A stretch of 64,000 nt of DNA. Origin: Ascidia mentula. Taxonomy: Eukaryota; Chordata; Ascidiacea; Phlebobranchia; Ascidiidae. Location of the stretch: positions 10,599,001 through 10,663,000 of the forward strand of contig OX387197.1 in assembly GCA_947561715.1 (NCBI GenBank), written 5' to 3'. The notes under the pieces were generated by a model. It was given only the letters and a program-made list of their open reading frames with translations. It searched no databases and was not told the DNA's origin. The position numbers and the translations under genes were made by a program. Position 1 is the stretch's first letter, and every line of letters starts with the position of its first letter. Positions 1-64,000 of this stretch are shown one piece after another.

Positions 1-40
1 TTTGTAACAATTTGGCGTGTTTAAACTTGTATGTTTTCAG

Positions 41-3000
41 TTCCGTCCGTTCCACGCAATGTGAGCGTGGTCGAACTCAGCGAAGAAATGGCATCTGTGC
101 AGTTTACGCTTCCGTCAACCAGTTTCTACAGTCATTATTACGTCACGTACCAAACAGCAGATAACAATACGCGACCATTACAATCGTCTGAAGTTGCCTT
201 GAACAACACAGGAGTCAACCAAATCATCAACGTAAGTAATCACAGTTGTTTTGACTACGTAATCAAATGTTATGATACATGCATTTTTTTTTCAATAGCA
301 ATTCTTATCGTGTAAGTTTGTTATGCGACGCCCTTGGAACTTGAAAGTATGCTAACCATTGTATCATGCAAAACAATTGTTTTTTTACTTTATGCTGGTA
401 CGACGCGAGACAAATTGGTGACAAACTTTCGGATACTTCAAATATATTGTAAAATTTTGCATGTGGATGAATAGATCTATCCGTCTCAGATAAATTTCAT
501 TTTACCAGGACAAACAGTTAATTTAATATGCAGATTACAACATCTAAGTCAGTTTTTATTTATTTTTACATTTTTGCAGCATTATATTACCGACCTGAAG
601 TCTGGGGCGTTGTACAATTTCACTGTTACTGTATTAAGTCGGATGAGTCCAATCAAAGACATGACGTCAATTTCAAGTCGAGTCACTGCAAGAACAGGTA
701 AAATTCTTATGTCATGTCACTATGGTGCAGACCTTCAATGTACTTTTCTTGATTGTTCAGTGCCTCCTCCCCCAGTCAACTTCGAAGGTTCGTCAGCCAG
801 GGGAACGATCTATCTAAAGTGGGGAGTTCCCCCAAAACTATACTGGATTGCAAGAGCGCATTACGTCATCGACTATTACCCAGAAAAATCTCCGTAAGTT
901 TGAGACTCTAATGATAAAAGTCTAATCAGACAAGGATGCAATCTCTCGTTGTTGATGCCAATAGATATGAGCAGCGATAGTTTTCCACAGCGGAAATATT
1001 TTTTCTTTCGTGTAATATACCAGCGGTTTTCAAACATTTCGCGTGCGACGCGTTTTGAAAAGATTTTCGATATTATCGACGAACAATTAAACATCCTCTA
1101 GGACGATTTGTTCCATTGTTTATAGTTTTTGGTCACAGAAGGCTGACCTAACCTGTTATTTATCTCCGTTTAAATTGTTACGCGACTCCTTTGGAAATTC
1201 AAAAACGGCGCACAGGAAGAGTACCTGTACAATTCCCCAAATCATGTTACGTAGTTTACCATTGCTTCAAGATGCGAAAAGGCGCTTTCCTCAATGCATT
1301 ATCAACTACTTCTAACATATATTATTGTTTGACGTGTCTTACGTGTTTTTTGATTTTATGGTTTTGTAGCAAGAACAGCAGCCGCACTTGTCAAAACAAG
1401 GGCCAAAACGTACAGCAGGTGACTTTACGAAACCTTCAACCTGGCACCGCTTATCAGATCACAATTAAAACTGTCGCCGGAAGTCTCTGCAATTCTCCCG
1501 CAACTTCATATGATGACGTCACGTCCAGTTCACCCGCCGGCCCAATCACAGTCCTTACACGTAACGCAGAAAAATTATCGAAAAAATTGCGAATGACTAA
1601 TGTGTATTTAAATTGTAGAGCCCAACTTTCCTAGTGTCCAGTTCTGGGAACAAGTAACGCTGAACAGTGTTCGTTTGGCCTGGAACGAACCTGGCTTGAA
1701 CCCTGACAAGATCGACAAATACGTCATTGATGTTGAGAAGCGGCAAAGTAGAAACGGGTCCAAGAATTATCGTGTCGAAGATTCCATCGAAATATCAAAG
1801 AGTGGGTGGAAAAATAAAACATATCACAACAAATTTTCATTTCAGTTTAAATCTTACCTAAAGAAACTGCTTCAGAATATAATGTTTTTGTTGCTGCCTG
1901 GCATATTGTAACTTAATAATCTGTTCTTCTGGCAAAGATAAAACGTAACTTTATTCACCGACGTTTCGCCTGTTATTCAACAAGGCTTGCTTCAGAATTG
2001 TCACAGATGCATGGATTTTCTTTTCGTACACGTGATAATTTGGTCGTTTTCTTATTTTTCGTAGATCAAACCTATTACGACTTAAATCTGGCACAAGGTT
2101 CGACGTTCAGAATAAACATCACCACGGCTGTGTTGTCAGGACAGCAGAGGAGGAGGAGTATGGTGGTACCAGGAGTCAACTCAATCAACGTCAAAACATG
2201 TACTGTTATTTTGCCAAATATGTTATATTCGACGAACGCAGATGAATTTTCTTGGTCATAATATTCAACACAAATTTCGCGATAAAAATAATTTGTGTGA
2301 AACATTTGTGAAATGAACCTCACCCAAGTAACTAAATACATTGTTTAAAATCTCGTTATTAGTCGTTTACTTATATTCATACTAAATTTCCAAACCTAAT
2401 TTCTGAACTGTGCAGGGGACCCGTACAACGACCACTTTCCTTACCCATCTCTGAGGTGGACGTTTTCAACATGCAGAAGAACAGGAAGGTTTGGACCTCT
2501 TCAATCTCTGTGCGATCTCGCGTACAAGGGAACGAGTCTTGAGAATCTCGTGATTGTGAAGAATGGAATCCAACGATGGAGAGCGCCGGTCGAAGGTGAA
2601 ATACACATGGTTTCCCAATCTGTCACAAACCACTGGCGTAGTGATTGTGTAACGCTCCTTTATCAATTGAAGCCTATTCTTAATAACAAAAATTGATAAC
2701 AGAAACGAAATAACCCAAATCATTTCATGACAATTGGATGAAAAATACCTTAAAATGTTGATGTGATGTAATTAGTTTAACAGCTGTATTTTGTTACTGT
2801 TTTGCATAACTTATAATTTCATAAACCATGTTCAGAAAGTTAGTATGTCAGCCTAATTTAAACATTTTTTGTTTTGTTATTGTAATTATTCTTCCGAAAG
2901 CTCTTTAACGACTGTCTTTGTATTTGTTTTGTACATGACAGGAATCTTTTTATCAATATTCATATTACTCCACCTATTTCACCACCAGGTCTTTATCGGA

Positions 3001-5651
3001 TTGTGGCAGCTGGTGCTGGTTACCAGGGTCCTGGAGGTCTTGGAGCAACTGTGTCGGGATTATTCTCACTAAAAGAGGGCGATCGTCTGCACATAGCGGT
3101 TGGTCAAGTTGGCAGGGGTCGCGGTACAATGTTACACGGCGGCGCGGGAGCGACTTACGTTGTTGCCGACGATGTTGAGAACCAGGGTTTCGCCGATATT
3201 GACGCAAGTCAAGTTATGCTTGTGGCAGGTATGATGATGTTTTATATTGAATAAAGACCGGTGGACTACGTGATGGGTTACTATTCGATCGGTAACCTAC
3301 TGCAGCACCCAATCCACATGAGACCTTTTATTTATGTTGGTTGCGAGAAATTTTATATTGGCCTTACGCAAGTGGTTTTACAGTCTTGTACTTCTCAAAA
3401 AAATTGGGGTAATGTTTTTGGAATAATATGCATCAGTATATCTATTAATTGATATATATACATGGACTTAAACGCAGGTGGAGCAGGCAGCGCCGTTTTC
3501 GATTCGACTCCCACGAATCAATCTTCGGGAAGACTGAGTTATGATGGCGGCAACGCATCGTACGTTGGCATAGAAACCGGTCGCGGGGGTATGTGGGACG
3601 GAGTGGGAAGTCCCCACGGGGTCGGTGGCGAGGTTGGGACTGGCGGTGGGGCTGGAATGGATGGGTATGCGCAGGCGCCTCCCGTGATCCGACCCGGTGA
3701 CAGGACGTTTTCTGCCTGCGGATATTTCCCAAACAGGGGCAACGGTGAAACAATTGAGGAGGCCGATTTAGGAGACTACCTGCCTTTACAAGGAGGAAGG
3801 TGGGAAGAATGAACAAAGCAATATTGTAACTCTGAGAAGTAACCGATATAACGCATTGTCAGAGTAAATCAAGTACCCCCTGACGCAAACTTGGTTTTCA
3901 CTTTACCATAGGTGTTTATTATATTATTATCTAATACAAATTTGGAACTGCATCTAATAAATATTATTATGCAAGTAAGAAATACAAAAAATTTACAACC
4001 TCCTTTGTTCAACTCAGATACGAACGTTCGGCGTTTCTATTCTCGGAAGGGGGGTTCGGGGGTGGCGGCGCAGGGTACATGAGCGGATCTGGCGGAGGCG
4101 GGGGATACAGTGGTGGGGGAGGTGGACCCCCTGGGGGTTACTCTGGTGGCGGTGGGTCATTCATTAAATTCACCGGTGGTCAAGAGTTGGGTGAAATTTC
4201 TAACAACCTAGCGGGGTTTGTTATCATCAGTGTGGTTGGTGAGTTCTTATTTATATATAATGTTTCTTATTTACTCTGACAATGCGTTTTTGAGGTTTAG
4301 CAATATCCGCCGCTCGTCAAATGTAAAACAAAATTTGGTGATCAAACTGCTGCTTTTCATTTCTTCTTAACACGAACCTAAAGCGAAAAGTTATTTTTTT
4401 CATAATGATCTTGAATGTAACGCTATGAAACTGTGGCAATTTACTATTTGAAGTTAAACATATCAGCAAATTTCAATTATGAATTTACCAACTTTCAGGT
4501 CTTCCCGCAACGCCACCTGTACCTTTAACTTTGTACCTTGTCATTGCTGCCATAGCGGGAATTGTGTTTACACTATTGTGTGGTGTTTGTCTTTATGGTG
4601 TTGCAAGGTAAAAAGACCCTTTTTCACAAGACTTTTTAGCACAAACGTTACTAAATATTATAACTGCGGGTTTTACCAAAGGTGCACGGATAAATACCTC
4701 GACAAACAGATTGAGGAAAAAGAGAAAACATCCAATGATTCAACGAAGTTGGTTGCAGCCAACAAGGACATTTCCGGGTATTTATTGTGCGGTTAATCAA
4801 ATACTGTTGTTTCTTCCGTTTTGACAATGTCGTGGTTTCAGGCCCATACATTACAACAACGGTGAAGCTGCAAGTACTTCCTTTCAAGAAGGAAAGTCAT
4901 CAGGTAACAAACTAAGCTAGTAGCCTAGCCTAAATATGAGTCTGGTAATCTATTGATGTTGTATTTATCAGCTTGTTTTCAACGACTGCAACACCCAAAA
5001 TCTATTACAACAAGTTTTTTTTAACACGACAGGAACGTGTTAAACTTGTGCGATCACATTCAAGTGAAAGTAGATTAAAGATTTTTTGCAATCGACTCTC
5101 TTTTGAAAGATCCAAGCGACCCAGTTCCACTTAACAACGATGCGAATAAGGAAGTCAACGAAGACCTTATTCCCGAGCATTCAGCACTGGAACGTTGGAG
5201 GTCATCAAGTAACTCCTACCCGAACCCTGTTGCTCAGCCAATAGACGATGGGCCAGAATCGGACAGCGAATCGACAGCCAGCAGCGTTTCTTCCATGGCC
5301 ACGGGAGTCAACGAGGGAAAATTCGTGGTAGACACACCCACCGGAAAGTTGCGTTATCGGGGTCGCAAGATTTCAAGAATGAACTCGTCCTTTACCGGGT
5401 TTGAAAGCACGGACGCCGAAACTTCGACAATGGGAGGCCAGGAGTTCAGCGACGATGACGAAGATGGGAGTTTGCCGCCCCCGCCACCGACCCCACCTCT
5501 TACCCCGGCAATCCCCGACGAGCTCGTCAGCGAGGAACAGAAACAGGATTTTCGACAGAAGCTAAATATGTTTCACGAGATGGCGCTGCGCAGTCGTGGA
5601 CCTGGCGCAAAGTTGGGACAGCCGACCTTCGTGCCGAGCACCAATCTATAG
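41..5651 (+). CDS. FN3 / ALK-type glycine-rich receptor without kinase (5' partial)
   Basis: This is the 3' part of a type I membrane protein; the gene begins upstream of the window. Exons: 41-231, 580-697, 761-893, 1370-1560, 1619-1801, 2065-2199, 2416-2595, 2989-3228, 3478-3799, 4018-4238, 4499-4607, 4682-4777, 4842-4903 and 5110-5651. All phases agree and give 906 complete residues. Three fibronectin III domains (residues about 1-316) use two exons each. A segment with LRWTFSTC and GIQRW follows, then a glycine-rich block to about residue 637. This order matches the extracellular membrane-proximal region of ALK/LTK. A hydrophobic helix (about 646-670) is followed by a 233-residue acidic, Ser-rich tail with PPPPPTPP, possibly an SH3 ligand, and no tyrosine kinase. 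The exon 5 donor (1801) was chosen by phase; a second GT upstream is weaker. Being a receptor or adhesion molecule is inference; the ligand is unknown. Confidence 0.85.
1960..1995 (-). other. Degenerate hammerhead-ribozyme-like motif
   Basis: On the minus strand this intronic stretch reads CTGAAG, then a GCC...GGC stem with a bulge and an inner TGTT/AACA helix, then GAAACGTC. That is the order of a hammerhead core (CUGANGA, stem II, GAAA). One extra base breaks the CUGANGA box, so it is probably inactive. The flank TTATTCACC next to ACGTTTCG resembles the copy near 55838. Confidence 0.3.
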
Positions 5652-6562
5652 AAGAGCGTTCACAAAGCAGAAGAGACTTTCGATTTTCACGGCAGCTCAA
5701 GTTGGGATCAACAATGGGTAAAGAAAATTTACCAACCAAAGGTCACCTCAAGTTTGTTTTCCGATTCTTTGTTTGCGTTGCAGGTGCGTTGCGCCTACCC
5801 TACGTATTTTTTTACAAAACATATTTTTGATGATCATGTCGTGTTTGCAATATATGTACCTGTTAATTTAGAGGTTTGCAGCGTCACAGGTACAGTGCAA
5901 TGTGCAAAAATCGTGCCATGCTACTCACTTCCTATTCACGTGATTTAAATTTCAGTTCCTCTTTTACCTGTGCAAACAAACCTGTAATTTCGGCAAGAGA
6001 CTTTCCTTGATAGTGTTTAATTTGTACGAAAAGTATGTGGACCATGGTGCTCCCTTTTTAAATGGCTCAACAACTTTAGTGTCTAATAATTTTGTTTAGT
6101 GAAATAAAATTATCAAAATGTGAGGTTATGTTTTCATTATTCACAGTTTAAATAAAATCTGAAGGTTAAAGTAACTCTGGAGATATAGAGTATGTGGGCC
6201 ATGGTGCTCCCTTTTTACATTACTCAACAACTTTCGTATCTAATAATTTTATTTAGTGAATTAAAATAGCAAAATCTGAGGGTATGTGCTCATTATTCAC
6301 AGTTTAAATAAAATCTGAAGGTTAAAGTAACTCTGGAGATATAGGGTAAATTCTGTTGCTATTTTTGAAAGGTTTTTGCATTAATTTGATTGCAGATACC
6401 AGAAAATCCATTTGTTGCAACACAACAAAAACATTGGCATGAGCAAGAGAATAATTTATAAAAAGTGTATATTTTGAATTTTTTTTAATTAAAACACTCC
6501 TTTGAAGCAAAATTTGTGATTTTGTTTAACTGTTCAATCAAGAAAGTGTTGTACAAAAGAAC
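5652..6562. other. 3' flank of receptor gene and intergenic spacer
   Basis: No coding exon is seen. It should contain the 3' UTR of the receptor gene (an AATAAA lies at 6103-6108) and the promoter of the NACHT gene. The only clear structure is the 157-base tandem duplication listed separately. Confidence 0.6.
6033..6345. repeat. Tandem duplication, two 157-base copies
   Basis: Copy 1 (6033-6189) and copy 2 (6190-6345) share long identical stretches, for example the CCATGGTGCTCCCTTTTTA start and the AAGTAACTCTGGAGATATAG end. A few substitutions and short indels separate them. It is not coding. Confidence 0.85.
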
Positions 6563-9500
6563 ATGGCATCATCTAGTAAGGTATGGAAACAGATCTGCAA
6601 TGCTTGGAAGTTTTTTTTTTTCTAAAAAAAGGTATAGTCTAAAAATGTATGTTTGCAGAACTCAGAAACAGTTGTCAAAGAAAATAAGGTTTACCCAGGT
6701 ACGATTGTAAATAATAAAGATATGTATTTGTAAAATAGAATATTAGACTTTTTGTGAAATTGCATACTTGGGCATTAATCTTAGGTAGTTTGAATGCTGA
6801 CCAAGTTTTTTGCTTGTTTTTGTACAAACTGTGCATTTAGCTGAACATCTTGTTTAATGCAGAATGTTTTTAGATACTCACAATTACTTCTTACTGTGTA
6901 TATTGCAGACATTAAATCAGTTTTTTCTTTTATTAGATGTTCTGGAAAAAGTTATGGAAGCTCAAAAACTGCAGATTTCACATGAACTTGACGAACTGGT
7001 AAAAACTGAATGCTTTCCAGGAATTCGTAAGGTCAACTTTTATGAATGTTCTCCATTGCAAGAGTTTGAAGATTTAAAGCAAAATAAAACCTCAGATAAC
7101 AAACAAAATTTATCGGAAGTTTGTAAAGATTTAGTGCAACACTCATTATCAGCTATAGTTGGTCCATTTGGTTCAGGGAAGTCAACCATTGTAAAACAAC
7201 TTGCACTAAATTACTCTGATCCAACAGAAGATCGTGTTTGCATTCTGCTAAAATTTGCAAATATGAATTACAAAAAAGAAATAACTTTAAAGGAACTTTT
7301 AATCGATTTTCAAAACCCTGATCTTTCAGAAAGTGAAAAGCAATGTGCATTTGACTGGTTTCAAGAGAACCAAAAATGGCTTTTAATAATTTTTGATGCA
7401 TGTGATGAAGCTGATTGGTGGATTAAAAACATGGGGCATGCTGCCCCAAAGTATGATTACCACACTCGGGCTCCAGTTTGGCATGTAGTGGGCAATCTAT
7501 TAAATGGCCAATTACTAAAAAACAGCAACAGGGTTTTTACTTCACGATACTCCAGCATGTTGAGTCTACACAAGTCATATCGCCCAGATGCTTGCTATGC
7601 ACTTAGTTCTCTTAGTGATGTTTGGGTTCAAAATTTGATGCTTTCACATGTTTCAGAAGAAGCCAATTGCAAAAATCTTTCACAATGTGGAAAAGAGCTA
7701 ATTTTTGTTGGTGGAAACCCCAGTTATTTGCAGTTTATTTTTGAAAATGTTGGCAAGTACAACACCTTGACAGCTTGGATGAGTGGTATTGTGGAGAACA
7801 TGTACAGTAGCTCTCATTCTCGTTCATCTTCCTTATTCGATAAGTTGGATAAGGTAAAAGAGTTGGCATACCGTGTAAAAAGCTCTGGTTCATGCTGGTT
7901 TTCATTCCGGCTACTGGATGAAATCCAGTTGGACATGGAAGCCATTCAAGATTTCATTGTAGCAACTCCTGGAACAAAATGCCAAAAAGATAAAATAATT
8001 CGCCAACACATTCGGCTTCGTTTCTTTGACAAAATTTTGATGGATTTCTTGGCAGCTTGTCATGCGCTCAAATTGGATGATACATCATTCCAAGAGTGGT
8101 TAAATAACCAAATCAATCCTCAGATCATAAGATTTGTTGCAGGATTGTTGTTTCATCCCATTTGTGGTACGTCTTTATGAAGTTAGCCATGTGTTTTGCC
8201 TAGTTAAAATTTAACTAGAGTAGCAATCTAAACACAACACCTTTTTATATAATTAATAAGAAACTATATTTTTTAATCGTATATATCTATTACCTAAACC
8301 TTCTTTGGAGTCAAATTTTAACTTACAAGGTCATTTTACCACTTTTATGTAAGTTTGACTTTAGTTTGAGTGCCTGAATATGTTCAACATAAGATGATTC
8401 CTTTTTACAACCAACATTGTACTTTTAGATAATGTCTCAGGAGGGTGTAAAACTGGTAACAAACCTCTCCTATTTGAAAACTATTTGTCTGAAAAATTTT
8501 TACACAAGAATTGGGATGAGGGTATGTTCTCCATAAAATGGAATTATATTCAAATGTAAAAAAACATGCAAATTTTTTTAGATGAAGACTCAACTCTTCT
8601 GCTCCTTAAGATTGTGTTAGAAGGAGGAAGCAATCTGTCAGAGAGGTTTTCTGAGAAATTTCCATCGATTTTTAAATTCTCAAAGCCATTGTTACAACAT
8701 GATGTTCAGGCTCTTTGCAACTGTCTGCGAACAACCCGACTTGATATTGAACTGCTTATGCTGAATGATTGTGACTTAAACCACTTTTTTTTCCAACAAA
8801 TTGTTGGGGCTATGCAGCAAATGCATGTCAAGGTAAATTTAAAAAGTGTTAACCTCATTTGTTGCATGCTTAAATTGTTTTTTTCATATACTGTCATTCT
8901 AATAATTGCTGTAAATGTTATTTGCCCTGTTTATGTTGTTATCAATGTTATTACATAATTACCTGCAGATCGACACAGTTGATTTTTCCAACAATCGACT
9001 AGAGTCCGAAAGCATTACAGCTCTGAAACCAAGATTTCCTCAAAATATTGGAAGAAAACTTATAATGTGCAATTGCATAAAAATAGAAAGTTCAATGCAA
9101 ATTTACAATAAGTCCAAACGAGATTTGAATGACACAGAAATTCAACACATGTCCGAACTTAATATACAAAAGGTACATAGTTATATACATATTTTTTGGT
9201 TAAGTTTAAAAGCATATTTATACATTAATATTAATCTGTTTGTATGTAAAGATGCTAATCTGCAGGTGTAAACTACTATAAAATCTAAAAAAATATTGCA
9301 AACTGCTATTTTTTAATATGATATAAAATCATTATTGTTTTTCAGAACATACATATGGTTTTCCAAGCCACAATCAATTCTGGTATGTTGATTGTACAAT
9401 AGGATATTACAATATAAACAAGTTATTTAACATTTCGTTTTAGAAAATTTAAGTGGGACCAAGGCATTTTTGACTGTGGATCCAAATCTCAAGGAGGAGG

Positions 9501-12500
9501 AAAGCGTAAATACATTTACTACACCAACAACCCAATTTGTTGAGGTATGCTTATTGTTTCACATTTTACATGCAAGAAAACAAGGTAAAAAAAAGGAAAG
9601 GAAAGCTCAGTTTTGAAAAATAAAACAAAACAATGAAGTAGTTTTATATTTGCAAACTTAACTGAATTGCATAGAACCCGTTTGAACAGTAAAATGTAAA
9701 TTGCATTTAAATAAAACAATCAAAAATTACAATTTCAACAATACAAAAAAAGTAAAATTTGTTCTGCAACTTGCATATAAATTAATTTTAAATCTGTTTG
9801 CAGTCAGAACAAGACAAAAACCATGCAACTGCAACCAATGTTACAGCTGAGTTAAAAAGTGGTTAGTATTAATTGTATATACATTCTGAAACAAAATATA
9901 TAGCTCCTTATTTTGGCAGACTCTGTAATTTTTTCTTCTGTTTATGAAAAACTTGAAGAAATTGCAAAGGGAACTGCTGGATCAAGAATTCACAAGTAAT
10001 AAATTCTTCCCAATTTAGACGACATTCCAACACCTGTAGAAGTGTATAAACCATAATGAATAATGGGATATCATTGTGAGACTTTATCTACATAAATGTG
10101 AAAGAAATGCATTTCAAAGTTTTTAAATGATCTAATTTGGCTTTGCAACCAAACTTGCTTGTTTCTTTTATAGATGTCGTGCAACAGGTGATGGCAAGCT
10201 GTATGTTACCAAAGTTTTGGACACTGCATTGTACACATGTGAGGAATATTGTGACCGTGAAGCAGAATTTCTGGCCTCGTGCAAACATGAAAACATTGTT
10301 AGATATTACAATTATTGTCATGAGGTGAGCAGAAACTGTTTTTATGTAGTGTTGCCTAAGGTTTAAAAACACACTGTAATTTGCAGAATACTAAAGCAAC
10401 TGCCTACATTGTGATGGAGATGTGTGTCACTTCTGTGCATGATGTAAGTTTACACAAATTAAAATTGTATTAAAAAATCAGTTACTATCAGACTTATTGC
10501 TAAAACTGACATGTGTATTTAACTTTGTTAATTGTTTTTACTTGTCAATATACTTTGTATGACTAATTTTGAAAAGATTTGACCAGTTTTGAAAAGTTTT
10601 ACTTAAATGCCTTCATATGCATTTTTGGTTATGCCAGGTTACAAACTTATCAAAAACATAGTAATGATATTTAATTTTATCTGTTCAATAGCCTTCTTCT
10701 CACCACTAAAAAAATCACAAACCACACATTACATAACAAGCAAAATATGTAAACATCTTAAAGTTTCACTTTTTTAGATTTTTTTCATTTTTCAGTAACA
10801 TTTTTTAACACATAAATTTTTGATTTAATAGCTACTACTACTAACCTTGGAAACCTTGCTAATATTTTTTAGTACATCTATGATGGCAAATATCTTGATC
10901 CAAATGGAAAGTTAGTTGAAACGGGTGTTAAATCTTTTCTGGGAGAAGTTTCATTGGTCAAAATATTTAAGGGAGCTGCCAATGGGGTCATGTACCTCCA
11001 TGAAAAAGAAATAAGTAGGTTTCCTGAACTTAACAATTATATTAACGTATGTTTGAAGACATGACTGTCAGGACACTTTTGTGATAAAGCATATAAAACA
11101 TAATTTAAAGTAACAAGTAGTAAGAATAGATTTAGTTACAAACTTTTTGATTCAATGTATGAAATGTAAATTTAAAAAATGGGTAACTAAACAAAGCAAC
11201 AATGCAGTTCACAGAGACCTGAAGCCACAGAACTTGTTGCTTTCATGTGAACATTATGGTGTTGTTGTAAAAATTGCTGATTTTGGGATTTGTCGCAAAC
11301 TGGCAAAAGACAAGTCATATCACAGAAGTGCTTCACGTAGTGAACAATCTTTTCTTGCTCCAGAAAATTACAAGGGAGTTTTTGTATGTAAACCATTTGG
11401 TTTATTTTAAAGTATTACTGAATTGATTTTGCAACATGTTTACAGCAGATTTAGGAGTTTGTGAAAGTAGTTATACTTCTTTACAAAGTCTCGATGTACA
11501 TAAAACACACAGATATCACATTATTTTTGTACGAAACAGACCAACATGTCATGTCATAAAAGAATTTAATACAACAAAGTCATAAATTGAAAATAATTTC
11601 TTTGATTTATAAAATCAAGCTTTTCAGACATTCAAATATTCAACACTTGTTCTGACTAAGCTTCCAAGTAGCTAAAGAGTGCTTTTAACATCAGACAATC
11701 ATTTTAGCTTTGACTGTTATTGCAACTGGCGTTTTATGTGCACAAAGAATATTTATTAATACAATGCTGAATCGTTCAAAGTTTTATAATAAAAAACATG
11801 GGAAAGTTTGTAGGCCATATTATAAGGAAATTTAAAGTCACATGGTTAAAATTATTAGGTCATAAAAACATCACAGGAACACCTGATCATATTTATTTTC
11901 AATTAATACTCGTCCTTCATATTTATCCTATTCAGAAAAAGAAGTCAGATGTGTACAGTCTTGGCCTGGTTTTCTACTCTGTTGCTTCAAATGGAAATCA
12001 TCCATATGGTGATGAAGATGAACAAAGATATAAGATGACGAAAGGTTTACAACCAAATCTAAACCCTCTTAAAGGTGAATATAATTTTGTTCAAAATCAT
12101 ACCTGATTAAAAAAATACCTTCCTTCTCCTGAATATTTAAATGCAAGTTTTTCAGAAAAATGCACTGAACACTACATTACGTTGAGTAATTTAATTGAAG
12201 AGATGATAAAACACAAGATAGATTCTCGACCAAGCATTCAGATGGTTGCCAAACACCCAGCTTTTTGGGAATCAGGAACAAAAGTGTTCTTTTTAAGGGT
12301 TAGTGAATTTTGCATCGCATAATGTTTGTATATGTTTAATAATTATTAATCTTTTAGGATGTATATATGTACATTGAAGACAAAGCTAAAAAGACACCTG
12401 GTCTCACCCAGAAAATGAATAAATACTCTGAAAATTTGATTAAGGATGGTGGCACCCAAAGCAAGAGTTTTTCTGTCTCACTTAAAAACTTGCCTTCCTC

Positions 12501-12913
12501 AGTAAAGTCTGACAAAGAACACCCTGTGAGAAAATGCTCCAATGTTGAAGAATTTCTTAAGATTCTGCGACATAAAGTAAGTGATAGAAATAAGGTTTTT
12601 CAAAAAAAGTATTCTAAAAAATCAAATTAAGGTGTGTCAATTCATAATAAAGAAAGGGGGAACAAAAAAGCTACATTTAGATAGTATTTAAATTTAAATG
12701 GTTTGGTGTCGAGATAGTTGATTTAAATCCATTTAGGCAGTACATGGAAATCTTACAAAGGATGAGAAAGTTGATTTTGGATGGGATGAAAAGAACGGTT
12801 GGAACAAGTTTGCAAATATATTTGTTGAAGAATTCCCCCAACTCCTTGTGCATTTGTATGATGTTTTTCAGGACAAAGAAATTGTCAACAAACAAAATTA
12901 TTATCCCATATAA
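6563..12913 (+). CDS. NACHT - LRR - protein kinase - KEN RNase protein
   Basis: Eighteen exons join in consistent phase to give 1103 residues: 6563-6580, 6659-6698, 6937-8166, 8429-8521, 8582-8832, 8969-9172, 9346-9382, 9444-9544, 9804-9861, 9920-9995, 10174-10324, 10387-10443, 10873-11014, 11208-11383, 11936-12074, 12156-12298, 12358-12576 and 12737-12913. Residues 1-94 show no known domain. NACHT follows: P-loop GPFGSGKST (95-103), Walker B IIFDACDE (to 177) and a downstream FTSR. Leucine-rich repeat-like sequence lies at about 500-600 and a Ser/Thr linker at 613-690. The kinase (690-970) has Lys716, HRDLKPQN (821-828), DFG (844-846) and APE. A KEN ribonuclease domain follows directly, joined by HPAFW as in IRE1/RNase L. 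In KEN, Arg1043 and His1048 keep the R-x4-H spacing of the IRE1 active site, while the usual Asn is His. It is probably a cytosolic ligand-triggered RNase; no signal peptide or membrane helix is seen. Confidence 0.92.
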
Positions 12914-14288
12914 AATGTGTTTTTGTGCCTTTTTTATCATTGATTTTGCTTATTCACTGTAAAATTTGGCTTTTAAAGTCATCATGCAATGAGAAACATA
13001 AGCCAGCATCCAAAATTAACAGTCGCTTACATTTTAATTTTTTTGTATTGTTTTTAATCACTGTATCTCTAAGTGCACTTTGTCTTATACATTTCATTTA
13101 TCATGCAACTGTACATAACTACATGTAATTGTGTCATTAAACCATTTCCAAGCAACATAGTTGCTGTCAGCAAAAGTGGAATGAGGATTATTGAGAACTT
13201 GTTTACCAATTTAATATGTCGGCTCCAAACTGGAAAGCAAGTTTTCAGATATCATAGTCATTGACGCCGCAGTTCCAATTTGGTGCTTATTTTTAAGACT
13301 TGTGCTTGTTGCCAGGAACAATGACATGAAAAGTTTTTTTTAACTACACCGGGATTTGAACCCAGGATATCCTGCTCACAGATCCCGATCAGGTTTTCTT
13401 CTTGGTTGCTTGTTGTCATCACAAGCGGGTTCTTCCTCTGCTCTTTTGGTGTGAAATAAATGCCTAGTTTTAAATATGTGCGACAGGGGGGCAATCCAGG
13501 ACTTGTTTCCCAGTAAAACCACTCTCAAACAAGGAAATCAAAAATTAATGTTACATTCATCATTTTAATCTCCGATTCACATTTCACATATTGCAAAAAC
13601 AAAGTCACAAATTATATCCACTTCGACGACACGGTCACATAGATCCTGTTTTGTTGGAGCTGCTCTGGACCGAAGCATTGTCACCGGTGAACGCCTTAAA
13701 CCTGTATTCTAATTCTGTATTACTTGACATCTTTTCATCCAGAAGTTGCCTTTGCAGCTCTTTGCTCTGCACACAACGATAGCAATTAATTTTCACCTCT
13801 TCTCTGGTTTATGCCGGAATATACTACTACACCGGGTCACTAAGTTTTCGCCAAACTTGATCCACATATAAGACTGTGTAAAACAGAAATATGTGTGATC
13901 CGGTGTAAAAATATCTTCTGTTTATGCCACTTGGTCAATTCGCAGTGTTTAATCGGCAAATAATATCAGATGAGTTGAAATTTTGAATCCACATATTGAG
14001 GGGAATGTTTGAGAAGTTAGTTCGCTGTTGTTGCAGCCATGTTTACTTACAATTGCGAGATACCACATTAAGATATTGACCGAAAAGTGTTTTTTTGCAC
14101 TTTGGCACGGTTGTTTAAAAAAACATAATACCCTTAATCCTCACCACAAATATTTGTATAAATTAGTGTATTACAAGGAAAAAAAATTATGTGCGAAAGT
14201 TGGTATAGTATGGACTATTATTGCTTGTTCTAAATATTTTGAAATTTCTAGATGAAAAACTGATTTCACGATAATTTTGTTTTTCCCA
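12914..14288. other. Intergenic spacer between convergent genes
   Basis: No supportable exon. At 13343-13365 the minus strand has a tRNA T-arm or B-box-like GGGTTCAAATCCC, but no tRNA can be folded around it; it may be a SINE relic. At about 13829-13908 there is an imperfect palindrome (ACACCGG...CCGGTGT enclosing GATCCACATAT...ATATGTGTGATC). Confidence 0.5.
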
Positions 14289-17200
14289 TTATGGTTTTAA
14301 ATAACTTTTCATCATGCCAATGCCCTTATATTTAAAGCTAGGCTTCAAACAATGGCCAATGAAAATTTTCAGCACCTGCTGCTGCATTTCAGGTTGGTCT
14401 GATGTTAAATCGACGCTTCGGAGTTTTCTCATCTTCTGATGGACTTCATCACTGTGTTGCTTCTTTCTTTGACGAATTTCTGCATCCTTTAAATTCCTGC
14501 ATGGGAATAATGATTGCAATTACCACGTAGCTAATTATGTCTAAAAGCTTATCCCTGCTTCAACGAAATTGTTGATATTTAGAAACGCCCCGGGCTGCTG
14601 TGGACCTTGTATAACCTGACAAGGTTTATCATTTTCTATCTGTCTACATTCCACTTCCACCCGTTGATACAAAAGGCTGCATTGTATGTTTTTAACATTA
14701 TCAAGTACAAGTCTTGTTTTAACATGCCATTCTTACATCGCTACGCTGTTCGGCCGGGATAATTTTCCAAAATAAGGCACAGGGTTAAGCTTTGTCGTAT
14801 TATCTTCCTGTTTCTCATCTTCCTCAAGCTTCGTAATTTCATTGATTCGGTTCGGAATCTCAACAAACATATGACTTCTGACTAAACTTGCACGATCTGG
14901 CAACTGGAGTTGCCTTTTGATTATGCTGCCAAAAAGTTACTTTTATAAAAGAACTGTCATTCTGGCACATAAATTACGAGATTTTACTGCAATCGACGTT
15001 TCATCTACCATCCAGCAAGACTTCGTCAGGGTTATGTGGCATAATTTAAATTTACAATGCCGGGAAACAACAGTAACACTATAGTTTCTTTTTTGTCTCA
15101 CTTTTGTTTTAGGCTACTCAAATAAATATATCATGAATCCTGAAATACATAAGTTTAGTTTGTTTGTGTGCTAGGAGTGTAGTAAGATGGATAGCTTGAA
15201 AATGACCATGAATGGAAGGAACACCAATAATTATAAGTTCAAACTAAGTTATATTTACACTTTTATAGGTTTTTATGGATAAACATTTTGTGTACCTGTT
15301 GGAGCCCTCTGAAGGTAAAAACTGTTCCACTTTTTCCTCTCGTACTTCGTTGTGATGTTGAACACTGTTAAGGTCAGTCCCATAAGGTGCAGGCTTTATG
15401 TTAATGTCTGTGGGTAAAGGTTAAGAAGGAAAATTGCTTAGGAAAAGTGGAAGATATATGTCAGCATAAAAAAAAACCAACCGGTTTTGGATCTAGGGAG
15501 AAAACGCTGGCGTCGTCTTGTTTCGCTTCTCCAGTCTTCCAATGCGATTATGTCTCTGAAAGTACAGGCACGGGTCTATAAGCACAGGGGCTTAGAAACC
15601 AAAGGTATTTGACTTGAACTTCAAATGTATTGATCCAGACTTTTTTTTTACGAATGATGACATGAACCTTTAAACTTGTTTCCCTGTTAGTGACCTTTGC
15701 TATTACCTAATTGCCTGAAAATTTTCACTTAAAATTTTCTCACAAGTTGGGTACTATCCCAATCCCTTTCTTGCCTGTTATAGTGGGTTTGTTGGTTGAC
15801 TGCGCTTGACCTTTTGTACACAACAAGTAGCCATCACTTCAGTTGTTGCGGTGACCATTATTTTATTAATGTAAGTCATCGGCAAGTCTTAAAAAAAAGG
15901 TCAAGCGCGTTCACACCAGCAAACCACAGAAAACGAAGCAAAGGTGGACTGGACGAATATATAAACTGAGTCAAGAAAATACTGACCATGATGTATATTA
16001 TGTCATAAGTGTTAAATGTGTTAATTTCAACATAGTACTCAGTTGGGAGTTGAATAGTAATAAAATATCACAGTGTTGTAAAGTGACTTTAAATGCCTAA
16101 CCAAAAGCTCTACATGTTGACCTTCTTTAAACTTTAAAGCACAGCGAACCCACTGCAAACAATGCACGCAAATATGACACAGAGCTAATTTTACACAAAT
16201 ATCGAGCAGCAACCACTTACAAGTTATGTTCATAACAAAAGCAGCTATGTACAAGTGGATTTACCCACAAAATTTGTCATGCACCAGGTTTGGGTGCTAA
16301 GGGGAAAACAGGATGGCACTTTGTATTGATACGAAACGTTGCTTCAGCTTATGGTTTAACAAGTGATCTGACTAACTTTCTCCGCTGGTCAGCGTGAGCC
16401 ACTTGAAGCTCTTTCATAGATCGAAGTTGATCTTTGTGTTGATCCTCCTGTTGCCGCAACTCAAGCAGAGAAAGTTCTTTTCCTCTCCGTGATCTGAAAC
16501 AACGATATTTATCAATGACTAGTTTTTATCTCTTGGTAAAGCACACAGGGAGAAAACAGGTAAACCAGCAGCCAAGGTGGCTACAATAAGACAAGTTTAC
16601 CCTGTAAAAAGCATACAATAGTATTCTTCAACAAAATCTATGCATTTATTTGGGTGCGAAAAGCTTTGAGTTACTTAAACTGAATATAAATGCCAAAGCC
16701 ATTATGCTTCTTATTAAGCAGACATTTCGAACACAACTGTGTTCATCATCAGCGTTAATTAAAAATGAGTTGCAGCAAAGTATGTACTTACACAGGAAAT
16801 TTTGACAATTTGTTCATAATTGAGGCAATTGCAAAACAATTTTATGCCAAAAAACTGCACAATTTGGTGCACAAATCTTTTTATTCCAATATGCAACAAC
16901 CAAGCTAGAGGCTCATTCAAACCTGTTTCTCAGGCCATCGATTAAGCTATTTTGCTTTCCTCGAAGATCATGAAAGGTTGTTGGTTTGTGAAGCATCGCA
17001 GTTGTTGGCGTAAGGGCATGACGCTGACATGAAAACGAACACAAGCCAGTTGATGAGAAAATGTGTAAACTGAATGATATCCAATATCAAACAGATTGTG
17101 GTGTTTAGTAAACATGTAAATCTACACCATTCACCATTGAAACCTAACCCCTTGTTGTGTATACAACACAATTTTACACAACTGACTTGATATCATGTAA

Positions 17201-18315
17201 AATACCAAATTCTGTAATTATATTTGACTCTGGAAAAAGTGAAACAATATCGACATTATGGTTACATGTAATATTTTTACTTGCTGCAAATTTTAACCAT
17301 TTGTACTTACTGTTTTAATCATTTCTACATTAATTTAATTCTCACAAAAGATTAATTTTAATATCACATAAAGGATAAAAAACACTGAATTACCAAAAGA
17401 TCAAAATCATCACTCATTGGAGAAGGAATATTTCGATCTTCTCTGTGGTTTGTTCGGTCAGTTGTGTCCGCATCAGAAATTGATTCCTCTTCATCAACTA
17501 GGCTCAATTTTTCCACCTCTAAATGAGCATCAGAAAAATTTACATATTTAAGATGATGCCATAATGTGCTCAACTGAAACATTTAAAAAAGCACTTGTAA
17601 AAATACCATTTGCTATTGTAGGCTCTTTAGTTCGGTTCTGTAGTTCTTGATAAAGATACGACAAGATGACATAAACTCCCTGGTCAACAATATGCTGAGG
17701 AGGCATTTGTAGTGGATTACCACGCAAGTTCAACCCTGATAAAAACACACACAAAACTTAACTCCATTACTTTACATGAATTTATGGTGTATACCTGTTA
17801 AACATTTGGTCATTCCCATTTGCAATGGAAGATGTGTAATTTCATTACCTTCAAGCAACAAGTTTTTAATGCACCTGAAAAATAAAACTTGGGCTTTGAC
17901 AGTGTCTGAAAGACTTCAAGTAAATGCACTTACTGGTGTCGCCCAATTGAAACTGGAACACAAGTTAAATGGTTATTTCTTAGATCCAACCATTGTAAAT
18001 TTGGCAAATGATCAAAAAAATTGTCTGGCAAATGTTTAAGAAAGTTCTCTTCCAAGTACAAATGCTAAAACAAAAATTAAATTTAACTGCAAAGTTTTTG
18101 ATAATTTAGTTTACTGTATAACTAACCTGTATGTGAGACAACATAAAAAGTTCTTCAGGTAATGTAGATATTGTCTTCTTAGCCAAGTCCAGGTAAGGAT
18201 TACTTGGATTATGCTGGGTTATAATTTTTACAGCTTCGCTGTGGTTTTTCATATTTGCTGCCTTTGAAAGTTTATCATTTGAAATTGTGTTTTTTGATGC
18301 ATCGAGCGTGCGCAT
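14289..18315 (-). CDS. LRRC27: LRRC27-like leucine-rich repeat protein
   Basis: Twelve exons on the minus strand: 18127-18315, 17934-18064, 17795-17874, 17607-17735, 17394-17518, 16923-17023, 16377-16493, 15482-15555, 15296-15407, 14737-14925, 14606-14676 and a last exon ending at the stop 14289. The product is about 513 residues, near the length of vertebrate LRRC27. The ATG is at 18315. Residues 20-175 carry typical leucine-rich repeats with LxxLxLxxN spacing (for example NLQWLDLRNNHL and LTGLNLRGNPL). A charged, Arg/Lys/Glu-rich, probably coiled-coil second half follows (HDLRGKQ, LLELRQQEDQHK, EIRQRKKQHSDE). Exons 1-11 agree in phase. The last junction is unresolved: the best donor (14606) is out of phase with the obvious acceptor near 14512, so another donor (near GC/GTTTCT) or the acceptor before GATGCAG must be used. 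The family's function is poorly known. Confidence 0.82.
14994..15030 (-). other. Hammerhead-ribozyme-like motif in LRRC27 intron
   Basis: In sense orientation to LRRC27, between exons 9 and 10, the minus strand reads CTGACGA, a 20-base spacer able to form a 4-bp stem (GTCT/AGAT), then GAAACGTC. This matches the conserved core boxes CUGANGA and GAAA followed by GUC. The weak stem II and unclear stems I and III make catalysis uncertain. Confidence 0.4.
15785..15926. repeat. MITE-like inverted repeat
   Basis: Imperfect terminal inverted repeats of about 30 bases (GGTTTGTTGG...GCGCTTGACCTTTT on the left, its near complement on the right) flank about 80 bases of non-coding sequence in an LRRC27 intron. 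No target duplication was verified. Confidence 0.45.
16721..16752 (-). other. Hammerhead-ribozyme-like motif with strong stem II
   Basis: In sense orientation in the LRRC27 intron 6/7 the minus strand reads CTGATGA, then a perfect 6-bp stem (GAACAC/GTGTTC, loop AGTT), then GAAATGTC. Downstream TGCTT...AAGCA can form a stem III-like hairpin. This is the best-formed of the four copies here. The pairing needed for stem I was not convincing. Confidence 0.45.
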
Positions 18316-19267
18316 GTTTGTAGCCTACTGTTAAAAGAACAACACGTTATAAATATAACGTAACGCAGCACTTTATTTTGATGCAAAAATCCTTACTTAT
18401 TGTGACGTAAAACTACAATGCACCTCGTAAAAAGACCCCTGCAGTGAGAGACTCTAAAATTGTCAATCCAGGTTTAGTGAAAATCAAACTTCACATGTAA
18501 TGATGCTACTGCCAGTTTGGCTAGGTTGCTGCATTGTTTTCAAATTTGACCACACAGATAACAGCTTGAAACAGTGCAGAGCCGAATTAATTTGTCATGA
18601 CAACCACATAAAATGTTTACAACAATTGCCAATATTAATATTTCTGAAGAATACAGAATTTTTTAGTAATAAAAAAATATATTGACTAGTTAAAAACATA
18701 GATAAAACTTTACAATCGATGTGAGAATATAAGTTTGAAAATCTTATGCGACAAGGCACAATCGTCCTTACTTGGAACCATAGAATACTAAAATATGCTG
18801 GGACTAAAGTTTGGCTTCAAAACTCGCCACGTTAAACAATTAAGTCATTACAACAACGAAAACATATATTTTAGCTTTCTGCCGCAAAAGTATTGCAAGT
18901 GTCTCTTTTACAATTGTTTATTTATTTAAATATTTTGAATAAATTCTTGGCATAACGATGCAGCTATGGAATGTTTACGTCATAACAATTACAGGAATAA
19001 AATTCAATGATTGTGTCAATCAGTTATACCTTTATTGTAGAGTACCTGCATGTATCTCAACGCACATGATAATTATGATTTGCATATAATAACATAATAG
19101 TATTCACTTAATAGCTATTAATTGGCGTTGTACAATGTTATGCGATTAAAAACATTTTCACATAAGATTTTTTTCTACGACCAACACAAGCAAGCACAAA
19201 CATAAGTCACCACAGTTTCAGAAATTGCACAGATCCATTAAGGCAATTGCATAAAGTAAGATGGAGA
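18316..19267. other. Spacer between LRRC27 start and desaturase 3' end
   Basis: It should hold the LRRC27 promoter and the desaturase 3' UTR, both read on the minus strand. No exon or clear repeat was seen; the sequence is A/T-rich. Confidence 0.5.
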
Positions 19268-21762
19268 TTATTTAGCCAACTTTAGCAGTGAGAATTGGTT
19301 GCGAAGGGCATACAGGTTGCGCAAGGTTTTTGTCAACGCCGAGCAGAATGGCAACTCTTCATACTCGACGTTGTGCCGGGCGCAAATCTCCCGGATGTAG
19401 AAGGAAACTTCGCGCAGGCGATTCCGCGGCAAACGTGGAAAACAATGGTGTTCGTGGTGGAAGTTGAGACCTCCATGAAACCAATCCATCCACCAAGGAC
19501 ATTTTATGTTCAAGTTGCATTCAACCATTGCTTTGTAGTGATCCTAAAACAAAAACCACGCAATTGTGCGGTTTAACAAAGAATACAGAAGTACCCTAAA
19601 GTCCCACCAAACATGATGGTTTCAGAACGCGCAATTTCGGGTGGGATTAACACGCATTCCTTTGTAATGCCTACGCATTTGATTGTTTCAACATCTTTGA
19701 GTAATGAAAATACACTAACCATTGTAAGCTTCTCTTCCAGATTAAAAAATCTCTTAGAGTAGTGGTTTAGTAGCAGCTGAATGTGTAGAATGCCTTCACC
19801 TAAACAACCCATTCCGTACACCAGAAAAATACTTTTCCAAGTAGAAAACGTGGAGAAGAAACATGCGATCCAAGTCCAGTGAAACGCCCAGGCGACCCAC
19901 ACGTCCAAACGCCTCTCGCTCCGCATGGAGTCAATCATAATACCGAAGCGACCAGCGCATAAGCACAAGGGAAGAAATGAGAAGTGCTGGATCTGAATAA
20001 GTTTGTAAAAATTAACATGTTTGTTGTGATGTGTTCACGTCATACGACAGGGAGGTGCACCCGGTGAGCCGCGTAAGGCCCACCATATTTTAGGGGGAAA
20101 ATTGGGCAAAGAAACTCAATTACTTGGGTGCAAAGTACCTGGAGTTTAGTAGTCTAAATAAAAAAGCCAAAGAACCCTGTATGAGTTCGAAACGTTTACC
20201 AGCATTATGATGAACAGCATTCTAGCTTTGGCTTTTTTATTTGGAACTTAATTATTTGTTTTAAAACTTAAAAAAAAAGGATTTCTATATTCTAGCGGCT
20301 GGGTTCCACCAAAAGTTTACTTTGTGCATTTACATGTGAGACGAATATGAAATCGTTGCTTTTTGAGTAAAAAGAACCTACCTTGATCAAGAATTTTTGC
20401 AGATTGCTTGTGCGAAATGCAAAGAGCGTCTCGTTTTGCACCCACGCCACTTCGTCCGCCTGCGGATCTATGAAACCGGATGAGTGGTCGACGGTGTTTG
20501 TGAGGGAGTGATGAACCATGTGTTCGTCCTTCCACCACCGTGCACTGACGCCGAAGCAAAATGTCCCGAAGAAAATGCCGATTCGTTCGTCATAGTTTCG
20601 ATTCCTTGTCAACTGCGGAAGGAATATGACAAACCCATTTATAAATAGCTGTTTGTTGCAAAAAATTGTGTTTTTTATCGGTTTTATTCAAGTAAACCAC
20701 AAACGTGATACCAAGCTGTTGGATGATATTTGTTTATTGCCCGCACAAGTTGAGCGGTTAATTAAAGTCGCTATCATTCATTCGAGCAGCATAAAATTGT
20801 GATGAATGGAGTGACGTTTGTTTCCTGCTGCTTAAAATTACCTTGCATCATAATCACGTTCTCCTACAACCCGATGCTTTACATACGTCGGATGTTTTTG
20901 CTCATACGTACACATGCTGACGAACCTGACTGTGCATATATTCGTGCATAAGCATCCCGCTTTGTTGCCAGAATAGTGCCAACAATGAACCGCACGCGAG
21001 CCTTCCTAAGTAGCTTCCGTCTGCTTTGCCGTTAGTAACCATCCACCACAACACACCGAGCAGGCAGAGGACTTGAACGTTTTTTGTCCAACACCATTGA
21101 AAACTGTTGAAACGGAGTAACTGAAAGTTGAGGTTTATAAGAATATGAAAAGATGTCAAACTACGCAAGAGTAAACCATCAATTTTTTAAGAACGATTTT
21201 TTTTCTTTGGATTTACCTTTGGTCGTAAAAACCTTCGTTGCGAAGTCTCATCTCCAGTCGACTCATATCTTCCCCGAAAGGATCCTTTATTCTTTCAAAT
21301 GATCCAACTGCAAAGCAAACGTTTACACCAACTCTTGCAACATATGCCCTACAGTAAGAAAGAACATATATATATTTAACAGTCTGATTAGTCTACAAAT
21401 GAGTTTTGTTGTTTAGGTTGTGTGGTATTCAAAAGCTTTGGGCAATCGGTAACATCAGCATTGGAGGAAACCAAACCTGCTGGTCTTAACTTGGAAACAT
21501 CAAATTTGTGCATGCTATCCATGACGTAGGTGGCGTCTCGGCCGACGAATTGTTTGATGATGTCCCCTCCAGGGTGCTTTACCATAAAGTTTGTGACATC
21601 GTACCACCTTCCTCTATAGCCAATGACTTGGCGGCCCTCGTGTGAAGTTTTGGTAATTTTTTCACTTTTTCTTTTTCCTTGCCAACTCGTGGTTGGGAGG
21701 ACATTTTCATTCACTGCTGTTCCTGCGTCTTCATCACATCTTAATCCTCTGTTTGGACTCAT
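19268..21762 (-). CDS. FADS: Cytochrome b5-fused front-end fatty acid desaturase
   Basis: Six exons: 21477-21762, 21217-21307, 20926-21103, 20382-20612, 19720-19992 and 19268-19543. All agree in phase and give 444 residues, the usual family length. Exon 1 is ended at CAG/GTTTGG (21477) because reading on gives no usable junction. The N-terminal cytochrome b5 domain has the haem motif HPGG (63-66) and a second candidate haem ligand, His85. Three histidine boxes follow: HEYMH (179-183), HMVHH (216-220) and HHEHH (382-386). Front-end desaturases (delta-4/5/6/8) introduce a double bond between an existing one and the carboxyl end, in the ER, and normally have QxxHH in box three; here the Gln position is His. 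Membrane-spanning stretches lie between the boxes. Substrate and regioselectivity cannot be read from the sequence. Confidence 0.9.
20156..20242. repeat. Hairpin-forming inverted repeat (MITE-like)
   Basis: Perfect 17-base arms, AAATAAAAAAGCCAAAG (20156-20172) and its complement (20226-20242), enclose GTTCGAAACGTTTACC and TGATGAAC. It lies in a desaturase intron. The inner sequence recalls a circularly permuted hammerhead core but lacks the complete CUGANGA box. Confidence 0.6.
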
Positions 21763-24474
21763 CGCGTTAAAGCAGCTATAGCACCATACGACGCAGCTCC
21801 ACTGACTGGCGGTAAGATTGTTGCCGCGCTATGAACTGGTTTCCGTCAGAAAAGAACAATACAGAAGATCCCTAACAATTGCCTGTGAAATAGAGTATAT
21901 AGAAGGAAGCAGAATATGATTACCATACACCACACATTAAACCCGCCGTATGGAAATACACAGTGCACTGCGCCCGTATACCTGTAGGAGGTTGAATGCG
22001 CATCAAAGAACAGAAAAACAAACAGTGACGCTGCTGAAATCACTTCCGCTGCATTTCGAAACTCACACTATATAGAACAACAAACCCATCAAAATGCTTC
22101 ATACCATACCTGTTGATGCATAAGTGTATACAGCCTTATACTCACTCTGCTGGTATGAGACATTTTGATTCTTTGTCCGCGCAGGAAGTTTGCTCTTATG
22201 CGAACGGAAGTAGTTTACAGAACCGCAACTAATATTCACAGTATAGACATACTCATGACACGCCTTGCAGTGGTCTTAATATCTCATTGCATGTCCGGTT
22301 TTGCATAATGCCACGTCTTGGTGATTTCGTTCGCGCCACTGTAGACCAGTGACTCTTAACCACGACTTTTCATAAGGTTTGTTTTGAAACGATTGTTTTT
22401 TTTACGGCTCTGTACAAAGTTTTTTTACGGCTCTGTACAAAGTTTTTTTACGACTCTGTACAAAGTTTTTTTACGGCTCTCTTTTTACGGCTGGGTTAAG
22501 AACCACTGTAGGACGTTGTCAGGGTTACCAATGGCCTGGACCGAAATACAAGCACGCTGCTTTCGTAATGCAGATTATGAAAGCTATGATAATTTATGTC
22601 AGAATGATTAGCTGTTTCGGACTTGATTTGATTGTTTGTCGACGCATGCACCCAGCAAAACATTTACCACAGTGCGCCATAACCAAAAATGCGCAATGTG
22701 ACGCAAATAAGTACGCTTACACGTTTTTTTGAAATAAGGTCCATTTCCATTGTTTGTAAGGCACTTTTGAAAACAACCAGACTTGGCTATTTTGCGACAC
22801 ACTTTTATTGGTTAGTTATAGAAGGCCCAAAAGAGGTTTTATTACACTGACCCCAATGTTAAATATCCGCAACGACTTCTGTGGAGCGAATGGAACAACT
22901 CCTGATTTACAAATGCCAGTAAAATAAAACAATTTTCACCTTTTCGACAACGTCTTAACTGCGGGCCCAAATGGCAATGAAACAAGAATGCTACTACTAT
23001 ATGTTGCTTCGTTAGTGAGGGTTACATCAAGGGCGGGCTGCGCATTTGTATTACACCAAAAGGAAGCGCACAACTGTTTTTTTCCAAAACACACGACTTT
23101 AAACTTACTGCACATGTGTCCGCAAGCTTCCGAATTAAACACATTTACACAAATTTTGGCAACGGTGCATCTTTTACACTTAATATGATAACAATCTATT
23201 ACTTGCAAGACATTTACAAAATGCAGTCACGTGTGAACTAATGGAATATGAATAAATCCTATAGGTAGTCGATTCCAAACGTTTCAAGAACAGTTCAAAG
23301 TTATCGGGTTACAAACGAAAAAGAACGTATGTTGCATGCATAAGTCAGATAGATAATATTGAGAATGCTCATGCCCGGTTGGTATAAAGGCATTGCTTTC
23401 CAAAGCCACACAAAGCACAGTTTACGTCGAGCGCATTACGTGCAATGAAAACAATTTAAAACGCGAGTGTCAATTCAAGCAAAGGAAACGACTTTGCCTC
23501 GTGTCAGTAATACTAAAAAGGTAGCGACAATTTTAATGCTTCGAACGTGCCATCACTACAATGGTACCTAAATAGAAATCAAGAATACCGAATGAAGCAG
23601 CCGGCCCAGCACATTATTCAATAGTGTAAATATAAACAAAGTTCTTACAATGCGTCGCACCGGGTTATATGCGCTGGGCCTCTGCACGAAATGAAAACAT
23701 ATTTGGTAACGCTCAATTCCCTCAAGGTCAAAGTGTCCAGATGTTTGAGAAATGATCATAAAAATTAAATATTGACAACGTCAAAGTAAGTTTGTTGTCA
23801 GAGATTAAAGAGCTTCCCAAGCATGCTGACGCACGTGCAATAAATCATACCGGCAAATCAACACGCCTATTACTGTTACATGACATGGGATAAGGTAAGC
23901 ATGAATGTAGGCTTTATGACGTAATTCGCCAGCTTCAAGGCCAGGCAGGGTCGCCGTCTTCAGGCGCTGATTGCGAGATCTCGCTAATCCGTGAAAACTG
24001 TTATAAACGGCCGTGGTGGCCAGAGGAACGTTAGTTGCAGCATAAGAAGTGTAGGACGAGTAGCCAATAAACGGAATATTTGAGCTTTTTTGTTAAAGTG
24101 AAGAAACGCTGGCAAATCTGTGAAAGTTTGTTACGAACATGAGACGCACACTGAAGTGCGATTGTTCAATCGAAAAGTGTCTTCAGTAAACGATGAACTG
24201 AATTTTGTAATATTAGTTGCCCGACAACCCCAGTTCTGTTGAAACGCTCAATGGTTAAATCAGCCTACATCTGCGAAACGCATTGACACTTATACGTAGC
24301 CGGCACTGTACTAGTTTCGCTCCTGTTTCTGACATACGCGTTGACAGAAGCGTACATGCATGGTCGGCCGTTGCAGTTGACCAATATACATGCAGTCTGT
24401 GGTTTGCGTGTAGTTTATGAAGTCACTAGCAGAAAGTTAACTGTGAAATGATAAGTCGTATTTTGTTTGCCTAG
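21763..24474. other. Intergenic region between divergent desaturase and MARP genes
   Basis: No supportable protein exon was found. It should contain both promoters and probably one or more 5' exons of the ankyrin gene, whose first exon I could not place. The only repeat noted is the tandem array at 22395-22490. Confidence 0.45.
22395..22490. repeat. Short tandem array, 23-base unit
   Basis: Three full copies and a partial fourth of GTTTTTTTACGGCTCTGTAC plus AAA, the third with one substitution. A simple satellite-like array. Confidence 0.85.
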
Positions 24475-27011
24475 TTGTTAAGAAGGCAGGCGACCAAACA
24501 GTGGAAAGTCGAACATCGCGGTTTTGAAATGCTGCGTAAAAGCCTAAATTATGACGCGGCCGCGCCAGCCAGGACGTCGCTCTCACCTACGCCCAGCAGG
24601 AAAACTTCAACCAACGAAAAACGAAAGATATCTCGGGTTCATCGTGGAAGGATGCACTTCCTGAATGATGCTGACGAGGTAGATTTATTTGAGTTATACC
24701 CTTACATCGTACTCACAAACTTTAAAACTGTTTACAATTATCTACGATATTAGATTATTAGCTACGCAATAAAAAAAACATTTCGCAGCCCGATCCAGTG
24801 GACCCTGTTTCGAAGTATGACTTTTTTATGGCAGCCTCCAGCGGTAAAATAAAGACAGTCCGAAAGTATCTGGATGACGGTGGTGACGTAAACGCAATGG
24901 ACTCGGTAAGTAACGGCAATATATACATTCGCTTCAGTACAAATGGTTGTTATGATGGCACATATAATCTCTTGTAAATTCTGCTACGGTATTCTCGGTA
25001 TTCCGCAACAAAATATAAAAACCAAAGCAGGCAAAACAAAACATTCTGTCTGGAACTTTTACGTACGAAGCAAATGCTTAGCAAATTTCAAAACAGTATA
25101 CGCCATCAATCATACACATTTTACAACACAGATAACTATATAATACAGACAAACAAGGTTAACAACATATCAAATTTTACTTAAAAAAAAATAAACACAA
25201 CTTACAGGCGTCTGCTAATCTAATCACTCGCCGTGTTGTCTTAACAGTGCCAAAGAACGGCTCTTCACCGGGCGTCTTTATACGAACAACAAGCAATCGC
25301 AGACCTTCTCCTACAACGTGGTGCCAACGTGAATAGCGCTGACAAGGTTGGTTCTTTATACAACATGTTTATCCAGAGAGCTGGTATCACTGTAAGCAAA
25401 CCGGTGCCTGATATGATAGACAGCCAAAAAATTTACATAGTTTTTGTAAAACATTTGCAAGTCATTGCGATTGTCAGGAAACCAGTAAAGTGATCGTTAA
25501 CATTTTATTCCACGTTACACAAAGGAGAACGTTACGCGTTAACTTTTATTAAACGTTACACAAAGGTGGAACGTTACGCTTTATCCCACTTGTAAAATTA
25601 TTTACATTTCTGAAAACAGCTTTTCAATACACCGTTACACTGGGCGTGCAGAGGAACGAAACTGGAAATGGTGCAACTACTGATGAGTTACAACGCCCAA
25701 GTTAACACAAGGGACAAGGTATAAATAAGAGTCGCTCCATAACATATCTAGACCTAGTGAAAGTAAATGGATGTGAGCACTGGAGAGGCTAAAACAAATC
25801 AATACCTAAATTTGTCTGCTCGTAATACACCATTTTGTTTCTCTTCAAGTGCAAACAGTGTTTTTGATTTATTTTCTTAAATCTACTATTTCCGCGTAAA
25901 AAAACACAACAAAGCCTGGGGAAAAATCTCCTTTCCTACGCATGTAGGAAAAGATGCGTGTTTCAAATGAATGTGAATTCCACATGGGTCGCATCAGGAC
26001 TGGCATATTACGTTCGCCGAAAGGCACGCCGGTTTTGTAAAACTATTTTTTCCATTAGCTTCGAAACGCGCCCTTGCATGTCGCGACGAGGGTGGGATTC
26101 GTGGAGTGCGTGGATTACTTGTTGGAATGCGGAGCCGACATCAACATGCGGGATAGCGAGGGCGACACGCCCATACACGACGCGGTGAGGTTGGGAAGGC
26201 CAAAAGTCGTTCGGTCGTTGATTCTACACGGAGCCGACATGGGCAGCAAAAACAAGGTGAAGTTTGTAAGAGATCGCCGTGTGACGACTGGCTTGCGTAA
26301 TAGGAACACATTTTGTTGCATGTTATGTCATAAGCGAGTAATATTTTGCACCAATATTTACACACAAATTTTTGCAACATCAGCTTTGTTTGTCTCTCGT
26401 TCCAAAATGTTCATGAATACCGGAGTTGAACATCGTGGCACGTTTTGTTTTCCCTACAGAATGGCAAGACTGCGGTTGACATGGTGCAGGTTTGGTACAA
26501 CAACACGAAGGAGGCTCTACTGAAGGCGGAGGAGGAAAGAGTCCGCAAAGGCATCAACGTAGAACGTCTTGCCGACGAAATGGACCTTGACTCAATCGAG
26601 AACGATTTTGAATTTTGTGCTTCCCTAACTGACGAAACCGCAAAAGAAATTCAAGAACCGTCAGATGACGTCACCCAAACCTCCCCAGTTGACAAAACAC
26701 CACAGAAAGAGGCCGCACCGGTTCAGCGTCCAGAAAAAGAAGAAAAAACAACAGCCACTACCACCACTGAAACTGAGACAACTTCCACGATCGATTCAGA
26801 AACCAAATCAAGTTCGATCAATGCTGATAAACCTCCAGTCCAGACCACTACAGAGCCACCGAAGTCCCTGAAATTCAATTTGCCCGTTACCAGTCAACCT
26901 TCCGTGGAGGAGATTGAGGAGATTATGTCTCCCTCCCTCGAGCAAAAAGAACAAGGACGGCTTGTACTTTACCACCGTCGTTCGATCAGTGCGACAGAAC
27001 CATTGATGTGA
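24475..27011 (+). CDS. ANKRD1-like: MARP-family ankyrin repeat protein (ANKRD1/2-like), 5' end unresolved
   Basis: Exons: 24475-24678, 24789-24905, 25248-25346, 25620-25718, 26059-26256 and 26460-27011, all phase 0, giving 422 residues from the first recognised exon. That exon starts after a good acceptor (TTTGCCTAG), so an upstream exon with the ATG is likely; an in-frame Met lies at 24529. About five ankyrin repeats begin at [12 protein letters not shown]. Two middle exons are exactly 99 bases, one repeat each. [13 protein letters not shown] and GKTAVDMV match the conserved end of vertebrate CARP/Ankrd2 repeats. These proteins act in muscle, in the sarcomere and nucleus. The C-terminal roughly 140 residues, rich in Thr, Glu and Pro, extend well beyond vertebrate family members. 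Confidence 0.88.
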
Positions 27012-30000
27012 AACCCTGACAGAAATTGGAATAAAGCTCACACATATAATGACAACTTGTAATTTGCTGGGAAACAAGTCATGTGATCCCGACTTAGATG
27101 TTTTCAACCACAATATTGCTGTGCCGCCCAATATTGCCATTTGTATAACTGTGTAAGTGTATATGTTTGCGTAGGTTTTAGAACTTTATCCAACCTCTGG
27201 GTTGTGCTAGAGAGTGTTTATTTAAATCCATATCAAATTCTAAAGTTTTACGTTAAAATATTAGCAGAGAAGAGATAAATAAACTAATGATGTTTTCAAA
27301 AATGAACTGGTAATATACACCTGAATTTCAAGCATTTTTACTTGCAATCGCTTTGCAGTATTTGGCAAAATGGAGGCAAACTTGTGATTTATTTCTATGA
27401 AATCGTGTATTTTTACAACTTTGGCCGAAATTGCATGAGAAATGGACATTTTTATCTTTCTGTGCACAAGTTGAATAATATGCAGTATATGCAGGAAAAG
27501 TTTCGTGCTATACGAGTTATGTCAGTCGAAAAAACGAATATTTTAATGTTATTGCTTAGTTAATGCAAACAAGCAACACTTGGTATTATCGACCGATATC
27601 ACGTCAGACGGCCAATGAATCATTAGCGAATGACAGCTGGGACAAAAATTAGTTTATCAAGATCATAAAAAATTTATTTCTGAATCTGACCCAGCAAGCT
27701 TTGCAGGTTACTTTGTTTTACTTCAGGACGTATAACATTAGGATAGTCACGATAGAATCGCTGTAAAAAAAGTGTCACTTTTCTTTTAATTAGTCACTGC
27801 GTGGATTGGCATAAAGAAGTGTTTAAGATATTTTTTGGTCCGCGAAGGCCTTTGACGTTATTTAAGTGGACAAGAAACCCCCAACACAAGTAAACCTAAA
27901 CGTTTTTCACCAAAATTGACGTTCGATGTTTTTCACCTTGTTCTTCGCCTTTTTTGGGTTTGTGGCCCAAACACTAGACGGGCATATTCAGGTGATTTTG
28001 CTTGACGGCAATTAAATTCGTCAGAAGTATAATTTCATGGTTTTTTCACGTTTCCTATACGTTAATTTTTCGCCTAAACACGAGAAGCAAAACATGCAAC
28101 AAAATGGACAATTTTTGCATGAATATATGTTAAGTTACTTGCTTTACGTTGGAGGTAAAGTGCTGAAAGGTTGATTACAAATTATGCGTGGTGGAAGTCA
28201 CGATTTTCGGTTTTGTAGGCTTTAAAAATTTCAGTTGAAAACGTGATATATTTCATCCAGATTGGTCGAAGTCCAGCCAAGTTATATTTTTCACAGACGA
28301 GCGTCGACTATCGTTCAGCTAACGAAAATTTATCCTGAATCTGATTCGCAATGCTTAATCAAACAGGCGTTTATACGTGAGCCATGGTGTCGAAGCGCGA
28401 TATCTTTTATCGGCACCCTCGCCCATTCATACTTGCAAAGAGCAAACACACGCTTTAGAGCCAGATAAGAGAGTCGTTCCCTTGTAATCGAGTGCCGGGG
28501 CGTTCACTCCCAGTCAGCCAGGTGCAATGACTTGACGGTTAAGCGATCGAAAAGAAGCGTGCCTATGGTGTTGTTTACCGAGCACAACTCCTTCTAACAC
28601 CGTGGCAAGGCTACAGGTTCAAGTTGTTAGTTAGTACAAGGCGTTATTATGTGGTTGTGAGTTTTATGAAAGTTAAAGTTCAAATGCACATAAGCTAAAC
28701 TAGATATCATACTGGAGGTCTTTGCAAAACAAACGTTTCAAGTTTTTTTTTATAAGGTATAGGTTCACGATGTGGTGTTTGAACTGACAGTCAATGGTAC
28801 AACAGATGGCCCATATTAAAACCGCAGCATAAACATTTTGCCTCAGTCAGTTGTTGTTTTGTTGAATATTTCAGGAGAAAGAGCTTTCAATAAATCTCTT
28901 CAAAGTGTCGGAGCATCGTCTCAGAAATATTGTACGTAGAAACAAAAAAGTTCGCTGTATTTTTTACAAAGATTACTTCAAAATATATTCGCAAGTGCGC
29001 TCGATTGTCATTAATTTGCTATTTGTCCGCAATACCCCATAGTCTTGCCACACCTCGCTATTTTTAGCATAAGGGCGACGGTGCCACAAAGGAGCGGACG
29101 TTCACTGGCGAAAACGAGCCGAAGTCGTTGCGCAGCTGCGCAAGCGCGAATGTGCAATGCGATCTTGTTTGGCGAAGGTCACTTGATGTCAATTAAACCG
29201 GCGTCTGACCTTTGCGTGGTATAACACACCTTATTACGATAAAAGTGTTCAGAGCGTCCATGGTAGAATGACTTACAATCAAAGGAAATGTCTTGTGTGA
29301 TGCGTTTGAAAAATGCAAAAAATGAATGCTATTCACAACCACAAAATGATAACGATATCCTGCAACGAATCGTGCGTGAGACCCCCGCCAATGGGCGTCC
29401 GTAATGTGATGTATGTTGTTGGGAATTAAAGCTGACAAACATTTCTTCGCAACCTGGTGGTCATGGATGGACCACACGCGGCGTGAAGGTCCACTGCCCT
29501 GGACATTTATATGCGCTGCCGCGGATGTTGGATTCCTTCGCAAATACCCGGACATAAGGGTTGGTTGGAAAATTTGTCGGCATATGTGTGTTATGAAGGA
29601 TTGTTTTTAGTTTTACTCTTATAGTTGTGGTATAACAGTTTCCACTTGCAACAGTCAACAATGAGGTTACAGCTATAATTATGTATCATGTTTTCCTGGA
29701 AGTACGTGGACAGTCGTCGAGTCGTGTTGGCATTAGGCACGTTATCATTACTTGGTGAGAGTTGTATATTGGAATGTTACGAGGTCGTTCAAAGTGTGGA
29801 GAAACCGTTGTTGTGTAAACAATGATGAGCAACTATACGTATTCCGTCGAACTTACAATGACTGCGACGTCGGATGCCCGTATGATGATGTGGAGTGTCG
29901 GTGTCAATATTTGTTTCACATTTACTCACCCCGGGGTTATCTGACTTCTGCGATAATACAAACTTGCGTGCCTATAAAAGCATTCATTTGTGTGATAACT

Positions 30001-33000
30001 AAACCCATAATGCACTGAAAACATATTTACACTTCTCTCCAACCGAATAGATCATTAACGACAAGCGGATGTCAGTTTATCATGTTGTAGAGCCGCCTTA
30101 TTTCAACATTTACTATGTTATAGATATGGAAACAGATGTATATCGCCTTATTGTCCGACCAACCTGTACGATCAGTGTGCATTTTTCTACGTTTAGGAAA
30201 AGATAGCATTTTGCAATTTTTGTCACTTTGTCATCCGTGAAACGGAATTTCATGTTTGTTGCCAATGACATAACTAATAAGTTCGTTGGCACATTGCATG
30301 GTTCGGTACCAACCGGTTACGACGAGTTTACATTTCCGCGAAATGATGTACCTCGGTAACAGGAGCTAGAATTCGCGAAACCGCGCGACGTCAGCACATT
30401 GCATTTTAACCAAGTACAAAACTGATTGAACAACGTTTGTACTTTCGTTACAAGGGAGAGTTGACTAATATTTTCTTGTCGACGTGTGGGGTGCGCATAA
30501 AAAAATATTTGAAGTACCCTCATTACACATTTTCGATGGATCACAGTTTCGTATGAAAAAGCGTTAACTCGCCCTAAACCAACGAACACTAATAAATATG
30601 TGCTTTATCACGTAGCAATATATTTATGTCGAATTTCGATTGACTTGTACAGACATGCAGTACAGCGTTGGTAATTATCCAGCGGTTTAAAATTATTTTT
30701 AACTTCTAGCGCTGTAATAATAACACGGGAAGCGTTTTTTTTCACACTCTTCCAACTTTGCTTTCCTAAATTAATACAAAATGACTTGGCCTAGTTACGG
30801 TTGATTGCATATCATTTTTATTTATTTATTTAGCCTTACAGTGAAACGAAACCGTGAATAAATAATAATCCAGACTCCTGTGAGAAACATGGTAGGAACC
30901 ACGACCTTGCTAGTTATGCTTGGGTGAACATCAAACCGAAACGTCTTTTGTCGGCGTAATCAAACTTTTACTTCGGAAACGTTTTTGTCCTCGGTCGTCA
31001 CCAATTTGTACGCGTCAGTCACAGAGACAAGTGGCATCAGTTTAAGCCAGGTGATTTGGGCGATACAGGCTAAACAGAGTCCTTTAGTGCTGATATACAA
31101 TGGGCGAACATTGCGAAGCCTTTGACTGACGACGACCTCCCTGCTTGACAAATCAATTTAAAGCGACATTGAGGGTGTTTGTTTACTTAGAAGCGCCATA
31201 GGGAAGTGAGAGGCGCGCTCGGCGCATTAAAAATTCTCAATGTTATTTGGAGATTCTCGGCCTGTGTGACGGCTATTCCTCTTTCATTCGCAGGGTTCCT
31301 GCACAATGAGTGCGCGTTATTCATGTCAATAGCGCCCAGGAACGCAAATACTATTTTTGCTTTCCCTTTGCGTCATATAAAGCTTGTTCGAAGATCCACA
31401 ATCTCATTTCATGGTGTGAACTTTTAATGCCACCTAATGGCTGCCGCTGAGTGACGAAGCTTGGATGTGACATTGGAGTGAAAGTCCGTTTCACAACAAA
31501 GGCCATCTTGTTTCATCCCAACGCTGACTGACCTAGAAACGCGATATATTTAGCTACACTCTTTCGCATGTTTTTGTTTGTCAATTTTTTGTGCCATGGG
31601 AAGTATGTGTTATGTAAGGCATAAAAAGTCCTGTCGTAACTTCGAATGTAAGCATGGTTAAAGATTGCCTGTAGAAAAGAGACAGCAGTTGATTTATTCA
31701 ATCATTTCCATTTCTTATGGAGTTCGGTCCAAATAGATAAAAAAACATATAAACGCAATTGCTTAAAAGGAAAAAAATAAATCAACATTATTTTCAATCT
31801 TCCACGGCCCGGTTGAAGATGGGTTTGCTGCGACCAGTGTCAAAAGTAATTACGTTGCAGAACATGATCGGGATCGCACGCGACCAAGAGTCTCTGTGGA
31901 ATTCGGGTAAAATGAAACCGATCCAAATAAGCTCACGAAATATCAAGAAAATTTGAACGTTTGTGTCGCAACAGTCGATTGCAGAACGGTTCCGGTGCGT
32001 TATGGGGTTCGTTCAAAACCACTTTGTCAGCTTCCTGTACCGCATTTTTAGACGAGCCGAACTCTGTTTGCCGCCAATTAAATCTCGGTTCCGCGTAACC
32101 CGCATACATGTTGCTCACATAAGCTGGAGATTCGTTTGCGACGGCCCGCAACCAACGGTTCCGCGCTTCGGCAGCAGAACGTTGATCAACAATGGACGCT
32201 TTTGTGCCACGCGCTCGTGCAACAAACGCCACACCGCGACGGTGCCACCCTTTTAACTTAGGGTGCTGCAGTTATTATTTATACCAAAAGGTCGGTGACC
32301 TTGGCGGTTTATTGTGATTGTTGGAACTTTGATCGCACGCCAAACGTGGGCCTTCGGAGCAAAAATAGATTAAAAAGTCATTTAAAGTCTGTGTAATTAC
32401 TGCGTTATTTGAAAGTTTATCGGAACAATTTGTTAGCTGTAGATAACTCAAATTTCACGGACGACTTCGGACCTGCACGTCCAAATATGAGACCACCAAG
32501 GGTGCAGTTATAACATTTACCGCCCAACGTTCCACGCATTCGGCAGAATTTCAAATTGATGTGCTGATCACTTTATCAATTTCAAAAATGTAAACCCTAT
32601 TGCTGAAATTGTTGCGTGTTTGTTAAAAATGCTTATGCGAGATATGGAAAAATCGCACATTAGTTTAATCAGTATAAAACTCGTTGTTTGTCATGATAAT
32701 ATGGATGTGTAAACAAATGCCTGGAAACCCATGGGTTTCACACAGCCATGATGGGACATATTTTATTTGTACACTGTTTGTTCGCGTAAACTGTAGCCGG
32801 TTTCAAAAAGTGCCAATCGAAATGATTTACAACAATTATTCACTCACTTACATTAAGCACAGCCGCAAAACCGTTAAAAATATGTTTTTTTGTGCATTTT
32901 ATCGCCTACTAAATTAAGTTTGTTGCCGTTCAACAACCACTAAATTTAAATTAATGAATGGCTCGAAGTTACTGTGGTTGTTTTTACGGCGCCAAAGGTT

Positions 33001-36000
33001 CGTAATTAGGTTGTCTGTAAATCCCGCAATCCCGCTTATCTTTACCACAGGTATTATTTTGGCCCCTTCTCCAAACATCGGTTTGGAAGCGTGAAAGTTT
33101 TGCCTTGGGCGAAGGTTTGCGTTTTGTGCAGCATCAGGTATTTGGTGCGTGTAGTTGGAACCGAACAACTTATTGTTCTGAACATAAACGACTAATGACT
33201 GTAATTCAAAAAGGCAATTATGGTTTGCCCAAAAACTTCATGCTTAACAGAAAGTTTGGACAAAAAAAATTTTGTTTGAATTTTATTTCTATGAATATCG
33301 AAGGTTGCTTTTCGGAACCTTCGCTTAACTGGAACAACAGCTACATAGGAGCTGGTTTTGTTTGTCGTTCGCCCGAAACGAATGTGATGAAAGTTTTTAT
33401 TCATATTTAGCGACTGTGACGCACCAAACAAATTGCATATGTATGTGTAATAAATCCAACAACGCCACACACAGGTTTGTACAATTGAGCTTGGCAGGCG
33501 TAAAACTGCTTGCAGTGCCCAGTCAATATGAATGTTATAAAAGACTATAGTTATACTGTATTAATACTAGTACAGCAAATGATTTATTTACTGATAGAAA
33601 CGAAAAAACTATTGCACAGGTTTAAATACGACCAATTTAAGCTTTGAATTCTTTCCTGTACAGTGCAGCAGCCATGGGCGTCCGCAGGGAGGAGTGAAAT
33701 ACCGTTTCTAAAACGGCGATGGGACGATAATATTGCCCCCCCCTGCATTGTTTCCTGCGGACGCCCATGGCAGCAGCAACTTTAATTTTTAAACGTATTG
33801 TTTTAAAAAGTGTTCTTTTGTTAAAATATTGCAATGTCGTTATGGTATATACAACACGTTATCCACCCTTTGACCTACGGTTTACGCCCATGTCATTCTG
33901 CAGTAGTCCTCGCTTAATTTAATTTCTTTTCCATTTTTTCGAGGTTTATTTTTTCCAAGGGAAACAAATTTGAAATACGCATGCGATGTGTCCACCCTTT
34001 TTTCGTTACTACAATGGTATTTTGTGTAGGCATTTAAAATTTTATGCGATTTACGTCAACACTACTCATAGGTTGCATGGCAACCAAGCATGTTAAATAT
34101 TACTTCTCTAAAATCATTCTGCTTTGAAAGAAAATGCCCGAATTCCCTTTCTCACACTAAAATCCGAACGAGAATAAAATATTAATCGAAACATTGACGT
34201 TATCAGTGTCCTGTTAATCAGATATTGACAGCAACCCACGACGTGACTCGCAAATAAAAAGAGGGCGCTTGGGGTACAGTTAAGCTATTTCACTCGGGAC
34301 CAGCTAAATTATTTATTCGCTCTTGTACGTTTAATTGAGTTACATGGCCGCGTAATGGGATAAAGCGGTCTCAGTTTAGCAATGTCTACGCTCGATCGAG
34401 ATTACGAAGTTTCGAATTTGTTTCCGGTATTTCTTATCTCTGGTTAAATGTATCGGACTGTGAGGTGGTTGGGCGTGTGCCATGTTTGTGACGTGGAGTT
34501 TGTGATTTAAGGCAGTGTTTTCCAACAGCCTGTCTACATCAATTTTTACCGTTCCCTACTATATGTTATTTTTACATTAATGGATTTCCTTTATTAATGC
34601 GAAGTACATTCCAAGTTTTGCCTAGGTAAATTTTCTTTTTAATGGATATGTTCTTACAAAATTACCCGGCCGTGAATGTTATTTTGATTTTTTTTCCGCC
34701 CCGTAAGTGCAAAAAGGATGAGAACCCTTGGTTTAAATCTTCTCTCTCATCCTCAGCCAAGTCCTAATCCACACCTGTGGTTTAAATAACTTTTCACAGT
34801 CGGTGTCCATTGGGAGTTCAAGAACGCTGCTCAGAGAGTCGCCTCTCCAATTTGTTTCGTCGTTGTTAGACGGGCTGTGATTGGTGCACATTGGAAACGT
34901 ACAATACATAAATAACACCCGCTGGCGTCCACAAGGATCGAACAGTTTGTCAAGTCATTTCTGGCCCGGTCACATTTGTTGATACTGGTGACTCGTCAGC
35001 AAAATAAATGTCCCTTCTTGTTAACTTAGCCCCGTGTTTAAACCCACAAAGAAATAATCTTGCATCACCTTTGCGTAGTGGTCAAGCAAACAGTGATTCA
35101 TTCGCTTGCTGTTCTCTAAAGAAACGTGGAGTTCGTCTGACGAATGGATTGTTTGAAAACAATCGCCACGTGACCTCGGCGACAACAGAATAGAACAAAA
35201 CTCCTATTGAACACTTGTGTTGCTGGCTCTGATTCATCACTACGGGACTTTCCCTCTACATTTTCGGGCGGAAGCCCTTCCTACCAATCGTGATCACGTG
35301 TGCAGTCGTATTGGACTATATATCGATCAATCATTGTTGCGCGCCCGCCATCAAAACAACGACCACATATGTCATTTGGGTTGTTTCTGACAAGTTGGTT
35401 GCCTGGACTTGTAACAACAAATGTAGGGTTGCCAGTTCAACGCGAGTAGCCTCTAAAACCGTACAGTTCAGTTGCTGAAGAAAAAAATTGAGTATGAAAC
35501 TTTCAGCGTTTGCGGTTGTATTCTTATTGCATGATCTTGTGAGCTCGCTTGTTGTTCGGTGATATTTAAGCGCAACGTTAAAACAGCGTGCTTCTTCTTG
35601 GAGTGGCTGAATCATATCATAACCCTTGTACTCGGGTAATTCTAAACGGGCTTAACTACATAAGCCCCACTTTGACAGGAGTAAAAAATGAACATCGCAA
35701 TTTCCAGACATGAGTCAGCAACCGCTGTATTGTTGGAGTATGCACACATTTGTGTGGAGAGCGGCGGGTAGAAGGGTTTTACAGTGTTGTTGACTGCATA
35801 AATAAAATAAATGAAAACAACCTTTAAATGGTCTTTCCGCGACTTCGCTGGAGGTAAAGTAAAGGTACCTATGTGTTAATGTGTGTTCACAAACACAGTA
35901 AGAGGAGACACTCCCTATTACTAACAACAGATTCCACCTGACCTTCCTATGGTGTGGCACCTTAGAAGCTTTAAAGTTTACTCTGACGACATGAGTGTCA

Positions 36001-39000
36001 AGTACATAAAAAAATGCATAGTGCAAAATCATGTTGCTTTATATACAGTAAAGGTCACTGTCGTAAATTTGACATTTCGTGAATTGTAATATAGACTATT
36101 ATTAGTAGTTGGACAGTGGTGACTTGCATCACCTTAATTTTTTAATGAGGTAATCACACTTGACCGTTGAAGTCAGCAGAGTTATAACAGGATTAACGAA
36201 AGCGTAATTCAAACCTCAGTGTGTGCCGTCCTTTCAATCACTTTCTCATACATCTTTTTTTTCCTGCTTGCACTTGAAATTTGTCAAGGGCTGTCGCACG
36301 CACGGATAATTACCGCACAGTATAGACGAAACTCTTCGGTGTCGTTGTGACGTCACAATGCTTTGTCAGGAAAGAGGACTCTTCGCATTTCGCTTTGTGA
36401 AGTAAAAATACCGACGGTTTGGTTTATAAAAACAAATCGATCTCGACACTTAAAAATTAGAAGCAGATGTGCAGACCACCATGGTGAACTTATTCTAAAT
36501 AGAAATATAGAGAAAAGACGTATTTTTTCAGAAAGAAATTGACGTTTGCCATTTGAGTCGTAAGTAGTGGCAACGGCTATACAGTTATTATTGTAGAATA
36601 GTTTTGTTTTCTGACTGTTATGTACGATGAAAACGTGAAGGGAAGTTATATATATATAATGCCTTGGCGTAGTATTTGCTATTTTGAGCATATAAGAAGT
36701 AAATAGGCATACTGTTTCAGGAAAAATAGGTGTTTACTGGTTGATGACGCAGTGAATTAAAGAATTTTGAATCATTACAGTCATATTGGTCGATTTTGAA
36801 GACCATTAACTACGTCCAGGATTTTCAAAATGCCATTTTACGGGATGAATTGATTTTTTGTTTTTTTCTTGTACCACAAGCGCCATATAATTATCTATCA
36901 TCATTTGATGACAGTGAATATGTTTAGATGAAATAACTAAAAACGCAAATCGAAATAATCAGGTTTCTGAGCCGTGACATCAACATCATTTTATTTAATA
37001 CAAGCAAAAGACACCTGGAGGCTGGAAGAGAAAGTTGCATTCGTAATATATTTTCAGTCCTGTAGGGTTGGATTTATAGCGTAAGCCCCAGATTTGATGG
37101 ACATGCGTCCAAGTAATCGATGAGGAAGATTTGTTTTCTGAAGTTGAAGTTTAACGCTCAGCTGTATATATCCCAAAAGTATTTTGAACTTGAAAAAATG
37201 TATTCTGATTTTTTTTGTTTTTATGAAAATGTCAATTTCCTGCTGTTGACCAAAATTTTCCGTACTACCCACATAATGCACGCTGTGTGGCGTGGTTCGT
37301 TAACTGTGCAACCAAACTTAAAAGTAAACATACAGTAAGCCCTATAAGTACATTTTCTTTAGGTAAATCCAAAAACAAACCATTCCAACAATTGTCGCAA
37401 TATTTCAGTTTTGCAAATGTAATATGTTGATGGCCTTTGCAATGAAGCAATGCATCTGGTAATGTAGACGTTGCCCACTGGTCTAGAAAGGTGGAGCCAC
37501 GCACATAGTTTTGTCTGTTCCAAAAAGTTCATTCAGCCCACGTTATGATGGGGTTTGTGGGGCTTAATTGAATAAAATCGCTTAAATAGGATTAGCGTCG
37601 GCCCTGATTGCTTCCAAGAATGCAATACAAATATGTACAAATCCGGATATTTTAAGTAACCATATACAAAACCAACGGCGCCGTCTGGTCCGCTACGTGC
37701 TACCACGTTTGGTGTGAGCAAGTTCCCTACCTAATCCCGACTGTATGCGAATATTCAGTACAAATGCAGCCATTGCACATTTAAAAAAAATGATTGCTGT
37801 CGATAAAAAATTCATCACATGAGATAAAATCACTCGTCTAAGCGACATGTTTACAGTAAGTGGTTAAACGTTACGTTTATTGTATTGCAGACTTTGACAC
37901 AAAATACACGGGTGTGTTGTATAGGCGGTGACAACGCATCTTTCCGAATACTGAAGGATAATTTTCGGTATGGACGAATGCGAGTAAATTTAACACAGCA
38001 ACACGCCTAATTGAAGTCGCCAGAGTGGTAGCGAGTACTTCAACCAGGGCGATCAACCAGAAAAAACAGTGATCTGGTGCCAGCGGTGATCCGTTAAAAG
38101 TGTTGCCAAACCTCGTTTGTCTTGTTGACCTGCAGCACCACATTAGGATGAATGTTTATCTCTAAGCGGTTTCCTGCCCACGACCGCTGATGAAACGAAA
38201 GTGAAGAAATATTTTTCAACTGTACAGGTTGTTTGGGCTCACGTTTTGTTGACTCCGCCATGCTTGGTTAGATCCTTTGCCCACCAACCCATTGTCCGGA
38301 CGGATTTCGCAAGTCGTCCATGACGTCATCGAATTGCTGGGCCCGCGTGTGTGTAACCAGCGTACACGTCGATGCCCGTGAATGGGCGCTGACACTCGTG
38401 GACTTTAAAAACAGCCCGGTGCTTACATATTGTTATGATACGCCTGATCTTGCAGTTTCGCCGTATTTCCAAGGGGTTGCGCAGCTGCGTTGATGGACTA
38501 TCATAGGCGGGAGTAGGGTGCATTAAGGTCAGGTTACAATTGCGGATAGCCGACTGTTGCCTAGATTTGTGCAGTTGCCAGCTTTCATGGCGGTAATATC
38601 GTCGCAAGTTGAAGTTCTTAATGTTCAAAAATAGCCTCCACCATCGCTGTTTGCACAACTTAGGGTTGTGGTTTATTTGTTTAATGAGGTGTGAACACTT
38701 AAACGAAATCGCTGTAAACCACAGAGGAGGTTCCAACATGAACAGCAAATGCATTCTGGCTCTGCGTACTGCTGTCCTTATCTTTGTAAGTCGATAAGGT
38801 AAGAAGATTTGTCCAGAGCAAGATAAGGATTGGTGTGATGTCACATGGATGTGACATTTAAGTATGTGTGGTAAATGTGGCGGATCTGTTGATCACGTTT
38901 CCGCACCGAACGCTGGTGTTATCTACAACAAAATCGATGTCGCGGTTGAAATGGACTTTGGGGTACATGCGTCAGTTCGATTGAAAAAAAGGATATATTT

Positions 39001-42000
39001 TCGATAGGCGATACAAGTGATAACATTACTGGTGTGATCCATAATACTACGTGGATGTTTTTATAACCGGTATTGCGCATGGGACACAGTTAATGTTTTT
39101 GAAAGTTGGTAAACAAACAATGTAGTGAAGAAATTAGTCAGCTACAATCAGCAACAAACGGTTTTGTCACAACTGCATTGCGCAAAAGTTTAAGATCCGA
39201 ATAACATAAAACCTTTTGCTTTCCTACATTTAACACATCGCGTCACAAACCCTAAAAATGGCGTCAATGCAGAATAAATTTTTATAAATTGTAATTCCAA
39301 AACGATTGGAGACAGCAAGTAAGAAACATAAAAACGTTACGTCACATCCTGCGACGTTCAACTGTGTAACCTACAGCGAGGGGTGAGCAGACAGTAAAAG
39401 CAAAGACGGTAATCGCAAAGCAAACTTCGGCATGCACAAAGACCCGAATCAGTTCAAGCGTAAACGATACATCTCGGCGTGTTGTGACAGTTGGTTAGTC
39501 ATTGGATACTTATGGAGAGTTGGGAGTGTTTGCTGACAGCTTGTACGTTCCCCGCTCATAGACACTTGATGTAAGTTCAATAAAGTGTAGGACTGACAGA
39601 TGGATGGGGTGTTTCATCCAGAAGCAGTCTTTCAATGACAGAAGGTTTAGTTATCGGATAAAAAAAAGGCAAAACTTCTGTCAGTCAATACAGCACGTCA
39701 CGTTTACAAAGTGCAAATTCAATTAGGAAAGGGGATTATTAATTTTGAGTGACACGGGGTGAATGTGTCGCGGATCAATGTCAACCCGGAGCCAACATAG
39801 GAAGGATTTACCCTCTTACTTAGGGTTGTTTTTGTGATTGTAACAGTTGTTTTTCCACAGCACAAACTTTCGTCTTCCGCACTTCGACACGTATTAAAAA
39901 AATAGAAAAACAAAATCATAATTCAATAAATACGAAAGAAAAATATGTCTTATTTATAAAGAAACCTTACATTATCAGGTTGGTAACACACCAAAGCCTA
40001 CGACGTAATAACCAAACGTTGCGTCCCAGAGCGGTTTTGCGACGAATATCTCTTTTTGTGCTTTGTCACATTCAAGTGCCATTGAAACAACACCAACTGA
40101 CTGGGTTTGTCGCTGCCCTGTTTCTTTTCCTTCATTGTTTCGTTTTTCCCTGCTGACGCCAAGCGCTCTTCAAGCGGGGATTTCGAATTATTGACTAGGG
40201 GTCCTTGGAGTTGGCGATGAGGTTACGCGCGCGTGCCCGAAGCTCAACCGAGATGGCGCAGCGGCTAAAAGGAAATTAATCTAACTTCGAGGCGCTCTCC
40301 GACTGCAAAACGCGTCACGCATTGTTGCAATAGGCAGAGGCGTGTTATGTGTAAATGCACGAATTCGGGAAGATGAAATGTGAATTTAGAGAAAGGCTGT
40401 GCGCATCTATAGGTATGAAAAAATAACTTTTTCTAGAAAATGAAATACGTGATCCAAAATAAATTAGAAGATCCGTAAAGTTATTGCTTCTGTTTCGTTC
40501 CTAATATCAAACTAGTTTCAGTTGCGCACTTTCAGTAAACGTAAGTTCGAGGATTTGGTTAGTTTAAGAATATTGAAATAAAATTTACCGCACAAAAGTT
40601 GCCAAAAAGAAAACTGATCTTTTCTTTTGATTGAAGCGATTGGCAGCTTTTGCGTGGACGGAATGTGGTTATTAACACAGCAAAAGTTGTGTGGGAAGTA
40701 AGTTACCCTTAAAAGCCCTTCTCCTTTAATCCTCGTACAGTTTTAGTATTTACAGTGCCATGGTTGATTTCCAGGGGCACACTTTTAGTTCTTAGCTGCT
40801 CGTCGGGCCGAGATTGCAAGGTGGGGGAGTCGACATGATTTCCCCAAAAGGTTGCTGCGCTGTTGCTGAAAGCTGGTGTCAGCAGATGAGCAAGAAATGA
40901 AGACAGATCGGCTTATTATTACCAGAATGAATTTACTGTTGAAACAAAGCTGTCAACAGAAATTCTGTTACGTTCATGCAGAAACGCAAGTTGTAACTTA
41001 TTGGGCGGTTTGTTTAGAGTTTGTCAAGTATCAAATATCATTGGAATGCATCAGATATGCTTTGACGCTAGCTATAAACTTATTGTTTTAAAGTTGTCTG
41101 TTAAACATTATTGTATATTGTTAGGTGCCAATTTGTTGACCGACCTCAAGGCAACCAGTTTTTATACAAATTGATAACGGTGTTACTAACAGTGTATTGT
41201 GTGATTTTTTATGTGGCGTTATCAAAAGACAGTTCCCCAGACGTTAAGAGTTTCCCAGGGTTCGACAAACCAGGAAATGGTATAGTTAAATTAGTCGGTT
41301 CAAAAGTTCACTGAGCGATTTTAGCACCCTTTCCGAAAACTCACGTCGCGCTCTTTCAATGACTCTTGCAAAGGTCAACGCGGCAGATGAATGGCGAATA
41401 CGCCGCACTTCGCCCTCATATGCTTCGAACTATTGAAGGCCGTGCGTTGAAGCAGGTAGTTGAGGTTACAGGTAGTTGAGGTTACAATATCAGCCGCTCA
41501 GCGATGGATGTATGTATTGTAATGTTTATTGTGTTATTATGGTATGTTAAAACAAAGGCATAACTTTATTTAGGGTTAAAACTGCACTTGAAAGGCAAAT
41601 GCAGCTTGTAAGTGTGCAAAAGGGTGAGACACGCTACGGAAATAACGACATCCTCACCTAATCCGTTCTTGCAAATATCACGCAATTTCCGTTAGCTTTA
41701 GCCCTTGCATTATTAATCACGTTAACGTCCATGTCATGAGCATGACACGGCTTTTCACTTCATGATATGGCGATAATTGGTCGCAAAAATCCTTTTTATA
41801 TTTGTACGTGTTCGTGGATTTTAAATAGCCGATGCCGATGCGATTTAACTTAGACGCCAATCCATTCTCTAGAGGATAAACAACGAGGAATATTCGTAAC
41901 CAAGTAGCTTTAGAAATACGATATGACAACGCCCAGCACTCTAACAAAGCATTGATGAACAAAAACGAAACCCGACCGTTTCAATCTGCGCAACACGCGT

Positions 42001-44125
42001 ATATTGTCTTGTATAATTGTATGTCCAGTGAAGACTTAATTTGACGTAAAGCAGCGGTCGGTTCTCTGCGTGACACAAAAAGTTGGTGGTAATTTGAGAG
42101 GGCCTCGTGTATTGGGATGAGACGGAGGCGTCAATATACCTTTCATAACTAGCAGGCCTTCCTGTGCCGAACACGCAGATTATGCTTCAGAGGAGATTGC
42201 CAGGTTATGAGTGGAGACACTGTGTTTTGTGTCGCACGCTGTCAGAATGTAAAGTGATTTCCCTGACTCAGTTTGCAGGCAACAAACTTTTTCCTCTTTG
42301 CAACCCTTCGTGTGGTGCTGGGTTGTTGACTTGACTACTTTCTGTCACCTGCGGTCTGTTGCTAAATGCGACCTTGTCGTAGTTACCGCAGCCACTTGCG
42401 ACCTCCTTGTGTTTTGTCATGGTGTCGGCTGCGAACTGGGCGCAGCCTCAGACGGACTAATGTTTTTTTTTTGCTTCGTGTTTGAGACAGATTTCAGTTG
42501 AGCTAACAATTGACATTCTTGTTTGTCGTCAAAAGCGATTCGCCGTAAATTGGCAAGAAGAAGTGGTTTTGTGTGGGACATATAAAGGGGACATGAAACG
42601 AACGCGGTCACTAATGGAAACGCAAGGGTAAAACAGCAAGCACTTGCTGGTCGGTTATTTATTTGCTTGCCTGATTTGTTTACCTTTTTTAAAGTATCTT
42701 CACCAAAGTTAACGCAGTCGAAACGTTAAAACCAACCAGGACAGGTGAAAATGTTGATTGGAAAATGTGCTGTGAGACGGCATTGTGTCTGGGCAGGGAG
42801 CTTCGCAATTGTTTATTTGTCTGTTAGTTTTTAAGTTTCCACGGATGTATAGGAAACTCAGTTCGCCAAATATATACTGCCGCCGGTGTTGTCGCTTTTG
42901 ATTACATGTCAACATTTCAACGATCCAATCTCGCCGCCAACATCGCGGTGGAAAATCGTTGCCGCCGTAAATCGGCTGTCGATTGCTCGGGCTGATCTGG
43001 AAAAAATGTCGATCTGTTGTTTGTGTGGGTTGCGCCGCGGTGAATTGAAATAATTGGATTTGAAGCAAGTGTGACGGGGCGGATTGAGCGGGTAGTGAAC
43101 GCTAAGATACAGATTCCCCTGCTGCTACCAAAGTGTGGTAATACGCATGGCAAAAATTGAAAATGAACCCCCAACATTCCAGAAAGTCTGATTTGCATTT
43201 GTATAAGGTGTAACATCATGCCTCTGTTACTTCTATGCAAGCTATGCACGTTTGCAATAGTTTGTCACGTGTATAAAAATCTACTTTAAAAAACATCAAG
43301 TTGTTCACAATGAATAATGCTCGGGTCGCTCAGTGATATAGACAGTACAAAAAGTTGGTATTCGTGTTAATTTGTGTTTAAGGAACGTACCAACTATATG
43401 AGGGCTTTTTTTCTTTACTCGAACCAAGGAACAGGCATGTCTAAGCAGAATCCTGCGAGCTAATAAGAACGGGTTACCACAACGCGCTCGAACCTCAAGT
43501 CGGATTATAGGAAAACACCTGTGCAACATACTCACCTGATCGTCATCTCAGACTCGGCAATCCCATTGATAAATCGAAACGGGCGTTTTTTAGCGCCATA
43601 AAAAGACAAACCATGCATAAATTATGCGAAAGGTGTATAGTTTGACGTCGAAGGATGTATAAATATACTTCAAGTAAGACTTTTTACAGTGATAAAAGGG
43701 CAAGATATATGCGGGAATTATGTTACGTCAGTATAAGGGTATGCCAAAAGGTCTGCTGGTGGCATATTCACACAATTTATGTCACGTTATTTGATTGCAG
43801 AGATGTCCAGGCCACACATTTTTTCATGTTCTCTTGCTTTACAACTTTAGTTCGTACTTGCCGTGCAATCGGTATGTTCTCAGATGGCAAACATCTGAAT
43901 AAAATCCTCGACGTTCCGTAATCACATCATGCACGCTTCATATACTGATTATAAAGAGGAAAATTCTTATAGACCCTTAGCAGCCATTCATGGGCCGATA
44001 TTATTTAATTATTCATAACTCTATTTTGTGTTCAACTTAGTGGTGTGTATGTAAGCATAGGCTTGTGCTTTAAACATGGAAGGCGATACCTTCACATAAA
44101 GTGTTCGACGCCAAAATGCACACAC
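27012..44125. other. Long non-coding stretch upstream of the GPCR gene
   Basis: About 17 kb in which no open frame resembles a known protein or splices into a convincing multi-exon gene. The longest frame (38326-38844, minus) is compositionally random. The 3' UTR of the MARP gene lies at the left and the receptor promoter at the right. Small repeats include a MITE at 33672-33770 and a double AGGTAGTTGAGGTTAC near 41453-41486. Regulatory DNA or non-coding transcripts may be present but cannot be seen by eye. Confidence 0.5.
33666..33776. mobile_element. MITE with perfect 17-base terminal inverted repeats
   Basis: The element is 33672-33770 (99 bases). Its termini are CCATGGGCGTCCGCAGG and the exact complement. 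It is flanked on both sides by CAGCAG, a 6-base candidate target duplication. No coding capacity. Confidence 0.75.
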
Positions 44126-47100
44126 ATGGATTTCGGCTGGACACCACTCAGCATCAGCGGGAACAGCATGGAAATTTGCAACTTTGGGAACGTAAGCACT
44201 GTGGATAAGGCAGCAGCGAACGCAGAGGGGACAACCAACACCGTTTTCGTTGCAATCCTCACTTCTCTTCTGTCTCTTCTGATCGTGGTCGGCAACGGTC
44301 TCATAATCGTATCGGTTGCCTTGGTGAAAAAACTTCGACAGCCGGCAAATTATCTCATCGTATCGCTGGCGTTGAGCGATTTTCTGGTCGGTCTCGTGGT
44401 CCTGCCTCTGACCATCGTTTATGACATCGTAGGGGAATGGGTTTTTGGACCCATGATGTGCGATATCCACGTCAGCTTCGATGTCATCTGCTGCACAGCG
44501 AGCATCATGAACCTCTGCATGATAAGCATAGACAGGTAAGATCATATATTCTCCCAATGTTGCCATAAGCGATATGTGACCTAAGCTTTGATTTTGCAAA
44601 TAAATGTGGGTTTATCCGACCTGTCAGTCAGTTTATTTTCCGCGAAAAAAATCGTTAAATCGACATACTTTTGTGTAATACCAGTGGAATATAAAATTTA
44701 AATTAAAGAGATACCAAAGGTACCGAGTTTTTTTGTTTGTTGTTGAATAAAATACTAATCCACGCCACACAAATTTAAGTATGTTCAATTGTACTTCTTT
44801 TGTGTTTAATGTTCCCCAACACCTCCGTTTTGTAACGAAAAATGCGTTGTCATCAAAGGCTGCTGCCTACAGCACAATCGTGTCGGTAGCGCTTTTTAAC
44901 CGTACCACACCCTTCTTACAACAACTCTCCTATAAGAATAACTAAAACCGCACTTGAGTCCCTTCGCAGACCACTGTTAATCCATGCCTGAGACAACATA
45001 TCGCACTGACAAGGGCAAATGGCTGCGGCCGATGGGTTCTCACTGGGATTTGGTTGTTCCGCCTTCAAACCCCAGATCGCATCCGCACAAAGCGAGCGAT
45101 GATAGACAGACATTGCGCTCCGCAAACCAAACTCGAGTTAAAATTCGTTTTGGTCGTTTGGTCTGAAGATCCGTACTGCAAACAAACTTTTCCCTTTGTG
45201 ACGTGGTCTTATCCTCCTGACGCTGCAATGAGCACGCCACACATTTATTCACTACAGGGATTATTAAATACTTCCAGGGCATAGCGTTGTCTGTGAACTT
45301 TAGGGTTTATCGATTGTATTTGCATTGGCGAAAAAGATATGTTGATCTCCCAACACTACATGTTGTAGCAACAGTTGTTTTAAGCACGGTTATTATTCAG
45401 TCAGTGGATTATCTCCTGCCGGAAAATGATCAGCTGAAATATACAAGCTAGCAGTATATACAATAGAATACCACAACCCACCAAATTTGTTGATTATTCC
45501 AAAGGTCGTTTAAACATAATAAAAGCCTGGAAAACAGATTAATACAGATTGCTTGACCCTTGTGTCCACCCGTTTGTAGACGTTTTTCTTTGTTATATAT
45601 ACATAATGAGTTTAGATTAGAAACAATTAATTATAACTAAATTTAAATGCAAATGACCCATAATGATCACTGATTGCACAAGTTGTACCTATGTGCCCTG
45701 ATAGGTCAAGCGGGTTTACATTGTCTTCAGTTCACCGATAAAAATCAATAAAAATATAGTGTCTACCTAGTAATTAATAATGATGGCCTTTTCAGGTACC
45801 TTATGATCACAAAACCGATGACGTATCCCAAAAAGCGTACGGGCAAGCTCATGTTGCTCCTTATCGCCACCGCGTGGATTATTTCCGGTCTAATCATCAT
45901 TCCAGCCCTGTTCGGGTTCACTGAAAATGTGAAAGACGGTATGTTGGATTTGCTTCGCTTCACTCGATTCTATGTGACAAGTGAAACGGCACACACGCCT
46001 TTTATTATTGATTCCCGTGCAGAACCGGGATGGATTCCGCTGAAACCGAAGGCCATCGTGCAAGAAAGTAAACCGGCCGGGATCGCGGGGGCCAATATGT
46101 CTGCCTGGCGGAACGAGCATTCAGCACAATATTTACTTGACGGAGACAGGAACTCGTACTGGAATCCCAACGCCGGTTCGAAGTAAGTTTGACGTCACAA
46201 AATGTAAGTTAAACGCCAAATGAAAGTGACATATATAGAATCCATTAAACGAAAGTTGTCTCATCTCACAATTATAACAAACAAAACACAATCTTCATGA
46301 ATGCGGGTAATAATTTTATAACGTTGTAAATTCTTACTGCCATCCTACAGTAATGACAATAAATTTGTCAATTGTTTGTTGCATATTTAATTGTACAAAA
46401 CTTTTCGTTGCAGTCTGTTAGCAACTCGCGATATGTACTTCGTACTGGACCTCGGACAAACTTACCGCCTTTCAACCGTCGCAGTCATCAATTCAGGGAA
46501 TGTAAAGCACGACATTCGACAACTTGGAATACAGGTGAGCTGAAATGCAATGTAAACGGCTGATGTTCAGAAACCCAAACGACGGGTAATACCCCGTTTC
46601 GTCACAGTGCAGATTCTATCTTCTATCTTGAAGGTAAAAGGCGTATTTTAAACAATGCATTGCGGTTAGGAAATTTAGGTTAAGTACAGAATGATCTTTG
46701 GTGCTGTATAGTATTCAGTCTAAAACCGCGATTAAAATGTGCTGTAGTGTTCCCGGATTTTGACGTTGAAAGAAAATAATCCTTTTCCCTTTGATTTATT
46801 GCGCCGAAAAGTAACAATTTATTCCATCCATATCTTTTTCGCTTTGTTTGGATGGTATTTAAGGTTGTGGATTTCCGCATGACAAGGGTTATGTCGAAGT
46901 TTTTTAAACTTTTTGTGTAGAAATATTTTTTGGTTTAAACTGATCATATTTAGGAATATGTTTGCAAAACACCTGGAATTTGGGAAACCTTACAGAAAGT
47001 AACGTTAACGGAAGGAACAGAAGAAAGGCAGGAAACTGCACTTAACGACCTGCATTTAAAAGTGTTACGGTAAGAGCAGAAAAAAAGTAGTAGTGTCAAA

Positions 47101-49674
47101 AGTACAATGTTGTGTTCAGATTCGAAAAAAATGCCTTTGAAAAACAATTGAGCTTCACATGCATTTTTTGCTAAATTTCAAAAAGTAAATCTGTTTACCC
47201 CGAAAAAAATCATAGGCATTGCACAAGTTCACCTTAAGTTTGCAAATTCTAACACATGCCGAATTATCGCGCAGCGTCAATATAACGAAAACGTACAACA
47301 ACAGTGTTCAACCAATCATGAGGGAATTTGGTGTTTTCGGCGAGAAAGCTCGCGGTAGGTTTCTGCATTCGTTTGTTTTCAACGTGTAGAAATTTTTCTT
47401 GTTTCATGTTGCCCGCAATTTCCTTCATCAGCGTAAGCATCGTCAGACATTTAACACAGATTAATGCGCTTTGCAGGAAAGACTTGTTTGATCAGCCAAG
47501 AGGTGTGGTTCACAATTTACTCTACAGTTGGGGCGTTTTATCTCCCGCTCTGCGTCATGCTCTGCATGTACTGGAAAATTTACTTGGAAGCTTCCAGGTT
47601 CAACCGCAGACACCAGCTGCGTTCTGCAAACTTTGGCGGTTCTCAGGTGTGTTGCGATTTCTATGCGTCTAACTGCTTTCGGCGTGTGTACCATACTAAT
47701 TGGTCGCTTAAAACCACAGTGTGGCGCTAAAGATCAGACTTTTACGATGTTGCATTTCGTGTTACAGTTAAAGCAATAAATAATTTTCAAACGCTCCACC
47801 CGACAGGAATGGAGTGGAACACCTCTTGCGACACCCGACGCCATTACAGCGCACAGATCACGTGACACGTCGCGCATTATCGTCGGCAACAACAACTACT
47901 CGATGACGAGTCGGAAGATGTTGTGCGCGCGCATCTCCGAAGGCTACGACACCAACTCGGAGGAGAACTTGATTGCGCCCTCCAGTGCTCGCAATACCCA
48001 TGCTGGGTCTACCGACCTAACTGTGGTCGTAACTCCAGCATTTGACAGCGACAGGAGCGACAATGTGTTCGAAGATGACACCCTGTCGTCCGAATGCGAC
48101 TTCCTATCCGGTGACAAAGCACTCAAGCGTGACGACGCATCTGACGTCACCGCCGAGTCGGATTGTGCAAGTCGTCACGGCGCAACGAGAAACGAGTTCC
48201 AATTTTCTAACGGTGACGTCGTTAAGAAAGTAAATGGTTACCACGTGGCAATGGAAGCGTCCCCGCGGGCGCGACAAAGGGCAATGTCGGCATCTAACTA
48301 CGACGGGTTGTCGGCAATAAGCTTAGGACCGACATCCGCTTCGATGTTGTCGTCACGCGCCGAGTCGACCGGCAATGGACTTGACAACGCGGGCTGCCGG
48401 TACACAAATACGTCACGAAGCATCGCATCCGAGCATTTAGGTCTACAGTATACGTCCCAGGATAACGGCATTGCGAACGGCGGAAAATCCCGCGGTGGGC
48501 TTTATGTAAACGGTTCCAGCGATCTTTTTACCGGCCGGTCGCGAACGTTGTACACGCGGACGAGCACTTTAAGCTTAGCGAAAGCACAGGAACAATCAAC
48601 AACTCAACCTTCGACAATAAGTAAACCGCGACATTCCATTTTCTCGGGTTCATCAGCATTTTGTACACGACCGCCGTTTCGGCGGTTGTCGACGACGCCC
48701 CCGTCAACGAGGCACGGATGCATGAAGACCGGCGTTCAGACAGGAAAAGGAGGCAGCGAACTGCCACGACTTTCAAGAAGAAGGTAAGATTTATTTTTTA
48801 GTGAAGATTTGGTCAAACTTCTTGTCATAATGTGACGCAAGTGATTCAATGAGATTTGCGAATCTGCTTCTTTTCCTGTGCGGTTATTGTGTTTACTCTT
48901 TCCATGTATACCAACATAAGCATAAATGGATTAACTGGGTTGGACATTCCCAGCGTAAGCCTTTTTAGTATAGTGAGCTTGATATGTTAAATGTTGTTGC
49001 GCGAAAAACGCCTAACTATTTTCTTTGCAGATCAACAGTGTTTCATCAGATACGGCGAAGAGTATCTCTGGCGACATCGCGCGACCGAATGAGAAACGTA
49101 AAAGCCACTCGTACTCTGGGCATAATAGTTGGCGCCTTTACGTTCTGCTGGTTGCCTTTTTTCATCGTCACCATACTGAGACCCCTCGTTTGCACTAACC
49201 CGGAATCGCAAAATTGCATTTCTTTATGGCTGGTAAGACTTTTAAAGTAACTTTACAAGGCCAATACTTAACAAATGCTTTTGACAAGAATATAGCCTTC
49301 CCATTTCTTTCATTGTGGGGAAAAAGGAAATGTGGTATAATTGTGCCCTTGAATATACTTTGTAAGGTTTCGCTCAGGCCACTATATCATGCTTTCAGCA
49401 AACAAATTCCACAGGATAACTCTAATCAGATTTGTCTTGTTTATTAAAGGTGCGTTTAGTGCTTTGGCTGGGATATCTTAACAGCGCCCTCAACCCGGTA
49501 ATTTACATCGGTTTCTCGCCGGATCTCCGTGAAACTTTCCGTCTGTTGATTTGCTGCAAATGTACCAACGTGGATCGTCGCCTTGCTCAAGCCGAGCTGA
49601 GACAAGCTTACTCGCGCGAACGAAGAGAATCTTCTGCAAGCAGGACGTACACCCCCGCCGAAAGTATCATGTGA
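44126..49674 (+). CDS. HTR7: 5-HT7-type serotonin receptor (class A GPCR) with optional ECL2 insert
   Basis: Core exons: 44126-44535, 45796-45938, 47477-47646, 47807-48783, 49031-49232 and 49450-49674, giving 708 residues. A longer form adds 45939-46182, 46414-46534, 46954-47069 and 47275-47354 (187 residues, listed separately) for 895 residues. Diagnostic features are an N-terminal NVS sequon, TM2 [11 protein letters not shown]3 ending [16 protein letters not shown] (the DRY motif), ECL2 TCLISQ, TM6 [11 protein letters not shown] and TM7 NPVIY. The ECL2, TM6 and post-TM7 (NVDRRL) sequences fit 5-HT7 better than 5-HT1. Vertebrate 5-HT7 couples to Gs. Intracellular loop 3 is very long, Ser/Thr-rich and mostly one exon. 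The start is the first in-frame ATG; Met at 44168 is an alternative. Confidence 0.9.
45939..47354 (+). other. Discoidin (F5/8C)-like exon cassette between TM4 and TM5
   Basis: The TM4 exon can end at GACG/GTATGT (45938) or read on in frame to 46182. Three further exons (46414-46534, 46954-47069, 47275-47354) join in phase, then return in phase 1 to the TM5 exon at 47477. The cassette is 561 bases, 187 codons, with no stop. [32 protein letters not shown] and the closing [10 protein letters not shown]...MREFGVFG follow the pattern of a galactose-binding/discoidin fold. Three N-glycosylation sequons (NMS, NIT, NNS) suit an extracellular position. Only one Cys is present, so the usual domain-closing disulphide is absent. 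Confidence 0.75.
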
Positions 49675-50961
49675 CTGCCAACACTGTGAACAACATTTTG
49701 TCTATTTGGTTTGTGGTGTGGCTCCCCTATGGTTGTTTAAATCGTTCTTTTTTTCCTTTAGTTGAAGCGTTTAACTTCGAGTCTTGCAATAAAGTTCAGA
49801 TACTTCATATGCTGCTGTGTTCTTTAGGCTATAAGCGTATCGAAATGGTTTGTAATTTGAGTTTGTAAATAGAAAAAGCAAGTTAGTATTCAAAATTGTC
49901 TACAATTATGAAAACAATATTGATGAAATTCGTCAGGGCTCCAGGGTAAGAGGTTGCAAAATGAAAAGGTTTGACCTTACATTCCGAGTGTAGGCTAACT
50001 AGTGAACTATTTTAAAAGAAAGATATATGAACGTGGTTTCCCATGAGGTTTATTAATTAAACAGGTTCCATGGCCTTTGTGTTGCGCTGTAATCAAAGCT
50101 ATTTTTTTTAAATGACAATAAACGAAACATTAAAGTCAGCTATATAGGTCGCAAAAAATGAAGGTAATAAGATTGATAAAATAAACGGATAAGTTTTAGA
50201 TAGTTTTAAAGGGTCTGCATGGACGAAAACCCGACATCAAGCTTCCGACACCATGTTGGCAGCGGGTCCCGACACCGCATGGTCTGTTCTTGGAGCGAAA
50301 TTCGGTCTGAGACCAAAACAGAGATCTGGGACCGAACACCGTGATCTGTGCTGGTCGATGAGACCAAAAGCCATGATCTGAGAAATCACAAGGTGATCTG
50401 TTAGAACGAAAACCATGATCTGTTTATTTGTGGGAAGAGTCGAAAATATATAGGGATACATCAAAGACGAGGCAGAAACAAAGATGTAACAGCTGCGATT
50501 ACGCAACAAAGGAGAATTAGAAGAAGTAGCGCAAGTTGAAAGGCGTCAGAAAGTTTGGATGGCGTCAGAAAGTTTGGATGTAAATGTAAAAGTGTAGAAA
50601 GCGGTTTCAAGAAATCAAGTTTAAACAAAATATTGAGAATGACAGGCCGAATTCCGTACAGTTTAAATCTAAATTCTAAAGATACCCAAAAAGAAAACAG
50701 CTGAAACTTTTTAATTCGTGTTGAGCAATGAAAAGACAACATCCACCTTTCTCAAGTTGCAGTGGATTCATTAAAAAAATATGGAACATAGTTTTTTGGG
50801 AAAACTTCTATTGTTGCTTAACCATGTGTGACGTGGGATTCCCCTAAAACCTATCTTTCTCTTTACGGATGATTGAAGATGGCTGATGCAGCAATTTTTA
50901 TCTGAAAACGACAATTGAATGGGGGTCCTTGTCACACTGACAGAAAGTTTTATATCGTGCA
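49675..50961. other. Intergenic, with degenerate short repeats
   Basis: No gene is seen. At 50230-50430 the phrases GAGACCAAAA and CATGATCTG recur irregularly, a decayed tandem repeat. At 50542-50579 GCGTCAGAAAGTTTGGATG occurs twice in tandem. Confidence 0.6.
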
Positions 50962-51494
50962 ATGACCAACAAGTTTGAGATATCATTAGTTGCTGGTGGA
51001 GCTACAATATGTGCGATCGGTTTTATTTACCGTAAATACCAGCAATGGAATGAAGAAGATGACGACGACTTTATTCCAAAGGTTATATTTGCGAATGTTC
51101 AGACATAAAAAATTATTGCTTTTTAGTGTCAACAACAGTCTAATAGTTTAAATGTTGTTAAAATGCATGTTGGTATCTTTGAAACTGCTGATATATGTCG
51201 ACTTTCAATAATATGTGGTAATTATTGCAGGGGACAGTCTTTCCTGATGATGAAGATGTCATTTTTCCTGAAGAATTAGAGTTACTAGATGCTCCATTTG
51301 TTCCTAAACCCAAATGGTACCACTTTATTACAAAGTACTTTGAAAAGGAGAAACCTCCTATTGAAAGAAGCATGCTCCAGTTGCATATTATCACTATGTC
51401 ATACCTTCACAAATTTAAGCCAGATCAAATGCCAAGTGGCCACATTCCGGTGGAAAAAGAGACTTTTAATGATGCAAAGGCCAACATCTCCTAG
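50962..51494 (+). CDS. Small single-pass membrane protein, unrecognised
   Basis: Two exons (50962-51081 and 51231-51494) in phase 0 give 127 residues. An N-terminal hydrophobic segment (residues about 7-22, LVAGGATICAIGFIYRKY) is followed by an acidic stretch (NEEDDDDF) and a soluble C-terminal part with KPKWYHFITKYFEKEKPP. A short N-terminal anchor followed by positive residues would suit an outer mitochondrial or ER membrane protein; this is inference. I do not recognise a family. The donor at 51081 (AAG/GTTATA) is acceptable and the acceptor ATTATTGCAG is good. Confidence 0.65.
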
Positions 51495-52057
51495 CAGTTG
51501 CTTAATGGGTTTCACAGTCAGCTTGTATTCGCAATTTTGTTACATTTTATTTATCATAACTGCACTATAATTTGGAAAACATGTCTCAGCTTTTCTATTC
51601 CACAGACTTATTTTGTTTTATAATTTTTTGTACTTACATTGATTTCCAGATTTGTTCACATATTACAGACTTTAACAACTTTATTTATGGCGACAACATT
51701 TGACAGTTTTAAAAACAATGGCAAGCATTGAAAGTTGCAACTATTTAGCAAGCTTTAAATGCATTATTGCATCAAACACCAAGTGTAACGCCAAATTCGA
51801 TAGCAGCTCGAGGATCATAGGTAACAGCCTGGCCAACAATTTTGCAAGTAAATTTGAAACCAATGACAAGTTTGTTGGTAGAAAAGTAAACAGTGGCACT
51901 CAAGTTGGCTGACAACCCACTTTCATTCACCAGGGCTCAGCTGAAACTGAATTGAAACAACCCAAACCTTTTAAATGTTTTTAGATGCAGCTATAAGCTC
52001 CTTAACAGACCTAAAGCATGTACACAGTGGTACACTATTTCGTAGCCACAAAGATAG
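51495..52057. other. Spacer between convergent genes, with an unexplained minus-strand frame
   Basis: It should hold the 3' UTRs of both neighbours. On the minus strand, about 51945 down to a stop at 51772, a frame of about 54 codons has alternating polar and hydrophobic residues (ATVYFSTNKLVIGFKF, YDPRAAIEFGVTLGV), like beta-barrel strands. No start or partner exon was found; it may be a gene fragment or chance. Confidence 0.3.
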
Positions 52058-55000
52058 TTACAGCAGGAACTGCGATATTCTGGAAACTAAATTAACAATG
52101 CATTCAGAATCATCAAAGTCAGAAGATAGCTTTAGGCTCTTGTTGTCTGGCCCACAACGCAACAAAATCCCATTCCATTGAAAACTTCGAATGGCATTCA
52201 TTATAATATCACTGGAACAGCTTTCAGCTGTGGAAACAATTTCGATGTTAAATAAATTTACTAAGTTAATTTACATGAGGGTAGTTTTTCAAGTGGTTTA
52301 CCATGAATTTAGTACATATATCTGTGTACATCATATTTGCGACATACAATTATTTTTTTAAATGTAAACAAAGGTTTAATGCACCTCTCACACATTTTGA
52401 TTTCACCAATCGATCATGAGCAGCAGCAATCATTTGCTGTTTCAAAGTTAGTTCTGAAATGGGTTCCGCAGTTGTGGTGAGGTTGTGTAACTGCATACTT
52501 GCCACCACATAACCTTCCACATGCCCAGCTAAGATGGACTGTTTTGCAATAAGTTGTTGTGCCATTGTTAGGTTGACCTTCACACCAAAAGGAATATTTT
52601 CTGTCTGTGTGCATTAAAGAAAAATATTTACAAATACGCACCTTTAGCCACTGATCTGAAAATGTGTCAAGGTCATCTGCATCGAAGCAGAGTTCGCGAG
52701 CAGCTTCAGAATTTCGCACAGCAGTGCTTACACCATACACTTCACTAGCCAAGCAACCACTTGACAAAAGGGAATCAATTGCTTGGTTTACTGTTCTCTC
52801 CAGGCTATCAGTGACCTACAACAAGGTGATCCATAATGCAGACAACACTGACATGTTGGTTAAAGACTTATCAGAAGAAGCACATATGTGATTCATTAAA
52901 ATATGCAGTTAAATGAAGCAAATCATTATTTATTAATTACACTCTCAATCAAATCCATTTATTTAGTATTTCTACACATTGTGCTCACGTCACACATTAT
53001 GAGATCCATCTGCAATAAATCGATTAGTTCCAGGCTTCTTTCCTGCAAGGAAGACCTCAAAAAAGATTTGTGCAGACAATCTGGTAAATCGTCGGTTTCA
53101 AGACATATGAGCTTTCCAGCAGAAGATTTTTTCAATATTTCAATTTGCTTTTCAAGTACAGAAAATCTGTAACCTGTGACTGCTGCCACAGCAAGTGCTG
53201 CATAAAAGCACAGGAATATAAAAATTACAGCAATAACCACAGTCAAAATATTCTGTAGCACTTCATATTTGGATTTAAATCTGTGACGGTGAATGTAAGC
53301 ATGATGCAATGTGCTTTAACTTCAGTTTTACCAACAGTACTTGTAGTGTGGTTAATATGTATGAATAACAACACTCAAGGACAATAATGTTGCAGCAATA
53401 AAAATGCAAACTGCTATTTCCAGGGAAACAATAATTGTTATGATGGTAAAAATGAATGATTTTGGGTTCGATCAAATACTAAATAAATCTTTTTTTCTGT
53501 TGGCATGTCCTTACTAAAAGAATTCGAGACATTTAATACAGTGCATGACAAACTAAGCAATGATATTTATGTGCCAAAACTGTTTTGTGGCACCACTTGT
53601 TTTGTATATTTATCATAACATTTGATCTCCAATGTCACTTACCAACTACAGATTCCACTGCATAAACTGGGGCCAAGGCGTTGCTGTAATAAGCCAGCTC
53701 AAACACTTGTGGCACTTCCAATACTGGCTTGATAAACAAACAAATGTCACTTTTGCTGCTCCTGCTTGCGTGTGACATATGTGGACACATATCCCCGAAA
53801 CTGTAAATATTCATGAAAATACATGTATTTTTCATAATTAGGATTAAGCGAGGACAAATTTTACCTTGAGTTCTCAGACCCAGAAGACTGATGGTCATCA
53901 ACTTCTGAAAGCAGTTGGGTTTCATCATAGACCCCGGACTCCGAGAGACTCATGTAAACACCGGTGGGTAAAGGGTTGCTGCAAACAGGATCAGTGTTCA
54001 CTGATGGTATGTCGCTATCGGACAGGTCGGGTGTCTCTGCTTGGTCAAAAGGTGAAGAATTGCTGCTTTCTTTTGGAATCGCTTCATCCACGTCCAGTCC
54101 AGAATCGGCGCTCTGCCTGCTTTTCAGGCTGATGAAACTTGAGCTTCTGCTCCTTTTTGAAGGTGAACAGTCCAAAGCTACAAGCCTTGTGCCAAGGAGG
54201 TTGATCGCGTGTAATACAACTTCACTAAATTCTCCTGAAACACATCAATCGTTAAACATAAGCAAAGTTTTAGTGAGTTCAATATCATTTTCAAAATCAA
54301 AAAATTTCCACAAAAAACATAGATTACGAACTAGTGAAAATGGTAATAGTGTCACCTGTAAAACCGATGTCACTTTTTCTTGTCAACAAATCAGTAACGA
54401 GATGCCTAAAGCTGCGCACCAACGTAGGCATAGTAACGCCTGATCGGAAGTGATGTAAGAGTAGGAATGCGACCAAATTCGTGGACATGAACGCTTTGCA
54501 CTTCACCCCATCTAAAATTTAGTTGTTTGGTTAAACATAGTTCGGTTAAATCTACAGTTTTACACAAAAAAGCAATACCCAACAATACACATCACTAACG
54601 TAAATTCCGCAAAAAGTAGTGTTGCAATAAAAAGAACAGCTTGCGTTAGAGTTTCAAGCGATTATAGTTATTTTAAAGCCACGGAATTATAACTTCTGCT
54701 AACTGTAGATCATTCGCTCAGCAAGGAGGGTGACCAACTTCCGGTCGTCCTGATACTGTTGGGAATCTTCCAATATTTGTGAAGAGGATGGGTGTGACGT
54801 TTTATGAATGTGAGGCGTGGTTACAGTTTGTTGCAGCGAAAAGTCGAAGGACGGGGTTGATCGGGAACGCACCGCCTGAAAATGTATTACGAGTTTTTAC
54901 AGTTGGAAGACAATGTGGTTTTTGCTCAATACATTTAAGCCGGTGTTTGTTGGTTGGTTGTCGAGTTTCTCCTTACCTGTCCTGTTATTACAACACTCCT

Positions 55001-58000
55001 TCCACAGAGAAAAGCAAGCGTTCCCGGAAAAGACCTAAAATTTCTGTTAACCTACCGCAGAAACCACACTGTAATGCGATCAGAAATGAGCAGGAGATTT
55101 CAATGTCTGAAATTTTTCATCGTGTATTTTCGCCTAGTTTTTTAGGACAAGACGCACGAAGTGATAATAAACAATCAACTGAATCAATGCAGGTGAAATT
55201 GACCAATTTCCAAGCAACGCCTACTATTCTATTCCGAGTTAAACGATTCAAGTTTACGTCCGTGGCACAATTTGAATTTATTTAAGGACGTACATAAAAA
55301 GCACCAGAGATAAGGACCAGTTGAACCAATTCGTTATATGTGCAAGGGCGGAAACTTTTGAAAACGCCCATTTCCAGTTCAGGAACTAAACGCGGACTTA
55401 ACAAGCAGACCAAGTTCACCTCATCTCAAACTGATATTTTAGTCATGGTGGTTTTCCAAACAACTATTTCATTGACACAGAGTCCATAGACCAATAAGAA
55501 TCCAACCAGCAAAAAATAAAGTATTTTTTTAACAAACAGCAAGCTAAGAGCAATCAACGTTCCAACACAGGGCAGGACCCCCTGGCGAAGATTGAGGGGC
55601 GCCACCCCCGACATTTTCTAAATGTAACATCATAATCACGTCTTTTTTAGCATTCGTCGGTTTAACCGCAGCAAAGGCACAGGTGCATTTTTCGTCTGAT
55701 TACACTCATAAAGATGCTTATTCGCGATCTACAATTGCGCAACAGAAGCGAAATCACTTGTGGGTGACGAACATGTACAAGAAAGAGGGTTATTGTTTGT
55801 ATGGAGAAAATTGACTGCCGAGTTCCTCGCAAAACATTTATTCAACCCCACGTTTCGTCCATTTTCGTCGGTCGGCAAGCTACATCGCCGTCAATGTTAA
55901 CATAGGCTCTATAACCTGTACATACGGCGTGCAAACGACCTTCTAAAGTTGACATATATATTCACCGCTTTCAAATTTTGTGCAAAACTCTACGCCTATG
56001 CCAGGATCATCCTGAGGAGCGTAAATACACGGTAGCATTTAGACGAGCAAACTTATCCGGGATAATTCACCACGCAACTATTTCCGCATAAGTGTAAAAT
56101 GAGATTGGACAATTGAGACCAAACCCGAAACAATGATACCGGACATTTATCAAACAAAATGCACACAAGAGTGATGGCATAGTCACTGTGTTCAATAAGA
56201 TTCGCACGATGGGACCGCAGATAACGTATGATGCCTTTGCAAATATTTCCTCTACGTTCAACTTCCTTGTATGTTACAAGTACCAAAGGGCATGTGCAAA
56301 ATTGCTGCACATTGCTCCAAAACAGGAGATAATTTCCTAAGTTTATAGGCTCACATTTCGAAATAAGTGTTTGCGAATGTTGCAGAAAAATGCAACAACA
56401 AAACTCGGGTTGTAACAAGGATTAAACGAATTCGTTGTCTCTCACAGTATACCAGTACTTTTAAGTCTACGATTGTCTGTTATTACAGACTTTATATTTA
56501 GTCGATAGGAATTATTAGGTCGATAATCCGCACAATTGACGTTGTGGTTTGGCGGCGCATTAAACTCTTTTACAAACCAAGATTGTAAAACTTTTAAGAA
56601 CGATACCAGAATCGAGAGTTTACGGTTTTTACCCGTAGAAAGTAGCAAAATTGAAACTGCCGAACATCGTTGCATGTTAATAAGATCGCTGTTGTTAACA
56701 AATACAAGTATTTCGCTATTTCATCGAATGCGCAATTGATTATCCGCAAAGGTTTGTTATTTTCGACAGTGGCCGCCAATTTGAACAGCAATAATTCACC
56801 GACTTAACATCAGCTGTGAACAACGGGTTCAAGGGCCACTTACACCAGCAACGGTTTCCGCGAATTAGTCTGGGCGCCCTACATTTGAAAAACACAAGGT
56901 TTTGTAGCAACTTAAGTGGCAATAGTGTTTACATGAACAAACGTTCAAATTCACCAATGAATGCACTATCGCAGCTTACAACGCTACAAGACCATGATAA
57001 TAAGAGTATTTGTGGGAGGTGGTGTTGGACGTTGAACCGTCGATAAAACATTAATTATTTAAGAAGTAGACAGACTGCGAGTTGGACCTTACACAATTAG
57101 TGTTTGGCAAGCAGAAATTAAATTGAAGTCCACCAAGCAGGTCACAGTTACGATAGAAATTTGATAAAAGCAACTATTTTACAAAAACCACAAGGTAAAA
57201 CACGGAATATAAATATTTTAATTTTCAAGCAATTTCGGACATAATGTCCGAATGCATTTCGGCACCGAGCGTTAAATGCTATTCTGCGTCGCGCCTTGGC
57301 TTGTAATGTTTGGACGTCGCAATCGCGATTCTAGGATTTTTTTGAGGTCTCTATAGCCAATAATATGCAACCAGGAGTGCAATGTCGCCTATTACTCACC
57401 GAGATATAGCCGCATCATTTTGTAACAATGGGTTTTGTTTTTGCGTTTTTGGTTGAACTTGGGCCAACTTAAAACTACTCCATGTTTTTGCAAACGAACG
57501 TTGGCTGTTATATCGCAAAAATTACTGCAATACGTTACTTGCTTGTAATGTTAAATACACGTGGTAAAAGCCCGAAAATGTTTTTTCATTGAAATAGAAA
57601 AAACAGCGGGATGCATAACATGCCCACTATGAATCAATTTGTTTTAGTAACTGACGTACGACAACGTTTATATTTTTTTGCAAAAGTGCATTGCGGCGGT
57701 TTGCAATATGTTTATCAACCAGACGCAAACAAGTTCGCGAATTAGCATGAATGGACTTTGAATCGACATTTTACGCCTTGCGAGCCGCAGACTGAGCATG
57801 TTGGGCAAAATTGGCGTCATTGGTTTCGTTTGTCAACACATTAACGATTTTCTTTGCTGCAAATCATTTATCTGGCAGATGTATGTAATTACAAGCCAAC
57901 CGATACGGGACACGAAAAAACTCGAGTTGGTGGCGGGGAAACGTGATGCGCATAAAGATTTGTAGGAAGTTTACACAGGATATTTTAAGGTAATGATAGA

Positions 58001-60346
58001 TGCAGTATATACCTATTTCCATTGAACATGAAATTCACAGCCACACATACTCTTAAAAACACTTTTGTGTAATTTACTTATTTTTTTCTAAAAGTAGACA
58101 AACACACTTACATCAACACCAAGATTAGGATCACTGTTAATGAGGGTGACCTGTTCATACAGTGACTTAGATCTTGGAAGATTTGAATTTGTTATGGGTA
58201 AATCACACAAAGGTGATGACACAATTTCTTGAATAGTTTTCTAAAAAATACAAACATTTTAATCGACACCCGCAACTAAAATATTTTATGTTTTTGCTGA
58301 CCTTCAATGACTGGGGTGCACCGAAGTTGACCCGTATGTGTCCATAGAAACCACACGCCATTTTTGCAATTGTAAATATGGAAGTCAAAAATGTCTCTGG
58401 CTTTTTACTTTGACCCTTCAAGTGGAACAAAGTTAGTAAAATCCAACCACAATAATTGCAATTCATTCAATCCCACCATAAGCTCTCCATCAAAATTTCC
58501 ATCCATCAGCTTTTCATAACTAACACATACAGGTACCACAGTCACATCAGAAATAACGCCTTTTAACACTGATTCAACAACAACAGAAAAAATTCCAGTT
58601 TTAGGTTGGTTCGGAAGCCCACTTCTTGTTCTTGTACCCTCTGTGACAAGGTATGTAATAGTGAAGGGCAACGTTTGCAAACTAAACTCAGAAATTAACA
58701 TATTATGAAATTAAAGCGTTTAAACATCGGAAGTTTTAAAAAAATATAAAAAACATTACCAATAAAAACTTCCAGGCTTTGGTTTTGCTTCAAAAGTTCC
58801 GTTACATACTGAAATTAAAATTGGAACAATCAATGGTGGATCAATAAAAACATAAATCAATAAAGCTTTGTCCCATGCAGATTTTCATGTACATTTAAGC
58901 ACCATTTTGTTGAAGCATGATAATAATCAATAAAAGGTATACAATTGATGTTAACTTTGTCATTCACAATACGAAAAGTGTACAAATACCTTATCACAAC
59001 CCATTAGGATGGAGCTAAATCAGTTTATAATTTAGGTCTAACTTTTCACAACCAAAATAGGTTGTTAGAATGACAAATAGCAAAATCTAATTTAACAGTT
59101 TTGTTGCAGAATTACCGCATTAAGTACTGCTCTGTATATATAATCCTTTCTAATTCCTTTGTCTATCTTTCTTCTGATGAAAAATCCACCAACATGTCTC
59201 ATAACTGATCTGTGCAAAAAGATTTTTAGAAATAAGTAAGAGAAGTAAAATCACATACGACTTTTTAATAGCTACCTAAAAAGTGGAATATTTAAGTTAT
59301 TTCCGCTGGCAACAAAGGGAGAGCGAACTTCACTGTGGTACAATAACAGTGTCAACAAAATGTAATCAAAGTGACTAAAATGCAAAGGCAAGTACAGCAC
59401 AGGATTGTTGTCCTAAAAAAAGGTAAATAACATATATATAAATATGTTATAAATTTAAAACAAGAAAAATTTCACTAAACTTAGACAAAGCTTTGTATGG
59501 TACCTCAGATATTGCTCGTAACACTTCCAATTGGCCTTCATGCAAGTGTACAGAGGATGTAAGTTGCCTTAACAGTGTCAAAAACAACCAACCACAAAAC
59601 CTGGAAAGATTTTTTCATGTTAATGTACCAACTACCATAAAATAACATTGTCCACTACAGAAACAAATGCCCACTTCAAAGACTTTGATGTTACAGTAGC
59701 AAGCATTTCGTCAAGATAGATGGCAGCCCTTTCCATTAACTGTTGTTCAAGAATTTTATCTTGATTTGGATTTGCATCTTTCCCTGGCGTTTCAGTGGAA
59801 CAAATTGTTTTTTGCACTGCATGATGTAACCTTTATACACAGTGTATGAAAAACAACACGGAATAAGAGGACATTTATGACGGACAATTGACCTACTTTT
59901 CATCTGCTAAAATTGTTTGCTTCACCATGTTAAGGTTTGGGTATCCATGGTTTGTTCGTTTTGAAGTTGTTATATAAAAGTAATAAAAAATTCTTGTTAA
60001 AAAGCCCCTGTAGAAAAATACTATGTTTTAAATAATGTAATTGCATATCTCTTCTTGGAAGTACTAATTACTTCTCTTGTAGTCCAGGAATATGGAGCAG
60101 GTTGTAAAATGGGCGTTGCGATAATGCAACAATATCAATTGAGTCCATGTCAGCTTGTGATCCTGGTGCATTCTGAAATTAAAGGAGTTTTACAAGTAAC
60201 TGAACCATAGTTAATAATAAAACATATACCAGTGGCTTCCAATGTGTTCCTCCCATTGCCGGGCGTTTTATGCCAACATCAAGGTAAGAAGTATCAAATT
60301 TCCTCTTGTATTCAAATAAACTAACTTCATTTTCACAACTTGCCAT
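52058..60346 (-). CDS. GPAM: Glycerol-3-phosphate acyltransferase, mitochondrial type
   Basis: Nineteen exons, all in phase, give 925 residues: 60230-60346, 60072-60172, 59897-60007, 59675-59830, 59504-59600, 59276-59412, 59116-59209, 58760-58808, 58477-58640, 58302-58415, 58112-58240, 54704-54755, 54356-54511, 53865-54234, 53643-53800, 52989-53197, 52642-52815, 52385-52604 and 52058-52227. It transfers a fatty acyl group to sn-1 of glycerol-3-phosphate, the first step of glycerolipid synthesis. Acyltransferase motifs: HX4D (His205-Asp210), GNNLNIP (231-237) with GGFFIRR (247-253), EGTRTRSG (288-295) and VVPVCVSYEK. The C-terminal half matches GPAM at FMSTNLVA, VPQVFELAYYSN and AESCSSDIIMNA. 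Vertebrate GPAM spans the outer mitochondrial membrane twice. A roughly 120-residue Ser-rich insert (514-633) is unusual. Intron 11 is 3.36 kb. The start is the first in-frame ATG. Confidence 0.92.
54756..58111. other. Large GPAM intron
   Basis: 3.36 kb separating the acyltransferase half from the C-terminal half of GPAM. No exon was recognised on either strand. It contains a hammerhead-like relic (55838-55890) and a short perfect palindrome, TTCGGACAT-A-ATGTCCGAA, near 57234. Confidence 0.6.
55838..55890 (-). other. Hammerhead-like relic in GPAM intron
   Basis: The minus strand ends in GGACGAAACGTGG and begins with CGATGT where CUGANGA would be expected. The flank TTATTCAACC beside ACGTTTCG resembles the copy at 1950-1968. 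The core box is degraded. Confidence 0.25.
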
Positions 60347-61106
60347 GATTGAGTATTTAAATAGCCTGCAGTAGAAGACTGCCTTTTTCTTCTCCAAACC
60401 AAACAGAAAAGTATTTTTGTACAAGTTTAGGACTAAGTCATACTCAGTAGCATTGAATGATATCCATTTTGTTACATTCCGCAATTACGGTTTTTATTTT
60501 TTCTACACACAAAACGAAAAAGTTACTGGTGAGAAAAAATGGGTGCAGAGGGACAAACGACCGATGAACCGAACAACAATGTTTGGCAAAGCATAAGTAT
60601 TATGTGCTTCGAAAACAATATTATCATAAACATTTTCCAAACGTGACATTAGCTTTCAAATCAACTGAGCTCACCTACAAAACCCAATACAAATTACCGC
60701 GTACCGCTATACCATGTTACACAGACAGACATGTGGCTTCTTCTGTTTCTATAAGACCTTGTGACTATCCAACCGTGGCAAAGGTTATTTCGATGACAAA
60801 TGCTGCAGGTGTGGACAATACTTGTTTTGCCAAGATATACATTACTTTGGTGTTTGTCCAATGAAAATATGATAATATTATAGACCTACATAATAGATGT
60901 CAGAAAATATCTGCCCCAACAGGTGGTACACCGCATAGCAAATAGGCGTTTGTCTGCTTGTCAGACCATTCATTTCCACAAAGCACAAACAGTTTATTTG
61001 AGCATTTAATGCAATTCGAAACTACATTAAAACATAAAGATGTACCGATGACATGAAGCTCCAGAATTTCAACTACTCGTAAAACTTAAAAGTCACGGTG
61101 GACATG
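60347..61106. other. Spacer between PGP-type gene and GPAM
   Basis: About 760 bases. On the minus strand an AATAAA near 60990 may be the polyadenylation signal of the upstream phosphatase gene, and the right-hand part of the spacer is its 3' UTR. The part next to 60346 is GPAM leader and promoter. A plus-strand open frame at 60583-60864 is not protein-like. Confidence 0.6.
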
Positions 61107-63789
61107 TTACGAACAAAATTCCGCCCAATCTCCAAGAGATGGCAACACGAAATCAGGAGATTTTTCCTTGGATTCCAAATCTGTACTTTCTAGGGCAGAA
61201 TTGAGTGTGGCTTCAGTTTCGACACCCGTGAGCACGAGCAACGTTTTTAACGCGTTTTGCTTTCCAAAAACTATGTCAGTTTTCATGTTGTCCCCCACCA
61301 TAATAGCACGGCTGGGATCGATATCAATAACTCTCTGAAACAGATAAACGAGATAAAAGTGTTAACACTAACTTCAAAATTGATTTGCGCACACAACGAT
61401 TATGTTGCAAACGGTTTCACCCAACTGAAACTCAATTCGCAGCTCGTAATTTCGGAATGATTAAATTTGTGCACAATGGCATTCTCATGCACAAAACCCC
61501 ACAAGAATTGTGAACTCTCGAAAGCTTCAAGACATGAACTTGTTTGTGACCAATGCCGCTTTATCCAATGCGCAGTGTCCTTACGCAAACTAAGGCAACG
61601 CTACTTGAATGATAATCAACGTTTGGGACATCATGGTTCAAGTTTACTTTGTGATATTCTTTAAATTATTTTACTTATCCGAACACAATTCGCATACAAC
61701 AGTTCTGCTGGTGTCTAAATTTATCCAATAAATCAGTTGCATGAACACCGCAAGGTTATACATCGGGTCAAGTGGAAACAAAAAGTGGCGTGATGCAAGT
61801 TAACTGTTTCGTCATAAGGAAGATAAAAGGGAGAATCAGCCAAATGTAAAAAAACGGCATGAAGAACACTTCTTTCAGTTATTAGTGGCGATTCACGCAG
61901 ATCAGGGTTGTCCGTTTGGCCCGAATTTTAAACCGTTTGGCGGGTAGTTTTCGCGTTTGGCTGTTTTTTTAATTGGCCGCAATTTTAGCTATTTTTAAGT
62001 TAATTCACTTCTATTTGACAATAATTATCACAAAAAAGTGTTGTAAATTATGTAACCACGGGTTATTTTCCAATGTTGTTCACTGTCATTTTAAAAACGC
62101 CTCCGTAAATAGATCACTTAATGACCTTTTGTAAACAAAATCCACAAAGATTTGACCGTTTTTGTATTCTTTATCTGACCTGACGCAGACTGCTCTGCTA
62201 TGAAAACATTTTTCCGTTTAATAAATACGTTTACAAACAATACTCAAATGCTTTCAATTGCCTCGTGAATTATAAGTTTGGCAACTCTTGTCGATTATCT
62301 GTATCTTGACAAAGGTAGGCCCATGTATTTTAACGTTTGGTTGCAAACCGATGTATTCATCGTCAAAAATTAGTGAAACTTCCACAACCTTAAAGGTTTC
62401 TCACATTATTTAACCTTTTCGTTAGAAGGCCAACCAGGGTTTATAGATAAATATAAAGGTTTTTGAAAGTATTGCTGAAAAACATGAGAATAACTTGATT
62501 GTAGCCCCTTATTGTCTCCTGACAGCAAACTAATTCGTGATTGCAAGTTAAGTTAACATTTAAAATGAGTAAAAATTCCCCAAAAATGCTGTGTAAATTC
62601 TACTCACCTGACTCAATAGTCCTATCGGTGCCCATGCCATTTTACATATTTATTGTTCATGAGCATTCAAGATGTTAAAGTGTAAAAATAAAATTTAATT
62701 ACCTTAATACATTGGAACATATATTGTCCAGGTTTACCCAGCCACACATCTGGTTGCCTTCCAGCTACAGTTGTTACTGCACTTACCATGCATCCTGTTC
62801 CAGGCACTACATACGGAGTGTCACCTGCAATTTTTCGACATGCATTAAAGCTAGCTTACATAGTTTGAATAAAGCTGTAATTTGACTAAGCATTTATTTA
62901 CTTTAGTATGTAAAACATAGTTTATATTAATATAAGTTTTTAACAATATTGTAAAAAATTTTTTGCATTTTGTGTACCCTTTTTTTTTGTTATTAACTGG
63001 TTTTAAAAAAAATATAATGAAGTATCAATTACCTAGTGGCAACCTAGCATCAAAGTTGGTGGCTAAAAATAAACAGTTGGGGTTGCGCAGATAGGAACCT
63101 GCTTTAATCAATTTTGTGAAGCTGATATGCCCATCGAATCCCACCAATACTGCACCTACATCAGGTTCAAGTGTGCATCTGAGTTGGGAAAGAATAACTG
63201 AATAATAGTGGACAATCTACATGGATTAGAATGTTACTTTTTTATGTCACTGTGTTCCTGACTGCATATTTCATTGTCAGGTCCAATACCAAAGTGTTTA
63301 ATATTGAGCTCATCTAGTTCCATAGCCATGCCTTTATTTCCAACAACATAAACTTTTGTATCAATCTGCAGTGAAAAACATACGTTCATATTTACATTAG
63401 ATTTAAATAATTTGCAAATAAACCTTTGCCACATGCTTCAGGTACAAAGCACTTGTGTAAGATGTGCCAAATATTTTTTCTTTGGCTGAGGGAAACCCCA
63501 ATGATGATAATTTGGTAACATATTCATCTCTTGATTTGGTGGTATTGTTTGTCACAAATATAACTTGTTTCCCAGCATTGTGAAGGAAGTTTACAACCGC
63601 TGCTGTTCCTGCATACATATAGTTTTTGACTATTTTGAAAGACTCAAGACATTAGACACACAAGTATTAATTTTACATACCTGGAATCGCATTAGTTCCC
63701 TTCCAAATCACACCATCACAGTCAAAAAGAAAGGTGTCACAAGAGGAAATAAGTTTATTAAACACTTCTTTAGAAAAAGCTTGTTGCAT
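61107..63789 (-). CDS. PGP: HAD phosphatase, PGP (phosphoglycolate / glycerol-3-phosphate phosphatase) family
   Basis: Six exons: 63681-63789, 63424-63608, 63238-63365, 63033-63178, 62703-62824 and 61107-61334, phases consistent, giving 305 residues as usual for the family. HAD motif I is FLFDCDGVIW, with the nucleophile Asp and the acid/base Asp two residues on. Motif II is VIFVTNNTTKS, the motif III Lys is in WLGKPG, and motif IV is MVGDNMKTDI. The C2-type cap lies between motifs II and III. Mammalian PGP hydrolyses 2-phosphoglycolate and glycerol-3-phosphate in the cytosol; its paralogue PDXP acts on pyridoxal phosphate, and the two cannot be separated with certainty by eye. The ATG is at 63789. 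The last intron (61335-62702, 1.37 kb) has no visible content. Confidence 0.9.
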
Positions 63790-64000
63790 ATTTGGTATTT
63801 TTCATCAATAAGTTAAGAAAAAAACAGATTTGCACTCTGAAATATTAAGTGAAAAATGCATGTAAACTTCTCCATATTACTAACATAAAAAGTTTATAGC
63901 ATAGAAGTTGACAGGGGTTAAACTGAAGAGTTTTGGTGTTTCTTGTTGCAGACCTCATCTGTAATACTAATTCAAGCATTGTTAAAATTCCAAGAATTAA
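63790..64000. other. Upstream flank of the PGP-type gene
   Basis: A/T-rich presumed promoter and leader on the minus strand; nothing specific is seen before the window ends. Confidence 0.5.

Follow-up and report, generated by a model that had tools for sequence, protein, structure and literature searches.

A gene of the ascidian Ascidia mentula encodes, in a single open frame, a NACHT domain, an LRR-like part, a protein kinase, and a KEN domain of the IRE1 type. The product is probably a cytosolic NLR-type receptor whose oligomerization switches on a built-in, kinase-gated RNase, an IRE1-derived unit having been joined to an NLR. The architecture, the motif residues, the ancestry of the two halves, and the retention of the frame in a second copy of the gene were computed; what is proposed about the ligand, oligomerization, switching of the RNase by dimerization, and biological role is drawn from the protein families concerned.

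Structure of the Gene

The window is the 64,000-nucleotide stretch C1:10599001-10663000, and the genome searched was that of the window itself (195.8 Mb in 79 contigs). Reassembling the exons from the sequence confirmed the count of 18, the coordinates, and the agreeing phases of the preliminary description. The gene occupies positions 6563-12913 of the plus strand, with the ATG at 6563 and the last base of the stop codon at 12913, and its 3312 spliced nucleotides yield a single open frame of 1103 residues that has no internal stop and in which all internal boundaries are GT/AG.

Exon 1 (6563-6580) provides the start codon and residues 1-6, and exon 2 (6659-6698) provides residues 7-20. The NACHT domain and the helical region after it lie in exon 3 (6937-8166; residues 20-430), both ends of which are in phase 1 like those of other NLRs of the genome; this exon includes the Walker A motif GPFGSGKS (7161-7184; residues 95-102) and the Walker B region IIFDACDE (7386-7409; residues 170-177). 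Exon 4 (8429-8521) encodes residues 430-461, the LRR-like part begins in exon 5 (8582-8832), and a second LRR-like repeat is discernible by eye in exon 6 (8969-9172; residues 545-612). A linker is encoded by exon 7 (9346-9382), exon 8 (9444-9544), which is rich in Thr, Glu, and Asn codons, and exon 9 (9804-9861). The kinase starts with the Gly-rich loop in exon 10 (9920-9995) and continues with K716 and, by motif reading, the alpha-C Glu of the N-lobe in exon 11 (10174-10324), followed by exons 12 (10387-10443) and 13 (10873-11014). Exon 14 (11208-11383) carries the HRD loop HRDLKPQN (11210-11233), DFG (11279-11287), and APE, exon 15 (11936-12074) carries the C-lobe, and the kinase ends in exon 16 (12156-12298). 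The first part of the KEN domain, with R1043 and H1044 at 12568-12573, is found in exon 17 (12358-12576), and the second part, with the predicted catalytic H1048 at 12743-12745 and the stop codon, in exon 18 (12737-12913).

The Pfam profiles for NACHT, kinase, and Ribonuc_2-5A were each matched, the last exceeding its cut-off only when the KEN region was scanned alone. The succession of NACHT, LRR-like part, kinase, and KEN along a single open chain of exons was upheld, but the LRR part amounts to about two degenerate repeats.

A Second Copy Retains the Frame

Searching the genome with the protein revealed a second, full-length copy of the gene about 20 kb upstream, beyond the window. The duplicated units measure 19.5 and 18.6 kb and lie 0.5 kb apart, with no N between them in the assembly. 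The upstream copy may be an allele left uncollapsed instead of a true duplication; in both cases the whole gene is read a second time. All 18 exons are of equal length in the two copies and have the same splice dinucleotides, and there are no indels in 3312 coding bases compared with 12 indel events in the introns (binomial, 1.4e-4). Intron 14 accounts for nine of these 12 events, and the copies hardly differ in exon 3; when everything up to exon 4 was left out, the binomial value was 1.4e-3. The frame is thus preserved to a greater extent than expected by chance, since all 18 exons were kept and the indels are confined to introns.

The dN/dS ratio between the copies is 0.55 for the whole gene and 0.49 for kinase-KEN. 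By region, and with small counts throughout, it is 0.23 for the kinase (8 non-synonymous and 9 synonymous changes), 0.59 for the LRR-like part (7 and 3), 1.03 for KEN (17 and 4), and 1.06 for the linker (4 and 1). Exon 3 differs at 1 base of 1230, so its dN/dS is undefined and constraint on it is not measurable. For the KEN ratio of 1.03, relaxed constraint fits as well as an arms race.

The Effector Half Resembles IRE1

The Pkinase profile of Pfam matched residues 686-961 (139.8 bits, E = 1.5e-40). Ribonuc_2-5A matched residues 970-1093 at 21.0 bits (E = 3.9e-4) in the whole protein, just below the cut-off of 23.3, and at 25.6 bits, above the cut-off, when residues 958-1103 were scanned alone; the second copy gave 24.9 bits. 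A comparison of residues 679-1103 with the PDB returned 2720 matches, mostly kinases. The best 16 of the 60 top rows were IRE1, RNase L was absent from these best 60 of the 2720, and the alignments with the 16 IRE1 rows extended through KEN, that with the top match, structure 3fbv (E = 1.2e-33), to residue 1091. The KEN domain alone, as a single sequence, had no match in the PDB.

Residues K101 of the P-loop, K716, D823, N828, and D844 of the kinase, and R1043, H1044, and H1048 of KEN are identical in both gene copies. The last three belong to the Rx4H nuclease motif, present as RHKAVH (residues 1043-1048) with His as the polar residue after Arg. H1061 of yeast Ire1 is described as a key catalytic residue that accounts for at least 3x10^5-fold of catalysis, Y1043 as having an effect of about tenfold, and N1057 and R1056 as proposed phosphate holders (PMC3149027). 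Alignment with yeast IRE1 places H1048, H1044, and R1043 opposite H1061, N1057, and R1056, respectively. Yeast Y1043 is without a counterpart, and no Tyr lies nearby; R1030 has the spacing to the motif Arg that Y1043 has and stands opposite a Tyr of the IRE1-like gene on contig C70 described below, at a place where the yeast IRE1 alignment is gapped. Judged by these alignments, the main residues of the KEN active site are kept, and two secondary residues (Tyr and Asn) are changed.

Such changes bear on a reading in which the fusion is real and KEN is either failing or a non-catalytic RNA-binding module, kinase signaling being the output. It would account for a dN/dS of 1.03 in KEN against 0.23 in the kinase, for the missing Tyr and the replacement of Asn by His in the active site relative to IRE1, and for the marginal profile score, but both copies retain R1043 and H1048 of the Rx4H motif, and the same spacing recurs in a third, divergent kinase-KEN gene on contig C2 (RSKVQH, by eye across an intron). 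Moreover, HEPN domains that retain the motif intact mostly carry N, D, or H directly after the Arg, so that His is usual at this position (PMC3710099). We consider a non-catalytic KEN rather unlikely. RNase activity of KEN, as predicted from its residues, is plausible, and the domain is diverging fast between the copies.

That the protein has no membrane helix, as the preliminary description had it, was borne out: none was found in the whole protein, in which the best 19-residue mean hydropathy is 1.22. Ankyrin repeats were likewise not matched by Pfam anywhere in the protein.

The Sensor Half Belongs to a Large NLR Family

The NACHT profile matched residues 90-260 with 52.4 bits (E = 7.2e-14; cut-off, 26.7). 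In an alignment of 21 NACHT exons of the genome, window exon 3 included, the three Gly and the Lys of Walker A and D176 of the Walker B region are invariant, and D173 is nearly so. A Pfam scan gave no match for residues 1-61 and P-loop families alone from residue 62 onward, and no CARD, PYD, or DEATH adaptor was found at the N terminus. As a single sequence, the N-terminal half matched PDB entry 5irl/5irm (E = 3e-4), labelled as an uncharacterized protein, which we take to be rabbit NOD2. The profile of the 21 exons matched NLRP1/NLRP3-type structures with E values down to 1.6e-45. The window exon is 14-28% identical to the other rows, which may contribute most of this strength. Where most aligned relatives have the winged-helix His, the window protein has D384; relatives L012 and L018 also are without this His.

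No LRR profile of Pfam matched anywhere in the protein. Support for an LRR-like part comes from two degenerate repeats recognized by eye and from the resemblance of exon 5 to an NLR exon: in two of the three NLR loci tried in the genome, one exon shows 33-35% identity to part of exon 5 (tblastn E values of 0.013 and 0.007; 4.5e-4 and 1.4e-5 in a direct comparison of the two chosen exons), and exon 5 and the matching exon have a phase-0 end at AAG|GT in common. The label "LRR-like" is the weakest point of the preliminary description.

A search of the genome for the NACHT family gave at least 95 matches, all above the family cut-off (95 scored of 317 candidates). Prokaryote controls in this search gave a signal in 11 of 14 cases and exceeded the cut-off in 3 of 14; the E value by itself is therefore not strict. 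Strong expansion of NLR families is usual for immune receptors.

The Two Halves Have Separate Ancestries

An IRE1-like gene is present on C70, with kinase-KEN exons at L023:4877-7996 (the model being limited to these exons) and the motif RNKKHH. Its kinase-KEN protein is 30% identical to that of the window gene over 377 aligned residues. Four of the eight kinase-KEN introns, those at the 3' boundaries of exons 12, 13 (phase 1), 14, and 16, occupy the identical alignment column in the identical phase in the two genes. Three more agree in phase but fall where the alignment is gapped, with offsets of 1, 2, and about 11 columns. The last is offset by 3 columns and is in a different phase (0 versus 2). 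On the sensor side, the NACHT exon is preceded by AG and followed by GT, with phase 1 at both ends, and an equivalent AG and GT in matching phase were seen by eye in all six NLR relatives displayed (L030, L041, L050, L031, L005, and L008, picked from the 21-row alignment and known from genome sequence only). The halves thus appear, from exon structure, to be of separate ancestry, NACHT having NLR-type boundaries and kinase-KEN having IRE1-like intron positions. Given these boundaries and introns and the similarity of exon 5, the gene looks like an NLR gene connected to an IRE1-type gene via three short linker exons.

The effector had been described as of an IRE1/RNase L type. Its kinship with IRE1 stands: the best 16 PDB rows are IRE1, introns are shared with the IRE1-like gene, and the catalytic kinase residues are present. 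The effector half therefore looks IRE1-derived rather than RNase L-like.

Searched for the KEN family at a lax threshold, the genome yielded three places, two of them exons of the C70 gene and one, weak (19.5 bits, E = 0.12), on C2. This search is insensitive to divergent KEN domains, because it missed the KEN exons of the window gene itself. The surroundings of the C2 place hold a divergent kinase-KEN gene on the minus strand (about 1847531-1851800) with HRD and DFG. By eye, its motif is split by an intron (RSK|VQH) placed as in the window gene (RHK|AVH), unlike in the C70 gene. In about 5.7 kb upstream of the C2 gene, neither a NACHT-looking frame of 80 residues (by eye) nor a tblastn match to the NACHT of the window gene was found. 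This arrangement suggests that the C2 gene may represent an IRE1-derived side branch that was the source of the effector of the NLR.

The search of the genome with the 1103-residue query produced at least 48 matches (42 of 569 candidates scored). Fourteen of the 48, on C1, are the window gene and its copy, and the other 34 cover residues 15-438 alone, that is, NACHT. This search is blind to divergent kinase-KEN, because the C70 and C2 genes are absent from its matches. Downstream of 3 of the 34 NACHT loci, of which 5.4 to 6.7 kb were read, no kinase or KEN match was better than E = 0.27. OAS1_C had two weak matches in the genome; HEPN_DZIP3 had none in the protein and none in a genome search run without a positive control.

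An IRE1-derived effector half would also suit an active RNase whose role lies outside immunity, for example in RNA decay linked to stress or development or in a splicing switch running alongside the unfolded protein response, and nothing in the analysis identifies the ligand. The sensor half, however, comes from the strongly expanded NLR family described above, and neither a lumenal domain nor a membrane helix was found by Pfam or hydropathy over the whole protein. A non-immune role is accordingly judged unlikely.

One Gene or Two

The status of the locus as a single gene rests on genome sequence, and as far as the genome can show, the fusion is real and unusual. There is no Met between residues 616 (encoded in exon 7; the last Met ahead of M763) and 763; a complete kinase therefore needs an upstream start, and its own exons cannot start the N-lobe. 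That an exon model has falsely joined two adjacent genes, NACHT-LRR and IRE1-like kinase-KEN, is very improbable. In favor of two genes, the NACHT-kinase join is known from genome sequence, the frame of exon 6 stays open into intron 6 as far as a stop codon whose last base is 9271, AATAAA occurs between the halves at 9619 and 9710, and the few linker changes (5, dN/dS 1.06) bear no sign of constraint. Against it, linker exons 7-9 of the second copy are unchanged in length, splice sites, and frame, both halves lie there in unchanged order, a separate kinase gene would require a start in exon 7 or earlier or an unseen first exon, and AATAAA/ATTAAA is found 21 times in 6001-15000 and so says little.

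Relatives and Known Systems

Among 5.8 billion proteins, the whole protein had 84 matches (7989 candidates scored), dominated by kinases, and neither NACHT nor Ribonuc_2-5A is among the Pfam domains listed, in some cases incompletely, for these 84. None of 7995 scored candidates reached E = 1e-3 with residues 20-620, and none of 129 matched residues 945-1103. Such searches depend on exact words in common, and their reach is limited to close relatives; residues 20-620 did not retrieve even NLRs. Within that reach, the same architecture was not found outside this genome, and the fusion may be young and lineage-restricted.

The window protein shares with IRE1 (ERN1) a kinase followed directly by KEN, the catalytic kinase residues, the Rx4H motif, and, in the IRE1-like gene of this genome, intron positions. 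IRE1 has a lumenal domain and a membrane helix, whereas the window protein has a NACHT/LRR-like sensor and no helix; the RNase-site Tyr and Asn of IRE1 are not kept, and the last intron lies elsewhere than in the IRE1-like gene. With RNase L it has in common the order sensor, kinase, KEN and the lack of a membrane helix. RNase L differs in its ankyrin repeats, which have no match here, and in being described as a pseudokinase (PMC4730318), whereas the kinase of the window protein, with K716, D823, N828, and D844, looks active.

NLRP/NOD-type NLRs share NACHT, and the 21-row profile matches structures of NLRP1 and NLRP3. They have an N-terminal CARD or PYD, whereas here the effector is C-terminal, the LRR-like part is very short, and the winged-helix His is missing. 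The chain runs from sensor to kinase-KEN, which is the polarity of RNase L; in a classical NLR the effector comes first.

The fusions DZIP3/hRUL138 and CXorf38 likewise combine a NACHT ATPase and a HEPN-superfamily RNase in one protein, but their HEPN is of the DZIP3 or CXorf38 type (PMC3710099), whereas here KEN follows a kinase. In the accessible text of the same HEPN survey, KEN is fused to a kinase with ankyrin, CCCH, UBI, or BRCT, and NACHT occurs with CXorf38- and DZIP3-type HEPN (PMC3710099). Anthozoan cnidarians are reported to have 17 to 83 NACHT-HEPN(DZIP3) proteins (PMC8260672), and a TRADD-N survey describes fusions of the immune type that contain STAND NTPases and HEPN RNases (PMC8195603). 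The accessible parts of the Mnemiopsis genome paper and of the TRADD-N survey contain no KEN domain (PMC11797021, PMC8195603). A full-text literature search found no description of a NACHT-kinase-KEN architecture and, in the literature searched, no co-mention of "Ribonuc_2-5A" and "NACHT," a narrow test in that the former name is rarely printed. The preliminary statement that no such system had been described thus holds for the exact architecture but not for the fusion of NACHT to other HEPN RNases, as known at least from the accessible text of PMC3710099 and PMC8260672. The NACHT-HEPN theme is already known; the kinase-KEN version is new to it.

Proposed Mechanism and Significance

In the receptor proposed here, ligand binding would cause the NACHT ATPase to swap nucleotide and oligomerize. 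The oligomer would gather the C-terminal kinase modules, each on a flexible linker of roughly 66 residues, and the kinases would pair back-to-back and autophosphorylate, as in IRE1. Kinase pairing would in turn bring the KEN domains together in pairs, whose Rx4H sites would then cleave RNA without the need for a metal. The predicted outcome is RNA decay or translational arrest, most likely in antiviral or antimicrobial defense or cell suicide. Such a protein would have arisen by the joining of a kinase-KEN unit derived from IRE1 to one NLR from a large family. Whether the whole amounts to a one-protein immune circuit, in which NACHT oligomerization leads to kinase-gated, IRE1-type RNA cleavage via a captured IRE1-derived effector, we regard as evenly balanced. 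The KEN dN/dS of 1.03, the Tyr without a counterpart, the change of Asn to His, D384, the short LRR part, and the marginal KEN score are points against the proposed receptor, as is the failure to find a relative with this architecture outside this genome in searches limited to close relatives.

As links between separate proteins, activation of NLRP3 by products of RNase L and a rise in RNase L activity when NOD2 is overexpressed together with active OAS have been reported (PMC4730318). If the proposed function is correct, NLR sensing would here be wired in cis to RNA cleavage, and one chain would join what vertebrates split among NLR, OAS, and RNase L proteins. The gene would make the driving of a C-terminal effector by an NLR oligomer directly testable and would offer a natural example of how a sensor-triggered RNase can be built as a single chain. 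Kinase-KEN would then be a module that can be switched by very different sensors: the ER lumen in IRE1, 2-5A in RNase L, and a NACHT oligomer in A. mentula.

Duplication around the gene

A duplication of units of 18.6-19.5 kb was identified across window 1-15194 and the stretch of contig C1 upstream of the window, with pieces that are 88-97% identical. The duplication also takes in sequence 5' of position 6563. Comparison of the gene with its full-length C1 copy revealed a single base difference over exons 1-3 (1288 nt; window 6563-8166) as opposed to 4-7% difference over exons 15-18, a pattern that resembles the outcome of gene conversion or crossover.

Just 5' of the start codon lies a two-copy direct repeat of ~160 bases (window 6032-6348), which, from cross-matches, is apparently present in the upstream duplicated unit as well. 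An open frame at window 1152-1631 gave a weak fibronectin type III match below the cut-off (21.7 bits), and seven further open frames upstream of the gene were without match when scanned against Pfam.

Related loci in the genome

A search of the A. mentula genome revealed a large NACHT family, with at least 95 scored matches among 317 candidates (loci L003-L022, L030-L037, L039-L053, and L057-L059), many of which are packed in dense arrays on contig C71. The genome also contains a third, divergent kinase-KEN gene on the minus strand of contig C2 (~1847531-1851800; L062 and L063), which carries an RSKVQH motif; no NACHT was seen in the ~5.7 kb upstream of it.

OAS1_C matches that were weak, though both above the cut-off, were obtained at C70:7565004-7565138 (L060; 26.0 bits) and C73:264907-265101 (L061; 25.6 bits). 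These loci are possible OAS-like genes, and as such they bear on the question of whether 2-5A is made.
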